A DNA stretch of 64,000 nt from positions 62,001 through 126,000 of the forward strand of contig JACQAM010000003.1 of the NCBI GenBank assembly GCA_016194975.1. Direction: 5' to 3'. Source of the DNA: Bacteroidota bacterium. GTDB lineage: Bacteria > Bacteroidota > Bacteroidia > Palsa-965. Shown here one piece after another: positions 1 to 64,000 of this stretch (its first letter is position 1; every line of letters starts with the position of its first letter). The notes below the pieces were generated by a model. That model did not search any database. It saw only the letters and a program-made list of their open reading frames with translations, and was not told where the DNA came from. The translations under genes were made by a program, and so were the position numbers.

Positions 1-1
1 C

Positions 2-697
2 GGTGGAACCGGCCCTTACTTTTACACCTGGTCACCCGGCGGACAAACGACTCAGAATATCAATGTGAATCTCATCAGCACCACGTCCTACACTGTGACG
101 GTTACTGACTTGAACGGATGCACAGCAACAGGCACTGTTACTGCAACGGTGAATCCTCTTCCGCTTGCAACGATCAGTTCGAATGCAACCAACGGTGTTT
201 TTCAATTGACCGGATCGTCGGGACAATTATGTTTCACCGGGAATTCCGGCGTGGTCAGCTGGAACTGGTTACTCGGAACATCTGATACTTCTTCTTCGCA
301 GAATCCCTGCATTACCATAACATCAGGTAACATCGGAAGTTATTGTGCGCAACTCATTGTCGAAAATTCATTTGGTTGTACCGATACAACAAACACCTGC
401 ATCGAGATCACTAATTCATCTTACAGCATTCCGAATGTATTCACACCGAATGGTGACGGCAACAACGACCTGTTCGTGATAACCAATACTGGAATGCAAT
501 CGTTACAGTGCTCCATTTATAACCGATGGGGCGAACTTATTTACCAATGGAATTCCACCTCCGGTGGTTGGGATGGAAAAACAAAAAATGGTTCGCCGGC
601 AAGCGACGGTGTTTATTATTTCACTGCACGACTCACTGATTATTCTGAAAAAGTATATGATGAAAGTGGATTCATTCATCTCATCAAAGACAATTAA
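2..697 (+). CDS. T9SS-secreted SprB-repeat adhesin, C-terminal part (5' truncated by window)
   Basis: The reading frame is open from base 2, so this is the tail of a larger gene. What remains is the end of one SprB-type repeat (pattern GGTGPYxYxWSPGG ... TVTVTDLNGC), a PKD-like stretch (about residues 65-140 of the fragment) with paired cysteines, and a C-terminal type B sorting domain (SIPNVFTPNGDGNNDLF ... YNRWGELIY ... GVYYF). Type B domains direct export through the type IX secretion system and cell-surface attachment. It is followed 31 bp later by a close paralog and then a third copy, so the three are tandem duplicates. The C-terminal 90 residues are nearly the same as in the next gene. 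The ligand is unknown. Confidence 0.9.
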   Translation, partial: GGTGPYFYTWSPGGQTTQNINVNLISTTSYTVTVTDLNGCTATGTVTATVNPLPLATISSNATNGVFQLTGSSGQLCFTGNSGVVSWNWLLGTSDTSSSQNPCITITSGNIGSYCAQLIVENSFGCTDTTNTCIEITNSSYSIPNVFTPNGDGNNDLFVITNTGMQSLQCSIYNRWGELIYQWNSTSGGWDGKTKNGSPASDGVYYFTARLTDYSEKVYDESGFIHLIKDN

Positions 698-728
698 GAT
701 CATGTTCACAATCCCAATTTAATCGACC

Positions 729-3700
729 ATGAAAAAATTTTACAACACTTTAATTCTTCTTGCGGGTATTTTTCTGGCCGCTGAGATCCCTGCACAGGTG
801 CAAACTTCTACCGGATGTCCAGGCGTTCCCGGTGCATGCGGTTATCATCATACGAATAACAATAATGCAAATCACTCCGGCCCGAACCAAACTCCGCAGG
901 ATGGTAATGGTTCTCTCGGAAGTATTTATTCAAATACCGAATGTGGATTGAATTTTACAACTGCATCTCAACGACTCGGACAACGGTTTTCTCCAGCGGG
1001 AATTGCTCAACCTGCGCCATTCGTTATCTCCGGAATTCCTGCTTGTGCAACAATTGATAAAGCTTTTTTGTGGGCTGAAGGTTCCGGAAATGGTGCCGCT
1101 CAAACAGCAACAGTCAACGGCCCGCTAGGAAGTGCAAATTATCCGATGACGATTTCCGGTGCGGGTCCGGATAAATGCTGGGGCTATGTGGGATCCTATA
1201 CTTACCGTGCAGATATCTCTGCATCTGTAAACGGAAACGGAACATACAACGTCAGTGGTTTGTGGACAAGTCTCACTTCCGGTTCTGCAAATGATATGGA
1301 CGGAGCAACACTCATGATCATTTATTCTGATCCTACTCAAACTTACCAGGGAAATATTTACATCAGCGATGGTGCAATCATTATCGGAGGAGGAGCCACT
1401 TCTTCTACGCTCACTTATCCTGCAGTTTGCGGAACTGCTTCCAATGTAATTGCATTCGGAGGATTCGGTGATATTCAGATGGCAGTGAATTCTCTTGACC
1501 TGAATGGAACACCAGATCCGATAACCTGGAACTGGTGGAATTTCGAACAGGTGAATAGTACACTCGCTGTAGGGCAAACCTCATCACTCTACGACATTTC
1601 TACTGGCGGTGATTGTTACAATTTCTGTATCGCCGGATTATATTTTCAAACGAGTTGTAGTACATGTACGCCTTCTGCATCTTCTATTACTGCAACGGGA
1701 AGTTCTACTGCAGCAACATGTTCTGCTTGCGATGGAACCGCAACTGTTACACCATCACCGGCAGGATCCTATACTTACTCCTGGACACCCGGTGGACAAA
1801 CTACGCAAACAGCAACAGGATTATGTCCCGGATCATATACCGTTACTGTTACAGGAACATGTGCAACTGCAACTCAAGTTGTGACTGTCACCAGCAATGG
1901 GAATTTATCCGGCAGTGCAGCAGTTACAAATATTCCTTGCGCGAATGGAAATAATGGGTCCATCACTGTTACACCATCCGGAGGAACCGGACCTTATACT
2001 TATGCATGGACACCCAACGTAGGAAGTGGCGCAACTGTGGGTGGACTCGCGGCGGGAACGTATACTTGCACAGTCACCGATGCAAACGGGTGCACCTTTA
2101 ACCAAGTGAGTATGATCACGCAACCTGCGGCTCTCAGTTCAACTTCTTCCAACACATCTCCTGCTTGTAACGGCCAGGCAACAGGAACTGCAAGTGTTAC
2201 TGTGAGCGGCGGAACACCCGCCTACACGTACTCGTGGTCACCGAGCGGCGGATCGGGCGCGGGCGCAATCAATCTTCCTGCCGGAAATTATTCCGTAACA
2301 GTGGTCGATGCGAATGGTTGTGTTATAACACAAACCCTGGCCATTACAGAACCGCCTGCACTCACATTATCCATGACTGCTGTTCCTGCGGGATGCAATG
2401 GACAGGGAAGTGCAACAGCAACTGTAGGTGGCGGAACACCCGGTTACACCTACTCCTGGTCATCTGGCGGAACTGCTGCTACAGAACCGAACCTGAATCC
2501 CGGAACTTATACCGTTACCATCACAGATGCGAATGGCTGCACGATCATTGATTCTGCTACCATTACCAGTTCAACACCTATCACTATTGCTGCATCACAA
2601 ACTGATCTCTCCTGTTTCGCTGGCAATAACGGCAGCGCCACTGCTACTCCATCAGGCGGAACAGGTCCTTACACTTATTCCTGGTCACCATCAGGAGGAA
2701 ATGCGCAAACAGCGAATAATCTCGCCGCCGGCCAGTATACATGTACGATCACTGATGCAGCAGGTTGTACTGCAACACAAACCTTCACTATCACATCACC
2801 TACTGCGTTGAACACTACTGCAACTTCAGTGAATGAAAGTTGCTTCGGCCAATCGATCGGATCGGGAACTGTGAATGTTTCCGGCGGAACAGGCCCATAC
2901 GTATATGCATGGACTCCATCGGGAGGAAATGCGGCTACTGCCAGCAATCTTGCTGCCGGAACCTACACAGTAACAGCATCAGATGCCAATGGTTGTATTA
3001 TAACACAAACCGTTCAGGTAACACAGCCAACACTCCTAACCGTGGCGATGACACCCGATTCTTCCTGCGCCGGCGGACCGGTCACTCTCAATTCATCTGG
3101 TGGAGGGGGAACAGGACCCTATACTTATTCCTGGTCGAACGGCGCGAATACGGCATCAACAACATTCAATCTTTTAGCTTCAACTACGCTGACAGTAATT
3201 GTAACAGATGCGAACGGGTGTACTACAACTGGAATTGCAAGCGCATCACTTCTCCCCTCACCGGTTGCAGCTTTCACAGTGAATGATATCAACGGATATT
3301 TCATTTTAGGTTCTGGTGATCTTTGTCCGACAGATATTACCAATGGTTCGGTGGCTTGGTCATGGAATTTCAATGGTACTGGCTCTTCGAATATTCAGAA
3401 TCCATGCGTGACGCTGACTCCCGGCGATACCGGTTCTTACTGCATCACACTGACCACTTCAAACGTATATGGATGCCTTGACACCACAAACACCTGCATC
3501 GAGATCACGAACATTTCTTATTTCATCCCGAACGTTTTCACACCGAATGCTGATGGCACGAATGATATTTTCACGATCACGAATGAAGGAATGAAATCAC
3601 TGCGCTGTGAAATTTACAATCGCTGGGGGGAGTTGATCTACGAATGGGATTCTACTTCCGGTGGATGGGATGGAAAAACGAAGAACGGATCCCTGGCAAG

Positions 3701-3797
3701 CGATGGCGTTTATTATTACACAGCTCACCTCGTTGATTACACAGATAAAATCTATGACGAGAGCGGCTTCCTTCACCTGATAAAAGACAAACAATAA
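729..3797 (+). CDS. SprB-repeat adhesin with type B T9SS sorting domain
   Basis: This is a secreted surface protein of 1022 residues. In order it has a signal peptide (about 1-22, cleaved after IPAQ), a non-repeated cysteine-containing head of about 290 residues (TGCPGVPGACGY ... DMDGATLMIIYSD ... GGDCYNFCIAGLY) resembling DUF3344-like heads, seven SprB-type repeats of 70-80 residues (each with YTYSWSP, then AGxYTVTVTDANGC), a PKD-like region, and a type B sorting domain (IPNVFTPNADGTNDIF to the end). Proteins of this design are exported by the T9SS and act in adhesion or gliding. It has no enzyme domain. It is co-oriented with paralogs on both sides (31 and 34 bp gaps), so co-transcription is likely. 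Confidence 0.92.
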   Translation: MKKFYNTLILLAGIFLAAEIPAQVQTSTGCPGVPGACGYHHTNNNNANHSGPNQTPQDGNGSLGSIYSNTECGLNFTTASQRLGQRFSPAGIAQPAPFVISGIPACATIDKAFLWAEGSGNGAAQTATVNGPLGSANYPMTISGAGPDKCWGYVGSYTYRADISASVNGNGTYNVSGLWTSLTSGSANDMDGATLMIIYSDPTQTYQGNIYISDGAIIIGGGATSSTLTYPAVCGTASNVIAFGGFGDIQMAVNSLDLNGTPDPITWNWWNFEQVNSTLAVGQTSSLYDISTGGDCYNFCIAGLYFQTSCSTCTPSASSITATGSSTAATCSACDGTATVTPSPAGSYTYSWTPGGQTTQTATGLCPGSYTVTVTGTCATATQVVTVTSNGNLSGSAAVTNIPCANGNNGSITVTPSGGTGPYTYAWTPNVGSGATVGGLAAGTYTCTVTDANGCTFNQVSMITQPAALSSTSSNTSPACNGQATGTASVTVSGGTPAYTYSWSPSGGSGAGAINLPAGNYSVTVVDANGCVITQTLAITEPPALTLSMTAVPAGCNGQGSATATVGGGTPGYTYSWSSGGTAATEPNLNPGTYTVTITDANGCTIIDSATITSSTPITIAASQTDLSCFAGNNGSATATPSGGTGPYTYSWSPSGGNAQTANNLAAGQYTCTITDAAGCTATQTFTITSPTALNTTATSVNESCFGQSIGSGTVNVSGGTGPYVYAWTPSGGNAATASNLAAGTYTVTASDANGCIITQTVQVTQPTLLTVAMTPDSSCAGGPVTLNSSGGGGTGPYTYSWSNGANTASTTFNLLASTTLTVIVTDANGCTTTGIASASLLPSPVAAFTVNDINGYFILGSGDLCPTDITNGSVAWSWNFNGTGSSNIQNPCVTLTPGDTGSYCITLTTSNVYGCLDTTNTCIEITNISYFIPNVFTPNADGTNDIFTITNEGMKSLRCEIYNRWGELIYEWDSTSGGWDGKTKNGSLASDGVYYYTAHLVDYTDKIYDESGFLHLIKDKQ

Positions 3798-3831
3798 ATT
3801 CTCAAAAAAAACAGAACCAAATAATTCCGCG

Positions 3832-6800
3832 ATGAAATATTTTTCCAGATTAATTCTGAGTTACGTTTTAGTTTTTTCTGCAATTGCAGTTAAAGCACAG
3901 CACGCAACCAACTGTCCTGGTGTACCCGGAGCATGTGGCTACAATGCAACCAATTCTACTGCAAGAAGCAGTGGCCACCAGAATACGCAGGATGGAAACA
4001 ACACGCTTGGAAATACTTTCATGCTTTCCAAATGCGGATTGAATTATATTTCTATTTCGCAGCGACTCGGCCAACGATTTACACCGATCGGAATTCCGCA
4101 ACCAGCTCCTTACACTATCAGCGGATTACAAACCTGCGATACCATTGAAAAAGCTTACCTGTACGTGGAAGGTTCCGGAACTGGCGCTGCGCAAACAGTA
4201 ACGATACAACCTCCTGCCGGTGGCCCACAGAATTTTCCATTGACAGTTATCGGTAGCGGCCCCGACAAATGCTGGGGATACCAGGGAACTTACACTTATC
4301 GCGCAGATGTTACTTCTATCATCAGCGGAAACGGAACTTATAATCTCAGCAACGTATTTACAAATCCACCGACTGCAGGAGAAGATATGGATGGTGCAAC
4401 GCTCATCGTGATCTACAGTAATCGTACACAACCGTGGCAGGGAACTCTCGTCATTGATGACGGATGTATTGAAGTGAGTGGAGGAGTTGCAAATTACAAT
4501 ATGAATTTTCCGCCAGTATGTGGTGCAACAACAAATGCAACTGCTTTCATCTGCGTTGGCGATATTCAATTCTCGGTAACATCGCTGACCATGAACGGAA
4601 CGCCTGCAACATTTGCATGGGACTGGTGGAATTATGTTTCAGTTCCAACCACCGTTAACGCTGCGCAAACTACTTCCAATTTTAATCTCAACACCGGTGG
4701 AGATTGTTTCAATCTTTGCGTTGCAGGGTTGTATTGGCAGACAACCACATGTTCTGTTTGTCCGAGCGGAAGCAATCTTATTTCGCTCAGCGCAAGTTCA
4801 AATCCGGCGACGTGCGGAAACTGCGATGGATCTGCAACGATCACTCCTACTCCTGCGGGATCTTACACGTACAGTTGGTCACCGAGTGGCGGCAGCGCTG
4901 CTACAGCAACTAATCTTTGTTCCGGAACTTACACGGTAACTGTTGGTGGAGGATGTATTGCTTCAACACAAACTGTTTCTGTTGGAAATTCCGCGAATCT
5001 TTCTGCAACTGCTGCTGTGAATAGTGTAACATGTTTTGGTAACAACGATGGAACAGCAACTGTTACACCAACGGGAGGAACTGGTCCTTACACTTACAAT
5101 TGGTCACCATCAGGTGGAAACGGCCCTACTGCTTCCGGACTTTCTCCTGGAACTTACACTTGTGTTGTTACTGATGCAACACCATGCACATACAATGAAG
5201 TTGTGGTGATCACACAACCTCCATCGATGGCTTTGACTTTCACTTCAACATCACCGGTGTGCAACGGACAATCAACAGGCACTGCAATTGTTTACACGAG
5301 TGGCGGAAATCCGACATACAATTATCTCTGGAGTCCTGCCGGAGGAACGAATGATACAGCAACAGGATTAGCTGCCGGAACTTACACCGTGAATGTGACC
5401 GATGCAAATGGATGCAGCGCTTCTCAAACTTTTACGCTTACAGATCCTCCGGTGCTTCTGAATACCATGACCACTTTCCCTGTTGGATGTACGGGTCCAG
5501 GAAGTGCAACTGCAAATCCGAGTGGAGGAAGTTCGCCTTACACTTATTTGTGGACCGATGGAAGTACGAGTGCAACTGATCTCAATCTTTCTGTTGGAAC
5601 TTATACCGTAACAATTACTGATGCGAATGGATGTTCGATCATTGACACTGCTGTGATCACTTCTGTAAATCCGATTTCCATTGCATCAAGCCAAACCAAT
5701 ATTACATGCAACGGAAATTTTGACGGAACAGCAACTGCAATTCCTTCCGGAGGAACCGGCCCATACACTTTCTTCTGGTCTCCAACGGGAGGAAATAACC
5801 AGACCGCAACGAATCTTGCAGCCGGACAATACACGTGTACAATAACGGATGCTAACGGGTGTAATGCCACGCAGATATTTATGATCATAGAACCTCCCGC
5901 CATAACGTCGACGCTAAATGTTTTAAATGTGAGTTGTTTCGGTAATGCGGATGGTTCAGCTTCAATGGTCGTCAATGGCGGATCACCACCGTACAGTTAC
6001 ACATGGTCGCCGAGCGGAGGGCCCGGGCCAACTTCGAATGGATTGCCTGCAGGATCATACACAGTGACTGCAACCGATACGAGTGGTTGTGCTGCAATAC
6101 AAACCTTCCAGGTGACGCAGCCAACACAACTTAACGTGACGATGACACCGGATTCCATTTGTCCCGGTGGAAATGCAACAGTGACTGCGAATGCAAATGG
6201 CGGCGTGGGTCCGTATTTCTATTCGTGGGCCGATGGTGGAAACGGATCATCACATTCGGTGAATCCTGTTGTTTCGACTACTTATACAGTTTCTGTAACG
6301 GATGCTAATGGTTGCATACAAACCGGAACTGCATCAGTGATCTTGAATTCTCCACCTATAGTTTCATTCACAACGAATGCAGTGAATGGAGTTTTCTCGC
6401 TCAGTGCAGGGAATCTCTGCGTGACCGATAATACAACAGGCGCTGTGCAGTGGTCGTGGAATTTCAATAATACAGATACATCCACTTCACAGAATCCGTG
6501 CATGGCGCTAACTGCTTCAAATGTCGGATCGTATTGCATTGCATTGACAGCGACAAATGCAGCAGGATGTACATCGAGCGACAGTACGTGCATTGAAGTG
6601 ACGAATGTTTCTTACTCGATCCCGAATGTGTTCACCCCAAATGGCGACGGCAATAATGATCTCTGGTTCATCACGAATTCAGGAATGAAAACTGTGCATG
6701 TGGATATCTATGATCGCTGGGGCGCGCTCGTGTATGTGTGGGAAGGGCCTACCGGTGGATGGAACGGAATGGCGAAGAATGGAAAAGAAGCAACAGACGG

Positions 6801-6888
6801 TGTTTATTATTTCACTGCTCACATGATAGATGATACCGATAAGATCTACAATGAAAAAGGATTTATTCATCTGATCAGGGGAAATTAA
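3832..6888 (+). CDS. SprB-repeat adhesin with type B T9SS sorting domain, third tandem paralog
   Basis: This protein of 1018 residues has the same architecture as its upstream neighbour: signal peptide (cleaved near VKAQ), cysteine-rich head beginning TNCPGVPGACGY, seven SprB-like repeats, PKD-like segment and C-terminal type B sorting domain (IPNVFTPNGDGNNDLW ... GVYYF ... GFIHLIRGN). The head is the more divergent part outside conserved blocks such as GSGPDKCWGY, while the repeat number is unchanged. That fits whole-gene duplication better than repeat shuffling. No terminator hairpin was seen after it; a T-rich tract lies at about 6930-6940. Confidence 0.92.
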   Translation: MKYFSRLILSYVLVFSAIAVKAQHATNCPGVPGACGYNATNSTARSSGHQNTQDGNNTLGNTFMLSKCGLNYISISQRLGQRFTPIGIPQPAPYTISGLQTCDTIEKAYLYVEGSGTGAAQTVTIQPPAGGPQNFPLTVIGSGPDKCWGYQGTYTYRADVTSIISGNGTYNLSNVFTNPPTAGEDMDGATLIVIYSNRTQPWQGTLVIDDGCIEVSGGVANYNMNFPPVCGATTNATAFICVGDIQFSVTSLTMNGTPATFAWDWWNYVSVPTTVNAAQTTSNFNLNTGGDCFNLCVAGLYWQTTTCSVCPSGSNLISLSASSNPATCGNCDGSATITPTPAGSYTYSWSPSGGSAATATNLCSGTYTVTVGGGCIASTQTVSVGNSANLSATAAVNSVTCFGNNDGTATVTPTGGTGPYTYNWSPSGGNGPTASGLSPGTYTCVVTDATPCTYNEVVVITQPPSMALTFTSTSPVCNGQSTGTAIVYTSGGNPTYNYLWSPAGGTNDTATGLAAGTYTVNVTDANGCSASQTFTLTDPPVLLNTMTTFPVGCTGPGSATANPSGGSSPYTYLWTDGSTSATDLNLSVGTYTVTITDANGCSIIDTAVITSVNPISIASSQTNITCNGNFDGTATAIPSGGTGPYTFFWSPTGGNNQTATNLAAGQYTCTITDANGCNATQIFMIIEPPAITSTLNVLNVSCFGNADGSASMVVNGGSPPYSYTWSPSGGPGPTSNGLPAGSYTVTATDTSGCAAIQTFQVTQPTQLNVTMTPDSICPGGNATVTANANGGVGPYFYSWADGGNGSSHSVNPVVSTTYTVSVTDANGCIQTGTASVILNSPPIVSFTTNAVNGVFSLSAGNLCVTDNTTGAVQWSWNFNNTDTSTSQNPCMALTASNVGSYCIALTATNAAGCTSSDSTCIEVTNVSYSIPNVFTPNGDGNNDLWFITNSGMKTVHVDIYDRWGALVYVWEGPTGGWNGMAKNGKEATDGVYYFTAHMIDDTDKIYNEKGFIHLIRGN

Positions 6889-7005
6889 GATTGGAATATT
6901 TTTCCGGAAGAGATCCTGTTCGCAAGACTTCTTTTTTTTTAAGTTTATTCCATTCGCCGTGGTGGAAATTGTCATGCCGTTTTTATTCTGTAAGTTCAAA
7001 TCCGG

Positions 7006-9120
7006 ATGAACTGGTTAAATTCTTTTTCTGTGAAAAAAATAATTTTTGGTATCACTTTATTATTTTCGGTGAGCGGCGCGGCGCAGAATAATGATTCACT
7101 TCTTCATATCTGGAATGATCATGGCCGGCCCGACACAGTTCGGCTGAAAGCAAATCATGCTTTAGCGAGAAGTTATGTGAATACAGATCCTGATACTGCA
7201 ATCATTCTTCTTAAAAGAGAACTGGATCTTGCCACTTCCATCCACAATCAGAAATTCGAAAGCATTGCCCTCAGTACAATGGGAATGGCTTATTATTTCA
7301 AAGGAAATTTCGACACCTCGTTTATCATTTACAAAAGATCAGTAGCGCTCGACAGCGCGCAACATGATAAAAGAGGAATGGCGTCGGGAATTAATAACAT
7401 CGGGAATATTTTTAAAATGAAGGGAGATTACCCATCCGCAATTTTCTATTACCAGGAAAGTATGAGAATAAAAGATGAATTGAAAGATGTGAAAGGGATA
7501 GCGACCACGCTCAACAATATCGGGTTGATCTATAAAGAGCAGGGAGACTATGATGATGCTCTGAAAAATTTTGAGCAGAGTCTTCATATCCAGGATAGCG
7601 TTAAGAATAAGCGGGGAATGGCTAATTCACTCAGTAATATCGGTGGAATTTACCAACTCGAAAAAAAATTTTCAGAAGCGCTTTCCTATTATGAAAAATG
7701 TAAATTGATCGAGGAAGAACTCGGCGATGAAGAAAGTCTTGCCGGGACTTACAACAACATAGGTGGAATCTACAAAGATCTCGGTGATCCTGATAACGCC
7801 GAAAAAAATTACCGGGAGAGTCTGCAATTAGCAGAGAAAACAAACAGTACGATCGATCTTGCACGCATTTATTCTTCTCTCGGAATTCTTTATAACAGCC
7901 GAAATGATTTTATTAATGGAAAAACTTTTTGCATGAAAGCTTATGATCTTGCCATGGAAATAGGTGATCCGGAAGTGGAACGCGATGATTGCAATTGTCT
8001 TTCGGAATCTTTCAGCGGATTGCATGATTATAAATCATCGCTGAACTATTTCATCAAATACCAGGATTATAAGGATTCACTGGTAAATGATGCTCACACA
8101 AAAGAAATCACGAAGACCACACTCCGTTACGAGTTCGAGAAAAAAGCAGAAGCAGACAGCATCCTCCAAGCCGATCAGATCAAACTGACAGATGCGCAAT
8201 TGCAGGCAAAAGACGCCCGGCTCCAAAAAGAAAAGTACCTACGCGTTTCCCTTATTCTCGGAATTTCCGGACTTGCTTTTCTTATCATTTTTGTTTTCCG
8301 CCGTTTGCGCGAATCGGAAAAACAGAAAAAAATAATTGCAAAACAAAAATTACTGGTCGAAGAAAAACAAACAGAGATTCTCGATTCCATTATCTACGCA
8401 AAAAAGATACAGAAAGCGTTGCTTAAACCAGAAGAGCATGTTTCACTTCATCTCCCACCCCATTTCATTTTTTTTAAACCGAGAAATATTGTGAGTGGTG
8501 ATTTTTTCTGGGCACTGGAAAAAGAGGATTATCTCTATTTCTGCGCGGCCGATTGCACAGGCCACGGAGTTCCCGGTGCATTGCTCACCATGCTGGGTAC
8601 TGCTTTTCTGAATGAGATCAACGCAACTTCCCGGCTTCTTTCTCCTGCGGAAATTCTTGAAGAACTCCGGAAAAAATTCATCAGTGAACTCGATCAGCAC
8701 GAACACGGTTCGAATTACGACGGGATGGATATTTCACTCTTGCGGCTCAACCTTCGAACGAAAGAACTCACATGGTCAGGTGCCAATAATCCGCTCTATT
8801 ACATTCGGGGAGGAGAATTGATTGAAATAAAAGCGACGAAGCAGCCGATCGGCTTCATGTATGAAATGACTCCCTTCAAGGATCATTGTCTTCATTTGGA
8901 AAAAGATGATATTATTTATCTTTTCACCGATGGTTTTGCCGACCAGTTCGGGGGCGAGCAGGGAAAAAAATTCAGGTATTCGCGGCTGAAAGAAACGCTG
9001 CTCTCTCTGCGCAATGAACCAATGTCGCGGCAGAAAATTTTACTGAAGGATATTCTCGAAAAATGGAAAGGTAATTACGAGCAGGTGGATGATATCTGTT
9101 TGATCGGGATGAAGGTATGA
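7006..9120 (+). CDS. TPR-repeat sensor with SpoIIE-type serine phosphatase domain
   Basis: This 704-residue protein has an N-terminal signal-like hydrophobic segment (residues 9-27), a periplasmic run of about seven tetratricopeptide repeats (about 60-360, e.g. GMASGINNIGNIF, SLAGTYNNIGGIY), a transmembrane helix (about 411-431), a coiled coil, and a cytoplasmic PP2C/SpoIIE domain (about 482-704) with FKPRNIVSGDFFW, DCTGHGVPGALLTMLG and DGMDIS; the metal-binding aspartates are visible. Such fusions probably turn an extracytoplasmic signal into dephosphorylation of an anti-sigma antagonist or similar protein, but no partner gene is adjacent. A second SpoIIE sensor with a different input domain lies at 40.6 kb. 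Confidence 0.9.
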   Translation: MNWLNSFSVKKIIFGITLLFSVSGAAQNNDSLLHIWNDHGRPDTVRLKANHALARSYVNTDPDTAIILLKRELDLATSIHNQKFESIALSTMGMAYYFKGNFDTSFIIYKRSVALDSAQHDKRGMASGINNIGNIFKMKGDYPSAIFYYQESMRIKDELKDVKGIATTLNNIGLIYKEQGDYDDALKNFEQSLHIQDSVKNKRGMANSLSNIGGIYQLEKKFSEALSYYEKCKLIEEELGDEESLAGTYNNIGGIYKDLGDPDNAEKNYRESLQLAEKTNSTIDLARIYSSLGILYNSRNDFINGKTFCMKAYDLAMEIGDPEVERDDCNCLSESFSGLHDYKSSLNYFIKYQDYKDSLVNDAHTKEITKTTLRYEFEKKAEADSILQADQIKLTDAQLQAKDARLQKEKYLRVSLILGISGLAFLIIFVFRRLRESEKQKKIIAKQKLLVEEKQTEILDSIIYAKKIQKALLKPEEHVSLHLPPHFIFFKPRNIVSGDFFWALEKEDYLYFCAADCTGHGVPGALLTMLGTAFLNEINATSRLLSPAEILEELRKKFISELDQHEHGSNYDGMDISLLRLNLRTKELTWSGANNPLYYIRGGELIEIKATKQPIGFMYEMTPFKDHCLHLEKDDIIYLFTDGFADQFGGEQGKKFRYSRLKETLLSLRNEPMSRQKILLKDILEKWKGNYEQVDDICLIGMKV

Positions 9121-9143
9121 GGAGGAAAATTCCTTTTCAAAAA

Positions 9144-9170
9144 AAAATGCGCTACTAATCAGCGCATTTT
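9144..9170. terminator. Bidirectional intrinsic terminator
   Basis: AAAATGCGCT (9144-9153) pairs with AGCGCATTTT (9161-9170), a 10-bp perfect stem with a 7-nt loop. A-rich and T-rich flanks give U-runs on both strands. It lies between two convergent genes, as expected for a shared terminator. Confidence 0.85.
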
Positions 9171-9190
9171 CATTTTCAGAAAAAATATTT

Positions 9191-9805
9191 TTAAAACAAT
9201 CCGTTGATCTCCGCACTGATCTTATTCATGATCTCGCCAAGATGTTCGGGATTCTCGTGGAATTTATTTTCATCTACATCTATCACGAGTAGCTTTCCTG
9301 ATTCATAAGTAGAAATGAAAGCTTCGTAACGTTCGTTGAGTCGTTTCAGGTAATCGATTCGAATTGCATTTTCATAATCGCGCCCGCGCTTCTGTATGTT
9401 CGCCACGAGTGTGGGCACGGATGCGCGCAGGTAAATGATAAGATCGGGTGGGGCAATGAGTGACTCCATTAATTTGAAAAGAGAAAAATAATTTTCAAAA
9501 TCGCGGGTCGTCATCAGTCCCATTGCATGAAGATTGGGGGCAAAAATATGTGCGTCTTCGTAGATCGTCCGGTCTTGTATCACATTCTTTCCGGATTTGT
9601 GAATATCCTGCACCTGAGCAAAACGGCTGTTCAGGAAATAAATCTGAAGGTTGAATGACCAGCGTTGCATGTCTTCATAAAAATCGCTGAGGTAAGGATT
9701 CTCATCAGCGTCTTCGTAATGCGCCTGCCATCCGAATTGTTTGGAGAGTAAGGTCGTGAGAGTGGTTTTTCCGGAACCGATATTTCCGGCAATGGCAATA
9801 TGCAT
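9191..9805 (-). CDS. Deoxynucleoside kinase (deoxyadenosine/deoxyguanosine kinase family)
   Basis: Phosphorylates deoxynucleosides for the salvage of dNTPs in the cytoplasm. The 204 residues match the usual family length. Visible motifs are the P-loop GNIGSGKTT (about 7-15), EDADENPYL in the substrate pocket, the DRT motif in VIQDRTIYEDAHIF, and a lid arginine region around KRGRDYENAIR. The start is the first ATG (M-H-I-A-I-A-G) placed directly before the P-loop strand. On the minus strand upstream a TACTTTAG (9839-9846) resembles a weak TAnnTTTG box. Specificity among deoxynucleosides cannot be told from sequence alone. Confidence 0.92.
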   Translation of the reverse strand: MHIAIAGNIGSGKTTLTTLLSKQFGWQAHYEDADENPYLSDFYEDMQRWSFNLQIYFLNSRFAQVQDIHKSGKNVIQDRTIYEDAHIFAPNLHAMGLMTTRDFENYFSLFKLMESLIAPPDLIIYLRASVPTLVANIQKRGRDYENAIRIDYLKRLNERYEAFISTYESGKLLVIDVDENKFHENPEHLGEIMNKISAEINGLF

Positions 9806-9909
9806 AAGTGTGTATTAAATTTTGTGCGTGTGTGCGGCTAAAGTAGGAAAATCCCTATTGGTGAGCAACTGATAAATACTAACAATTTTCATCTCTTAAA
9901 TTCAAAAAC

Positions 9910-9974
9910 TCAATGATTCAAAGATTTACGAATAAAGATTTCCAGTATAAATTTTTGAATTATTGAATCATTGA
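9910..9974. repeat. Small intergenic inverted repeat
   Basis: TCAATGATTCAA at 9910-9921 is repeated inverted (TTGAATCATTGA) at 9963-9974, separated by 41 bp. It lies directly downstream of the permease gene stop codon. It could act as a weak terminator but has no clear U-run. Confidence 0.5.
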
Positions 9975-9977
9975 ATT

Positions 9978-11219
9978 CTAAGTCATAATCCGGTCTTCTC
10001 CCTGCAATTTCGTATCGATGGCATCGCGCAAACCGTAACCGAGCAGTGTAAAAGCAAGCACGACGAACATAATCGCGAGTCCGGGCAATACCGCGAGATA
10101 AGCATCACCGGTAAGAATGTAACCTTTGTATTCGCTGATCATCACACCCCATGATGGAGTTGGACGTGTAACGCCAATACCGAGATAACTCAATCCTGCT
10201 TCGATAAGAATGGCAGAAGCAAAATTATTGGCAGAGATAACGATCACCGGCCCCATTACATTTGGAAGAATGTGCCGCATGATTATGCGTGCATTCCTGA
10301 ATCCGAGCGCTCGTCCTGCTTCTACGAATTCTTTTTCGCGCACACTGAGAATTTGTCCGCGCACAACACGTGCAGTTTCCACCCACATCGTCAAACCAAC
10401 GGCAACGAAGATCGGAAAGATACCGGTGCGGAATAAAAGTGTAATTCCGATCACGAGAAGCAAAGTTGGAATCGACCAGACCACGTTGATGATCCACATG
10501 ATCACATCGTCCACCCATCCGCGGAAAAAACCGGAGATAGCACCCAGCAGAATTCCGATAAGAAGAGAAATAGCAACGGAAACCAATCCGACAAAAAGTG
10601 ATATTCTCGTTCCTATCATCAACCTGCTGAGCAGATCTCTGCCGAAATGATCTGTGCCGAGTAAAAATCTTTTTTCAAAAATATTATCCTTCACTTCTGC
10701 CTGCAATTCCTTTACCGTTTTGTGGATCTTGCGCACTTCACCGTAAGCATAAAAATCATCGGTGCCATTGATACTATCATCTAAAATGGGAAATGCCTGA
10801 TTGATGGCGTACACCGCATCAGCAAGATTGTAGGGAATAATCTTTCCCATCGTGGTATCACCTGTATATTCTTCATAATAAATATTATTCCCGGAAAACC
10901 AATAGCGTTTTATCGCATGGTATTCGTAATCATTTTTTTTACCGGTGAACATCCAGGAAAAAAAACTTTTGTCTTCAGACTCCGCATTTTTTCTCAATCG
11001 AATCATCAGCACTTTGAAACCGGGGCGATTAATACCGATCTCGTCTACGTGTGTATCAGCATCAGGGCTTGAATCGGGTGTAATGCTGTAACCGAGAATA
11101 GAAACAAGAATAGCAATTACGATGATCGTAATGCCGGTCATAGCAAGCTTATTTCTCCGGAGACGATGCCACGCGAATGAGGCGAGTGAATAAGATCGGT
11201 TATTGCCGCTGTTATCCAT
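9978..11219 (-). CDS. DppC/OppC-type ABC transporter permease with enlarged first periplasmic loop
   Basis: Inner-membrane permease subunit of a peptide-type ABC importer. An N-terminal cytoplasmic tail and TM1 (about residues 27-47) are followed by about 145 residues of periplasmic loop, then the family signature LGTDHFGRDLLSRLMIGTRISL and five further TMs. The EAA loop (EAGRALGFRNARIIMRHILPN) that contacts the ATPase is intact. At 413 residues it is about 110 longer than a usual DppC, all in the loop between TM1 and the signature. No partner permease, ATPase or binding protein is adjacent, so it must pair with subunits encoded elsewhere. Its upstream neighbour (GT2) is 15 bp away in the same direction, so they may share a transcript. 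Confidence 0.9.
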   Translation of the reverse strand: MDNSGNNRSYSLASFAWHRLRRNKLAMTGITIIVIAILVSILGYSITPDSSPDADTHVDEIGINRPGFKVLMIRLRKNAESEDKSFFSWMFTGKKNDYEYHAIKRYWFSGNNIYYEEYTGDTTMGKIIPYNLADAVYAINQAFPILDDSINGTDDFYAYGEVRKIHKTVKELQAEVKDNIFEKRFLLGTDHFGRDLLSRLMIGTRISLFVGLVSVAISLLIGILLGAISGFFRGWVDDVIMWIINVVWSIPTLLLVIGITLLFRTGIFPIFVAVGLTMWVETARVVRGQILSVREKEFVEAGRALGFRNARIIMRHILPNVMGPVIVISANNFASAILIEAGLSYLGIGVTRPTPSWGVMISEYKGYILTGDAYLAVLPGLAIMFVVLAFTLLGYGLRDAIDTKLQGEDRIMT

Positions 11220-11234
11220 AGAAATGCGGGAGAT

Positions 11235-12353
11235 TCAATTATTCCAAACTCTTTTTTTCCATTTCATTTTTTTCCGAACACTCATTGCGATGGCAATGAT
11301 ACTGACGAAAGGATAAATGATCTCTGCAGGAATGAAGGTTAAAAAAACAATTCGTTCCCCGAAAAACGGAACGGATAAAGATAGCAACAAAACGTCAACC
11401 GTCATCTTGTACAAAGCTGCGATTCCCAATGGAAAAAGTGCGTGGGACTGGTAAACTGCGATGAATAAAAATGCGGGGACGATAAGGTTAGAGAAGAATA
11501 CGACGAGCGCAGTAAACCTTAGTGCGGTGTTTTTCATTCCCTTCATTTTCGAAAGCCACCGGGAACGTTGCTGTATCGCTTCTTTCCAGTTCGCGGGCGC
11601 GAGCGTATGCACTATGGATGCGCGCGAATGAAGAAACCTGCAGCCGGCCGGATATTTTTTTTTCACTCTGTAGAGCAGCATCATGTCGTCCCCCGAAACA
11701 TATTTATCGTTTGCATATCCGCCGGTTTTAAAAAATATTTTTCTTCTGTAGGCAAGATTAGCTCCGCTGGCAAACATCGGATCATTCATGGGGGATCCTC
11801 CTGCAAAAACCTGGATCGCCAACTGTTCGTTCTGAAAAAAATAAGAGAGAAAATTTTTTCTCGCATATATTACGGGACCGACAAATAATTGCAATTCTTC
11901 ATTGGAGAATGCACTGGAAATTTCCTGCAGCCATTGAGTGGGCAAACTACAATCAGCGTCGGTAGTGGCAATGATCTCTCCTTTCGCTTCGGAAATTCCT
12001 TTTGTAAGGGCAGCTTTTTTCCCATTCTCATTTGCACCTGCGCGCAGAATTTTAAAATTCATTTCATCGCTGATCATATCTTCCACCCGCTGCACCGTTT
12101 CATCGTCCGAATGATCATCAACAATAATAATCTCAAATTTATCTGAAGGATATTCAAGTTGCATGATGGAAGAAATGAGTTTACCGATATTGGTCTCTTC
12201 ATTTCTCGCCGCAACCACTATGGAAATAAAATGATTTTCATTTTCAGTGCGCCTGAAATTTTTCCGGAAAAAAAAACGGATCGCGGGTACAAGAAGGCGC
12301 ATGGAATAAGCAGCAAGGAGCAATGAAATAATCGCGCTGAGAATATCTTTCAT
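11235..12353 (-). CDS. Family 2 glycosyltransferase, membrane-anchored
   Basis: Inverting sugar transferase with an N-terminal TM anchor (about 5-25), a GT-A catalytic domain (VVAARNEETNIGKLI; DDHSDDET; DxD-type TTDADCS; GDD and QRSRW acceptor/product motifs) and several C-terminal membrane helices. This layout is typical of GT2 enzymes acting on lipid or polysaccharide at the cytoplasmic membrane. Its start codon overlaps the stop of the upstream flippase-like gene by 4 bp, which suggests translational coupling and a shared role in envelope glycoconjugate or lipid handling. The substrate is not predictable. Confidence 0.88.
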   Translation of the reverse strand: MKDILSAIISLLLAAYSMRLLVPAIRFFFRKNFRRTENENHFISIVVAARNEETNIGKLISSIMQLEYPSDKFEIIIVDDHSDDETVQRVEDMISDEMNFKILRAGANENGKKAALTKGISEAKGEIIATTDADCSLPTQWLQEISSAFSNEELQLFVGPVIYARKNFLSYFFQNEQLAIQVFAGGSPMNDPMFASGANLAYRRKIFFKTGGYANDKYVSGDDMMLLYRVKKKYPAGCRFLHSRASIVHTLAPANWKEAIQQRSRWLSKMKGMKNTALRFTALVVFFSNLIVPAFLFIAVYQSHALFPLGIAALYKMTVDVLLLSLSVPFFGERIVFLTFIPAEIIYPFVSIIAIAMSVRKKMKWKKRVWNN

Positions 12354-13276
12354 TTTACCCGGTTGAAGAATTTCAATCTGAAAACGAAAATACTTCCAAT
12401 GAGTGAAGGTATCGCCACATTGATTATCCAGAGTACAACAGCGGCAATGAATCCTGCTTTACCGAAACCTGATGCAGAAAAAACAAGGCCGGCAATACTT
12501 CCTCTTATCAAAACCTCGGTAAAAGCAAAAGTCGGTACCAGTGTTATTACGAGATAACAAACAAGAATGCCGCCAATAATATCTGAAAGAAACATCTCCG
12601 GTTTTTCGAGATGAAGAAGCAATGCGAACTGGAACACATAAATCCCGTAACGGATTATGGAAAGGAAAAATATTTTTGAGAAAACACTGATCGGAAAATT
12701 CCTCAATTGTTTTGTTCTCTCTTTCCACTTGCTGGAAAGAAGCGGAAGAAGAAAAGGTGTGCAGCAGAAAAGAGCACCTGAAACATAAATGAAAATTTTT
12801 TCATTCTGCGTCAGCCCGGCATTATCACCGAGTACGAGCATACCGGCGATACCCGCAAGGAACGTAACCATCACCTGGCAAAAACTACAAATGAAGGAGA
12901 GAAATAAAAGCGGCAAACGGTCTTCTTCTTTTTCCATAAAAATTCTTCCGGCAAATTCTCCCACGCGATTCGGGGTTGCAGTACCAATGGTTACTCCTGC
13001 TAGAACACCGCGAACGGCTTGCATAAAATTCATCTGCACCTGTTGACCGGCAGCTAATTTCCACTTCAATGATTCGAGCGCCCAATTCACCGGCATTAAA
13101 AAAAATACAAATAGGAAATCAACCGGAAAAAATTTTATCTCGCGAAAAATCCTGGTTGTGATACCAACTGGATCGTCACCTTTTTGTAATCTCCACACGA
13201 TATAACCGACCGCAAGCAAAACAATTGCTAATTTTATTGCAAAGCTGAATGCATCACGACTGTTTGCTGGTCTCAT
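12350..13276 (-). CDS. Flippase-like integral membrane protein (UPF0104 / LPG synthase TM-domain family)
   Basis: 308-residue polytopic protein with about eight TM segments and the family-like stretch QAVRGVLAGVTIGTATPNRVGEFAGRIF. Members are the transmembrane part of lysylphosphatidylglycerol synthases or lipid flippases; no aminoacyl-transfer domain is present here. I chose the ATG at 13276 rather than the longer frame to 13471, because the extension would be antisense to ruvC and a TACATTTG promoter box sits only 2 bp upstream of 13276. It is co-transcribed with the downstream GT2 gene (4 bp overlap). Confidence 0.85.
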   Translation of the reverse strand: MRPANSRDAFSFAIKLAIVLLAVGYIVWRLQKGDDPVGITTRIFREIKFFPVDFLFVFFLMPVNWALESLKWKLAAGQQVQMNFMQAVRGVLAGVTIGTATPNRVGEFAGRIFMEKEEDRLPLLFLSFICSFCQVMVTFLAGIAGMLVLGDNAGLTQNEKIFIYVSGALFCCTPFLLPLLSSKWKERTKQLRNFPISVFSKIFFLSIIRYGIYVFQFALLLHLEKPEMFLSDIIGGILVCYLVITLVPTFAFTEVLIRGSIAGLVFSASGFGKAGFIAAVVLWIINVAIPSLIGSIFVFRLKFFNRVK

Positions 13277-13278
13277 TA

Positions 13279-13286
13279 CAAATGTA
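13279..13286 (-). promoter_or_regulatory. TAnnTTTG promoter box for flippase-like/GT2 genes
   Basis: On the minus strand this reads TACATTTG, the Bacteroidota -7 consensus. Only 2 bp separate it from the chosen start codon, so the transcript should be leaderless or begin at a slightly later codon. Confidence 0.55.
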
Positions 13287-13304
13287 AATTTACAAAAGCC
13301 GGCC

Positions 13305-13895
13305 ATGGCTTTCCCGATGGAAATAAAGAAGAACAAGGATAAGATCATTCTCGGGATAGATCCCGGAACAAATATTATGGGGTTCGGTGTGATACATCTT
13401 ACCGGGAAAAAAATGCTCCTGCTTGAAATGGGTGTTATCCGGATGGAAAAAATCAAAGATCCGGCAACCAAATTAAAGATGATCTTCTCGGAAACCGAGA
13501 AAATAATTTCGAGGCACCTCCCGGATGAATTTGCAATCGAAGCTCCGTTCTTCGGAAAGAATGTTCAGTCGATGCTCAAATTGGGTCGCGCGCAGGGCGT
13601 AGCGATCGCAGCTGCATTATCGAAAAATATTCCTGTTCGTGAATACAGCCCGAAAAAAATAAAACAATCGATCACCGGGAATGGAAATGCGTCGAAAGAA
13701 CAGGTAGCTGCAATGCTTAAAACTTTATTATCATTTCGTGAGACACCCGAATTCCTCGATGCTACTGATGCATTAGCTGCGGCGGTTTGCCATCATTTTC
13801 AGAATAACGGAAATGGAAATCTTGAAAAAAAAGTCAGCGGATGGAAAAATTTTCTGACTGAAAATCCATCGCGACTTATCGGGAAGAAAAAGTGA
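13305..13895 (+). CDS. ruvC: Holliday junction resolvase RuvC
   Basis: Endonuclease that resolves four-way junctions with RuvAB in recombination and repair. The RNase H-fold catalytic set is visible: D in LGIDPGTNIMGFG (about 18), E in FAIEAPFF (about 79), and the C-terminal D-A-T-D-A-L-A-A-A pair (about 147 and 150). The length of 196 residues is slightly above the usual 160-190; an internal ATG four codons in (MEIKKNKDK) may be the true start. ruvA and ruvB are not in this window. Confidence 0.94.
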   Translation: MAFPMEIKKNKDKIILGIDPGTNIMGFGVIHLTGKKMLLLEMGVIRMEKIKDPATKLKMIFSETEKIISRHLPDEFAIEAPFFGKNVQSMLKLGRAQGVAIAAALSKNIPVREYSPKKIKQSITGNGNASKEQVAAMLKTLLSFRETPEFLDATDALAAAVCHHFQNNGNGNLEKKVSGWKNFLTENPSRLIGKKK

Positions 13896-13904
13896 ACTGT
13901 TATT

Positions 13905-14303
13905 TCATTCCTGCAAAGCAGCGCGGATCTTTTCGGCAACAGCAGCGAGTTCTTCAGCAGAAGGTTTGAGTTTAGTCCGGGAAAAATTAATATCAGAAAT
14001 ATTATTGAGGGGTACAAGGTGAATGTGTGCGTGAGGAACTTCAAGCCCGATAACTGCCACGCCAATGCGTTTGCAGGAAATTACTTTTTCAATCGCTTTG
14101 GCGATCTTTTTTGAGAACAGATTTATTTCTGCAAGTAATTCATCATCGAGATCGAAAAGGTAATCCACTTCTTTTTTTGGAACAACGAGCACATGTCCTT
14201 CAACGAGTGGAAACACATCGAGGAAAGCAAAGCAATTAGTTGTTTCACCGATCTTGTGACATCTAATTTCTCCTGCAATGATCTTCGAAAAAATACTGGG
14301 CAT
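13905..14303 (-). CDS. HIT family nucleotide hydrolase/binding protein (HINT type)
   Basis: Small cytosolic histidine-triad protein of 132 residues with the C-terminal triad HAHIHLVPL; the first His of the family core appears in EGHVLVVPKKEVDYLFDL. Family members hydrolyse AMP-lysine or related phosphoramidates. Its ATG overlaps the greA stop codon by one base (TGATG), so it is translationally coupled to GreA. Confidence 0.92.
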   Translation of the reverse strand: MPSIFSKIIAGEIRCHKIGETTNCFAFLDVFPLVEGHVLVVPKKEVDYLFDLDDELLAEINLFSKKIAKAIEKVISCKRIGVAVIGLEVPHAHIHLVPLNNISDINFSRTKLKPSAEELAAVAEKIRAALQE

Positions 14304-14776
14304 CAGCGGGAAATATCTACGATCTGAAACTGCATCTTACCTGAAGGAACAACCACATCAGCAATGTCGCCCACTTTTTTTCCCAGCAATCCTTTCGAAA
14401 TAGGGGAATTGATAGAGAGCTTTCCTGATTTGAGATCCGCTTCATTTTCGGGAACAAGCGTATAGGTCATTTTCTGGCCGTTCTTTGTATTCCTGATCGT
14501 GACTTTGCAAAGAATAAGAACTTTAGAAAGATCGAGTTGTGACGCATCAACCACGCGTGCATTACTGACCATTTCTTCCAGCTTTGAAATTTTCAGTTCT
14601 AATAAGCCCTGTGCATCTTTAGCTGCGTCGTACTCGGCATTTTCGGAGAGATCACCCTTATCGCGGGCTTCTGCGATCTGGCGCGAAATACTGGCCCTTT
14701 CCTTGGTTTTAAGAAAGAGAAGTTCTTCGTGTAATTTTTTGAGGCCCTCTTCGGTTACATAAGTAATCTGGGACAT
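14303..14776 (-). CDS. greA: Transcription elongation factor GreA
   Basis: Rescues backtracked RNA polymerase by stimulating transcript cleavage. The 157 residues match family length: an N-terminal coiled coil (residues 8-75) with DKGDLSENAEYDAAKDAQGLLE carrying the acidic tip, followed by the C-terminal FKBP-like domain with INSPISKGLLGKKVGDIADVVVPSG. A TATCTTTG box lies 73 bp upstream. It forms a two-gene operon with the HIT protein. Confidence 0.96.
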   Translation of the reverse strand: MSQITYVTEEGLKKLHEELLFLKTKERASISRQIAEARDKGDLSENAEYDAAKDAQGLLELKISKLEEMVSNARVVDASQLDLSKVLILCKVTIRNTKNGQKMTYTLVPENEADLKSGKLSINSPISKGLLGKKVGDIADVVVPSGKMQFQIVDISR

Positions 14777-14849
14777 GACTTTGGGTTTTTCGGTGGTATT
14801 ATTGAAAAGCGAAGGAGAATCCCGTTTTACCGGAACTCTCCTGCCAGAG

Positions 14850-14857
14850 CAAAGATA
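14850..14857 (-). promoter_or_regulatory. TAnnTTTG promoter box for greA-HIT operon
   Basis: Minus-strand TATCTTTG between the PorV-family gene and greA. It separates greA from the upstream operon. A weak GGCT/AGCC hairpin (14867-14877) next to it may end the upstream transcript. Confidence 0.6.
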
Positions 14858-14885
14858 ATAAAATCAGGCTAAAAGCCCAAGTGCA

Positions 14886-15959
14886 TCAGAGGTTGAGTCG
14901 CGCTCCAAACGAGTGAACACCACTGAAAGGATTTGTAAAGCGATAAGAATAATCGATCGCGAAAGTCGATCCTTTTTTTCCGAAAGGAACTTCAAAAGTT
15001 GCGCCTGCTGTAGGTCCCGTGAAAGCAGTTGTACGATCTGTTGTTGAAGTAATGCCTTGCTCATAGTAATAACCCGCGCGAACCATCAACATAGATTTCC
15101 AGGTATACTGGACACCTGTATTGAACTGGTCTTTTGAAAATGAATTCGAAACAAATGTTCCGGCAACGGTGATCTTGTGATTTTTCATGCTCAAACTGTC
15201 GTTTGAAAAATAGAAATCATAAGATGCTCCGATGTTCAGACAAGTCGGAAGATCAAAATCCGCCGAACGCTGCTCGAGCGTCATTGCATAATTTCCATTG
15301 GGCGAAGTTCCTTTGAACGAAAGTCCATCGCCGGAGAAACGCATCCGTGGCCCAACATTTTTCAATGAGATTCCAAAATGCAACTGATCATATTTCCCAG
15401 TTACGTATTGAATTCCGGCATCAAGGGCCACACCTCTTGCTGCAACGTCTGCTATAGATTCTGAAATCGCTTTCACCACAACACCACCAAAAATATGCTC
15501 TGAAAATCCTTTCGCGTATGACAAACCAATATTGGTATAGGTTGGATGAAAAGTTCCAATACCACCTTCAGGAAGATCAGTTGTAGTGATCATGATGTCA
15601 CCGAAATCCATTGACATAACACCAAGACCGATAGCACCGGTAGTTCCAACTCTTTGTGTAAATCCGAAAGAATTGATACCAATGCCGGTTCCTCCCAGCC
15701 AATTTGTATGGGCGAAAAGAAGTTCTGTTTTCTGAGTGAAAGCTGTTCCTCCAACGTTCAGATACATCGCTTCAAGCCCGCGTACAGAAGCAGAATTGGA
15801 TCCTGCCCATCCGGAAGTCCTTGCGTAAGGATTGATGAGCAATTCCTGTGCACCTGCCTGGCCGGCGCGATCCTTATTCCCCGCGAATGCATTTTCAGTG
15901 CAAGCGAAAAGCAATCCTGCTGTGAGAATTATGATGATCGATTTATTTGATGTTTTCAT
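14886..15959 (-). CDS. PorV/PorQ-family outer-membrane beta-barrel protein
   Basis: 357 residues: signal peptide (about 1-26, AFAG), then the family opening (AQELLINPYARTSGWAGSNSASVRGLEAMYLNVGG) and alternating strands of a FadL-like barrel ending in a typical aromatic/leucine terminus (FGARLNL). PorV-type proteins shuttle T9SS cargo to the sortase or anchor it at the outer membrane. The gene is the third of a minus-strand operon, 50 bp after a giant T9SS cargo gene and a TonB-dependent receptor, so it probably serves that cargo. It is not the closest match to PorV proper; a second family member is encoded at 51.4 kb. Confidence 0.85.
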   Translation of the reverse strand: MKTSNKSIIIILTAGLLFACTENAFAGNKDRAGQAGAQELLINPYARTSGWAGSNSASVRGLEAMYLNVGGTAFTQKTELLFAHTNWLGGTGIGINSFGFTQRVGTTGAIGLGVMSMDFGDIMITTTDLPEGGIGTFHPTYTNIGLSYAKGFSEHIFGGVVVKAISESIADVAARGVALDAGIQYVTGKYDQLHFGISLKNVGPRMRFSGDGLSFKGTSPNGNYAMTLEQRSADFDLPTCLNIGASYDFYFSNDSLSMKNHKITVAGTFVSNSFSKDQFNTGVQYTWKSMLMVRAGYYYEQGITSTTDRTTAFTGPTAGATFEVPFGKKGSTFAIDYSYRFTNPFSGVHSFGARLNL

Positions 15960-16009
15960 ATTCTGTTTTTAAAAAATTCATTCGGAAGATTACATTCTAC
16001 AGATCATGA

Positions 16010-19000
16010 TTAATATGCATCGAGATCTATTGGACGCATCACGCCAAACCATTTCAGGATCTTCTCTCCTGTTGAACCGTCCGGCATTGTAGCTTCAATG
16101 TGAATAATATATAATCCGCTGGCGATAGGAATTCCTGCCTGATTTTTTAAATCCCAGTCGAGGTAAGTTTGCGCCGACGCTTTGGTCAACTTGCGGACTT
16201 GTGTACCATTGACCGTATAAATTCTTATGGTACAGTTTTCAGGCAGGCAGGTGAATTTAACGCGATTATCTATCTGATTCTTTTCATACGCAGAATAAGC
16301 GTAGTAAGGATTCGGAACGATATTGATAAGCGCCATAGCATCCTGTGCGGTTTGATTATCACCGAGTGTTACTTTCAGATCATGAGTATCGAAATAGTAC
16401 ATAGGATTATTACCATTTTGCGAAGTGGCAACACTATCTGTAGGCAATAATGGATTCTGCGCATTCGGTGTAATTCCGGTGAGCATACGTTTGTATGGTT
16501 TCGCAAGACGCAAACGAACCTTCACATCGGTAGGAATAACAGTAGAACTGCTATAAGGCCATGACCATGTTCTGTAATTATCATTGAGCATTGGAATACT
16601 GCACCACATTGCATCACGGAAAACCTCATTTCGATCTGTGGCAGCGGTTGCAGATGACATGATCTTCATGATCGCTTTACCATAATCGTATGCTGGAATA
16701 TCTTTCAATTCACCATTCAACGCACCGGTGGTATAGCGTGCATTTCCATTATGGCCGAAAATATAAATGTAATGTTGTCCGCCGAAAAGAGGATACTGGT
16801 AAGGGAAGTCAGAGTATTCGTCAGCTGTTGGATTGAATAACATATCATTTCCACGCTCAGCTGTAAGAGAAGAATTCTCGCCGAAAGCAATATTCAAACG
16901 TTCACCGGTTTCAACATTCACTGCATATCCCGGGAACCAACTCATTCCTGTTCCACTGATGAAGTCACTATTGCCGGTTCCGGAACCAGAGGATCCACCA
17001 TGAGCAATATCTCTTCCATACTGATCTACTGACGATCCGCTTCGGAGCAACAATGGCCCAACACCGCCGGCATTAAGAGAAGGATTCGAACCGACTTCGA
17101 AAACAGGAACACGTGTCCATTGCGCACGATTATTTGTGAGTACAACATCTACGTTTGCAAGGTTTTCAAATTTATTCGTCTGCATTGTAGGCGTATCCCA
17201 ATATGCAAGTCCGGTCTCATAGCAGACCGTGGTCACACTTGATTTGATGGCATCATCGCACAAGCGATACGGTCCCCAGGTTCCGCCCACTAATTTTTCA
17301 TAATCTCCATTAGCGTCGATTGGTGTAGCACCCGTAAATCGGTCATCGAATGACTGAGCACACGGAGGAGGATTGGATTGAGTGTATCGATAATCTCCAG
17401 CTCGAATCCAATTTGCAACAGATGAACCATCTTCGTCAACAACACCGGTAAGGAAAGATTTGGAAGGATCGGCGAATGTGATCGAAGATTCAAGGGCACT
17501 ATTTGCAAGAGGATTGGCGCCTAATCCCGGGGTTTGAACCTGTGCCATGGTCACAGACATTCCCAATTCAGGAATGATCTGTTCATTAGCGTAAACACTG
17601 TAGAAAGTAAGCGACGTATCAGATGCCCACGATCGAACAGATGGTGACGTTTCATTCAATACCCAGTGAGTTGTACCAGCTGCAACTGTATAACTGGAAG
17701 CAACATTATTCGTTATCTTAATGTTGAATATACCATCAGGTACATTGAGCGGATCGATCACTTTAATATTTACCGGTCCTTTTCCATTCTGGTATTGCAC
17801 CTGGTCGACACGGGCGGTTCCATTCCAAGTTCCTGTAGAACCATCAAACACAACCGGCGGAGCCGCTACAATTGCATTCTCCGATTCCTCAGTCAGATCG
17901 AGAACATTTTGTCCGCTACCGGAACCTTCCATCCTTGTGAGTTTAGGCCCGCTTGCATAATTTGAAAGTTGCAGCGTACCATTTGCTTCCGGAGAAGTAA
18001 TGTGCGGTATGCCGGAATAAATTTTCACATTTCTTCTTCCTGCGAGATACGGTTTTTTCTGACCGATATTTGATGCGTTCAATGGATAAAGTGAATCGAA
18101 AGTTACATCTGCATAAGGCAAATACTGGTTGTAGGCGTAAGACAGAACCAGGAAATAATAGGTCTTGTTATTTATCAGCGTCCGGCTACCGGTTGCGAAA
18201 GCATCTTCCGTTACATCGAAGGAGTGAGCAATTCCCACATCATTTGCTTCAATGGTCATATCCTGCGGAACATCCGCATTCAATGACTGGTCAAATTCTC
18301 TGTTCACCAATTGCGTTACACCATTTCTCAAATCACACTCCTGAACCAATCTTGCTTTGTCAAGATTATAAAGATCGGCTGTTGTGACTGTCGCATCTTT
18401 CAACTGAAATATCTGGTAACCTTCAAAATCGTAAGTAGTATCGATATTTGCAAGTGCAGAATTCAAAGAAGAATAAACGATCGATGGATCATATGCTTCG
18501 TATTTTTCGAGATAATTATTTGAATTCGATTTGTTCGTGAGATAAAGAACAAGTTGCTTATCGAGTTCCTGGATCGTCATATCCGGAGCATCAGGTCCAT
18601 CCAGAGTACGGAAACAATTATTGAAAAGACGCTGCGCTTTATCGTCAACAGTACGCATCAGATTTACAGATGCTGTTGGTCCCCCACTGGAGGCACGCGC
18701 CCAAACTGCGCCTACAGTAATGTAATTCACTGCTCCAGGTTGAAGGGTGAATGGTCCCGCAGACTGCATCATACGACGGTCGAAAGGAGTGTTCCCAACA
18801 GACGCTTCGCTCCAAAGTGGTTGCGGCTGGAAATTGGTTCCCCATCCTTGTGGATCGGAATCTCCGGGGAACATAAAATCACACACAATAGAACCACCAT
18901 AGGCATTTCCTCCATAGGTAAAAGGCGATCCATCTTTCCAGAATCCTGAGAGATAATTGTAATAATGGGTTCCATTTTCAGGATTACCGATAACAGAAAA

Positions 19001-20161
19001 GTCGTTGTTATAATAAACAAATTTCGACATGATGATCTGCTCACCCGGCTCATCAGTTACTCCATTCCGATTGTTGTCAATTCCATCGCCGGGATCAGCA
19101 AGTGGTCCTTCGAAAAAGTCCATTCCAATCGCTGGCGGATTTGCTCCATACGTTCCAATTGTGGGAAGTGCACTTGTGCCATCATTCGCATCACCATTAT
19201 AAGTGTAACCCAATCCGCGCGAAACATCACAACCTACATAATCATCGTCATAGGCACCAAGGTCGGCGTCGGTCCATTGTCCGAAATAAGTATCATTCAT
19301 CGCAACGGTAGATCTGTTGATCACTTTGTAACGATAAAAAGTCATATTGTTGATCTCATCATTTGTAGAAAATCCAAATGCCTGTGCCTGCACTTCAAGT
19401 CCAATAGCTGCAGCGCCAGTTTCAGAGTGAACGTTTCCTTTATCATTGAACACCCACCAAAGAGTTTGATCACCGAATAACTGGAAGCGGGAACAGCCGA
19501 GAGTACCGTTAAGATCGTATGCAGGATAATCTCCCGCAGCCCAATTGTAATAACCATCTCCATCTACATCAACAAATGGCGCGAGATAATGTCCCTGGCC
19601 TAAAGAAGCATCTCCATTGCCCGGCCAGCTCTGAATGACAAGAGGAACTGTATAACCTGGTGCACCGTTGCCAGCATTGTAAAGAGCAAAATCATCAACG
19701 TCTTTACGTGTAATCTTCCAGTGTTTGTCATAAGCCTGGCAGGTTGTTGCATCAATAGAAACTGTTGTGGTGTCCAAAGGACCGGGCCAGAAGTCATTTC
19801 CGGTTTGCCGGTAAGTCATGGCAGCAACTTTTAATTGTCCACCTGCATCCAGTCCCCCTACCCAAAGTGCGCCGGCAAAAATTGAATGTGCTTTACCGTC
19901 TTTTGGAATTTCGTAACGCGCAGTGCTCAAATCCCACCACATATCACCACCGGTCATAATAGTAGTTCTTACGTTGTTTACATCGAGATCTGTTTTCGCA
20001 GTTGCGGGCGTACAGGATGACGCGAGCTGATCCTGTGTGGTAACACGGTGAGCAGATGCTTCACGGTGACCATTTGCTCCATTTTCTCTTGCACTTGCAG
20101 CGAATGAGAAAAACATTGCTGCGGAGATCAGGATTGCGATAATACTAAACTTGATTTTCAT
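16010..20161 (-). CDS. Giant T9SS cargo protein with C-terminal FlgD-like sorting domain
   Basis: 1383 residues with a signal peptide (1-24, FSFAASA), an N-terminal region starting TDLDVNNVRTTIMTGGDMWW, several acidic calcium-type loops (DVDGDGYYNWAAGDYP, DGIDNNRNGVTDEPGEQ), and a C-terminal type A-like domain (NIVPNPYYAYSAYE ... IRIYTVNGTQVRKL ... DWDLKNQAGIPIASGLYIIHIEA). No catalytic domain is recognised. It lies between a TonB-dependent receptor (62 bp upstream) and a PorV-family protein (50 bp downstream) on one strand. That suggests the three form one outer-membrane assembly, but this is inference. Confidence 0.85.
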   Translation of the reverse strand: MKIKFSIIAILISAAMFFSFAASARENGANGHREASAHRVTTQDQLASSCTPATAKTDLDVNNVRTTIMTGGDMWWDLSTARYEIPKDGKAHSIFAGALWVGGLDAGGQLKVAAMTYRQTGNDFWPGPLDTTTVSIDATTCQAYDKHWKITRKDVDDFALYNAGNGAPGYTVPLVIQSWPGNGDASLGQGHYLAPFVDVDGDGYYNWAAGDYPAYDLNGTLGCSRFQLFGDQTLWWVFNDKGNVHSETGAAAIGLEVQAQAFGFSTNDEINNMTFYRYKVINRSTVAMNDTYFGQWTDADLGAYDDDYVGCDVSRGLGYTYNGDANDGTSALPTIGTYGANPPAIGMDFFEGPLADPGDGIDNNRNGVTDEPGEQIIMSKFVYYNNDFSVIGNPENGTHYYNYLSGFWKDGSPFTYGGNAYGGSIVCDFMFPGDSDPQGWGTNFQPQPLWSEASVGNTPFDRRMMQSAGPFTLQPGAVNYITVGAVWARASSGGPTASVNLMRTVDDKAQRLFNNCFRTLDGPDAPDMTIQELDKQLVLYLTNKSNSNNYLEKYEAYDPSIVYSSLNSALANIDTTYDFEGYQIFQLKDATVTTADLYNLDKARLVQECDLRNGVTQLVNREFDQSLNADVPQDMTIEANDVGIAHSFDVTEDAFATGSRTLINNKTYYFLVLSYAYNQYLPYADVTFDSLYPLNASNIGQKKPYLAGRRNVKIYSGIPHITSPEANGTLQLSNYASGPKLTRMEGSGSGQNVLDLTEESENAIVAAPPVVFDGSTGTWNGTARVDQVQYQNGKGPVNIKVIDPLNVPDGIFNIKITNNVASSYTVAAGTTHWVLNETSPSVRSWASDTSLTFYSVYANEQIIPELGMSVTMAQVQTPGLGANPLANSALESSITFADPSKSFLTGVVDEDGSSVANWIRAGDYRYTQSNPPPCAQSFDDRFTGATPIDANGDYEKLVGGTWGPYRLCDDAIKSSVTTVCYETGLAYWDTPTMQTNKFENLANVDVVLTNNRAQWTRVPVFEVGSNPSLNAGGVGPLLLRSGSSVDQYGRDIAHGGSSGSGTGNSDFISGTGMSWFPGYAVNVETGERLNIAFGENSSLTAERGNDMLFNPTADEYSDFPYQYPLFGGQHYIYIFGHNGNARYTTGALNGELKDIPAYDYGKAIMKIMSSATAATDRNEVFRDAMWCSIPMLNDNYRTWSWPYSSSTVIPTDVKVRLRLAKPYKRMLTGITPNAQNPLLPTDSVATSQNGNNPMYYFDTHDLKVTLGDNQTAQDAMALINIVPNPYYAYSAYEKNQIDNRVKFTCLPENCTIRIYTVNGTQVRKLTKASAQTYLDWDLKNQAGIPIASGLYIIHIEATMPDGSTGEKILKWFGVMRPIDLDAY

Positions 20162-20223
20162 TTTGCTTCCTTTTAGATTTTACGTGTTTTCTTTTTTTGT
20201 ATTGATAAAAATCACACGTTCGA

Positions 20224-23200
20224 TTAGAAGTCGAGCATTACACCTATACGAATGCGGCGCGGGATGCTGTAATTTGATGGATTAGCAACTTTCACTGAAT
20301 AAAGATCGCGGAATGAAGTGGGGTCATTCTGTGAATTAATAAGCGATTGTGTTTCCGCAGCAGCAAGATAACCGTCGTCAAGCGGGTTTCCTGTGTAGCG
20401 ATAAATTCCGAGAATATTTTTTGTATTCAGAACATTCAGAACCTGCAGGTATACATTTAGGTTGGCCATTTTCTGTCCTTCCCCGTTCTCATTTCCTCCC
20501 CAATGAAGATCAATATTTTTGTCAATGCGGAGGTCAACGCGAATCTGCCATGGAAGTCTTGATCCGTTAATAGATCCTTGCAGTATCTGGCGACTTGCAA
20601 CGCCGAATTGGGCTTCAGGAGAAACATTCGATTGTTTGGAATAAGGAGTACCTGAGCCAGCACGGAAAACCATATTTGCACCGCAGTTATCGAAAAGCTT
20701 CACTGTTTTTCCACCTTTACGTTCCCAAACCGGGCCGTGGTAGTTTGCACCAGAACCAAAACGATAGTCAACGTTAGCAACAATAGAATGACGCTGATCG
20801 AAGTCCAGAGGAATAGTAGTACGCAAATTAGGCTGACCCGCAGAAACAAGATTCGCGCCGGAACCTGCTCCTGATCCAGATCCATCAGCGAACTGAAGCG
20901 TGTAACTTGCAGTAAGCTGAACTCCTCCGGTACGGCGGAGATCATAAGCAACTGTAAATCCTTTTACCGTTCCGAAGTCGATATTGCCATAAGTAAGATA
21001 TTTCGCAGGGTATGCATAATTCACCGCAACTGTTTCAATCATATTTCTCATTTCGCGATAGAATGCAGAAAGTGTGATCGCAGAATTCTTACGAGCTGTA
21101 AGTGTTTGTGTGAATCCCAATTCGTAATCTGTAGTACGCATTGGTTTCAGGTCAGGATTATTATTGAACAACGCTACTCGATTCGCGATGTAATAATATT
21201 CAAGTGGATCCAAACGATAAGCGTCAGTCGGACGTTGTGTGAGCACATCATAGTGCGCAAAGAAATTCGCCTCCTCAGAGATCGGGAATGCAAACGCAAT
21301 ACGCGGCATTACGTTGATCTGAGGTGAGTAATCTTTGAATGCTTTTGAATCGATCTGGGTTTGATTGCAATTCACGAGGATTGGTGATATCTGTCCTGTC
21401 TGAGAAGCCTGTGCAATAACTGAAGGATCGGCAACTTCATTTCCATTTCCATCATACCAGGTATCACCATTCCTGAATCCTACTATCGTATTCCAGTTAC
21501 ACGTAGCATCACCATACACAACATAATCATCACCCATATTATCAGGAATACTTGTGCCGGGAAATTCCGATTTGATTTCTGATACTGTTTTTGCTTCATA
21601 GAAAAGATACTTGTCCTTAAGAACTTTCTGATTTGCATCAAAACGATCAAAGCGAACACCGACATTAAATTTTAAATCTTTGAAATCGAATTTATCCTGA
21701 ATATATCCAGCCATATAGATCGGACGGAAAGCAGGTACAGCACGAGTGAAATTCCCATTCGCATCTTTCTGATTGAAGAAATCATCAAAAGATGGATTGC
21801 CTTTGCTTCTCTTACCTGTGTAATCGTAACCATAATAAGAAACAATATTATTCCCATCAAGCAACATATCATCAGCACTGAACATATCAAGAGTAAAGAA
21901 AGAAGGTGGCAAAGCATCAATATCGATCCAGTCTGTACTGTTCTCCGGCATTCCTAGTTTGGCGCGAAGTGATTTGTCAAAATATTTCTGCTGTGATGCA
22001 TCATAATAACGATCGTACAGATAAGCATTATAAGTTCCATAATTATACATATGCGGATTTGCAAGATCAAGTTGTGTAAGATGTGCATTTGCCAATTGAC
22101 GCATCCTGTCCCAAAGACCCGCAGCTGAAAGATCATATCCACGCTCAGCCCGCTGCTCGAATTCGAAACCAACCTGGATAGCGTGATTTTTAATGTCGGC
22201 CGAGAAACTGGTTGATACCCTCACTTGCGTATTATCTGTTATATGATATCCGGGATACTGTCGACCTGTATTATACCACAATGAATAAACGTTGCCAGGA
22301 CGATCACCGTTAAGCAAACCAAGATTTGCTCTCACCTCATCACCATTGACCACGTTGCCGCCAAGATTATCATATACATAAGAAGTATAGTTTGTTTCAA
22401 GCGGGTTCAGAGGATCGTGCTGACCATCGTAAGTATAGTCTAGTCCGTTGCTACCATAAGATCCTGTATAGGTATCATAATAATGCGGGTCGAATGTGAG
22501 AGCAGAATCGGAATAAGCTGTTTGAATATAACCGAGCGTAGTATCTCCGTTGTAAATAATATTTCCCGGAGCAAAAGTTCGTGTTTTATACTGGTGGAAA
22601 GTTCCGATATGACCGTAATCAAAGAACTTGTCTTTATGCGTATCGTCTTCGGTAACTTTTTTATAGCGGGTGTATCCTACCTGCAAAGTATAGTACGCGT
22701 TCTTGATGTTGGACGCACTTTTATCAGCTTCAACTCCTGAACTTCCGAAACGCTGAGTGAGTCGCCCGTAAACACGCCAGGTATTTTCATTCACCATTGG
22801 ATTATTGGTTGGATTGAAAAGAGCGTATTCATAAATATAATCGTGGCGATTATTGTAATCAACAGAACCTCCAAAAGTAAGATTCAGATTTTCTGTTGGT
22901 TTGAAATCGATCTTTGCATTCAAACGAAGCGTGCGTGATTCCACATTCTGTCTTGCTTTGATTTTCTGGAGATCATCCATATGCGTGAATTCTGTATTGC
23001 GAACAAATCCAGCTCCATTCGGTGCCGGACGCAACGGATTCTCTTCAAGATACCGGAGCGTATCATCGTTCACTTTGTAAGTTCCTATTGCAGATGGATT
23101 CGGATCTTTTTCGATCGAACCTTCGCCTGAAAGAATGAATCCGAGAATCGGACGAATGTTATTCGAATCTTTTGTTGAGATGAGAATCGGACCGCCCACA

Positions 23201-23970
23201 CTAAATCCGACAAAATTGTAACCATACTTATCAAGAACTTCAGAGGTGATCAATTCTACTCCACCAAAATATTGCGCTTGTGGGCCACGGGTTGTAATAT
23301 TTACAATTCCACCGGCAGCATCACCGAATTGTGCGGGAACACCACCTGTAATAACGTTAACCTGTTCAATAGCTGATTGAGGCAGATTCGCACTTCCGAT
23401 TACACGCTGACCATCTATGAAATAAGCAGTTCCTCCGTCACGCATTCCGCGCATGTTAAGTCCTTTTCCTTCGTCGGCCTGGTAAACTCCCGCAGTGGTA
23501 GCCGCAACAGAATTAATATTTTTCGAAGGCATTGCGAGAAATTCTTCGCGCGTAACCGTACTTCCGGATTTTGTATCAGGATCGATCAGTGGTTCTTTAT
23601 AATCAACAATAACCGCTTCCGTCATTTGAACAGAAGTTGCGTTGAGTTCGAGAGGAGTTTGATCGAAATAAGTTGTTTTAAGATCAGACACGATCACGCC
23701 TTTCACTTCCAGCGGCTGGTAACCGGCATATTGAACTTTCACAAGATAAACACCGGCGTTGAGTGGCTTGATCTGAAATTCACCATTCATGTCTGTGGTT
23801 GTTCCGCCGGCATTAACGCCATTTGAAGAAACCGTAACTACAGCGAAGGGAATGCCTTCGCGTGTGGCTTTGTCAATGACTTTGCCTTTGATTGCTCCTC
23901 CGCTTTGTGCATAAGCGATAGAGACGCTTGCCAGAATGAAAGCAAGAACTACGTAGAATTTTCGCAGCAT
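20224..23970 (-). CDS. TonB-dependent outer-membrane receptor with carboxypeptidase-regulatory-like N-domain
   Basis: 1248 residues: signal peptide (1-21, SIAYAQ), a carboxypeptidase D regulatory-like domain (about 25-110, GAIKGKVIDKATREGIPFAVVTV), a plug domain (about 135-240, NMRGMRDGGTAYFIDGQRV ... GGVPAQFGDAAGGIVNITTRG), then a large barrel ending in the classical terminal Phe (RIRIGVMLDF). Such receptors import substrates using TonB energy, but some work with T9SS proteins instead. No SusD homolog is present; the partner downstream is a giant T9SS cargo plus PorV-type protein. It is first in its operon, with a structured 5' region of about 450 bp. Confidence 0.92.
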   Translation of the reverse strand: MLRKFYVVLAFILASVSIAYAQSGGAIKGKVIDKATREGIPFAVVTVSSNGVNAGGTTTDMNGEFQIKPLNAGVYLVKVQYAGYQPLEVKGVIVSDLKTTYFDQTPLELNATSVQMTEAVIVDYKEPLIDPDTKSGSTVTREEFLAMPSKNINSVAATTAGVYQADEGKGLNMRGMRDGGTAYFIDGQRVIGSANLPQSAIEQVNVITGGVPAQFGDAAGGIVNITTRGPQAQYFGGVELITSEVLDKYGYNFVGFSVGGPILISTKDSNNIRPILGFILSGEGSIEKDPNPSAIGTYKVNDDTLRYLEENPLRPAPNGAGFVRNTEFTHMDDLQKIKARQNVESRTLRLNAKIDFKPTENLNLTFGGSVDYNNRHDYIYEYALFNPTNNPMVNENTWRVYGRLTQRFGSSGVEADKSASNIKNAYYTLQVGYTRYKKVTEDDTHKDKFFDYGHIGTFHQYKTRTFAPGNIIYNGDTTLGYIQTAYSDSALTFDPHYYDTYTGSYGSNGLDYTYDGQHDPLNPLETNYTSYVYDNLGGNVVNGDEVRANLGLLNGDRPGNVYSLWYNTGRQYPGYHITDNTQVRVSTSFSADIKNHAIQVGFEFEQRAERGYDLSAAGLWDRMRQLANAHLTQLDLANPHMYNYGTYNAYLYDRYYDASQQKYFDKSLRAKLGMPENSTDWIDIDALPPSFFTLDMFSADDMLLDGNNIVSYYGYDYTGKRSKGNPSFDDFFNQKDANGNFTRAVPAFRPIYMAGYIQDKFDFKDLKFNVGVRFDRFDANQKVLKDKYLFYEAKTVSEIKSEFPGTSIPDNMGDDYVVYGDATCNWNTIVGFRNGDTWYDGNGNEVADPSVIAQASQTGQISPILVNCNQTQIDSKAFKDYSPQINVMPRIAFAFPISEEANFFAHYDVLTQRPTDAYRLDPLEYYYIANRVALFNNNPDLKPMRTTDYELGFTQTLTARKNSAITLSAFYREMRNMIETVAVNYAYPAKYLTYGNIDFGTVKGFTVAYDLRRTGGVQLTASYTLQFADGSGSGAGSGANLVSAGQPNLRTTIPLDFDQRHSIVANVDYRFGSGANYHGPVWERKGGKTVKLFDNCGANMVFRAGSGTPYSKQSNVSPEAQFGVASRQILQGSINGSRLPWQIRVDLRIDKNIDLHWGGNENGEGQKMANLNVYLQVLNVLNTKNILGIYRYTGNPLDDGYLAAAETQSLINSQNDPTSFRDLYSVKVANPSNYSIPRRIRIGVMLDF

Positions 23971-24164
23971 AGTGGTTCAGTTTCGTGTTGTGTATTGGTC
24001 GTGCAAAATTAAAGTCGGTAAATATAGAGAGTTTTATTTCTGTCATGCAAATTTGTTTTTAACAAAAGTTTACATGTCCAAAGCATGCTCAGCAACGCTG
24101 AAAATTGTGCTCAGATCAGCAATAAAATTCCATGTTATTCACCGGAAATTTCAGTATGTGAAAC

Positions 24165-24302
24165 CCGCTGCCGGGAGGATGTTGCAGCGGAGACAAAGAC
24201 CTGTTTGGGATGGGATCTTTGTCGACCGTTACCCGGAATAAATCCGGGACCAGTGAGCCTCGAATGAAAGGAGGACTTCGGGTTATTCGACAATGCGAAT
24301 AA
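24165..24302. ncRNA. Candidate structured RNA: four hairpins in a 450-bp gene-free region upstream of the TonB receptor operon
   Basis: Hairpins seen directly: CCGCTGC/GCAGCGG (24165-24171 with 24184-24190); GACAAAGA/TCTTTGTC (24192-24199 with 24216-24223), extendable by two G-C pairs; CCCGGA/TCCGGG with loop ATAAA (24232-24248); TTATTCG/CGAATAA (24283-24289 with 24296-24302). The ATTCG at 24285-24289 can also pair with CGAAT at 24261-24265, so two folds compete. Neither strand has a U-run beside the last stem. On the minus strand it would be a 5' leader starting about 195 bp before the receptor gene; on the plus strand a free-standing small RNA. It does not match the 6S, tmRNA, RNase P, SRP, TPP or cobalamin signatures I know. 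The rest of 23971-24421 holds no gene. Confidence 0.45.
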
Positions 24303-24421
24303 AGAACGTGATAGTCAAATTTAACGAAAGAATCTGAAGAAGGTTAAACCAAACTTCTCTTTCTTTTTCGCGGCGATAGAAGGGCGATAATTGGTTTACT
24401 TTTCAGCACAAGTGGTCAGTG

Positions 24422-24772
24422 TCAGAGATGGTGAATCCATCGAATCAGAAAAAATTCACTTTTATGTTCATTATTCCGTTGCGCTTCGCGCTGATCGCGT
24501 TTCATTCGCCTGCGTGTTTTTTTTGAATTGTATTTTTTATTGTATTCCTTTTTCGCTTTCTCATCTTCCAGTTCCTGTTTTCTGTTTTTCTTCCATTCGC
24601 GCTTTGCTTTTTTCTTTTCCAGTTTGCTATCCGGCGCTTTTGCTCCTTCCGAAGTTCCGTTATCAGAGCTTCCTCCTGTTCCTGCATCGGTTTGCGCGTG
24701 AATGAAAATTGGCAACAGCAGCCCGGCAACGCAAAGGAAAATTATTCGTCTAATGGAAAACATCTTCATCAT
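24422..24772 (-). CDS. Small secreted highly charged protein
   Basis: About 116 residues: signal peptide (SIRRIIFLCVAGLLLPIFIHAQ), a Gly/Ser-rich linker, then a Lys/Arg/Glu-rich segment likely to form a long helix (LEKKKAKREWKKNRKQELED ...). The family is not recognised. The frame runs open to 25189, but the signal peptide and a TAATTTTG promoter box 2 bp before 24772 mark the start near 24772; the ATGs at 24769 and 24763 are alternatives. It is divergent from the Rieske-like lipoprotein gene. Confidence 0.65.
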   Translation of the reverse strand: MMKMFSIRRIIFLCVAGLLLPIFIHAQTDAGTGGSSDNGTSEGAKAPDSKLEKKKAKREWKKNRKQELEDEKAKKEYNKKYNSKKTRRRMKRDQREAQRNNEHKSEFFLIRWIHHL

Positions 24773-24774
24773 TG

Positions 24775-24782
24775 CAAAATTA
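24775..24782 (-). promoter_or_regulatory. TAnnTTTG promoter box for the small secreted protein
   Basis: Minus strand reads TAATTTTG, 2-11 bp before the cluster of possible ATG starts. It is divergent from the box at 24821. Confidence 0.5.
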
Positions 24783-24820
24783 ACCTTTTCAATGTAAAAC
24801 GGATTGCCATAATGGAATTG

Positions 24821-24828
24821 TATCTTTG
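24821..24828 (+). promoter_or_regulatory. TAnnTTTG promoter box for the Rieske-like lipoprotein
   Basis: TATCTTTG, 10 bp before the ATG at 24839. The leader would be only a few bases long. Confidence 0.6.
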
Positions 24829-24838
24829 ATAAACCAAA

Positions 24839-25255
24839 ATGAAAAAATATTTCGTCAGCGGCATTTTCCTTTTGTTCTTTTCTGCCTGCCAGAAAGAACA
24901 CCAGTACGTGCCGAATGTATATGTGAACCTGATCGTTTATGTGAATGACCCGCAGAATATTTCTTTGACCACGGTTGGCGGATGGAAATATTTTTCCGGC
25001 GGCAACCGCGGAATTGTGATTTACAGAAAAGGGCAAAGTGAATTCATGGCTTACGACAGGACTTGTCCTTACAAACCTGAAGATCCGTCTTCGGTTGTTG
25101 CGGTCGACACTACGAATAATGTGCTGATGAAAGATGTGAGTTGCGGTTCGCAATTTCTGCTGAGTGATGGAAGCAACGTTGCAGGGCACGCAGTAATTCC
25201 GCTGAAAATGTATCGGACAACTTTTGACGGAACTACACTTCGGGTGACGAACTGA
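24839..25255 (+). CDS. Lipoprotein with degenerate Rieske-like fold
   Basis: 138 residues beginning with a lipoprotein signal (IFLLFFSAC, lipid-modified Cys about 17). The body reads like a Rieske domain (GIVIYRKGQSEFMAYDRTCPY ... KDVSCGSQFLLSDGSNVAGHAVIPLKMY) but the ligand motifs are broken: the first box has C-P-Y where C-x-H is needed, and the second has S-C-G-S where C-x-x-H-G-S is needed. Both histidine ligands are missing, so a [2Fe-2S] cluster is unlikely. It may be a structural or redox-dead relative. It ends at a strong shared terminator with ahcY. Confidence 0.7.
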   Translation: MKKYFVSGIFLLFFSACQKEHQYVPNVYVNLIVYVNDPQNISLTTVGGWKYFSGGNRGIVIYRKGQSEFMAYDRTCPYKPEDPSSVVAVDTTNNVLMKDVSCGSQFLLSDGSNVAGHAVIPLKMYRTTFDGTTLRVTN

Positions 25256-25295
25256 AAAAGTTTCTCCGGCAAATTCAATTTACCAGAAATAAAAA

Positions 25296-25320
25296 AAAGA
25301 CATTCATTGAGAATGTCTTT
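25296..25320. terminator. Bidirectional intrinsic terminator
   Basis: AAAGACATTC (25296-25305) pairs with GAATGTCTTT (25311-25320), loop ATTGA, with an A-run on one side and T-rich sequence on the other. It lies between convergent genes. Confidence 0.88.
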
Positions 25321-25343
25321 CCAGTTTTCTGAAGATCTGTTTC

Positions 25344-26663
25344 TCAATAGCGATAATGATCTGTTTTGAACGGCCCCTGAACCGTTACACCAATGTAATC
25401 GGCCTGCTCTTTGGTAAGTGTGTCTAATTCTACACCGATCTTTTTCAAATGAAGTCGTGCTACTTTTTCATCGAGGTGTTTCGGAAGTGTATAAACTTTT
25501 TTCTCGTATTTATCAGAATGATTCCAGAGCTCGATCTGCGCAAGGGTCTGGTTCGTGAATGAATTTGACATCACGAAAGAAGGATGCCCGGTTGCACAAC
25601 CGAGATTCACCAAACGGCCTTCTGCAAGAACGATGATATCTTTTCCGTCGATCGTATATTTATCTACCTGCGGTTTTATTTCATCGCGCGATTTTCCGTA
25701 ATTCTTATTCAGCCAGGCCATATCGATCTCCGTATCGAAGTGTCCAATGTTACAGACGATCGCATTATGCTTCATCGCTTTGAAATGACGATCAACCACA
25801 ATGTCTTTATTCCCGGTTGCAGTGACAATGATATCGGCCCGCTTCACTGCATCATCCATTTTTTTCACTTCATATCCATCCATCGCTGCCTGCAGTGCAC
25901 AGATCGGATCGATCTCCGTCACGATCACGCGCACGCCCTGACTCGAGAGCGATTGCGCGGAACCTTTTCCTACATCGCCATAACCGGCAACGGCTGCAAC
26001 TTTTCCGGCGAGCATAAGATCGGTAGCACGGCGAATAGCATCAACAAGTGATTCGCGACAGCCGTATTTATTATCGAACTTCGACTTGGTTACCGAATCA
26101 TTTACATTGATAGCGGGCATCAGCAAAGTTCCGTTCTTCATTCTTTCATACAGGCGATGAACACCGGTAGTTGTTTCTTCAGAAAGTCCTTTGATGCCGG
26201 GAGCTAGCTCAGGATATTTATCGAAAACCATATTGGTAAGATCTCCTCCGTCGTCGAGGATCATGTTCAATGGCTTTTTATCTGCACCGAAGAAAAGTGT
26301 CTGCTCAATGCACCAGTCGAATTCTTCTGCATTCATTCCTTTCCATGCATAAACGGAAATTCCTGCTGCTGCAATTGCTGCTGCTGCGTGATCCTGCGTA
26401 GAAAAAATATTGCAGGATGACCAGGTAACTTCCGCACCGAGTTCAACGAGCGTTTCGATGAGTACTGCTGTCTGGATCGTCATGTGAAGGCAACCCGCAA
26501 TGCGTGCTCCTTTCAACGGTTTTGAAGAACGGAATTCTTCACGCAGCGACATCAGCCCTGGCATTTCTGCTTCGGCGAGTTTTATTTCTTTTCTTCCCCA
26601 CTCTGCGAGGGAAATATCTTTCACTTTGTATTTCATTTGCTTTTCAGCGGTTAAGTGGCTCAT
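25344..26663 (-). CDS. ahcY: Adenosylhomocysteinase (S-adenosyl-L-homocysteine hydrolase)
   Basis: Hydrolyses S-adenosylhomocysteine to adenosine and homocysteine, removing the product inhibitor of methyltransferases. The 439 residues match the family. Visible motifs are [33 protein letters not shown], the NAD-binding [24 protein letters not shown], and the C-terminal KTDHYRY. A TAACTTTG box lies 19 bp upstream of the ATG. The gene is monocistronic by context, with its own promoter and terminator. Confidence 0.97.
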
Positions 26664-26682
26664 TGTTTCTTTTTTTGGAATG

Positions 26683-26690
26683 CAAAGTTA
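26683..26690 (-). promoter_or_regulatory. TAnnTTTG promoter box for ahcY
   Basis: Minus strand reads TAACTTTG, 19 bp before the ahcY ATG. Confidence 0.65.
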
Positions 26691-26789
26691 CAAAAAAGCA
26701 ACAAAGGCCGGTTGGCGTTAAAAGTTCGTAACGTCGTGGATGAAATGGAAGAACATTATTGATTTAATTTGCTGCTGAAAATTCCGAAC

Positions 26790-27425
26790 ATGCCTCTCAT
26801 TGATAAACTTTCGCCCGGAAAAAATACTTTGATAGGAATATGGGAAGTGACGGAAAATATCAATGAGTTGGAGCAACTGTATGTGCCCGATGAGCATGAA
26901 AAGATGCAGTACGATTCTTTCACTCATGTTTTCCGCAGATCGCAATGGCTTGCTTCGAGGTGCCTGCTTCAGCAACTTCACCCGGGCGGAAAAATAAATT
27001 ATGATGAGAACGGAAAACCCCGGATGCACAGCGGAACAGATTTTATTTCAATTTCTCATTCCGGAAAAATGATCGCACTCATGATCTCTGATTCTTCCTG
27101 TGGAATTGACATTGAACTGATCCGTCCGAAGATCGATCTCATCGCTCACAAATTTCTTTCGGAAGAAGAATTAAAAATTGTGAATGCAGAATCACTAACG
27201 GAGCGACTTCATGCTTACTGGTGCATCAAGGAAGCGATCTACAAAATGAATGGAAAAAAATTTATTTCCATGCGAACAGATATTTCAGTTCCGGAAATAA
27301 ATATTCCTGATCATGGTGAAGTGGTCGCCTCGGTCAGGAATGGAACAACAATCATTTCAGCGAATGTACGGTATGAAATTTTCCGCGAACACATGCTTGC
27401 TTATACTCTTCATTCTGCAAAATGA
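26790..27425 (+). CDS. 4'-phosphopantetheinyl transferase (Sfp type)
   Basis: Moves phosphopantetheine from CoA to carrier proteins. 211 residues with the paired motifs of the Sfp fold: GKPRMHSG, ISISHSG, the Mg-binding CGIDIELIRPK, and WCIKEAIYKMNGKK. The ATG at 26790 is preferred over an in-frame TTG at 26769. The stop overlaps the next gene's start by 4 bp (ATGA). No carrier protein or synthase is adjacent, so the target (fatty acid ACP or a natural-product synthase) is unknown. Confidence 0.88.
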   Translation: MPLIDKLSPGKNTLIGIWEVTENINELEQLYVPDEHEKMQYDSFTHVFRRSQWLASRCLLQQLHPGGKINYDENGKPRMHSGTDFISISHSGKMIALMISDSSCGIDIELIRPKIDLIAHKFLSEEELKIVNAESLTERLHAYWCIKEAIYKMNGKKFISMRTDISVPEINIPDHGEVVASVRNGTTIISANVRYEIFREHMLAYTLHSAK

Positions 27426-28150
27426 CCGTTCTATTTCCTGAAATATTCAAAAAACAATCGCGCAGAAAAAAACTGGCGGTCCTTATTGATCCGGAAAAAA
27501 CAACTTACCTCGGCGAGATCCTTAATGCGGCCGAAAATTTTCCTCCCGATATTTTTCTGGTGGGCGGTAGTTCTCCGGGAAATAAAAATCTCGATCGGCT
27601 GATCAGCTCCATAAAAAAAAGATCAAATATCCCTGTGCTTATCTTCCCGGGAAATCCGGAGCAAATAAGTGAACATGCAGATGGCCTGTTACTTTTGTCA
27701 GTGATATCCGGAAGAAATCCCGATCTGCTCATTGGGCAACATGTGAAAGCCGCCATGCATCTGAAGAAAACGGCGATAAAAATATTTCCGACGGGATATA
27801 TCCTTATTGAAAGCGGGCGCGAAACATCTGTGAATAAATTCAGCAGTACAAAACCCATCAGCAGGAAAGACAATGCCCTCGCGGTGTCAACCGCTGTAGC
27901 CGGGGAACAACTCGGAATGAAATTCATTTACCTTGAAGCCGGAAGCGGAGCCAGAAATTCCGTTCCTGAAAAAATGATCACAGCAGTCAAAAAAAATATT
28001 TCCATCCCGCTAATCGTTGGCGGAGGAATACGTTCAGCGCCGGAGATGAAAAAAAAATTCGCGGTCGGAGCCGATATTGTCGTCATTGGTAATCATCTGG
28101 AAAATTTTCCGGAATCACTTTCTGAATTTGTAAAAGCTGTCCCGAAATAG
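27422..28150 (+). CDS. Geranylgeranylglyceryl phosphate synthase family protein (GGGPS/PcrB-like)
   Basis: TIM-barrel prenyltransferase that joins a polyprenyl diphosphate to glycerol-1-phosphate, making archaeal-type ether lipid precursors. Visible: VLIDPEKTTYLGEI near the N-terminus, IFLVGGSSPGN, PVLIFPGNPEQIS, AGEQLGMKFIYLEAGSGA, and the phosphate-binding VGGGIRSAPEMKKKFAVGADIVVIGN. 242 residues is normal for group II enzymes, which occur in many Bacteroidota. The glycerol-1-phosphate dehydrogenase that would supply substrate is not in the window. Confidence 0.88.
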   Translation: MTVLFPEIFKKQSRRKKLAVLIDPEKTTYLGEILNAAENFPPDIFLVGGSSPGNKNLDRLISSIKKRSNIPVLIFPGNPEQISEHADGLLLLSVISGRNPDLLIGQHVKAAMHLKKTAIKIFPTGYILIESGRETSVNKFSSTKPISRKDNALAVSTAVAGEQLGMKFIYLEAGSGARNSVPEKMITAVKKNISIPLIVGGGIRSAPEMKKKFAVGADIVVIGNHLENFPESLSEFVKAVPK

Positions 28151-28153
28151 CGC

Positions 28154-28783
28154 ATGAAACTTCTTTTAATTTCTCCATCCAGAACAACTGAAAAAGAGAT
28201 CCAGCAGGTCATCTCTTTCTTCGAACACGGGCTACGCGTTTATCACCTGCGCAAGCCCAATATGAGTACGCGCGAGATGAAAGAATACCTGAAGAAAATT
28301 CCCGCTGCATTCCACAACCGAATCATTATTCACAGTCATCATAAACTTGCATCGCAATTCAATTTAAAAGGAATTCATCTCACGCGCATACACCTGAAAC
28401 GGCGCTTCCGTACCTGGTGGCGCCTGCGCACGTTGCTTCTGAAAAAACCTGGACTGGTGGTCACCACAAGTTTTCATAAGATAGGCAGCGTTTATTCCAA
28501 TGATCAGAATTATCATTATGCATTCCTCGGAACGATCTTCGACAAAGTGAGTGGAAAATATAATGTGGGTTACAGCGAACACAGCCTGCGTGCCGGAATT
28601 GAACGTTCAACTAATCCACTCATTGCGCGCGGGGGAACCGCTCTTGAAAATGTGGCGCTCTGCCGTGATCTTGGATTTTCGGGAATGGTTTTTTACAGCG
28701 GGATATGGAAAGCGGAAGATCCACTTCAGAAATTATGCGCGATCAAGGATAAATTCAGGGAATTGAATATTGAGGAAGACTAA
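28154..28783 (+). CDS. ThiE/TenI-like thiamine-phosphate synthase family protein
   Basis: 209-residue TIM-barrel-like protein starting 3 bp after the GGGPS gene. It shows FEHGLRVYHLRKPNMSTREMKEYLKKI, IIIHSHHKLASQFNLKGIHLTR, TTSFHKIGSV, and a C-terminal NPLIARGGTALENVALCRDLGFSGMVFYSGIW, all in the positions of ThiE/TenI motifs. The usual Asp-Arg substrate residues are partly replaced, so it may be a TenI-like regulator or an enzyme of altered use. Third gene of the operon. Confidence 0.75.
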   Translation: MKLLLISPSRTTEKEIQQVISFFEHGLRVYHLRKPNMSTREMKEYLKKIPAAFHNRIIIHSHHKLASQFNLKGIHLTRIHLKRRFRTWWRLRTLLLKKPGLVVTTSFHKIGSVYSNDQNYHYAFLGTIFDKVSGKYNVGYSEHSLRAGIERSTNPLIARGGTALENVALCRDLGFSGMVFYSGIWKAEDPLQKLCAIKDKFRELNIEED

Positions 28784-28836
28784 AAAATATTTTTTTGTTT
28801 TTTTTATTATTTCAAACTCCTGTTTTTTTTCTGATC

Positions 28837-28873
28837 GCCGGTTGTGTATTAAAACAACCAGTTGTTGACCGGC
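28837..28873. repeat. Compact palindromic structure in intergenic region
   Basis: GCCGGT (28837-28842) pairs with ACCGGC (28868-28873). Inside, AACAAC/GTTGTT or GGTTGT/ACAACC can pair as alternatives. It lies between the ThiE-like gene and the secreted-protein gene, after T-rich tracts. Possible operator or attenuator; no clear terminator U-run follows. Confidence 0.4.
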
Positions 28874-28967
28874 AATGCACTTTGACTTCCTTACACGGGT
28901 TTGGCACAGATTGTGACTTTTATGCGGTAGCTGCATTATGAATGCAACCACCCAAACTCCGAAGCAC

Positions 28968-29852
28968 ATGAAAACCGCTGCACTTTTCATCCCGGCTATT
29001 TTTATTTTCCCTGCTTATTCTTTCGCCCAGAATTCCGGCGTACATGATCCCGGAACAACAGAGAATAATCCCTACCTCTATTGTACAACGTGTGCAGGTT
29101 CCATCTGGAATGATGCAGCGAATGTGAATGAAACGGATAACGATTATTCTACTCTCCAACTGGCGCCTTACCTTAATTGTTTCCAGAGCACGTGCTACTG
29201 GTCGCGCTATCTCTCTTGTTACAATTTCAATTTTTCCATTCCGCAGAATGCGGTCATTGAAGGAATTGAAATGGACATGAATGGATTTTCCTCTTTGAGT
29301 TCAGCCGTTCTCGATTGCACCATCGTGATCCGGAGAAATGCAAATTCTGTTGCCGGAACAAATATGGCTTCGCTGATTTCGTGGAGTACTTCTGATGAAA
29401 CGCGTCATTACGGTGGAAACGGGGAACTCTGGGGATACAACTGGACACCCGCAGAAATAAATGCTCCTGATTTTGGTGTGAATATTAAACTATACAACCC
29501 GACTACTTTTTCTCCGTCGGTAAGTGTCGATCATGTTTCCATGACTGTTACCTATGAAGTTTCTACCGGAATCTATTCACAAACTTCTTCTCCTCATCCG
29601 CTGCGTGTGAATGTGAATACGGCGCAGCAAACTATGAATATGTCGTTCGATATTCCGGATGAAAGCAATGCCGTTCATTTTTATGTTTATGATATGAATG
29701 GCGCAGAAGTTTTTGCTTCGGTTGCGGAAGGTGTGAACGGCGGAACTTACACGGAAAAAGTAAACACGGAAAATCTCAGCCCGGGAATGTACATCTGCAC
29801 CGTAGTGGACGGTGATAAAATTTATTCGGAGAAAACGATCATCGGGAATTGA
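28968..29852 (+). CDS. T9SS-secreted protein with C-terminal sorting domain, first of two tandem paralogs
   Basis: 294 residues from the ATG at 28968 (an upstream in-frame ATG at 28938 would put ten polar residues before the signal peptide). Signal peptide about 1-21 (AYSFAQ), a beta-sandwich-like body with paired cysteines (CTTCAGSIWN; NCFQSTCYWSRYLSC) and a type A sorting domain (YDMNGAEVFASVAEGVNGG ... LSPGMYICTVVDG). The function of the body is not recognised. The next gene is a clear duplicate. Confidence 0.85.
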   Translation: MKTAALFIPAIFIFPAYSFAQNSGVHDPGTTENNPYLYCTTCAGSIWNDAANVNETDNDYSTLQLAPYLNCFQSTCYWSRYLSCYNFNFSIPQNAVIEGIEMDMNGFSSLSSAVLDCTIVIRRNANSVAGTNMASLISWSTSDETRHYGGNGELWGYNWTPAEINAPDFGVNIKLYNPTTFSPSVSVDHVSMTVTYEVSTGIYSQTSSPHPLRVNVNTAQQTMNMSFDIPDESNAVHFYVYDMNGAEVFASVAEGVNGGTYTEKVNTENLSPGMYICTVVDGDKIYSEKTIIGN

Positions 29853-30082
29853 TGTTTGAGTTGGGACGGGATTTTTTCCGTTAAGAGACAGAAAAAATAT
29901 TCTGAATGAATGATCATGCTCTTTCTCCTGCATGGCATCGACCGTTTTTATCACCCCATCGAAATTGAAATAATCAAACGCCGGAACTGTCATAAACTTG
30001 TTTCAGGATTACGTTCATTGACAATAATTATATACCCACTTATTTATCTCTGTAATTTTTTTATTTCTTAAAATCTACCGCT

Positions 30083-30973
30083 ATGAAAACAATTACACCA
30101 ACCCTTATCATCGGAACATTTTTATTGCTGAATGTTCCAGCGTATGCACAAAGTGAAGGACCCATGTATCCTTCTTCGACCGACAACGAACCTTATACTT
30201 ATTGTTCAGCATGCGCCGGCGCTATCTGGAATAATACCAGCAACATCTCGTCGAGTGACGGACAATTTTCGGATGTTCAACTGCAGCCATTTCTCAATTG
30301 TTTCCAGTCTTCCTGTTACCGCTCGCGTTACCTGACGTGTTTTGATTTCGGATTTAATATTCCATGGAATGCGGAAATAAAAGGAATAGAAGTAGATGTA
30401 ACGGGTTTCTGCAATATGGCTTCCGCAGTTCTTGACTGCACAATCGTATTACGGCAAAACAGCGTTTCACTCAGCGGGAACAACCAGTCCAACTATCTCC
30501 CTTGGTCAACCACCAATTCCGAACGCTCGTATGGCGGGCCCAATGAATTATGGGGACTCACCTGGTCACCCGGCGATATTAATTCGCAGGATTTCGGAAC
30601 CTATATTAAAGTTTACAATCCTACTTTGTCCTCACCCATTATCAGTGTCGATTGTGTTTCCATGACGGTGACCTATGCAATGACCACAGGAATTTATTCG
30701 CAGACTTCCTACCCGCGCCCGTTGCGCGTGAGTACAAATCCATTTCTCCATTGCATGAATATTACATTCGATGTTCCGCACGAAAACAATGCGATCCGTT
30801 TTTACGTTTATGATCTGAATGGTGCAGAAATTTTTGCCTCGGTAGTAGAAGGAGCGAACGGTGGAACATTCACACAGAAAGTGAATACAGAAAATTTCGA
30901 ATCCGGCATGTATATCTGCACAGTGATTGACGGAGAAAAAGTTTATTCAGCGAAAACTATTATAGAAAACTGA
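30083..30973 (+). CDS. T9SS-secreted protein with C-terminal sorting domain, second tandem paralog
   Basis: 296 residues with the same plan as the preceding gene: signal peptide (NVPAYAQ), cysteine motifs CSACAGAIWN and NCFQSSCYRSRYLTC, central AVLDCTIVLR, and sorting domain YDLNGAEIFASVVEGANGG ... FESGMYICTVIDGEK. The sorting domains are more alike than the rest. The 230-bp spacer from its paralog shows nothing else recognised, so each copy may have its own promoter. Confidence 0.85.
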   Translation: MKTITPTLIIGTFLLLNVPAYAQSEGPMYPSSTDNEPYTYCSACAGAIWNNTSNISSSDGQFSDVQLQPFLNCFQSSCYRSRYLTCFDFGFNIPWNAEIKGIEVDVTGFCNMASAVLDCTIVLRQNSVSLSGNNQSNYLPWSTTNSERSYGGPNELWGLTWSPGDINSQDFGTYIKVYNPTLSSPIISVDCVSMTVTYAMTTGIYSQTSYPRPLRVSTNPFLHCMNITFDVPHENNAIRFYVYDLNGAEIFASVVEGANGGTFTQKVNTENFESGMYICTVIDGEKVYSAKTIIEN

Positions 30974-31150
30974 CGTATTAGTTGCGATGAGATTTTTGGG
31001 GAAGAAGGAAGTTGGAAGAAGACTGCGTTTTAGTTGTTGAAAAAAAAGAACGAGTCCCTTAATTGAAATAAGTCCATCTTCCATTAAAAAACAAAAAATA
31101 TTTCCCTTAAGAAAAACAAGAAAGGAGGTAATAAACTATTCCGACAAGAA

Positions 31151-31792
31151 TCAACGGTCAGAACAATGGCAGGGTGGAGAAAAATAAATCGTTGTATTCG
31201 GCAGGTATCCACGGATCTTATTCTGCGTTTCATAATTGATGAGGATTACGCGCAGATCAAGTATTTGAAGATTACCGGCAATATCTTTCAGCTCTTCCGG
31301 AAAAACAGAAATGTTATTACTCCACAGATCGAGGTATTTCAGTTTTTTCAATTTCCCGATCTGCGGGGGTATCATGGTCAGTTCATTCTGATTGATGTCG
31401 AGAATAGTGAGATTGGAAAGATCTCCCAATTCGCGTGGAAGCGATTCGATCTTGTTCCTTGAGAGGTGAAGCACTTGTAAATTTTTCAGTTTTGCAAGTG
31501 TGTCGGGAAATTCCTTGATCTTGTTTTTGCTGAGATCAAGATATTGCAGATTAGGAAAACTCCAGATCTCCTTCGGGAATTCGGTATATCCCTGCTTGCG
31601 CAACACGAGCTTTACCACTTTATCCGGTTCCTTCATCGCTTCTGCAAGATCCGTGTAGGCGGTCATCGTATCGAGCGTGAGAGAATCCATAAGCGGGATC
31701 ACCGTTTTCGAAACATCCGCCTGCGCGAATGCGCGCAATGAGAACAAAAGAATAATTGCCGCCGTGAAAAGAATATTTCTGAAAATTCTCAT
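31151..31792 (-). CDS. Secreted leucine-rich-repeat protein
   Basis: 213 residues: signal peptide (about 1-23, LRAFAQ), then about five LRR units of 23 residues (e.g. LQYLDLSKNKIKEFPDTLAKLKN, LQVLHLSRNKIESLPRELGDLSN, LKYLDLWSNNISVFPEELKDIAG). The short tail after the repeats has no sorting domain. LRR arrays usually bind proteins. Its start overlaps the ribF stop by 4 bp, so it is translated from the ribF transcript; a functional link is not evident. Confidence 0.85.
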   Translation of the reverse strand: MRIFRNILFTAAIILLFSLRAFAQADVSKTVIPLMDSLTLDTMTAYTDLAEAMKEPDKVVKLVLRKQGYTEFPKEIWSFPNLQYLDLSKNKIKEFPDTLAKLKNLQVLHLSRNKIESLPRELGDLSNLTILDINQNELTMIPPQIGKLKKLKYLDLWSNNISVFPEELKDIAGNLQILDLRVILINYETQNKIRGYLPNTTIYFSPPCHCSDR

Positions 31793-32712
31793 TGTAATAT
31801 TTCCTTCGCCAGTGCGCGGTCTTTCTCCAATTGAGATTTCAGAGAGGAAAGTCCATCGAATTTTACTTCGTCGCGCATACGTTTTACAAACTCCAAGATA
31901 AGCGTTTCCCCGTAAAGATCTCCATTGAAATCAAAGATATTCACTTCCAGCGTCCGCTCCTTTCCATTCACCGTAGGCCGCATTCCTATATTCATCATTC
32001 CTTTCATTTCTTCTTTCCCGCGTTTTACTTTCACTGCGTAAACACCATCGGCAGGAACAATTTTAAATACATCACTCACGGAAATATTTGCTGTCGGAAA
32101 ATCGATACTTCTTCCCGCCATTCTTCCCTTCACCACTGTTCCTCCCAATTTGTAATCATACCCGAGATATTGTGCAGCGAGTTCCACATTCCCGCTCATC
32201 AACGCGTTCCTGATCTGCGTAGAACTGATATTTATTTTTTGCGACATGATCACCGGTATCTCTTCTACCTCAAATCCATAAATCGCGCCAGAACTTTTCA
32301 ATTGAAAAAAACTTCCCTCCCGGTCTTTACCGAAATGATGATCGTGGCCGATCACTAATTTTTTTGTGTGCAATTTTTTCACGAGAATTTCAGCAATGAA
32401 ATCGTGCGATGTGAGCATGGAAAATTCTCTTGTGAACGGATGAATGATCAGATGGGCGACGCCGGCTTTTTCCAGCAATTCTGTTTTCTCGGCAATCGTA
32501 GTCAGCAGCAATTGTTTTCTCTCCGGGAACAAAACCATTCTTGGGTGAGGAAAAAAAGTTAGCAGGACTGTTTCTCCCCCGCACGCATCCGCCAATACAC
32601 GCATCATGCGTATGATCTCAAGGTGGCCCAGGTGCACTCCGTCGAAAGTTCCGGTGGTCACCACGGCGTTTTTCACTCCGGAGAATTCATCAATGTGATT
32701 GTAGCTTTTCAT
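31789..32712 (-). CDS. ribF: Bifunctional riboflavin kinase / FAD synthetase
   Basis: Makes FMN and FAD from riboflavin. 307 residues. The N-terminal FAD synthetase half shows TGTFDGVHLGHLEIIR (HxGH), FFPHPRMVLFP, GHDHHFGKDREGS and SSTQIRNALMSGNV. The C-terminal riboflavin kinase half shows GRMAGRSIDFPTANISV and the LEVNIFDFNGDLYGETLILEFVKRMRDE segment. A TATCTTTG box lies 8 bp upstream. It is the first gene of a two-gene unit with the LRR protein. Confidence 0.95.
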   Translation of the reverse strand: MKSYNHIDEFSGVKNAVVTTGTFDGVHLGHLEIIRMMRVLADACGGETVLLTFFPHPRMVLFPERKQLLLTTIAEKTELLEKAGVAHLIIHPFTREFSMLTSHDFIAEILVKKLHTKKLVIGHDHHFGKDREGSFFQLKSSGAIYGFEVEEIPVIMSQKINISSTQIRNALMSGNVELAAQYLGYDYKLGGTVVKGRMAGRSIDFPTANISVSDVFKIVPADGVYAVKVKRGKEEMKGMMNIGMRPTVNGKERTLEVNIFDFNGDLYGETLILEFVKRMRDEVKFDGLSSLKSQLEKDRALAKEILQ

Positions 32713-32720
32713 TCAGCGAA

Positions 32721-32728
32721 CAAAGATA
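32721..32728 (-). promoter_or_regulatory. TAnnTTTG promoter box for ribF
   Basis: Minus strand TATCTTTG with 8 bp to the ribF ATG. The transcript would have almost no leader. Confidence 0.6.
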
Positions 32729-32848
32729 ATCATGTGCTTATTTCGCAAGGGGAATTCATTTTACGATTCGCGTGCCGATCATGACAATCATCATATCTCT
32801 TGCAGAATTCTCCAATTTTATCAACAAGCCGGAATCATGAACAACTAA

Positions 32849-34395
<1,547 letters not shown>

Positions 34396-34396
<1 letters not shown>

Positions 34397-34438
34397 TGAT
34401 AAGCGATGAGTTACAAATTCGTACAAATTGCTTATCAC
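34396..34438. repeat. Inverted repeat in the atpD-atpC spacer
   Basis: GTGATAAGC (34396-34404) pairs with GCTTATCAC (34430-34438) across 25 bp. It begins at the atpD stop codon. It is followed by short direct repeats of the type CATAACTC/TTAACTC. It may tune atpC expression relative to atpD or protect the mRNA end. Confidence 0.5.
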
Positions 34439-34456
34439 TCATAACTCTTAACTCAA

Positions 34457-34693
34457 ATGAAACTCGATATCATCACACCTGACAAACAGCTTTTCAGCGG
34501 AGAAGTAAAATCTGTGCAGTTGCCAGGCCTTGCCGGAAAATTCGGAGTACTCAATAAACATGCATCAATGATCTCGTCCCTGAAGAAGGGAAAAATCAAA
34601 GTGGTGGACACACAGTCACAAACTCAATTCTTCGAGATCAACGGTGGGGTTGCTGAAGTTCATAAGAACAAGATCATCATTCTCGCGGAATAA
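34457..34693 (+). CDS. atpC: F0F1 ATP synthase subunit epsilon
   Basis: 78 residues covering only the N-terminal beta-sandwich of epsilon (MKLDIITPDKQLFSGEVKSVQLPGLAGKFGVLNKHASMISSLKKGKI ... INGGVAEVHKNKIIILAE). The C-terminal helical hairpin that inhibits the enzyme in E. coli is absent, as is common in Bacteroidota. It lies 60 bp after atpD and is followed by a terminator. Confidence 0.94.
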   Translation: MKLDIITPDKQLFSGEVKSVQLPGLAGKFGVLNKHASMISSLKKGKIKVVDTQSQTQFFEINGGVAEVHKNKIIILAE

Positions 34694-34704
34694 TTTTATT
34701 TTTC

Positions 34705-34724
34705 AGATGATCTCATCTTTTTTT
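34705..34724 (+). terminator. Intrinsic terminator of atpDC
   Basis: AGATG (34705-34709), loop ATCT, CATCT (34714-34718), then a run of T to 34724. Short but well placed, 12 bp after the atpC stop. Confidence 0.6.
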
Positions 34725-34742
34725 AACAGGAGGCGGGATTTT

Positions 34743-35720
34743 TTATTGATGCGGATCGAATTCATCTTTCCCGTGCTTGTGCTTTTTCTTTGTGGGTGGT
34801 GTTACAGCACAACTTCCTCCTGTGCACGGCGATGAAACAGTGTGAATGATGAGCGGGTGATGAAGATCGGCGCCGAAGCGAATGATCATTCCCGTTTCAA
34901 CTGAAATTCCATCCGGAGTAAATCCAACCGATGAGATCATTTTGAAAACAGAAGTGGTGATACCGCCGCGCACTTCATAGTGCGGAACTTCATGCCGGGA
35001 ATAAGTCACTCCCCCACCTATGCCGACAATACTGTACCAGCGGAACATGGCACCAAGCTGTGCAACATATTCTTTTCCATCATACATCGCGTTGGTCTCC
35101 GCAAGAATATCCCAATTGTACCCGGCCGGAATAATTCCACCGGCAACAATATTATACCCACGATCCCTATTCACATTCGCAGCAGCTCCGTCAGAAGCAA
35201 CATTTTTTTTATTCATGGCAGGAATGTGCTGCACCGCAAAACCGGAATAAAATCCTTTCTGGTTCGTCAGAAAAATTCCTCCATCCAGATCAGCAAAAGA
35301 CATTTTCACAGAATGGGAAACTCCTTCGCCGGAAAATTTCTGCTCCATGTTCACGTACGAGAAACGCATCCCGGCAGAAAAACGCCATTTCTTATTCAGT
35401 TTCTGCTCGTACGCATAACGCAGGCTGTAGCCGTTCGCGCGCGAATCATCACCAACAGCATTCGTGTAACTGATGTCCCACGGCCCGTGTAATTTGTTCG
35501 GCCCGTCACATCCTACAGCAAAAAAATCGCCGTGAATATTTTTATTTCCGGGCATAAAAATAAAACCGGTTGAAAAAAAAGTACTGCCTTTGCAGTATGG
35601 ACAAAGCGATGCAGGATTATAAAAAGAACGCTGGTTGAGTCCAAGGCGGTAGAGATGATCATTGCATGCAAACGAAACGAGCATTGCGAATGAAAAGGCG
35701 AGTGTAAAAAATGTTTTCAT
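34743..35720 (-). CDS. PorP/SprF-like outer-membrane protein
   Basis: 325 residues from the ATG at 35720, which gives a proper signal peptide (MKTFFTLAFSFAMLVSFAC). The body begins RLGLNQRSFYNPASLCPYCKG and carries the PorP/SprF pattern: YEQKLNKKWRFSAGMRFSYVNMEQKF, KMSFADLDGGIFLTNQKGFYSGFAVQHIPAMN, FRWYSIVGIGGGVTYSR. Family members help surface display of SprB-like adhesins or bind peptidoglycan through OmpA-like partners. The C-terminus has an unusual His/Lys-rich tail (KKKHKHGKDEFDPHQ). The frame upstream of 35720 is open but not signal-like. Confidence 0.82.
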   Translation of the reverse strand: MKTFFTLAFSFAMLVSFACNDHLYRLGLNQRSFYNPASLCPYCKGSTFFSTGFIFMPGNKNIHGDFFAVGCDGPNKLHGPWDISYTNAVGDDSRANGYSLRYAYEQKLNKKWRFSAGMRFSYVNMEQKFSGEGVSHSVKMSFADLDGGIFLTNQKGFYSGFAVQHIPAMNKKNVASDGAAANVNRDRGYNIVAGGIIPAGYNWDILAETNAMYDGKEYVAQLGAMFRWYSIVGIGGGVTYSRHEVPHYEVRGGITTSVFKMISSVGFTPDGISVETGMIIRFGADLHHPLIIHTVSSPCTGGSCAVTPPTKKKHKHGKDEFDPHQ

Positions 35721-35842
35721 GTTGCGGGGTTTTGCATTTATAACGTGATCTGGAAAAATAGATACACGCTTATGAGAATCTTTTTCCCTGCCGATTGCTT
35801 TCTCTTCATTGCACCACACGATTTGAGTAATTTTATGCAGTT

Positions 35843-37243
35843 ATGAACGAATATGATATAGCCATTATTGGTGGCGGCCCGGCCGGATCTTCTGCTGCAA
35901 CTTATCTTTCAAAGATGGGTTACAACGTTGCAGTTTTCGAAAAAGAAAAATTCCCGCGCGAGCACGTGGGCGAATCGCTCATTCCTTTTTGTTATTACCG
36001 CCTTAAAGACATGGGCGTGATCGACGAGGTGAGAAAATTTGCAACAAAAAAACCCGGAATAAATTTCATTGACAAGGATGGCAGGCGCGAATCTGTCTGG
36101 TGTTTCGAACGCGTGCTTACCGACGGAGCCGGAATGATCTTTCACACGCCACGTGCTGAGTTCGACAAATGTTTGCTCGATCATTCTGCAAAATGCGGCG
36201 CACATATTTTTGAAGAACATCGCGTGTTTGAAGTGAATCTTGAAAATACAAATGAGGTAACGCTTCGGGCTCAGGATATTTCAGGCGAAGAAAAAATTAT
36301 TCGTGCAAAATTTCTTCTTGATGCCAGCGGACAGTCTTCTTTTCTCGCAAAAAAATTAAACGACAAAACACATTATGCAGGGCTTGATCGTGTAGCTTTT
36401 TACCGCCGCTGGGTGAATAACAAATATGATGATTCTCTCAATGCAGGAATGATCAAGATCGTTTATCTCGGCGGAGAAAAGAAAGGTTGGTTCTGGGTGA
36501 TCCCTATTGGCAGAAATTATCTCAGCATCGGCGTTTCGCTGAATCATGATTATGTGCGTGAGCAGAAAAAAAAGTTTACCGGCGATGACTGGAAAAACAA
36601 ATTGTATGCGCAGGAACTTTCTGAAGCGGTTTGTCTTCATGATATCCTGCGTGATTCAGTTCCTGAGCACGACACACTTACCATCAGCGATTATTCTTAC
36701 TTCGCGAAAAAAAAATACGGAAAGAACTGGGCAATGATCGGCGATGCCGGCGCTTTTCTCGACCCTATTTTTTCCAGCGGATTATTCGTGGCAATGGAAA
36801 CTGCATTCCGTGTTACAAAAGTTGTGGACACGCATCTGAAAAAAGGAATTGACAACGCGCAATTGGAATTCGCAGAAGCGTTCATCGATATTGAAGGAGG
36901 TTACCGGCTCATCGAACAATTCGTTCGTTTATTCTATGATCAGGAGTTGATGAAATTTTCTGATACAGGAAGCAGCGACGATGGTTTTCAGAAATTCCTG
37001 AATGCCTACGATACTTTTCATTACCTGCTTGCCGGAGATTTTTTTTCGCATTGGAAAAAATATTCCGGATTCCTCGACACGCTCACAAAGGAGCGCAATT
37101 TCAACCAGTTCATTCATTATGTGAAATCGCGGGCCGGACAGATCGCGGATAAAGAATATTGCCGCTATTCCTTCGAAGAAATTTACGGACACCTGCCTGA
37201 AAAAAGTACCATTGAGAAACAAAATGAAAAAATATCAAAATGA
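35843..37243 (+). CDS. FAD-dependent oxidoreductase of the tryptophan halogenase / geranylgeranyl reductase superfamily
   Basis: 466 residues. FAD-binding GGGPAGSSAATYLSKMGYNV at 10-29, EHVGESLIPF, and the second nucleotide motif MIGDAGAFLDPIFSSGL. The sequence GWFWVIPIG (about residue 215) fits the WxWxIP motif that marks flavin-dependent halogenases, which blocks mono-oxygenation. The catalytic lysine region cannot be confirmed by eye. It overlaps by 4 bp with a downstream lipoprotein hydrolase. Its substrate is unknown; carrier-bound aryl polyenes or other aromatics are possible. Confidence 0.78.
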   Translation: MNEYDIAIIGGGPAGSSAATYLSKMGYNVAVFEKEKFPREHVGESLIPFCYYRLKDMGVIDEVRKFATKKPGINFIDKDGRRESVWCFERVLTDGAGMIFHTPRAEFDKCLLDHSAKCGAHIFEEHRVFEVNLENTNEVTLRAQDISGEEKIIRAKFLLDASGQSSFLAKKLNDKTHYAGLDRVAFYRRWVNNKYDDSLNAGMIKIVYLGGEKKGWFWVIPIGRNYLSIGVSLNHDYVREQKKKFTGDDWKNKLYAQELSEAVCLHDILRDSVPEHDTLTISDYSYFAKKKYGKNWAMIGDAGAFLDPIFSSGLFVAMETAFRVTKVVDTHLKKGIDNAQLEFAEAFIDIEGGYRLIEQFVRLFYDQELMKFSDTGSSDDGFQKFLNAYDTFHYLLAGDFFSHWKKYSGFLDTLTKERNFNQFIHYVKSRAGQIADKEYCRYSFEEIYGHLPEKSTIEKQNEKISK

Positions 37244-38046
37244 AAACCTTAAGCATATTCATTCCTTCAATCTTTTTTCTCCTGCTTGTGAATTGCTCTG
37301 GAAATGTTGCTGGTGAAACTAAAAGTGATTCTGTTCCTGATACAACAAAAGTCGTGGCCACCGGCAAAAAAATTTCCGCCCCGTTGAAAATTACATTCGC
37401 CGCTGCTGATGGCATTATTATTTCTGCCGACAGTTATTTCAGCAATGATACTTTGCCGTGGTTACTTCTTTGTCACCAGGCTGGATTCAGTCGCGGTGAA
37501 TACATCGAGACCGCGCCGAAACTGGCGGAGCTTGGTTACAATTGTCTCGCCATTGATCAACGTTCGGGAAATGAAGTGAACGGCGTGAAAAATGAAACAG
37601 CACAACGCGCGAAAGATGCTGGCAGGCCCACTACTTATCTCGATGCAGAACAGGACATCATTGCAGCAATTAATTATCTCTATGAGCAAACAAAAAAACC
37701 GGTGATCCTCGTTGGCAGTTCTTACTCCGCAGGATTAGTTCTGAAAATTGCAACGGTGAATCCATTGGTAAAAGCAGTGCTCGCATTTTCTCCCGGGGAA
37801 TATTACGGCGACAAATTAAATCTTGCAAAAACTGTGAGCACACTCGACAAACCTGTTTTCATCACCTGCTCGCACGACGAAATTCCTGATGTGAGAAAAA
37901 TTTACGACGCTATTCCATCTCAGCACAAAACTTTTTTCGAGCCGAAGTCGCCGGGTATTCACGCTTCGAGATGTTTGTGGGAAACAACCGATGATTATAA
38001 AGAATACTGGGTTGCGGTAAAAGCATTTCTGAAAACCGGAATATGA
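37240..38046 (+). CDS. Alpha/beta hydrolase lipoprotein
   Basis: 268 residues. Lipoprotein signal ending LLLVNC (Cys about 19), then a dienelactone-hydrolase-like core: LLLCHQAGFSRGEYIE (oxyanion region), nucleophile elbow VGSSYSAGL, ITCSHDEIPDVRKIY acid region, and a late SPGIHASRCLW histidine. The Ser/Asp/His triad therefore looks complete. It shares a transcript with the halogenase-like gene (ATGA overlap), so it might act on a linked ester product; this is inference. Confidence 0.8.
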   Translation: MKTLSIFIPSIFFLLLVNCSGNVAGETKSDSVPDTTKVVATGKKISAPLKITFAAADGIIISADSYFSNDTLPWLLLCHQAGFSRGEYIETAPKLAELGYNCLAIDQRSGNEVNGVKNETAQRAKDAGRPTTYLDAEQDIIAAINYLYEQTKKPVILVGSSYSAGLVLKIATVNPLVKAVLAFSPGEYYGDKLNLAKTVSTLDKPVFITCSHDEIPDVRKIYDAIPSQHKTFFEPKSPGIHASRCLWETTDDYKEYWVAVKAFLKTGI

Positions 38047-38090
38047 ATCCCGAATTGTGGCGTGAAGACAAAGATCCTTACAGCATCGAA

Positions 38091-38747
38091 TCAATTCCCG
38101 TTTATCAGTTTATTGAGTAATGCCAGTACGGCGAGTGATGCTGCGAGCAAAAGTATTCCCGCTGAATAGGCCACCGCTTTTTTCGCTTCACCGGAACCTT
38201 CTTCTTTTTCAGGCGGCGCTTCCCTTGCGATTTCTTTCTGCGCTTTCCATCCGAAATAAATGGCAAGAACGTAAAATACAAATGCAAGTCCCGCAAGTAA
38301 GATCGCGATTTCCATTAATCCCGTCAACAGCAGGATGAATCCGGCGATAGCGAGCAATTGTGCTATGACGAATGAATAAGCAGCGATACGTGACTTTTTA
38401 TTCACGTTATCGTTTTTACCGCGTGGAATATTCTTCAGCACAGAAAAATGCGACCTGATTTTCTTTCGCTGCAATAGCACCGCAACTGATTTTATTTTTC
38501 CGGAAATACCCGCGTTCTTTAAAGTATCTTTTTGCTTGGCAGAAAAACGACTTTGTTCTGCACTTTTTCTATCCGCCGTTGAAATGAAATGCTTGTCCTT
38601 ACTTCTTCCTGGCAAATTGTTTTCACGCGACTTTCCCCTCTCATCAAAATAATATCCAGGCCGGTAATGTCTTTTTTCAGGATGAAAATACGATGAGCAT
38701 GAAACAAATAAAATTGCCGGAATGAAAAATGATAATCTATTCTTCAT
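38091..38747 (-). CDS. Lipoprotein-type membrane protein of unknown function
   Basis: About 218 residues from the ATG at 38747 (38762 is an alternative). An N-terminal lipobox (FVSCSS) is followed by a basic low-complexity region (to about 115) and then two close TM helices (about 125-170), a short charged loop (PPEKEEGSGEAKK) and a third TM at the C-terminus. It resembles small uncharacterised Bacteroidota envelope proteins. It may share a transcript with the GldM-C protein 23 bp upstream. Confidence 0.6.
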   Translation of the reverse strand: MKNRLSFFIPAILFVSCSSYFHPEKRHYRPGYYFDERGKSRENNLPGRSKDKHFISTADRKSAEQSRFSAKQKDTLKNAGISGKIKSVAVLLQRKKIRSHFSVLKNIPRGKNDNVNKKSRIAAYSFVIAQLLAIAGFILLLTGLMEIAILLAGLAFVFYVLAIYFGWKAQKEIAREAPPEKEEGSGEAKKAVAYSAGILLLAASLAVLALLNKLINGN

Positions 38748-38770
38748 GAATTTTATCGCCATGATAAAAA

Positions 38771-39166
38771 TTATTTCACGACCAGACTGATCCCATTAAT
38801 TTTTCTCACGATAGTATCTTCCGAAGGCGCACGCATTTTCACTTTTACATTACTGAAAATTAAACGGTCGCCCTGTTCCAATAGCGTGAGTTGTTTTGAC
38901 ATTTCATCGGTGAACTCTGGCCCGGAAGCTTTCATGTCTTTGAATTTTTCGTCATGAAAAACGGAAAGATCATAACTGACAATATTAAAACCACAATCGA
39001 AATCAAAATTCACCATCTTCGCAAAAACTCCCTTCTGAGAAACAAGTTCTTTCGGAAAAATGGAATCGTCCTGCAAATGGGAACCGACACAAAACTTCGG
39101 ATCAGGAACTTTCTTTGTTCTGAATTTGATCACGCCGGAGAAAATAATAGTTGAATATTTTTTCAT
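38771..39166 (-). CDS. Stand-alone GldM C-terminal-domain-like protein
   Basis: 131 residues aligning to the last domain of GldM, the T9SS inner-membrane motor protein: GVIKFRTKKVPDP, FPKELVSQKGVFAKMVNFDFDCGFNIVSYDLSV, EFTDEMSKQLTLLEQGDRLIFSNVKVK, and IVRKINGISLVVK. The GldM TM helix and first three domains are absent and no signal peptide is obvious, so how it reaches the periplasm is unclear. It starts 9 bp after the MORN-repeat gene, so the two are co-transcribed. Confidence 0.72.
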   Translation of the reverse strand: MKKYSTIIFSGVIKFRTKKVPDPKFCVGSHLQDDSIFPKELVSQKGVFAKMVNFDFDCGFNIVSYDLSVFHDEKFKDMKASGPEFTDEMSKQLTLLEQGDRLIFSNVKVKMRAPSEDTIVRKINGISLVVK

Positions 39167-39175
39167 GTTTTTGTT

Positions 39176-40447
39176 TTAAAAAATTATTCTCAGCGGCGGC
39201 CAGCAACTTACCGTTGGAATTTCCGGAAGAATATCACCGGGATAAGTACAATCTTCATTTACTTCCTGGTTCAAATCACAGGCGTTCTGCTGATTATTCA
39301 TATTCTGGAATCTTGAAAGCGATCCGTCTTCGCAATAATATTTCCAGCAATCAACCGGTTTGCCGTTTTTGTAGAATTCAATTCTGTTCAGTTTTCCCCG
39401 CCCGAGCGAGTCATTCGGGCGGGCATCAGGGTAATAATATTCTGCCGAACCTTCCTCGTTCCCGTGTTTATCATAAATAATTCTTGAACGCAATTTGCCG
39501 TCCGGATAATATTCCACAAGCGAATCGACCGGGGAACTTTTCCAGGTGCGCTTCATCCAGGGCAAATGATATTTCGGATCCCAGTATTTATTAGAACCAA
39601 TTCCCAACTTCGTTTTTTGCCAGTCAGATTTAATGATGTAATGCGCCTGCGCTTTCAGTTTTCCCCGCCCGACCGAGTCATTCGGGCTGGTATTTTCATA
39701 ATACCAGCGCCAGGTTCCGCTGTTCATGTGCATGAAATATTGTCCCTGCGAAAGCAATTGTCCGTTCTCATAATATGTTTTCCACAAACCAACTTTATAT
39801 CCTTCCTCATTATATCCTTCCGAATATTCTTTCCCGCTTTCGTAATAGAATTTCCATAATCCATCCATTTCACCTTTTTTAAAATTTCCGTGAGCGCGCG
39901 GATTTCCATTCGCATAATATTCGTTCCACAAGCCCACCCTGTTTCCTTTTGAATAAACACCACTACATTTTATTTTTCCGCCCGGGTAAGTTTCAAGATA
40001 TTTTCCTTCGAAGAGATCGGTGCCAAGAATTTGTATCCACACACTGACCGAAGAATCGGCATCAAAATCGAAATGGTATTTTGTTCCATCGAAGATCGTA
40101 TCGCGCTTGCGAAGAAAAAAATACAATGTTTGCTGCTGCCCTTCTTTCACCACCACGCGGATCGTTGCGTAGCCATTGCGCTCGACCTGCAGTGAATCGC
40201 CATACAAAGCAGCAACATGGTAATAACCGGAATCGTCGGTAACTCCTCCACGTTCATCATTCCGATAACGAACTGAATCCGGAAAATGATCGGCAAAGAA
40301 AACACCCGCATACTTCATTGGCTTCCTGGTTTCAGCATCATATACTTTTCCCGAAACGACGGTGGGTTGTGCAAAAACACAACCTATACAAAACAGGAAT
40401 AGAATTAAGGTAAAATATAACTTTTCCGGAATGCGGTCAACAGCCAT
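39176..40447 (-). CDS. Secreted MORN_2-repeat protein with carboxypeptidase-regulatory-like domain
   Basis: 423 residues. Signal peptide (about 1-27, IGCVFAQ), a carboxypeptidase-regulatory-like domain (about 30-105, VVSGKVYDAETRKPMKYAGVFF), then about eight MORN_2 units (e.g. YPGGKIKCSGVYSKGNRVGLWNEYYANGNPR, YYESGKEYSEGYNEEGYKVGLWKTYYENGQ). Two segments SPNDSVGRGKL and RPNDSLGRGKL interrupt the array; they are encoded by copies of a palindromic DNA repeat. MORN_2 proteins of the YwqK type have no settled function. It is co-transcribed with the GldM-C protein. The frame upstream to 40465 is open but less signal-like. Confidence 0.8.
   Translation of the reverse strand: MAVDRIPEKLYFTLILFLFCIGCVFAQPTVVSGKVYDAETRKPMKYAGVFFADHFPDSVRYRNDERGGVTDDSGYYHVAALYGDSLQVERNGYATIRVVVKEGQQQTLYFFLRKRDTIFDGTKYHFDFDADSSVSVWIQILGTDLFEGKYLETYPGGKIKCSGVYSKGNRVGLWNEYYANGNPRAHGNFKKGEMDGLWKFYYESGKEYSEGYNEEGYKVGLWKTYYENGQLLSQGQYFMHMNSGTWRWYYENTSPNDSVGRGKLKAQAHYIIKSDWQKTKLGIGSNKYWDPKYHLPWMKRTWKSSPVDSLVEYYPDGKLRSRIIYDKHGNEEGSAEYYYPDARPNDSLGRGKLNRIEFYKNGKPVDCWKYYCEDGSLSRFQNMNNQQNACDLNQEVNEDCTYPGDILPEIPTVSCWPPLRIIF
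39387..39425. repeat. Palindromic repeat copy 1, inside MORN gene
   Basis: CCCGCCCGA (39397-39405) pairs perfectly with TCGGGCGGG (39415-39423), loop GCGAGTCAT. Flanks TTCAGTTTTC are shared with copy 2, 267 bp away (89 codons, same frame). Confidence 0.8.
39654..39692. repeat. Palindromic repeat copy 2, inside MORN gene
   Basis: CCCGCCCGA (39664-39672) with TCGGGCTGG (39682-39690), 8 of 9 pairs, loop CCGAGTCAT. It has the same flank and reading frame as copy 1. Confidence 0.78.
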
Positions 40448-40638
40448 GCTATAAAGATAATGCACCGCGATCAGAATCGAAATGGCATGAATGAAGCCCG
40501 GTACCAGCCAAACAGGATATCGAATATTCTCAATGGTTGGTGCCTTTAATAAGATATCCGGCAGAAAGACTTACCCGGTGTTCCGGTGTTCATCATTCCT
40601 TGTTTCTATTTTTATATCTTTCGAGGAGAAACCATTCT

Positions 40639-43600
40639 ATGCCGAAAAGAATTTCACCTTATTTTTTTCTTCTTCTCTTTTTTCTTCCTGTTTTTTCCTT
40701 CGCTCAACATTACAACCTGAAAAATTATTCTATTGAAGATGGACTTCCACAATCGCAGGTGATGAAGATCATACAGGACAGCCGCGGTTACCTGTGGCTG
40801 TGTACTGATGGCGGAGGAGCTGCGCGTTTTGATGGAAAAAAATTCGAAGTATTCAATGTAGAGAACGGAATGGCAGACAATCGTGTGAATACAGTTTATG
40901 AAGACCGGAAAGGCAATATCTGGTTCGGCACTTTCAGCGGCCTTACCCGGTGGGATGGAAATAAAATGGAGATCTTCTTCAACAAAATAAATGCGAATGC
41001 AAATTCGATTAACGCAATCTGCGAAGATGCATCCGGTTTATTGTGGCTGGGTTCAGATAAAGAAGGAGTGTGGACATTTGACGGAAAAAATTTCAAAAAA
41101 ATTTCACTCACACTTGGCAATGGAACTCCTTTCAACGACGGAATAAAATCAATCCTCTGTACGCGTGATGGAACGATATGGATAGCGAGCGACGGTGCAG
41201 TATTTTCAAGTAAAAATGATTCACTGATCTCTTACCAGCAGCCCCGCTATGATATTTGTTCGAATGGCGCATGGTCGCTTTGCGAAGATCATTTCAATAA
41301 TATCTGGATCGGTTCTTATGGAAATTTTTCGTGCAAATACAACAAGAAAAAAAATTCATGGCAGCATATTGAAAGCAGTTACGGCCTTTCGAATGGTTTG
41401 ATCCTGAATATGACTGAAGATCGTCAGCGCCATTTGTGGGTGTGCACGGATGGAGGAGGAATTTACCAGTTTGATAATTCAAAAGAAGATACGCTCACGC
41501 TTCTGCAAAACATCACTGAAAAAAACGGACTTCCCAATGATCGCGTTCGCTGCATCATGCAGGACAAAGAAGGAAATATGTGGATAGGCAGTGACCAGGG
41601 ATTAACGCGCTATGATCTCGGTGCATTCACAACTTACGACCGGAAAGACGGGCTGAATAATTCTTATGTGCTGAATATTTTTGAAGACAGTAAAAATAAT
41701 TTGTGGTTCGGATCACAGCGTGGCGTAAATGTTTTTGATGGAACCTCTTTCAGTGATTATGCTGTTGACGGAAAACCGGTGAGTAATTATGTGTGGAAAA
41801 TTTTCGAGGATCGCGATCATACTATCTGGCTGGGAACATATTTGGGCGGAGCCATTAAATGCGATGGAAAAAAATCCACTGTTTACACGAATGATCATGG
41901 TTTGCCCAATAGTGCGATCTTCGACATCAACCAGGACCACGATGGAAATATATGGCTGGGTACTGATTATGGGATCGCATTTTTCTGGAAGGATTCCCTG
42001 TTCTATTATAATTCGGTAAACGGGCTGAACAATTGCCGCGTGCGATCGATCTTCATTGACAAAAAAGGAATTGTCTGGATCGGCACACGTAATGGTGTTC
42101 TTCAATTTACACCAACAGGAAAAAAACCACTTGCCACTGATTTCAAACAAATAAAAATAAATGACAAGGTGGATAAAAGTGTGGTGCACTCCATTACCGG
42201 CGATGACAATGGAAATATCTGGTTCACCACTTATGGATACGGCATCATTCGTTATGATCCGGCCACCGGAAAAAGTGTGGAGCTGGAAACGAAAGACGGA
42301 TTAAGCCACAACACTGTTCTGTCGATAGTGAAAGACGGAAAATATTTCTGGATCGGAACCGTGAACGGGATCAATAAATTCAACGTTGTGTTGTTTGATT
42401 CCACCGGTGAAAAATCTTTTCAGCATTTCGGAAAAGCAGAAGGATTCAACGGCGTGGAATGCACACAGAATTCTGCATTCAGGGACAGTAAGGGAAATAT
42501 CTGGTTCGGAACCGGAAGCGGCGCAATAAAATACGATGCGCGTTATGAAACGCACAATGCGATTGAACCGGCAACACACATAACGGGCATGCGATTGTTC
42601 TATGAAAAAACAGACTGGAGTAAATTCGCTGACAGCGTTGACCATTCTACCGGTATGCCTTTTGATCTTACACTGGGCTATGATCAGAATCACATCACTT
42701 TCGATTTTATAGGAATCAGTCTCACATCACCGGAAAAAGTTCAGTACCGTTACAAACTCGAAGGACTCGACAAAGACTGGTCGCCTCCTACTACCGAAAC
42801 TTTTGCATCGTATCCCGGATTACCACCCGGCGATTACACTTTTTATGTGAAGGCCTGCAACAACGAAGGCGTGTGGAATAAAGTTCCGCAATCATTTTCT
42901 TTTTCTGTCGACCCGCCTTTCTATAAAACAAAAGTATTTTATGGCTTCTGCATTTTACTTTTACTGAGTGGCGGTTTGGGATACAGCCGCGTGCGTACGC
43001 GCAGTTTGCGCAATGCAAAAAAACGGTTGGAAAAACAAGTACGTGCGCGAACGGCGGAGTTGCACGAAAAAAATATTACGCTCGAAAATCAGAAGACCGT
43101 CATTGAAGAAAAAAATAAAGACATTACCGATAGCATTACGTACGCGAGGAAAATACAATTGTCGGTTCTTCCTCCGGAAGATCTTGTCACAAAACTTTTT
43201 CCTGAATCCTTCATTCTTTTCAAACCGCGCGATATTGTGAGCGGCGATTTTTACTGGGTGGGAGAACGCGATAAATTGAAATTCTTTTCAGTAACGGATT
43301 GCACCGGCCACGGCGTTCCCGGCGGATTCATGAGTATGCTCGGGATCACTTTGCTCAATGAAATTCTCGCTGAAAAAAATATTATTTCTCCCGGGCTCAT
43401 GCTCGATGAATTGCGCGAACAGGTGATACAGGCGCTTAACCGCTCGCGCAAGGAAGGCGAAATGCCTGCACGCGATGGAATGGACATTTCACTCTGCTGC
43501 ATTGATGAAAAAAATAAAAAACTGCATTACGCAGGAGCCAACAATCCTGTTTATATAGTTCGCGGAAAAGAACTGATCGAACTTGCCCCGGATAAACAAC

Positions 43601-43875
43601 CGGTGGGCGCGCACGAAAGAATAAAACCATTCACGCTTCAAACAGTCGGCCTTTCCACCGGCGATATTATTATTTCTGCTTCAGATGGCTTTCCCGACCA
43701 ATTCAACTCGGAGACAGGAAAAAAATTCTCCTATCGTAAATTCCGGGAAACACTTTTACTCGGTGCCGGATTACCGATACGCGATTTCGGAAAAATGCTG
43801 GAAAAGGAATTTGACGAATGGAAAGGCGATGAACCGCAGATCGACGATGTGTGCGTGATGGGAGTGAAGGTTTAA
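40639..43875 (+). CDS. Two-component-regulator-propeller sensor with SpoIIE phosphatase output
   Basis: 1078 residues from the ATG at 40639, which opens a signal peptide (MPKRISPYFF ... FSFAQ). Periplasmic part: about twelve Reg_prop repeats forming beta-propellers (e.g. GNIWFGTFSGLTRWDG, GNMWIGSDQGLTRYD) to about residue 640, then a Y_Y_Y domain (about 687-755, YRYKLEGLDKDWSP ... LPPGDYTFYVKACNNEGVW). TM helix about 762-782, coiled coil, then SpoIIE phosphatase (about 847-1078) with FKPRDIVSGDFYW, DCTGHGVPGGFMSMLG and DGMDIS. In hybrid two-component sensors this head senses glycans; here the output is a phosphatase. No histidine kinase domain is present. Confidence 0.92.
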   Translation: MPKRISPYFFLLLFFLPVFSFAQHYNLKNYSIEDGLPQSQVMKIIQDSRGYLWLCTDGGGAARFDGKKFEVFNVENGMADNRVNTVYEDRKGNIWFGTFSGLTRWDGNKMEIFFNKINANANSINAICEDASGLLWLGSDKEGVWTFDGKNFKKISLTLGNGTPFNDGIKSILCTRDGTIWIASDGAVFSSKNDSLISYQQPRYDICSNGAWSLCEDHFNNIWIGSYGNFSCKYNKKKNSWQHIESSYGLSNGLILNMTEDRQRHLWVCTDGGGIYQFDNSKEDTLTLLQNITEKNGLPNDRVRCIMQDKEGNMWIGSDQGLTRYDLGAFTTYDRKDGLNNSYVLNIFEDSKNNLWFGSQRGVNVFDGTSFSDYAVDGKPVSNYVWKIFEDRDHTIWLGTYLGGAIKCDGKKSTVYTNDHGLPNSAIFDINQDHDGNIWLGTDYGIAFFWKDSLFYYNSVNGLNNCRVRSIFIDKKGIVWIGTRNGVLQFTPTGKKPLATDFKQIKINDKVDKSVVHSITGDDNGNIWFTTYGYGIIRYDPATGKSVELETKDGLSHNTVLSIVKDGKYFWIGTVNGINKFNVVLFDSTGEKSFQHFGKAEGFNGVECTQNSAFRDSKGNIWFGTGSGAIKYDARYETHNAIEPATHITGMRLFYEKTDWSKFADSVDHSTGMPFDLTLGYDQNHITFDFIGISLTSPEKVQYRYKLEGLDKDWSPPTTETFASYPGLPPGDYTFYVKACNNEGVWNKVPQSFSFSVDPPFYKTKVFYGFCILLLLSGGLGYSRVRTRSLRNAKKRLEKQVRARTAELHEKNITLENQKTVIEEKNKDITDSITYARKIQLSVLPPEDLVTKLFPESFILFKPRDIVSGDFYWVGERDKLKFFSVTDCTGHGVPGGFMSMLGITLLNEILAEKNIISPGLMLDELREQVIQALNRSRKEGEMPARDGMDISLCCIDEKNKKLHYAGANNPVYIVRGKELIELAPDKQPVGAHERIKPFTLQTVGLSTGDIIISASDGFPDQFNSETGKKFSYRKFRETLLLGAGLPIRDFGKMLEKEFDEWKGDEPQIDDVCVMGVKV

Positions 43876-43940
43876 GGTTAATGCAATAGGTTTTTCATTT
43901 TGGATTTTCCATTTGGGATTTGGAATTTTTTAAGTTTGAT

Positions 43941-43977
43941 AATATTGCCACGGATTTTCACAGATTATGCACAGATT
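43941..43977. repeat. Left 37-bp inverted repeat arm
   Basis: Begins AATATTGCCACGG and ends CACAGATT. Matches the reverse complement of 44386-44422 at 36 of 37 positions. Confidence 0.9.
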
Positions 43978-43981
43978 TTTT

Positions 43982-44382
43982 TCAGAGAATTATGCGCTTG
44001 AATTTAAGAGAGTACTCGCCGAAATTCATTATCAACCCGATTTTACATTTCGATACTGCGAGATAATTTATTGTTTGTTTTAAATCTTCATTTGAAATTC
44101 CATTCTGCGCTTTTATTTCAAGTATCACCGAATTTTCAATGACAAAATCCGAGAAAAAATAATGGGGAAGAATAATTCCCTTATAGGTCACATCATACTT
44201 TTTCTCCCTCTCAAAATTAATCCCGCTCATTTTGAATTCCCGTTCAATCGCATCTTTGTAAACGATCTCAAGAAACCCGTGACCGAGATTTCTGTGAACT
44301 TCCATGCATAATCCAATGGCCTTGCTGTAATTTCTGATTCCGGATAAAACGTTTTATCAAAACGCTTTTTTTCTTTTTCCAT
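43982..44382 (-). pseudogene. GxxExxY protein (PD-(D/E)XK nuclease superfamily), frameshifted
   Basis: Two frames together give one complete family member of about 133 residues. The N-terminus MEKEKKRFDKTFYPESEIT starts at 44382; the frame then breaks near 44321-44324 and resumes as KAIGLCMEVHRNLGHGFLEIVY, which carries the GxxExxY signature (GHGFLEIVY). The nuclease-like core follows (FSDFVIENSVILEIKAQ, the D ... E-x-K pattern). Adding one A in the AAGG run would restore the frame, so it is either a natural one-base deletion or a sequencing error. An internal ATG (44305) could give a 107-residue product lacking the first 25 residues. Family function is not established. Confidence 0.82.
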
Positions 44383-44385
44383 ATT

Positions 44386-44422
44386 AATCTGTGTATAATC
44401 TGTGAAAATCCGTGGCAATATT
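44386..44422. repeat. Right 37-bp inverted repeat arm
   Basis: Inverted partner of 43941-43977; lies 3 bp upstream of the GxxExxY ATG and probably carries its 5' signals. Confidence 0.9.
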
Positions 44423-44455
44423 TTCCCCATCGCCACTAATAAATTTGTTAGTAAA

Positions 44456-45847
44456 TCACCCCGCCCAATTCTCTCTATCTAAACTTCGGTACTGAATAGC
44501 TTCTGCAATATGATTCGAAAGAATTTTTTCTGATTCATCCAGGTCGGCGATCGTTCTCGATACTTTCAGGATGCGATCATACGCACGCGCGGAGAGCCCG
44601 ATTTTTTCCATTGCAGTTTTCAGCAACTGAATGCTCACTTCATCGATCACACAAACTTCCCGCAGCAAACTCGCGCCCATCTGCGCATTCGAATAAATAT
44701 TTTCCTGCTTTTCAAATCGCGCCAGTTGCCTGTTCCGCGCACGCACCACACGCGCACGCACATCGGAACTGCGCTCGGAATTTTTACGATCAATGAGTTC
44801 TCCGAATCCAACCGGCGTAACTTCAATATGAATATCGATCCGGTCGAGCAGCGGGCCCGACAAACGATTGAGATATTTCTGTATACCACCGGGCGGACAC
44901 ACACAATCGTATTCCGGCAATTCATTGAGAAACAAAACTCCATTGTGTGCAAGAGAAATTTCGCCGGGCATGGGAATTCCGCCACCGCCTACAAGCGCCA
45001 CATCGGAAATCGTATGATGCGGCGCGCGGAAAGGCCGTTGCGTAATAAGCCCTGAATTCTTCATCGTCTTTCCGGCGACCGAATGAATTTTCGTTGTCTC
45101 GAGCGATTCGCGCAAAGTCATTGGCGGAAGAATGCCAGGCAATCTTTTTGCGAGCATAGTTTTTCCTGCGCCGGGTGGGCCCACCATGAGAAGATTATGT
45201 CCGCCAGCCGCTGCGATCTCGAGTGCGCGTTTAATATTTTCCTGTCCTTTTACATCCGAAAAATCAGAATCGGTGAGAATTTCGGCAGCAGCAAATTCTT
45301 TGTCAAGATCAAGTTTCATGGGCTTGAATTCCCTTTTTCCTTCGAAGAAAGCACACACTTCACTGAGGTGTTCCATGGCATAAACATCGATCCCGTTCAC
45401 TACGGCAGCTTCGCGCGCATTTTCCTTTGGAAGGATCAATCCTTTGAATCCCTCTTCTTTCGCATGAATGGAAATGGGTAATGCGCCACGCACCGGTCGG
45501 AGAATTCCATCAAGCGCCAATTCTCCCATGATCACAAATTCTTCCGGGTTGATTTCGTCAATGAGTTGTCCGGATGCAGAAAGGATTCCAATTGCAATAG
45601 GAAGATCATAAGCAGAACCTTCTTTGCGGATATCGGCCGGGGCAAGATTCACTGTAATTTTTTTTCCGGGAATTTTAAAACCATTATTGTTGAGCGCTGC
45701 ATCAATTCGCTGCTGGCTTTCACGAATGGCGCTGTCGGCAAGCCCTACAATATGGTAATTGATACCGGTGTCAATATTGACCTCAATGGTTACTGTCTTT
45801 GCATTAATGCCGGAAACGGCACAACCGAACATTTTTACGAGTGGCAT
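44456..45847 (-). CDS. YifB/ComM-family Mg-chelatase-like AAA+ ATPase with internal deletion
   Basis: 463 residues against about 510 in the family. Order: N-terminal LonC-like domain (NIDTGINYHIVGLADSAIRESQQRIDAALNNNGF), Walker A VGPPGAGKTMLAKRLPGILP, Walker B LFLNELPEY, then directly DCVCPPGGIQKYLNRLSGPLLDRIDIHIEV and the C-terminal lid. The family has about 45 residues between LPEF and CVCPPG (MRQPLEDR..., sensor 1 SMNPCPCGY). These are missing in frame at about 44907. ComM is a helicase for branch migration in transformation; without sensor 1 and one cysteine pair this copy is probably inactive, unless the gap is an assembly error. Confidence 0.88.
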   Translation of the reverse strand: MPLVKMFGCAVSGINAKTVTIEVNIDTGINYHIVGLADSAIRESQQRIDAALNNNGFKIPGKKITVNLAPADIRKEGSAYDLPIAIGILSASGQLIDEINPEEFVIMGELALDGILRPVRGALPISIHAKEEGFKGLILPKENAREAAVVNGIDVYAMEHLSEVCAFFEGKREFKPMKLDLDKEFAAAEILTDSDFSDVKGQENIKRALEIAAAGGHNLLMVGPPGAGKTMLAKRLPGILPPMTLRESLETTKIHSVAGKTMKNSGLITQRPFRAPHHTISDVALVGGGGIPMPGEISLAHNGVLFLNELPEYDCVCPPGGIQKYLNRLSGPLLDRIDIHIEVTPVGFGELIDRKNSERSSDVRARVVRARNRQLARFEKQENIYSNAQMGASLLREVCVIDEVSIQLLKTAMEKIGLSARAYDRILKVSRTIADLDESEKILSNHIAEAIQYRSLDRENWAG

Positions 45848-46119
45848 GGCTTTTCATTTTACAATTAAAATTTTTCAAATTCATTAACGATATGATTCTT
45901 ACAAATAATAGAAGTGCAGCAAAGGAATTCTCTTTTTTCCGGATCGCCAAGGATGTTAGTAACTTTTATTCGCCGGAAGAAAACTCCCGCAACAAATCAC
46001 AAAACCCAATACCTCAATACCACATTAACTCATAACCCATAACTCACAACCCATAACCCAATTCCCCATTGGTACAGATTTTGTTATCTTTATCTCCACA
46101 CCACAAACACACCCTATTC

Positions 46120-46623
46120 ATGAAAAAAGTTTACGCCGGAATCACCGGGATTCTTTTTGCTTTCGCAGCATTCGCGCAGACCTCCGGCGGAACTACCACT
46201 GCAAGCAAGGGCACAGCCACCACAACCACAACTACTACTTCTACCGGGGCCGGCTCTGCAGCGCCTTCCAATTGCTACACGAAGTGGGAACAGAAATTCG
46301 AAGAACGCGGAGCAGAAGATGTGAAAGACGGAGTTTATGACGATGTGATCATCAGCGTGCGCAGCGGGCCCGATGCACAATGCTACACAGGAAGAGTGGA
46401 AGTGAAAGAAGGAAAAATAATTTCAATGGAACGCAAACTCCAGGACGGCACTTACGAAACTTACAAACCGAAATTGAAATATGATGTGCCGATGACCATC
46501 ACCAACGGAGTTTCTGCAACACTGCTCACCAAAGAGGACGATCTCATAAATGTGATCTTTCCGAAATCACTCAAACCGAAAAAAGTGGGCTACTCTACTG
46601 CCCCTGAACCACCGGAAGATTAA
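46120..46623 (+). CDS. Small secreted protein, unknown function
   Basis: 167 residues from the ATG at 46120. Signal peptide (KVYAGITGILFAFAAFAQ), a Thr/Ser/Ala-rich low-complexity linker (about 20-50), then a compact domain with two cysteines (NCYTKWEQKFEERGAEDVKDGVYDDVIIS ... QCYTGRVEVKEGKII). No family recognised. The T-rich linker suggests O-glycosylation, as known for Bacteroidota secreted proteins, but the D-S/T motifs were not checked one by one. Confidence 0.7.
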   Translation: MKKVYAGITGILFAFAAFAQTSGGTTTASKGTATTTTTTTSTGAGSAAPSNCYTKWEQKFEERGAEDVKDGVYDDVIISVRSGPDAQCYTGRVEVKEGKIISMERKLQDGTYETYKPKLKYDVPMTITNGVSATLLTKEDDLINVIFPKSLKPKKVGYSTAPEPPED

Positions 46624-46635
46624 TTCGATAATAAA

Positions 46636-46686
46636 TAATGCATAATTAAATTTCATTCCTCATTATTCATTATTCATTATGCATTA
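46636..46686. repeat. AT-rich inverted repeat
   Basis: TAATGCATAAT (46636-46646) inverted at 46676-46686, with CATTATTCATTATTCATT direct repeats between. The right arm covers the stop codon of the downstream convergent gene. Confidence 0.5.
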
Positions 46687-47295
46687 CCGGGAATTATTTA
46701 CCGAATAATAAATCGCATCCATTCTTCCCTTCTTCATCACCGCGCTGTCTTCCATCACCACTATTTCGAAATTTTTGTCCGGCTTCCGGTTTTTATCCAC
46801 GAACGGAATATGTTGTTTCGTGTGATCGGGATAAAAAATAAAAAGATTCTTCTTCATCATTTTCTGCACATACAACGCTTCTTCATTCAGCAGAATTCTT
46901 CCGTACTCATCGAACCGGAAATAAACCGTATCAGCCGTACTTCGCGCATTCATCGGCGCATTCTTGTCCGTATTAAAATGTATTTGCAAAGTTCCATGGT
47001 AACCCGGCTCCATCACAAAAATAAAAACCGGCTGCCTGTATTCTTCGCGCTGGTTAATGATGTACAACACCGGCGCAAGCACGATGGCCACCTGCAGGAT
47101 CACATCCAGTTCCCATGGCATCGTAATCTTCGAGAGAACGAATGAACAGAAAATGAAACCAGCCGCACAAGCCGGAAATAAATACCAGAAATGAGCCATC
47201 TCCATTTTTCCCAAACGATGATAACCGTACGAAGCCGCAAAAACAAAGAGCACCGCATACGCAACTAAGGAAAGAGGATATTTGTAAAACTTCAT
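46684..47295 (-). CDS. Membrane protein of unknown function with four N-terminal TM helices
   Basis: 203 residues: four hydrophobic helices (about 8-24, 33-56, 60-72 and 75-92), then a soluble C-terminal half (REEYRQPVFIFVMEPGYHGTLQIHF ... RNSR) rich in beta-strand-like sequence, probably periplasmic or cytoplasmic. No motif recognised. No clear promoter; inverted repeats flank both ends of the gene. Confidence 0.65.
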   Translation of the reverse strand: MKFYKYPLSLVAYAVLFVFAASYGYHRLGKMEMAHFWYLFPACAAGFIFCSFVLSKITMPWELDVILQVAIVLAPVLYIINQREEYRQPVFIFVMEPGYHGTLQIHFNTDKNAPMNARSTADTVYFRFDEYGRILLNEEALYVQKMMKKNLFIFYPDHTKQHIPFVDKNRKPDKNFEIVVMEDSAVMKKGRMDAIYYSVNNSR

Positions 47296-47312
47296 GGGAG
47301 CTGGTGGTTATT

Positions 47313-47368
47313 GGTTGGTGGTTGGGAGTAAAATAATCCGGAGAGCACGCAGCCACCTACTACCAACC
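47313..47368. repeat. Imperfect inverted repeat between purS and membrane gene
   Basis: GGTTGGTGGTTGG (from 47313) and its imperfect inverse CCACCTACTACCAACC (47353-47368), the latter reaching the purS stop codon. Confidence 0.5.
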
Positions 47369-47622
47369 TACTTCAGTTCATCAATCTCAAATTCATAAAA
47401 CTCCATGATCTGGTTCGACAGTAATTTTTTGCACGCTTCATCCACTTTTGTTTTCGCTGCATTTTTATCACTTGCTTCAACTTCCAGGGTAATGTGTTTT
47501 CCTATTCTCACATTCTGAATTTCCGGCAACCCGAGATTTTTCATGGAACCGGTCACCGCTTTCCCCTGCGGATCAAGGAGCGCCTTCAGTGGCATAACAT
47601 CTATTTCTGCTTTAAATTTCAT
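47368..47622 (-). CDS. purS: Phosphoribosylformylglycinamidine synthase subunit PurS
   Basis: 84 residues, the small partner of PurL and PurQ in step four of purine synthesis; it bridges the glutaminase and synthetase. The sequence MKFKAEIDVMPLKALLDPQGKAVTGSMKNLGLPEIQNVRIGKHI with the late MEFYEFEIDEL matches the family end to end. Neither purL nor purQ is nearby. Confidence 0.9.
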   Translation of the reverse strand: MKFKAEIDVMPLKALLDPQGKAVTGSMKNLGLPEIQNVRIGKHITLEVEASDKNAAKTKVDEACKKLLSNQIMEFYEFEIDELK

Positions 47623-47698
47623 TGGAATAATTTACTGATTTGTGAAAGTGCAAATGTGCTAATGTTCGTTGGGAATAAGGGCGATTCGGAGCGGAACT

Positions 47699-47800
47699 TT
47701 TGTGCATTTTATCAACTGCCTTCCCGCCATCGCTATTCCCGAACGCGTTCGGGAAAGCGCTTCTGTCGGGGCTATGAATGTTGGTTCAGTGCTGCAAAAT
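47699..47800. repeat. REP-like hairpin element copy 1
   Basis: Core TCCCGC (47722) to TCGGGGCTATG (47766-47776). Inside is a perfect 20-bp palindrome at 47736-47755 centred on AACGCGTT. Flanks TGTGC...CAACT upstream and TGTTG.TTCA downstream are shared with a second copy at 59.8 kb. Confidence 0.7.
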
Positions 47801-47824
47801 CACAAATGCATCCAACTTCATTCA

Positions 47825-47947
47825 GGGCATCTCTAAAAACATAGAAATGCAAGGCGGGCAAGCCCGAAAAACCGGAATTTACTATTCGTAAATGAGGATT
47901 TTGAGGACGTAGCCCAACGCAGCAGTTCGAAGTTATTAGAGATGCCC
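47825..47947. mobile_element. MITE-like element at the pssA stop codon
   Basis: Terminal inverted repeats GGGCATCTCTAA (47825-47836) and TTAGAGATGCCC (47936-47947), extendable to 15 of 16 bp. Direct TTCA duplications lie at 47821-47824 and 47948-47951. The interior holds small hairpins (GGGC/GCCC; ATTTAC/GTAAAT) and no reading frame. The right TTCA contains the pssA stop codon (TGA on the minus strand). Confidence 0.8.
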
Positions 47948-47948
47948 T

Positions 47949-48788
47949 TCATATTTTATTTCTTCCTGCAATTATATTATTCCCCACCGACATCAGGATG
48001 TACAGCACAATGATCATTGGCAGCGCAACGAATTTCAACAACACCAGCATCACTGCACACAACAGCAGAAAAATATAACGGATCTCATTTCCCTTCCACG
48101 AAAACGATTTGAATTTTAATGCGAAGAGCGGAAGTTCAAGAATAAGAAGCAGGGACATCACCACCGTTACACCAATGAGAAACCACGGATTGAGAATTAT
48201 TCTTGTCACCAATTCCTCCATACCCAGTGTAGGGCTGACTTGCGTTTTGGTCATCAAGGCAGCTATGCTCACGTGTTGCGTTTCATATTCGTAAAGATTG
48301 CTGCGGTCAATATTCAGTATCAGCGGGAGCGAACAAATGAAAATAGAATTCGCAGGCGTAGGAAGGCCAATGAAACTTTCCGACTGGCGTGTGTCATTAT
48401 TGAATTTAGCGAGACGCAAAGCCGAAAAAATTGTAATTAAAAAAGCAATCGACGCTATCCCATGTTGTGCGAAATAATAATCATCATTTCCCCATCCCAT
48501 CGGTAATTTTCCGGAATAAAAAAGAGAAACATTTATCATTTGGAACATCACCACTCCCGGCACCACACCAAATGTTACCATATCCGCCAGTGAATCCAGA
48601 TCTTTTCCTATTGGAGAATTTATTTTTAAAGCACGCGCCACAAATCCATCGAGAAAATCAAACACACAGGCAATGCCCACGAGATACGCGCTCCACACAA
48701 GATATTCTTCGAATGCAAAAACGATCGCAAGGCATCCGCACAGGAGATTTCCCAACGTAAGTAAATTCGGAATAGAGAATAATTTCAC
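47949..48788 (-). CDS. pssA: CDP-diacylglycerol-serine O-phosphatidyltransferase
   Basis: Makes phosphatidylserine, the precursor of phosphatidylethanolamine, at the inner membrane. 279 residues from GTG 48788 (KLFSIPNLLTLGNLLCGCLAI). The CDP-alcohol phosphotransferase motif D-G-x2-A-R-x8-G-x3-D-x3-D is visible in DFLDGFVARALKINSPIGKDLDSLAD. Eight or so TM helices. The longer frame starting at TTG 48884 would translate intergenic repeat sequence and is rejected; a TATCTTTG box sits 4 bp before the GTG. A MITE begins right after the stop. Confidence 0.93.
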   Translation of the reverse strand: MKLFSIPNLLTLGNLLCGCLAIVFAFEEYLVWSAYLVGIACVFDFLDGFVARALKINSPIGKDLDSLADMVTFGVVPGVVMFQMINVSLFYSGKLPMGWGNDDYYFAQHGIASIAFLITIFSALRLAKFNNDTRQSESFIGLPTPANSIFICSLPLILNIDRSNLYEYETQHVSIAALMTKTQVSPTLGMEELVTRIILNPWFLIGVTVVMSLLLILELPLFALKFKSFSWKGNEIRYIFLLLCAVMLVLLKFVALPMIIVLYILMSVGNNIIAGRNKI

Positions 48789-48792
48789 TTCG

Positions 48793-48800
48793 CAAAGATA
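48793..48800 (-). promoter_or_regulatory. TAnnTTTG promoter box for pssA
   Basis: Minus strand TATCTTTG, 4 bp before the GTG start, implying a leaderless message and fixing the start codon. Confidence 0.65.
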
Positions 48801-48818
48801 ATGGTTGGTCATCGGTTC

Positions 48819-48885
48819 GTTGGTCGTTGGTGGCCGATATTTCATCTTAATTTTATTGAGCGACCTATGACTTCCAACGACCAAC
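48819..48885. repeat. Inverted repeat between pssA and MBOAT gene
   Basis: GTTGGTCGTTGG (48819-48830) and its inverse CCAACGACCAAC (48874-48885). Degenerate copies of the same phrase (TGGTTGGTCATCGG) sit beside it. Confidence 0.6.
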
Positions 48886-48889
48886 CACC

Positions 48890-48897
48890 TACTTTTA
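48890..48897 (+). promoter_or_regulatory. Possible promoter box for MBOAT gene
   Basis: TACTTTTA, one base off TAnnTTTG, 4 bp before the GTG at 48902, the same spacing as pssA and lnt. Confidence 0.35.
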
Positions 48898-48901
48898 CAA
48901 C

Positions 48902-50341
48902 GTGTTATTCAATTCCATTCACTTTCTCATTTTCCTCCCAGTAGTTTTCATTCTCTACTGGATCATTCCGCACAAGTGGAGATGGATGCTGCTGCTCATA
49001 GCGAGTTATTATTTCTACATGAGCTGGAATCCCTGGTTTGGAATTCTTCTCGCCGCTACTTCCTGCATCGATTGGTTCGTTGGGAAAAAAATTCAAGATT
49101 CAGGATTCAGGATTCAGGAAAAATCCCGAATAAGGAAAGGAAAATCATGGCTGCTATTAAGCATCATCACCAACATCGGCTGCCTCGCCGCATTCAAATA
49201 TTCTGCTTTCGCTTATAACACCTTTTCTTTTTTATCGGCATCTGTCAATGGAAAACAACCGCATTACATTGAAGCATTCATCATTCCCATCGGACTTTCC
49301 TTCTACGTTTTTCATTCCATGAGTTATGTCATCGATGTGTATCGCGGAAAAATTCCTGCAGAAAAAAACCTGGGCATCTTCGCAGTCTTCGTTTCTTTTT
49401 TCCCGCAGCTCGTAGCCGGCCCTGTTGCGCGCTTCGGCGATCTCGGCGTGCAATTTCATTCGGAGAAAAAATTAGTTCACGAAAATTTAGTCGAAGCGGT
49501 ACGGCTCATGACATGGGGATTTTTTAAAAAAATTGTAATTGCCGACCGGTTACATGATCTTGTTACTCCGGTTTTCAACGATCCTCATTCTTATTCCGGA
49601 AGTTCTCTTTTCATTATTTCATTTTTCTTTGCCGTGCAGATCTATTGCGATTTCTCGGGTTATTCTGACATCGCAAAAGGAACAGCAAAACTTTTCGGAT
49701 TCGACCTCGTCACCAATTTCAACCGGCCGCTGCTCTCCACTTCTCTTCACGGATTCTGGAAACGGAATCACATCAGCATGACCACCTGGTTCCGCGATTA
49801 CCTCTACATTCCACTTGGCGGCAACCGCGTTTCTACTTCGAGAAATTACCTGAATATTTTTCTCACGTTCCTCATCAGCGGGTTGTGGCACGGCGCCAAC
49901 TGTACCTTCGTGCTCTGGGGCGCTCTCTATGGAATAATTTACCTGCTCGAAATTCCGTTCATGAAATTTTCTCCCGGGAAAAAAATAAAATTTCCCGCGT
50001 GGATCTATCTCATCACCATTCATTCACTCATCATGATCGCATTCCGTGCAAATTCCATTGGAGATATGGGCATCTTCTATTCGAAAATATTTTCTTCCGA
50101 CTGGAACCTGCACACTTCGTGGCTGGCATTGTGCACGAAATTCGAAACCTTCCCTTTGCTTATTGCTGTCTTTGCCATCGCTTTCCTTTTCATCAAAGAA
50201 ATTCACGAGGAATTCTTCTTCACAAATTCCGGATCACTTTATAAAATGCACATTCGCCCGTGGATCTATGTTATTCTGTTCACAGGAATTTTTGCGATCG
50301 GGCAATTCAATGCAAATGAATTTATTTATTTCCATTTTTAA
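48902..50341 (+). CDS. MBOAT-family membrane-bound O-acyltransferase (AlgI/DltB-like)
   Basis: 479 residues, GTG start. Transfers acyl groups from inside to an extracytoplasmic acceptor. About ten TM helices; typical motifs are SFYVFHSMSYVIDVYRGK, QLVAGPVARFGDL, DFSGYSDIAKGTAKLFG, NFNRPLLSTSLHGFWKRNHISMTTWFRDYLYIPLGGN, and the catalytic-histidine segment ISGLWHGANCTFVLWG. A charged insert near residue 65 (KKIQDSGFRIQEKSRIRKGKS) is encoded by a 7-bp tandem repeat and its flanks. The next gene is the SGNH-like partner often found with such acyltransferases. Confidence 0.92.
   Translation: MLFNSIHFLIFLPVVFILYWIIPHKWRWMLLLIASYYFYMSWNPWFGILLAATSCIDWFVGKKIQDSGFRIQEKSRIRKGKSWLLLSIITNIGCLAAFKYSAFAYNTFSFLSASVNGKQPHYIEAFIIPIGLSFYVFHSMSYVIDVYRGKIPAEKNLGIFAVFVSFFPQLVAGPVARFGDLGVQFHSEKKLVHENLVEAVRLMTWGFFKKIVIADRLHDLVTPVFNDPHSYSGSSLFIISFFFAVQIYCDFSGYSDIAKGTAKLFGFDLVTNFNRPLLSTSLHGFWKRNHISMTTWFRDYLYIPLGGNRVSTSRNYLNIFLTFLISGLWHGANCTFVLWGALYGIIYLLEIPFMKFSPGKKIKFPAWIYLITIHSLIMIAFRANSIGDMGIFYSKIFSSDWNLHTSWLALCTKFETFPLLIAVFAIAFLFIKEIHEEFFFTNSGSLYKMHIRPWIYVILFTGIFAIGQFNANEFIYFHF
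49097..49117 (+). repeat. Three tandem GATTCAG units within MBOAT coding sequence
   Basis: Exact 7-bp unit three times. A copy-number change by one or two would shift the reading frame, so the tract could permit phase variation. Confidence 0.75.
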
Positions 50342-50366
50342 CTGACAACTGAAACTGACAACTGAA
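50341..50366 (+). repeat. 13-bp tandem duplication filling the MBOAT-SGNH spacer
   Basis: ACTGACAACTGAA occurs twice back to back, from the MBOAT stop codon to the base before the next ATG. Confidence 0.8.
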
Positions 50367-51302
50367 ATGAAGCGTTCACTCCTGTATATCTTTTCTGCTA
50401 TTCTCCTATCTTATGCTGTACGGGAAATAGAATATATCGGCATACGCATGAACACACGCGGGCAATTCGAAAAATATAACCGACTGTTCCTCCAGAAAAA
50501 TAATTACAATGTGCTCATCATCGGTTCTTCGAGGGCAGAATCGCATTTCCGTCCCGACATTATCAGCGATTCCACTCATCTCACTGTTTACAATGCAGGA
50601 TTGCTCGGCGCCACCATGCCTTTCATAGAAGGAGCGCTCGATGCATATCTCGAAAAAAGTTCGCCGCCAAAATTTGTCATCCTGAATATGGATTATCACA
50701 TGTTCGACGCGCCCGACGATTCCATTCCGAATTTTCCCTCTTATTTCCCCTATTTGTCCAACCCTGCACTTTACAAAGATTTCTCGGCGAGCGATCCGCG
50801 TTTCACTGCGTTCAGGTATTTTCCGTTTTACAGTCTTCCCTATATGGGAACGCAATACCTCGACAATTCACTGCGTGGTTTTTTCAACCAGCCCTCGAAA
50901 TACGATACCACTTTTCACGATGGTTATTCTCCCATACCGGTAACGTACAAAGGAGATCTCGATACCATGTCGGTTATTCCAACGGTCATTTCTTTCAAAT
51001 CATCTTCGTGGAAATGTCTCGAGCGCATTATTCAAACCTGCAAAGCGAAGAATATTAAACTGATCTTCGTTTATTCGCCGCTTTACTATCGCCTTTCGAA
51101 TTCGATTACCAATGAAAAACAACTGATCGCTCATCTTGATTCGATCGCCACTGCATCCGGTATTAAAACATTCGATTACCACCTTTCGCCTCCTTGTTAC
51201 GATAAAACCAATTTTACCGACCTGCATCATCTTTCCCGCTATGGATCGCTTCGTTTTTCACAGCAATTTTCGCACGATCTGGCGCAATATATCCGGCCCT
51301 GA
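50367..51302 (+). CDS. SGNH-like / DltD-like acyltransferase partner protein
   Basis: 311 residues with an N-terminal membrane anchor (about 5-22). SGNH-type blocks: GSSRAESHF (nucleophile Ser, about 54), NAGLLGATM (Gly block), NMDYHMFD, and the late FTDLHHLSRYGSLRFS carrying Asp and His. Such proteins take the acyl group from an MBOAT enzyme and pass it to a polysaccharide or other envelope polymer. It follows the MBOAT gene with only a 13-bp tandem repeat between them. Confidence 0.8.
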   Translation: MKRSLLYIFSAILLSYAVREIEYIGIRMNTRGQFEKYNRLFLQKNNYNVLIIGSSRAESHFRPDIISDSTHLTVYNAGLLGATMPFIEGALDAYLEKSSPPKFVILNMDYHMFDAPDDSIPNFPSYFPYLSNPALYKDFSASDPRFTAFRYFPFYSLPYMGTQYLDNSLRGFFNQPSKYDTTFHDGYSPIPVTYKGDLDTMSVIPTVISFKSSSWKCLERIIQTCKAKNIKLIFVYSPLYYRLSNSITNEKQLIAHLDSIATASGIKTFDYHLSPPCYDKTNFTDLHHLSRYGSLRFSQQFSHDLAQYIRP

Positions 51303-51354
51303 ATCGTTATTGCAGAGGTCAAACAATTCCCGTAAATTTATATTCAGTAATCTC

Positions 51355-52434
51355 ATGCGAAAAACCCTTCTCTTTTCCTTCCTGGTTTCTATCGGTTTCA
51401 ATGCCTTTGCACAGGCGCCGAAATACAGCAATGAATTTCTCGCTATAGGTGTGGGCGCGCGATCGCTCGCGATGTCGAATGCGAGTGTTGCGAGTGTAAA
51501 TGATGTAACGGCGGGTTACTGGAATCCGGCGGGACTCATGGGCATGCAAACAAATCTGCAGATCGGTTTGCAGCACGCCGAATATTTTGCTTCTATTGCC
51601 AAATATGATTACGGTGCATTTGCACACAAACTCGATTCGAGCAGCGCTATCGGTTTCAGCGTTCTTCGTTTTGCAGTAGATGATATTCCGAATACGACAC
51701 AACTCATTGATGCCGGAGGAAATATTGATTACGACCGCATCACTAAATTTTCCGCGCAGGATTATGCATTTCTTTTTTCCTACGCACGCAAGGGCCCGAT
51801 CGCAGGATTGAATTATGGCGCGAACGTAAAAATTATAAGGAGAAAGATCGGCGATTTTGCCGGCGCATGGGGATTCGGAATTGATGCAGGCGCGCAATAC
51901 GACTGGAGGGGAATTCGCTTCGGCGCCGTGGTGCGTGATGTAACTTCCACTTTCAATGCGTGGAGTTTCAATCTCAGCCAGGATATGCAGGATGTTTTTC
52001 TTGCAACAGGAAATGCAATTCCGCAGAACGGACTGGAACTTACTTTACCGCGACTCATTATGGGCGCTGCGAAAAAAGTGGACGTTGGTAAATCGAAAAA
52101 ATTCTCTGTAGGTGGCGAAATAGATTTCATCAATACGTTCGACGGAAGAAGAAATGTTCCTGTGCGCGCGGGAAGCTGGAGCATGGAACCCTGCCTGGGG
52201 ATAGAAGCCGGTTTTAAAAATATTATTTTTCTGCGCGGTGGTGTCGGAAATATTCAGCGCGCAAAAGATGTTTTCGGAAAAGATGTGACCACGTTCCAGC
52301 CGAATTTCGGAGTGGGAATTCACCTTAAAAAAATAACCATTGACTACGCATTCACTGATATCGGCGATCAGTCGGTAGCGTTGTACTCGAATATCTTCTC
52401 CCTGAAATTCGATCTCGATAAAAAAATGCATTGA
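51355..52434 (+). CDS. PorV-family outer-membrane protein (PorV2-like)
   Basis: 359 residues from the ATG at 51355, giving signal peptide RKTLLFSFLVSIGFNAFAQ. Family opening EFLAIGVGARSLAMSNASVASVNDVTAGYWNPAGLMGM, then a FadL-type barrel ending SLKFDLDKKMH. The frame extends far upstream over the previous gene but without signal features. PorV receives T9SS cargo and forms the attachment complex with the PorU sortase; the very next gene is a PorU-like peptidase, which supports that role. Confidence 0.86.
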   Translation: MRKTLLFSFLVSIGFNAFAQAPKYSNEFLAIGVGARSLAMSNASVASVNDVTAGYWNPAGLMGMQTNLQIGLQHAEYFASIAKYDYGAFAHKLDSSSAIGFSVLRFAVDDIPNTTQLIDAGGNIDYDRITKFSAQDYAFLFSYARKGPIAGLNYGANVKIIRRKIGDFAGAWGFGIDAGAQYDWRGIRFGAVVRDVTSTFNAWSFNLSQDMQDVFLATGNAIPQNGLELTLPRLIMGAAKKVDVGKSKKFSVGGEIDFINTFDGRRNVPVRAGSWSMEPCLGIEAGFKNIIFLRGGVGNIQRAKDVFGKDVTTFQPNFGVGIHLKKITIDYAFTDIGDQSVALYSNIFSLKFDLDKKMH

Positions 52435-52486
52435 TCCTTTGCGGCATTTCTCCCTGCCGCATGCTTAACATTATGAATAACCCTGC

Positions 52487-55400
52487 ATGAAGCGACTTTA
52501 CTTTACACTTTTCATTTTGCTTTTTTCTGTTTGCAGCGTTTCCGCACAGACGTATGGAAATGAGTGGATCAACTATTCGCAAAAATATCTCAAAGTAAAA
52601 ATAGTGTGGGATGGAATTTACCGCATTGATTCCACCACCATGGCGAATGCAGTAGCAGCAACAGGAAATTCACTTGCTGCAATTGATCCCAGGAATTTCC
52701 AGGTTTTTTACAATGGAACGGAACAATACATCTGGGTGGAAGGTGACACTGACGGCGTTTTCAATTCCGGTGATTATCTGGAATTTTTCGGAAAAAGAAA
52801 TGACGGAACAAACGATACTTCCATTTACGGCGGAGCTTCAAACCAGCTCGACCCGTTTTACAGTTTGTATAACGACACTTCTGTTTATTTCATCACGTGG
52901 AATTCTTCCATCACTAATCGCCGTTTTACTGCGCCGGTCGATACCAATTTCAGTGCATATACTCCTTCCAACTATTTCACCGACGAAGAAATTTATGCAG
53001 GAAATTCAGAATACCTCGATGGCGTTGAAGATCCGAATGGAGTGACCGATCCGCTTTTTCTGGATGGTGAGGGGTATTATAACACAACTTTCTATTATGG
53101 CCAGTCGGCAGCCATTCCGCTCAACTCGCAACATGCGTGGAACCTCGGCCCCAATGCAACTGTAGAAATGAAGGTCGGCTCTGCTTCCAATGACTGGTCC
53201 ACTCCGAACGACAATGAATTGCAGATAAATTTTCCGGCGCTCGGTTCTCCGTTCGATACGGTTTACGATGGTTATTCTGTCTGGAAAAAATATTTTTCAT
53301 TCAATCCGTCCACGTTGTCTTCCAGCACAACCAACTTTACAGTGAGCAGCATCAACAGTGTTGCCTCTGTTTCTTCGGGACGTACAGGAGTTGCTTACGT
53401 GGATCTGAAATATCCGCACACGTTCGATATGGAAGGAAGAATTATTTTCGAAGGGTTTTTGCCGGATAATATGAGCGGGCCGAAAGCGCTCGTTCCGATG
53501 ACCAACATGGGCGGATCGGGAACCGTTCGTTTTTACGATCTGTTCAATCACCAGCGCATTGACGCTGTAAATAATTCCGGCACTTATTCTGTTCTCGTGG
53601 CCAATGGAAACGGCAGTGAAAAACCATTTGTAGCTGCCCCAAATTCCGGCGCTGTTTTTATTTCTTCGATTACTGCTGTGAATGGAAACGGAAGTTTTGT
53701 GGATTATTCGCTCAGCGCCGCCGATTCTGTTTACATTATCATCACGAACTATTCCTTGTGGAATGCAGCCGATCAGTACCGCACGTATCGCGCGGGTGCA
53801 GGCGGTGCGCACAACGTGGTGATGGCAAATGTGAGTGATCTTTATGATCAGTTCGGTTATGGAGTTGCCGGTTCTCCATTGGGAATGCGCCGCTTCTGCG
53901 ATTTTCTCATTCACAATTATCCGAGTCCGCCCCAGGATCTTCTGCTCATCGGGAAATCCATGTCGATGGAAATACAACGCATCAACGGATATTTTCAGCA
54001 GAGTCTTGTTCCCACTTTCGGATATCCGTCGAGTGATAATATGATCACGGCCGGTTTGAACGGAACACGATACGAACCTGCGATCGCCACCGGCAGAATT
54101 GCCGCACGAGATTCTGCTTCGGTGAATATGTACCTGCAGAAAGTGATCCAGTATGAAAGCAATACGCCTGCCGACTGGATGAAATATGTTTTGCATTTCG
54201 GAGGAGGAACAACAACCGGGGAACAACAACAGTTCGCAACTTATCTTGCAGCGTATGCCGACACGATCACTGATACTTTGTTCGGTGGAATTGTGCAGAC
54301 CTATCTGAAAACTTCCACTGCACCAATACAAATCAACCAGTCCGATACACTTCGTCAGCGCATTGAAGACGGCGTTTCCATCATGACATTTTTCGGCCAC
54401 GCATCCGGCACCGGTTTCGATCAGAGCATTGATGATCCATCCACTTACAACAACAATGGAAAATATCCGCTCGTGATCGCGAACAGTTGTTTCGCAGGAG
54501 ATATTCATCAACCCACAATAAGTTCGAGTGAAGCATTTACTTTTCTCGACCACAAAGGAACCATCGGTTACATTGCCACGGTGAGTATTGGCATTTCTAC
54601 ATTTCTCGATGTGTACTCACGCAGATTATACGAAGCCATTGGTAAAACAGAGTATGGACAGCCCATTGGAAAATGTATGCAGTGGACGGTAAACAATGCG
54701 GAGAATAATTACACCGATGGAGTTTCATTGCGCACCACTTTACTCAACATGACTTTGCAGGGAGATCCTGCTGTCGTGATCAATTCATTTCCGAAACCCG
54801 ATTATGAAATTACGAATGCCAACGTGTGGTTCGATCAGCTCACACAACCCGATTCTGTTTACGTGTATGCACAGATCACCAACATTGGCCGCGCTATCAA
54901 TGATTCTTTCATCGTGGAAATGAAACGCCGTTTTCCCAATGGAGATACGGTTTCTTATTTTCAGCAAATAGCAGCGCCTAAATTCCGCGATACGATCATG
55001 TTCCGGATTCCCGTTGACAATTCACGCGGCGTAGGATTGAACACAATAAAGATCACCGTCGATTTCTTCGGACACATTGATGAAATGCGTGAAGACAACA
55101 ACACTACAATTCCCGATGTGGATCTGCTCATTCACGGAAGTGCAATTCTCCCTGTGTATCCTTATGAATTCGCAGTTGTTCCCTCGGATACGATCACTTT
55201 AAAAGCATGCTCTGTAAATCCGCTGGAGCCACTTACCACTTATCGTTTTGAGCTTGACACCACCGATCTTTTCAATTCTCTCTTCAAACAATCTTATACC
55301 GTGACGGCAAGAGGCGGCGTGATCAGTTGGCAACAACCGAATCTTTTTTCATTCTCCCCTGCAACAGACAGCGTGGTTTATTTCTGGAGAGTGAGTCCCG

Positions 55401-57505
55401 ATTCGCTGAATGCGAATGACATTTTCATGTGGAGACAAAGTTCATTCCAGTGCATTCCTAACCAGGTGGGATGGGGACAGGATCATATTTTTCAATTCAC
55501 GAATGACGGCTACCAGTATGTGACGCTCAACCGGAACCTGCGTGAATTTGATTTCGTGAACAACATGGTCAACCTGAGTGTGAAAGATGGAATTTACAAT
55601 GTGGCGGTGCCGTGGAATGAAGTGTGGTATAAACTCAACGGAAGTACGCAACATATTTTTTCCTGCGTATTCGCTTGCGCAGGCGGAGGGGTAACGGTGG
55701 CGGTGATCGATTCTGTGAGCGGGCAACCGTGGAATTTTTCTTCACCGGTTCTTGGCCCCATTCCTCCTTACAATAATTGTGTTTGTGTACCGGATCAGAC
55801 CTTGAATGCTTATGATTTCGGTGATGGAGATTCCACATCGCGCGATAATATCCGGCGATTCATTGACAGTATTCCCAATGGAGATTACGTGCTTATTTAC
55901 AGCCAGTATTATCATCACGCCATGGAATTTGAAAATGGAGTAAGGAATTCTATTTCACAGATCGGCCCTTCTTCACTCAGCGCAGGAATAATTCCTGACA
56001 CCGTTGCCTATATTATCTGGGGAAAAAAAGGAGCCAGTACTCCAACACAGGAAGCCGTTGGCACAGCGCAGAATTCTGTTTTGAATTTCAACACAAATTT
56101 TCAGACACACTGGAATACAGGATTTGTTCAGTCGCCAAAAATTGGCCCGGCATCGAACTGGGGCGCTTTCTATTGGAAAGAACACGCATTCGAAACTCCC
56201 GATTACGACAGCGCTTATGTTGATCTTTACGGTTACAACGCTGCGGGAACAGAAACTTACATTACGCGATTTTCACAAACGACAACTTCTGTTCTTAACC
56301 TGAATTCAATTGTTGACGCGCAAACGTATCCTTACATCCGGCTCGTTGCACGCATGCGTGATGATACGTCGCACACGCCCCCGCAACTCGACCGCTGGCA
56401 CGTGTTGTACTCGCCCGCGCCCGATCTTGCATTGAATCCTCCTGTTGATTTCAGTTTTTACCGCGACACGATGCAGGAAGGTGAAAACGGAAAATTAATT
56501 GTTGCCGTGCAGAACCTTACACCGTGGGCTTTTGCAAACGACACTTTCCTTTACAAATACTGGATCGTTGATGCAAATCACAATACTCACAATCTTCCAC
56601 AGCAACTGAAGGCGGGCCCGTTCAATCCGTACAGCTGGAAAGCGGATACTGTTACGTTCAGCACCACCACTTATGTAGGCGCCAATGAATTGTGGATGGA
56701 AGTAAATCCTGTGGGTTATGCTACAACACAACCCGAGCAATATCACTTCAATAACGTGATCATGGTTCCGTTCAATGTAACGAGCGATAAAACGAATCCT
56801 TTGCTGGATGTGACGTTCGATGGCGTGCACATCATGAACAATGATATTGTGAGCGGCAAACCCCAGATCCTCGTTACACTGAAAGATGAGAACCAGTTTC
56901 TCGCGCTGAATGATCCGAATGATTTCAATATTTTCCTGCGCACACCATCACAGAGTACAGCACAACTCATCAGTTGGACAGCAGGAGTTGTTAGTTTCAC
57001 ACCGGCAGTACTTCCGAACAATAGTTGCAAAATTCTTTTCACGCCGCAATGTCCCGAAGACGGAACGTACGATCTTATCGTGCAGGCAAAGGACCGCTCG
57101 AACAATCAGTCGGGAATCATGGATTATAAAATTTCATTCGAAGTGATCAATCACGCCACGATCACGAACGTGATGAATTATCCGAATCCATTTTCTACTT
57201 CCACACGTTTTGTTTTCACACTCACCGGCGATGAAGTGCCTGATATTTTTACCATACAGATCATGACCATCACAGGAAAAGTGGTGCGCGAAATAAACCG
57301 CGATGAACTCGGCGATCTTCACATCGGAAGAAATGTAACGGAATATGCATGGGACGGAAAAGACCAGTACGGCGATCAGCTTGCGAATGGAATTTATCTT
57401 TATCGTGTTATAACAAGATTGAACGGAGATGCGATTGATCACAGGGAAAGTGGTGCGGATACTTACATCGATCATGGTTGGGGAAAAATGTATTTGATGA
57501 GATAG
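52487..57505 (+). CDS. Gingipain-like C25 peptidase, PorU/PorU2-like T9SS sortase candidate
   Basis: 1672 residues, longer than usual PorU (about 1100-1300). Signal peptide (1-21, CSVSAQ), N-terminal beta domains, C25 domain (about 450-760) with the dyad His in FFGHASGTGFD (about 636) and Cys in IANSCFAGDIHQ (about 668), a long run of Ig-like/CARDB-like domains, and a C-terminal FlgD-like domain (about 1560-1672, NYPNPFSTSTRF ... GIYLYRVITRL). PorU cuts T9SS sorting domains and joins cargo to A-LPS. Adjacent PorV-type gene supports a sortase; a secreted protease is the alternative. Confidence 0.85.
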   Translation: MKRLYFTLFILLFSVCSVSAQTYGNEWINYSQKYLKVKIVWDGIYRIDSTTMANAVAATGNSLAAIDPRNFQVFYNGTEQYIWVEGDTDGVFNSGDYLEFFGKRNDGTNDTSIYGGASNQLDPFYSLYNDTSVYFITWNSSITNRRFTAPVDTNFSAYTPSNYFTDEEIYAGNSEYLDGVEDPNGVTDPLFLDGEGYYNTTFYYGQSAAIPLNSQHAWNLGPNATVEMKVGSASNDWSTPNDNELQINFPALGSPFDTVYDGYSVWKKYFSFNPSTLSSSTTNFTVSSINSVASVSSGRTGVAYVDLKYPHTFDMEGRIIFEGFLPDNMSGPKALVPMTNMGGSGTVRFYDLFNHQRIDAVNNSGTYSVLVANGNGSEKPFVAAPNSGAVFISSITAVNGNGSFVDYSLSAADSVYIIITNYSLWNAADQYRTYRAGAGGAHNVVMANVSDLYDQFGYGVAGSPLGMRRFCDFLIHNYPSPPQDLLLIGKSMSMEIQRINGYFQQSLVPTFGYPSSDNMITAGLNGTRYEPAIATGRIAARDSASVNMYLQKVIQYESNTPADWMKYVLHFGGGTTTGEQQQFATYLAAYADTITDTLFGGIVQTYLKTSTAPIQINQSDTLRQRIEDGVSIMTFFGHASGTGFDQSIDDPSTYNNNGKYPLVIANSCFAGDIHQPTISSSEAFTFLDHKGTIGYIATVSIGISTFLDVYSRRLYEAIGKTEYGQPIGKCMQWTVNNAENNYTDGVSLRTTLLNMTLQGDPAVVINSFPKPDYEITNANVWFDQLTQPDSVYVYAQITNIGRAINDSFIVEMKRRFPNGDTVSYFQQIAAPKFRDTIMFRIPVDNSRGVGLNTIKITVDFFGHIDEMREDNNTTIPDVDLLIHGSAILPVYPYEFAVVPSDTITLKACSVNPLEPLTTYRFELDTTDLFNSLFKQSYTVTARGGVISWQQPNLFSFSPATDSVVYFWRVSPDSLNANDIFMWRQSSFQCIPNQVGWGQDHIFQFTNDGYQYVTLNRNLREFDFVNNMVNLSVKDGIYNVAVPWNEVWYKLNGSTQHIFSCVFACAGGGVTVAVIDSVSGQPWNFSSPVLGPIPPYNNCVCVPDQTLNAYDFGDGDSTSRDNIRRFIDSIPNGDYVLIYSQYYHHAMEFENGVRNSISQIGPSSLSAGIIPDTVAYIIWGKKGASTPTQEAVGTAQNSVLNFNTNFQTHWNTGFVQSPKIGPASNWGAFYWKEHAFETPDYDSAYVDLYGYNAAGTETYITRFSQTTTSVLNLNSIVDAQTYPYIRLVARMRDDTSHTPPQLDRWHVLYSPAPDLALNPPVDFSFYRDTMQEGENGKLIVAVQNLTPWAFANDTFLYKYWIVDANHNTHNLPQQLKAGPFNPYSWKADTVTFSTTTYVGANELWMEVNPVGYATTQPEQYHFNNVIMVPFNVTSDKTNPLLDVTFDGVHIMNNDIVSGKPQILVTLKDENQFLALNDPNDFNIFLRTPSQSTAQLISWTAGVVSFTPAVLPNNSCKILFTPQCPEDGTYDLIVQAKDRSNNQSGIMDYKISFEVINHATITNVMNYPNPFSTSTRFVFTLTGDEVPDIFTIQIMTITGKVVREINRDELGDLHIGRNVTEYAWDGKDQYGDQLANGIYLYRVITRLNGDAIDHRESGADTYIDHGWGKMYLMR

Positions 57506-57579
57506 TACGAAATACGAAATCCCTCAGATTATTTATTCAGTGCGACAACTTTTCATAAAATATTCGTCTTTATCCTGAG

Positions 57580-58041
57580 ATGAAATTTTTTATTAAAAAT
57601 ATTTTACTGCTTATAGGCATTGATTTTCTTTTTTCATCCGTGTATTGTCAGAATTCTGTTGCAATAGGGAAATGGTGCTTTCGACAGGATGACACCCTGC
57701 GAAGTTATTATCAGCTCAATCCGGATTCAACCTATTTATATTATACCAATTCTTCAGAAAAATTACCGGCACTTGCCGACTCAGGAAAATGGGAATACGT
57801 TCACCACAAAATCTTTTTCTATTCGAATGCTGACCCCGTTCTTGCACCGGACTCAACCAACACAAACATTTTATTCCGGAAACAAAGAGCGAACGAATTT
57901 CATCGGCTGAAAAAATTTAAAAATCAGCAGACAGGATTCGAAAGAAAATTTAAAATGGAAATGAGCGTTTGTATTCTTAAGCAGGGTTCACTTTGTTTCC
58001 ATTTCAAAAAAAAGTTCATAGATCAATATTTTAAGGAATGA
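57580..58041 (+). CDS. Small secreted protein, lipocalin-like
   Basis: 153 residues: signal peptide (about 1-23, FSSVYC), then a short beta-rich segment (VAIGKWCFRQDDTLRSYYQLNPDSTYLYY ... DSGKWEYVHHKIFFYSN) like the start of lipocalin-type domains, and a basic C-terminus. Function unknown. Codon use is more AT-rich than its neighbours. Confidence 0.6.
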   Translation: MKFFIKNILLLIGIDFLFSSVYCQNSVAIGKWCFRQDDTLRSYYQLNPDSTYLYYTNSSEKLPALADSGKWEYVHHKIFFYSNADPVLAPDSTNTNILFRKQRANEFHRLKKFKNQQTGFERKFKMEMSVCILKQGSLCFHFKKKFIDQYFKE

Positions 58042-58089
58042 GTTTTTTTTTATTCCAAAACGCAAAATCCAAAACTCCCAACTCCTGCC

Positions 58090-58097
58090 TATCTTTG
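58090..58097 (+). promoter_or_regulatory. TAnnTTTG promoter box for lnt
   Basis: TATCTTTG, 4 bp before the lnt ATG, implying a leaderless transcript. Confidence 0.65.
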
Positions 58098-58101
58098 CCG
58101 C

Positions 58102-59727
58102 ATGCGCGGAAAATTATTCCTGCTCACTTTTCTTAGTGTTGTTGCGCTCATAGCCGCATGGCCTCCATGGGGATTCAGCCCTTTGCTTTTTATTGCATTC
58201 ATTCCGCTGCTGCAGATTCAGCACATCATCAGCAACGACAATCGTCTTCGTGCGCGGCATTTATTTTTTTACGCCTGTCTCATTTTTTTATTGTGGAATG
58301 TTTGCACTACGTGGTGGATATGGAACGCATCGGCCGGCGGGGCAGTGCTGGCCATTTTATGCAATGCGCTGCTCATGGCTTTTGTTTTTCTCGTTTATCA
58401 TAAGATCAAAAGAAATCTTCCTGAACGCATTGGCGCATTTATTTTTATCCCGGTATGGATATCTTTCGAATATCTTCATCTCGACTGGGATCTTTCCTGG
58501 CCGTGGCTCACGCTCGGAAACGGGCTCGCAAAACAATACACGTGGATACAGTGGTATGAGTACACCGGCGTTTTCGGCGGAAGTTTATGGATCCTCATCA
58601 TCAACGCCATTCTTTTTGAATTGTATGTTCACCGGAATACTTTATTGCGTCATCCGAATCTTCGTCTCACTTTTATTATTTCGGCTCTTGTTATTTTTCT
58701 TTTGCCGATCGTGCTTTCACTTTTCCGATACAATCATTTCAACACCAGAGAAAATATTGTGAAACCGATCAACGTCGTCGTCGTGCAACCGAATGTGGAT
58801 CCTTACAAAAAATTCAACGGCGATTACCAGTCGCAGCTCGAGAACATGATCGCTCTCGCGCAGATCAAAACAGATTCTTCTACTGATTATGTAGTCCTGC
58901 CCGAAACTGCATTGACAGAAACGCTGTGGGACGACCAGATCGCAACGTCGTGGAGCGTAAACCGTCTTCGTGCATTCAGTTCTATTTATCCGAAACTGAA
59001 AATTGTAACCGGCGCTACAACAGGACATGATTTCAAAACCGGGGAAAAATTATCTGCAACCGCGCGGCAATACAAAGGAGACAATAGTTACTACGACATT
59101 TTCAATACGGCGCTGCAATTCGACGCAACAAAAGAAATTCAATCGTATCATAAATCAAAACTCGTTCCAGGTGTAGAAAAAATGCCATTCCCGAAATATT
59201 TACACTTCCTCGAAAAATATGCGATAGACATGGGCGGTTCAACCGGTAGTCTCGGAATGCAGGAGGAGCGCACAGTTTTCATTTCGAAGAACGACGGAAT
59301 AAAAATTGCCCCCGTCATTTGTTACGAATCCATTTACGGCGATTACGTGAATCAGTATGTGCGCAATGGCGCCGATTATATTTTCATCATCACCAACGAC
59401 GGATGGTGGGGAAATTCTCCCGGCTACCGGCAACATTTACTTTACGGCAGATTGCGCGCTATCGAAACCAGGAAAAGTATTGCAAGAAGTGCGAACACGG
59501 GAACATCCTGCTTCATCGATCAGCGTGGCGATTTTCACCAGGAACAGGAATTCTGGAAACCGGCAGTGATCAAAGCAACGCTCAATTCCACTGCGGGAAT
59601 GACGTTCTACACACGCCACGGCGATTACCTTGCGAAGATCATGTTGTGGTTCACACTCGCCGGATTTTTATTTGCACTCTATCGTTACGCGATGAAAAAA
59701 TTCAGAAAGGAAGAAAAAAATGGCTGA
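58102..59727 (+). CDS. lnt: Apolipoprotein N-acyltransferase
   Basis: Adds the third acyl chain to lipoproteins in the inner membrane. 541 residues with about six N-terminal TMs, a nitrilase-type periplasmic domain and a C-terminal TM. The catalytic set is visible: Glu in VVLPETALTE (about 267), Lys in YHKSKLVPGVEKMPF (about 352) and Cys in APVICYESIYGDYV (about 407). TNDGWWGNSPGYRQH also matches. The many lipoproteins of the window are its likely substrates. Confidence 0.94.
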   Translation: MRGKLFLLTFLSVVALIAAWPPWGFSPLLFIAFIPLLQIQHIISNDNRLRARHLFFYACLIFLLWNVCTTWWIWNASAGGAVLAILCNALLMAFVFLVYHKIKRNLPERIGAFIFIPVWISFEYLHLDWDLSWPWLTLGNGLAKQYTWIQWYEYTGVFGGSLWILIINAILFELYVHRNTLLRHPNLRLTFIISALVIFLLPIVLSLFRYNHFNTRENIVKPINVVVVQPNVDPYKKFNGDYQSQLENMIALAQIKTDSSTDYVVLPETALTETLWDDQIATSWSVNRLRAFSSIYPKLKIVTGATTGHDFKTGEKLSATARQYKGDNSYYDIFNTALQFDATKEIQSYHKSKLVPGVEKMPFPKYLHFLEKYAIDMGGSTGSLGMQEERTVFISKNDGIKIAPVICYESIYGDYVNQYVRNGADYIFIITNDGWWGNSPGYRQHLLYGRLRAIETRKSIARSANTGTSCFIDQRGDFHQEQEFWKPAVIKATLNSTAGMTFYTRHGDYLAKIMLWFTLAGFLFALYRYAMKKFRKEEKNG

Positions 59728-59750
59728 AATTTTTTATGGAGCAGCATCTG

Positions 59751-59845
59751 TTGTGCTATAAAACAACTCCTGTCCCGCTGCGCCCGCTGACGGAGCAGGC
59801 GTGCACATCGGGGCTATGCGTTGTTGCTTCATCGCTTTAAAATTC
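59751..59845. repeat. REP-like hairpin element copy 2
   Basis: Core TCCCGC (59773) to TCGGGGCTATG (59808-59818); shares upstream TGTGC..ACAACT and downstream TGTTG.TTCA with copy 1. The inner stem is different and imperfect (GCCCGCT/AGCAGGC). Confidence 0.65.
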
Positions 59846-59907
59846 CTGCTGTGTCTTCCTGTGAACCTTGTGGCTTGCGTTTACCTTTTGATTTACCGGA
59901 AATAAAT

Positions 59908-59915
59908 TATATTTG
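59908..59915 (+). promoter_or_regulatory. TAnnTTTG promoter box for small membrane protein
   Basis: TATATTTG, 20 bp before the ATG at 59936. Confidence 0.6.
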
Positions 59916-59935
59916 ATAAAACAAATTCAAAATCC

Positions 59936-60328
59936 ATGAACTGGAAACTTATTTTTCTTCTCTCGCTCATCGGCCTCGCAATGGCCTTCGCAACTGTATT
60001 CGTTCTTCCCGGCAAGTACGAATTGTTTGTCTGGATAGCGATCATCGCTTTCAACGTAACAGTGATCGTAAAAAAATGTTCCGGAAAATATTTCATGCAC
60101 GGACTCGTTGTGAGTCTTGCAAATTGTGTATGGGTTACACCGGCGCACATTCTTTTTTACGCGCAGTACATGAAACTGAATCCCGAAATGTTAGCCATGA
60201 ATGCGCACATGCCCCTGCCCACACATCCGCGCCTGATGATGCTTATTATGGGACCTATTATCGGAATTGCTTTCGGTATCATACAAGGCGGCATTGCCTG
60301 GGGCGTATCGAAGCTTGTTAAGAAATGA
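59936..60328 (+). CDS. Small integral membrane protein, unknown function
   Basis: 130 residues with four TM helices (about 4-22, 29-46, 55-80, 98-125) and short loops. A proline-rich loop (MPLPTHPRLMMLIMGP) precedes the last helix. No family recognised with confidence. It has its own promoter box and terminator, so it is a single-gene unit. Confidence 0.7.
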   Translation: MNWKLIFLLSLIGLAMAFATVFVLPGKYELFVWIAIIAFNVTVIVKKCSGKYFMHGLVVSLANCVWVTPAHILFYAQYMKLNPEMLAMNAHMPLPTHPRLMMLIMGPIIGIAFGIIQGGIAWGVSKLVKK

Positions 60329-60353
60329 TAATTGAAATAAATTCATTTTTCAG

Positions 60354-60376
60354 GAGGAGGCAACTCCTCTTTTTTT
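60354..60376 (+). terminator. Intrinsic terminator with GNRA tetraloop
   Basis: GAGGAG (60354-60359), loop GCAA, CTCCTC (60364-60369), then seven T. Confidence 0.82.
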
Positions 60377-60422
60377 GTGCAATCTTTACAGGTGCGGCAT
60401 CTTATTTGCGTACAAATTCACA

Positions 60423-61841
60423 ATGAGATTTTTCTTTTTTCTCTTTCTTTTTTTTCTGCTGAATTTTTTTTCAGCGGCATCAGCGCAAAACGGAAATCTT
60501 GTTATCAATCCTTCGTTCGAATCCGATACTTTTCCTGCGATCACCACGTGGCCTACTGCAAATGTTCCGGGCCGGCAAGTGGTAAAAGGATGGTTCACTC
60601 CCACTCCCGCAACTCCCGATTATTATAATTCCGATCACTCTACCTGCGACGGATTTCCCATCGCACTTGCACACACAGGCCAGGGCAGGTGCGCGATCAT
60701 CAGCGGAATGGATGTACAACTTCCGGGTGTGAGCAATTATAAAGAATACGTGGAAGGAATTCTTACTGAACCCTTGAAGCCGGGGAAAAAATACCAGGTG
60801 AGTTTTTATGTGGCGCTCGATTGCTCTGCAGAGATCGCTTCCACCGGTATCGGCGCTTATTTTTCGAAAGATCTTATCCTGAATGAAACAAAAGAAAAAC
60901 TGGAATTGAAACCGCAGGTGCAGTCATTCCGCCACATTACAGAGAAAGACGGGTGGACAAGAATTTCAGGAACATTCACTGCAGAAGGAAACGAAGCTTA
61001 CATCATCATCGGAAGTTTTTCTGATACCACTTCATTAAATACGTTTGCCCTCGGCGATGGGCCGCTCACCGCAATTTCCACTTCACATATTTACATGCAC
61101 GCTTATTATTATCTCGATGATGTTTGCGTTTCGGAAGACGATAATAACAGTTGCAAATGCAAAAAAGAAGACGAAGTGAAAAAACCGAAGACCGATTATT
61201 TTCTTTTCATGCTCGATGTTTCGAATTCAATGAATGACAAAGGAAAATTAAAACTGATGAAAAAAGAAATGTATGATTTTATCGACGGGCTTCCGAATGA
61301 TTCTTACGTTGGCATCATGACTTTTTCCGATCACACTTCCATTGCACTTCCATTCTGTAAACCGTATGATTTTGACAACATCGATGCCGCCATTTCAAAA
61401 CTGAAAGGTAAAGGTGCCACTAATGGCGATCTTGCTTTGCGGAAAGTGGTACACACACTCGACTCGCTGCATGTTGACGGGCGATGTCACGTGATCATGG
61501 CCACCGATGGAATTTTTGAATTGAGTAAAGGAACAAAAGCGCTTATCGATTCCTGCATGGACAGAAACAATGCGACAATTTGTATCGTGCAATTCGGTGA
61601 TCAGAAAAATGCCGACCTGAGTGAAATTGCAAATACAGTTCCGGAGAGTTCCTACAATCTTGCAAATAAAAAAAATCTGCACGCTGTACTGAAAAAACAA
61701 ATTCCCGAATCGAAACCTGCAGCGCCGCCCACCGACATGGTTTTTTATTCCGTGGTGGACTCCCCGATGATGAAACAAATTGTAAGGAATTATCTGCAGG
61801 CTTATCCCGCTGATAAATTCAACCAGATACCGAGGAGATAA
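60423..61841 (+). CDS. Secreted protein with carbohydrate-binding-like N-domain and von Willebrand A domain
   Basis: 472 residues from the ATG at 60423; signal peptide rich in Phe (FFFLFLFFLLNFFSAASAQ). An N-terminal jelly-roll-like domain (about 20-235, NLVINPSFESDTFPAITTWP ... GWTRISGTFTAEGNEAYIIIGSF ... YYLDDVCVSE), an acidic/Lys linker with CKC, then a vWA domain (about 258-440) with MIDAS residues D-V-S-N-S, the middle Thr in GATNGD and ATDG. vWA domains bind partners through Mg. No sorting domain at the C-terminus. Confidence 0.85.
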   Translation: MRFFFFLFLFFLLNFFSAASAQNGNLVINPSFESDTFPAITTWPTANVPGRQVVKGWFTPTPATPDYYNSDHSTCDGFPIALAHTGQGRCAIISGMDVQLPGVSNYKEYVEGILTEPLKPGKKYQVSFYVALDCSAEIASTGIGAYFSKDLILNETKEKLELKPQVQSFRHITEKDGWTRISGTFTAEGNEAYIIIGSFSDTTSLNTFALGDGPLTAISTSHIYMHAYYYLDDVCVSEDDNNSCKCKKEDEVKKPKTDYFLFMLDVSNSMNDKGKLKLMKKEMYDFIDGLPNDSYVGIMTFSDHTSIALPFCKPYDFDNIDAAISKLKGKGATNGDLALRKVVHTLDSLHVDGRCHVIMATDGIFELSKGTKALIDSCMDRNNATICIVQFGDQKNADLSEIANTVPESSYNLANKKNLHAVLKKQIPESKPAAPPTDMVFYSVVDSPMMKQIVRNYLQAYPADKFNQIPRR

Positions 61842-61859
61842 TTTCAGAAAAATTATTTT

Positions 61860-62633
61860 TCAGTTCAGTTCACCGATCCATCCTGCAACAAATTCAGCCA
61901 CTTCTTCCCAGTTCTCCTGCCCGCAGATGTAATGCGTGCGCCCGGAAAATTCACGGAAATCTTTTTTACTGCTCTTGTCGGAATAAGCATTGAAATTTTT
62001 TCTGTTCAATGATGCAGGAATGATGTGATCTTTTTCTCCAGCAATAAAAAGTAAAGGCACGTGTGGTTTTGAAAAATCAATGAAGCCGTCTTTCTTCGTA
62101 CTGCTGCGTGGAATATTCCTGCTCTCGGGAACAACATATCCTTCGAATTCTTTCTGCGTTTGCATCATCGTCATCGTATTGCAGAACGCATAATGAAACC
62201 AGGATACATCCGGCAGGCAAATGGAATCGCCTTTGAGTGGATTCACTGTAGGAAGGTTTGCTTTGAGGAAACTCCATTTGAAACTGAAAATTCCTTTTGG
62301 CGGAGCCGTGTCTATTGCAACGGCTGCAACTCCTTTATCAAGTGAAATTAATTTCTGCACGGCGAGTCCGCCCATCGAATGGCCAATGAGAATTGGTTTT
62401 TCCGGAAGCTTGTCTATGAAATCCGAAAGATGTTTGATGACTTCGCCGAATGTAAGTTTTCCCAATGCGGGATCCGGATTTTTTCTAAGTGCTGTTGGTT
62501 CGCCTGCATGAAATGGATAAGCAGGAGCGTGGCAGGAATATCCTTTCGAAGAAAAATAGTCTATCCATTTTTTCCAGCTATGCGGATTTTGAAAAAGTCC
62601 GTGAATGAAAACGATTGTCCTGGAATGTGTCAT
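61860..62633 (-). CDS. Alpha/beta hydrolase
   Basis: 257 residues, cytoplasmic by lack of signal peptide. FIHGLFQNPHSWKKWIDYFSSKGYSCHAPAYPFH (oxyanion HG), nucleophile GHSMGGLAVQKL (Ser about 93), acid FIAGEKDHIIP, and late His in SGRTHYICGQENW. Family substrates range widely; none can be named. It runs in the same direction as the COQ7-like gene 40 bp upstream. Confidence 0.85.
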   Translation of the reverse strand: MTHSRTIVFIHGLFQNPHSWKKWIDYFSSKGYSCHAPAYPFHAGEPTALRKNPDPALGKLTFGEVIKHLSDFIDKLPEKPILIGHSMGGLAVQKLISLDKGVAAVAIDTAPPKGIFSFKWSFLKANLPTVNPLKGDSICLPDVSWFHYAFCNTMTMMQTQKEFEGYVVPESRNIPRSSTKKDGFIDFSKPHVPLLFIAGEKDHIIPASLNRKNFNAYSDKSSKKDFREFSGRTHYICGQENWEEVAEFVAGWIGELN

Positions 62634-62673
62634 TTGTGAATATTAAATATCCGGGGGTTAAGAAAAGAGAAAA

Positions 62674-63237
62674 TTATTTTCTGCAATACCTGTCGGAAAT
62701 ATCCACAGGATATTTTTTTTCAAGATCAATATCGTTGAAACTTTTTCTTCCTCCCCATGAAAAAAGTTTTTCAAAAAACGGAAGCATTTTTTTATTGCGG
62801 ATCCGATCGAGAAAATAAATTTCGTGTTCTTTTTCCTTCATTCCCATTTCATACAGAATTTCATCGTGATCATGAATTCCGAGCGAATGGAAGAACTGCA
62901 TCATTCGGAAATATTCACACACATTACCACTCTCTAATCGCCCTGCAAAATAATACGGCATGAACCAGCCGATCACATAACAACTTCCGGAAATTATTTT
63001 TCCCACAAAATGAAAACGGAATTCATAATACTTCGAAGGAAGAATTCCGTACTGCTCCATGATGCTCAGCACTTCTTTACGATGCGCCCACTCATCGGTT
63101 TCTATCTGCGCAATTGCTTTTTTTTCATCTGCATTCTTCACTGCGCCTGCATGTCCCTGGTAAGCGAATGCAGCTGCTTTCTCGGCAGAATAAGCGGTCC
63201 GGAGGAGATTCGTGAGTTCGCGATGTTGAAGTTTCAT
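62674..63237 (-). CDS. COQ7-like / ferritin-like di-iron protein
   Basis: 187 residues. The four-helix di-iron pattern appears twice: E in SAEKAAAFAYQGH, E-x2-H in ETDEWAH, then EYFRMMQFFHSLGIHDHDEILYEM and MKEKEHEIYFLDRI. This fits demethoxyubiquinone hydroxylase-like or ferritin-like proteins. Bacteroidota usually make menaquinone, so a ubiquinone role is doubtful. A TAAATTTG box lies 10 bp upstream; divergent from hemH. Confidence 0.72.
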   Translation of the reverse strand: MKLQHRELTNLLRTAYSAEKAAAFAYQGHAGAVKNADEKKAIAQIETDEWAHRKEVLSIMEQYGILPSKYYEFRFHFVGKIISGSCYVIGWFMPYYFAGRLESGNVCEYFRMMQFFHSLGIHDHDEILYEMGMKEKEHEIYFLDRIRNKKMLPFFEKLFSWGGRKSFNDIDLEKKYPVDISDRYCRK

Positions 63238-63247
63238 ATTGAAGAGC

Positions 63248-63255
63248 CAAATTTA
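63248..63255 (-). promoter_or_regulatory. TAnnTTTG promoter box for COQ7-like gene
   Basis: Minus strand TAAATTTG, 10 bp before the ATG. Confidence 0.55.
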
Positions 63256-63300
63256 CTTTTTCCCGACACATGCCTGACATAATTAATCCGGCGCGGCAAC

Positions 63301-63308
63301 TACATTTG
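63301..63308 (+). promoter_or_regulatory. TAnnTTTG promoter box for hemH
   Basis: TACATTTG, 7 bp before the hemH ATG. Confidence 0.6.
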
Positions 63309-63315
63309 TATCCTC

Positions 63316-64000
63316 ATGAAAACAGGAGTTCTACTGATCAATCTCGGAACGCCCGATAGTCCTTCTACGCGTGATGTGCGCAAATACCTGCGCGAATTCC
63401 TGATGGACCGGAGAGTGATCGATATTAATTTTCTGAACCGATGGTTATTGATCAATCTTATCATTGCTCCGTTCCGCGCACCTAAGTCGGCAAAATTATA
63501 TCGCAAGATCTGGACTGAGAATGGTTCTCCGTTACTTTTTCATGGAATTACTCTGAAAGAAAAACTTCAGTCGGCGCTTGGTGAAAAATTTGTTGTTGAA
63601 TTGGGAATGCGTTATCAGTCGCCATCGATCGGTTTAGCGCTGGAAAAATTGAGCCGGGCAAAAGTCGGTCGCATTATTGCAATTCCGCTTTATCCGCAAT
63701 ACGCTTCTTCTTCCACCGGATCTTCTGTGGAAAAACTGATGAACGAATTGCGCGAATGGGAAGTGATGCCTGAATTGAAAATTATTTCGAAATTTCATCA
63801 TCTTCCCGGATTCCTGGATGCAGCAACAACGGTCGGAAAAAAATATGACCATCGTGAATACGATCACGTGCTTTTCAGTTTTCACGGATTACCGGAACGT
63901 CACATCCTGAAGAGTGATGCGCATCTTGGCGGCGGAAATTGTTCTTTCGGAAAATGTTGTGAAACTTCAACGACAGGAAATCAATTCTGTTATCGTGCCA
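63316..64000 (+). CDS. hemH: Ferrochelatase (3' truncated by window)
   Basis: Inserts ferrous iron into protoporphyrin IX in the last step of protoheme synthesis. The first 228 residues are present, starting MKTGVLLINLGTPDSPSTRDVRKYLREFLMD. Also visible: ENGSPLLFHG, GMRYQSPSI, PLYPQYASSSTGSS and the catalytic-histidine segment SFHGLPERHI (about residue 193). A cysteine cluster (GNCSFGKCC ... FCYRA) near the edge is typical of many Bacteroidota enzymes. The frame is open to the end. Confidence 0.95.
   Translation, partial: MKTGVLLINLGTPDSPSTRDVRKYLREFLMDRRVIDINFLNRWLLINLIIAPFRAPKSAKLYRKIWTENGSPLLFHGITLKEKLQSALGEKFVVELGMRYQSPSIGLALEKLSRAKVGRIIAIPLYPQYASSSTGSSVEKLMNELREWEVMPELKIISKFHHLPGFLDAATTVGKKYDHREYDHVLFSFHGLPERHILKSDAHLGGGNCSFGKCCETSTTGNQFCYRA

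Follow-up and report, generated by a model that had tools for sequence, protein, structure and literature searches.

An inverted pair of arms and the single GxxExxY gene that they enclose form one unit that is copied to unrelated sites, and the locus presented here is a decayed copy of such a minimal transposable element, with one putative nuclease gene between its arms. The DNA that was analysed, hereafter the window, is a 64,000-nt stretch from a Bacteroidota bacterium (assembly GCA_016194975.1, contig JACQAM010000003.1, forward strand, positions 62,001–126,000). To our knowledge, GxxExxY genes have no agreed function. That arms and gene form one mobile unit had been inferred in an earlier note made from the sequence alone; the inference is supported by the recurrence of the same anatomy at unrelated loci, near copies, target duplications and empty sites.

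The arms of the window element (43941–43977 and 44386–44422) form an inverted repeat of 37 nt with one mismatch, and the pairing extends to 40 nt at 95% (Table 1). The gap of about 408 nt between them contains one gene on the minus strand, with its ATG (44382–44380) 3 bp from one arm and its TGA stop codon (43984–43982) 4 bp from the other. The word CAC(G/A)GATT occurs three times in each arm, in steps of 10 and 11 nt. The frame of the ATG (44382) is offset by 77 nt, which is not a multiple of 3, from that of the 107-aa open piece (starting at 44305). As the start codon and the conserved body sit in different frames, the window copy is broken, whereas intact relatives such as L054 consist of a single open reading frame (ORF). 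The flank inverted-repeat score of the element is 35.6, to be compared with a median of 11.2 for the 44 ORFs of the window, among which no other exceeds 14, and with a maximum of 19.6 over 40 mispaired flanks. The inverted repeat is therefore not due to chance. The single-strand folding z of the element is −6.4, and there is no Rfam match in the region 43000–45400.

Table 1. Features of the window element and its neighbours (window positions), and locations of related hairpins and repeats.
Feature	Position or locus	Strand	Remarks
5′ arm, upstream of the gene	44386..44425	−	minus-strand sequence GAAAATATTGCCACGGATTTTCACAGATTATACACAGATT
Words of the 5′ arm	44386–44393, 44397–44404, 44407–44414	+	AATCYGTG
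3′ arm	43938..43977	+	inverted copy of the 5′ arm
Words of the 3′ arm	43949–43956, 43959–43966, 43970–43977		
GxxExxY gene	43982..44382	−	TIGR04256 / PF13366 PDDEXK_3; frameshifted
107-aa open piece	43985..44305	−	nuclease core (GxxExxY motif, D, ExK)
Frameshift, approximate	44303..44322	−	located from the reading frames; exact base undetermined
Neighbouring gene	44456..45847	−	taken to be yifB/Mg-chelatase-like, named by its sequence without a library scan; 3′ end adjoins the element
Neighbouring gene	40537..43875	+	taken to be a long sensor-type protein with a C-terminal phosphatase-like region, by reading the translation only; convergent with yifB
Reversed-order gene-less hairpins	G000:C8:329783-329887, C20:69210-69306, C4:104842-104926, C5:73849-73921; L130, L132		
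MITE-like repeat	L146–L165, L181–L185; flanks of L014, L036, L039, L072		

The protein piece of the window scores 118.5 bits against TIGR04256 (cut-off 35) and 106.5 bits against PF13366 (cut-off 22). When the element ORF was scanned against Pfam and NCBIfam, only the PD-(D/E)XK nuclease family was returned, and no recognised transposase. Across 52 proteins, seven positions do not vary, E44, D84, E94 and K96 among them. The AF2 model (pLDDT 89.9) has a PD-(D/E)XK fold, the nearest match of which is Cas4 SSO0001 (4ic1, Z 10.0), followed at Z values of about 7 by restriction enzymes, Cas4-like proteins and Hjc (1gef, Z 6.8). As the values after the first lie in the range of common arrangements, membership of the superfamily alone is claimed; it is predicted from the invariant residues and the modelled fold, and nuclease activity is inferred. 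A sequence search of the PDB detected no relative up to an E value of 1. The earlier note had described 37-bp inverted arms with one mismatch tightly enclosing a single gene, the stop and start codons 4 and 3 bp from the arms, an internal direct repeat in each arm, a GxxExxY protein of the PD-(D/E)XK superfamily, and a frameshifted, decaying copy. All these descriptive claims held.

The source genome contains five PF13366 copies, and at least one copy is present in 40 of 59 relatives. The other four copies of the source genome are also flanked by inverted repeats, although in one of them the gene is truncated and the repeat, cut to 19 nt, does not score above the null maximum. Over a survey set of 95 GxxExxY loci from related Bacteroidia, the median score was 21.6 for a locus's own flanks and 10.6 for pairs of flanks taken from two different loci; 57 of the 95 loci exceeded the 99th percentile of the null. 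The elements measure about 0.45–0.6 kb. Their arm sequences are specific to the locus, and unlike even among loci within one genome. They mostly consist of three or four copies of a locus-specific word of 7–8 nt that is shared by both arms, as in TTAACCACAGAG-CACAGAG, GCCGCAGATT-GCGCAGATT, TACGAA-TACGAA, GTCTGAAC..TGATT and TGCCACTAAAACAC. At least three copies of a 7-mer word, one mismatch being allowed, were found in 74% of the arms and in 7% of shuffled arms. Self-alignment of the arms at a fixed period gave a weak signal (20% above the 95th percentile of shuffles) and was not retained, as the spacing of the words varies from about 8 to 11 nt.

Two loci of unusual arrangement were encountered. 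At L202, the GxxExxY frame runs on from an upstream thioesterase-like gene in an open frame of 293 aa, which could be a fusion made by insertion. At G020:C2:43651-52102 (L099, L342, L079), one GxxExxY gene and three four-helix-bundle genes are packed into about 5 kb, and at least some of the four have arms of their own.

Near copies were found as four pairs within genomes G018 and G057: L038/L042 (G018; 90% identical over 483 nt), L036/L039 (G018; 85% over 513 nt), L014/L049 (G018; 83% over 447 nt) and L081/L082 (G057; 82% over 530 nt). In each pair the identity stops close to the ends of the arms, and the sequences on either side are unrelated. Direct repeats abutting the arms were accepted as clean target duplications in three cases, matches of 4–9 bp not being counted: 23 bp at L035, which lies inside hsdS, 14 bp at L066, and 10 bp at L083. 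The target duplication is unrecognisable at most loci (p < 0.05 at 10 of 81, about 4 being expected), and the duplication lengths therefore rest on few cases.

The empty site of L066 was searched with a query joining both flanks through one copy of the repeat. In 63 of 97 sister species of the same genus, the joined query aligns without interruption, and each of the 20 junctions that were read holds a single copy (GAAAGAAAACAAAATGCAGTCTAAAG or close to it). In G032, the two halves of the query lie on either side of the element, which is inserted where the stop codon of one gene overlaps the start codon of the next; the 14-bp duplication leaves both genes intact. At the place of the window element itself, an intact element lies at the stop codon of yifB in G001, a genome of the same genus as the window; G004 has no element after yifB, and its next gene resembles the one found beyond the element in G001. 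No clean duplication was found at the sister-species sites of L067, L068, L069 and L071, several of which are footprints or gene-less hairpins rather than virgin sites. The many copies of G018 are left out of the empty-site comparison, as the genus consists of one genome.

The L066 insertion was inherited with an intact gene in at least five further species and has decayed in others. The intact copies display dN/dS values of 0.03–0.11 (about 0.05), with dS up to 1.0. Such strong purifying selection on resident copies is unusual for a purely selfish stationary insertion, and the low ratio in intact inherited copies indicates that the resident gene is useful to something, either continued mobility or the host. 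Whether the unit is selfish, as the earlier note had it, is consequently not settled.

Relatives of the L035 protein with 68–91% identity are found in Bacteroidota, Cyanobacteria, Ignavibacteria, Chlorobi, Poribacteria and Raymondbacteria, including an Anabaena copy (L213) with 87% identity, and they mostly share GTCTGAAC/GTTCAGAC ends. This high identity across phyla is taken as transfer of the element. Carriage by phages or mobile plasmids is unsupported: phage records gave no match to the L035-type protein, and the few plasmid matches did not exceed 64% identity and came from records typed as non-mobilizable. Compared with homing endonuclease elements, which insert into one cognate target site, GxxExxY elements have target sites that are unlike within one genome, but one clade favours type I restriction-modification operons and gene junctions. 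An ATG is found within 12 nt of the 3′ end in 33 of 56 elements of the L035 clade (background 19%), and the 88 neighbouring ORFs include 16 Methylase_S, 7 EcoR124_C, 5 N6_Mtase and 5 HSDR_N. When the flanks of the GTCTGAAC-ended clade were read (L206–L285), the elements were strikingly often located at gene junctions, at the 3′ end of hsdS and within type I restriction-modification operons, and the GTCTGA of a GTCTGAAC-ended element can give the upstream gene its stop codon. The position at gene junctions may result from selection against harmful insertions.

The distance between arms, measured by their 5-mers, correlates with distance in the protein tree (Mantel r = 0.30, n = 76, permutation maximum 0.15). 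The correlation holds with 57, 40 and 30 increasingly distant representatives and fades once the set is cut to the 20 most distant proteins (r = 0.10, p = 0.10). No correlation with the protein tree is seen for the spacer that separates arm and gene (r = 0.016), although this spacer, like the arm, is inherited along with the gene. As the arm word covaries with the protein tree while the spacer does not, it is inferred that the GxxExxY protein recognises its own word class in the arms. The proposal in the earlier note that the nuclease acts on the arms thus has indirect support from co-variation, without binding or cleavage data. That note had also suggested checking whether arms are present at other members of the family in the same genome and whether they are conserved. 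The former was confirmed at the other four copies, weakly at the one with 19 nt; conservation as one sequence failed, the arms being made of locus-specific words whose type follows the protein clade.

Arms also occur without the gene. A two-word arm pattern gave 106 matches in the source genome and 1 when the pattern was reversed. Among the listed places, a GxxExxY gene lies between such arms only at the window's own, and gene-less arms outnumber gene copies in this genome. Arms found mainly without the gene were to refute the mobile unit according to the earlier note, and this is literally the case in the source genome. The gene-less arms nevertheless look like derivatives, some of them made by deletion of the gene in place. 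Arms of a word class are more numerous in genomes with a gene of that class than in genomes without one (median 106 vs 19, p = 5e-4; 30.5 vs 1, p = 4e-5, in a second comparison). In sister species, the two arms are joined and the gene is absent at the L071 site, and arm ends alone are left at the L069 and L068 sites. Given these remnants, some gene-less arms are regarded as products of in-place deletion. Compact gene-less hairpins with ends and words in common with the resident gene are present in G016, G019 and G022. In G037, some gene-less hairpins are embedded in a MITE-like repeat that is unrelated and has GTTACTGTTCAG ends, and their copy number is therefore uninformative about GxxExxY.

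Other repeats were seen along the way. The MITE-like repeat has GTTACTRYTCAG inverted ends and apparent 8–9-bp duplications. In G037 it contains or encloses hairpins of tandem words, and some G018 elements are bordered by similar ends. Some gene-less hairpins have a 3′-type arm before a 5′-type arm, with the outer arm ends facing each other, opposite to gene-carrying loci; they might be circle-junction-like, or independent palindromes. At G000:C19:47609-47848, an arm-like sequence of the type CACTGATT/CACAGATT is present three times in direct tandem, at a spacing of about 108 bp.

Arms of the same kind surround genes of a second family. At four-helix-bundle (PF05635) loci, the flank inverted repeat exceeds the 99% level of the null in 31 of 48 cases, and the arms consist of tandem 7–8-nt words, inverted, like those of GxxExxY. 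This family is best known from 23S rRNA intervening sequences (IVS). The resemblance between the two kinds of arms suggests one larger group of elements. The words at PF05635 loci L096–L125 and L327–L346 look almost arbitrary from locus to locus.

In the model that we prefer, with moderate confidence, transposition would be driven by the nuclease. The PD-(D/E)XK protein would bind its own word class in the arms, maybe as an extruded hairpin or cruciform, and would make or use a cut at the target with a stagger of variable length; the target duplication would then result from repair and fill-in by the host. Gene-less arm pairs arise at least partly by internal deletion, and some may be mobilised in trans. 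The nuclease as the mover is inferred, no activity having been measured. Against this model, the element codes for no transposase or integrase of a recognised kind, purifying selection on orthologous resident copies is strong, most loci lack a recognisable target duplication, and the correlation between word and protein fades among the 20 most distant proteins. Moreover, four-helix-bundle elements share the arm architecture without a nuclease, and movement may therefore not require a nuclease inside the element.

A possible alternative is that the arms serve as a platform which the host or some other machinery mobilises, and that GxxExxY is cargo kept for upkeep of the arms or for a host benefit such as defence or DNA repair. 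Purifying selection on resident copies over speciation, the PF05635 genes within like tandem-word inverted arms without a nuclease, the residence of one clade largely within type I restriction-modification operons, and the location of some G037 hairpins inside an unrelated MITE-like repeat speak for it. Against it, the arm word class tracks the GxxExxY phylogeny and the adjoining spacer does not, and the genomes rich in gene-less arms are mainly those with a resident gene of that word class. Both observations are expected if the protein works on the arms.

It is unlikely that the element spreads through RNA in the manner suggested by the 23S rRNA IVS, its stem transcript being cut by RNase III and copied by a host reverse transcriptase. 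The like anatomy of the Coxiella IVS (PMC4990558), the strong single-strand fold, and the variable target duplications, which fit a priming-type insertion, are compatible with this scheme. However, the element encodes no reverse transcriptase, the loci that were read show no poly-A or 5′ truncation pattern, no Rfam family matches, and the protein has a DNase-type fold. A role of the inverted repeat as terminator or regulatory site, with the gene as an incidental small ORF, is suggested by the location between convergent genes and by arms that can pair, but is all but excluded by the distance of about 408 nt between the arms with a conserved protein in between, by the presence of the whole unit with target duplications inside hsdS and at overlapping start and stop codons, and by the empty site and the precise copies.

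The nuclease-driven model can be taken further. In a bolder reading, to which as a whole we would give slightly less than even chances, the elements would be a new class of transposable element with a lone Cas4-like PD-(D/E)XK nuclease as transposase. The nuclease would recognise a diversifying array of words in hairpin-forming arms and insert through variable staggered cuts, and the elements would belong to a larger group with tandem-word inverted arms, four-helix-bundle elements included, that would explain the origin of the 23S rRNA IVS; these parts share the one joint estimate. No description of such elements, of their repeat words or of a GxxExxY function was found in the open-access literature that was searched. 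If the reading is true, a nuclease alone mobilises DNA and spreads itself through bacterial genomes, and a large set of small genes whose role is unknown, together with the CACAGAG/CACAGATT-type repeats dispersed in bacteria, becomes one describable mobile system. The long-unclear origin of the 23S rRNA IVS would become testable, and the pairing of word and protein across clades would offer a natural series for the co-change of a DNA-binding protein and its site.

Several known systems resemble the element. Two are related through the protein. Rpn/YhgA-like (transposase_31) nucleases, which promote RecA-independent recombination and of which RpnA is described as a nonspecific endonuclease (PMC5350276), are likewise single, horizontally spread PD-(D/E)XK nucleases, but they form a different family, and flanking tandem-word arms are not mentioned in the abstract of that study. 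Cas4 and Hjc are among the closest solved folds of the GxxExxY model, without detectable sequence relation and without the CRISPR or archaeal recombination context. Other systems are closer in architecture. The 23S rRNA IVS of Coxiella and Leptospira also have a small ORF that is looped by terminal inverted repeats some 30 nt long and adjoined by short tandem words; that of Coxiella, called a selfish element, has 28-bp terminal inverted repeats, a four-helix-bundle ORF, and tandem GACAGAT heptamers upstream of the ORF (PMC4990558). In the present elements, however, the ORF encodes a GxxExxY PD-(D/E)XK nuclease and not an S23p four-helix bundle, the sites are intergenic or at gene junctions and not in rRNA (the window site lies between protein genes), and target duplications and an empty site are shown. 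In REP/RAYT systems, a gene is bordered by palindromic repeats of which many gene-less copies exist in the same genome (PMC8266576), and dispersed repeats matching those that border the GxxExxY gene fulfil this feature. RAYTs, however, are HUH Y1 enzymes, usually single-copy and without evidence of gene movement, whereas the PD-(D/E)XK-fold GxxExxY gene itself moves, and its arms are arrays of words spaced by about 8–11 nt. With insertion sequences and MITEs, the elements share terminal inverted repeats that bound the moved unit, target duplications, multiple copies and gene-less derivatives; they differ by a duplication length that is not fixed (10, 14 and 23 bp), by the absence of a known type of transposase, and by arms that differ between copies in one genome. 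By its architecture, the element thus stands near the IVS, REP/RAYT and insertion sequences or MITEs, while departing from each of them in a defining feature.
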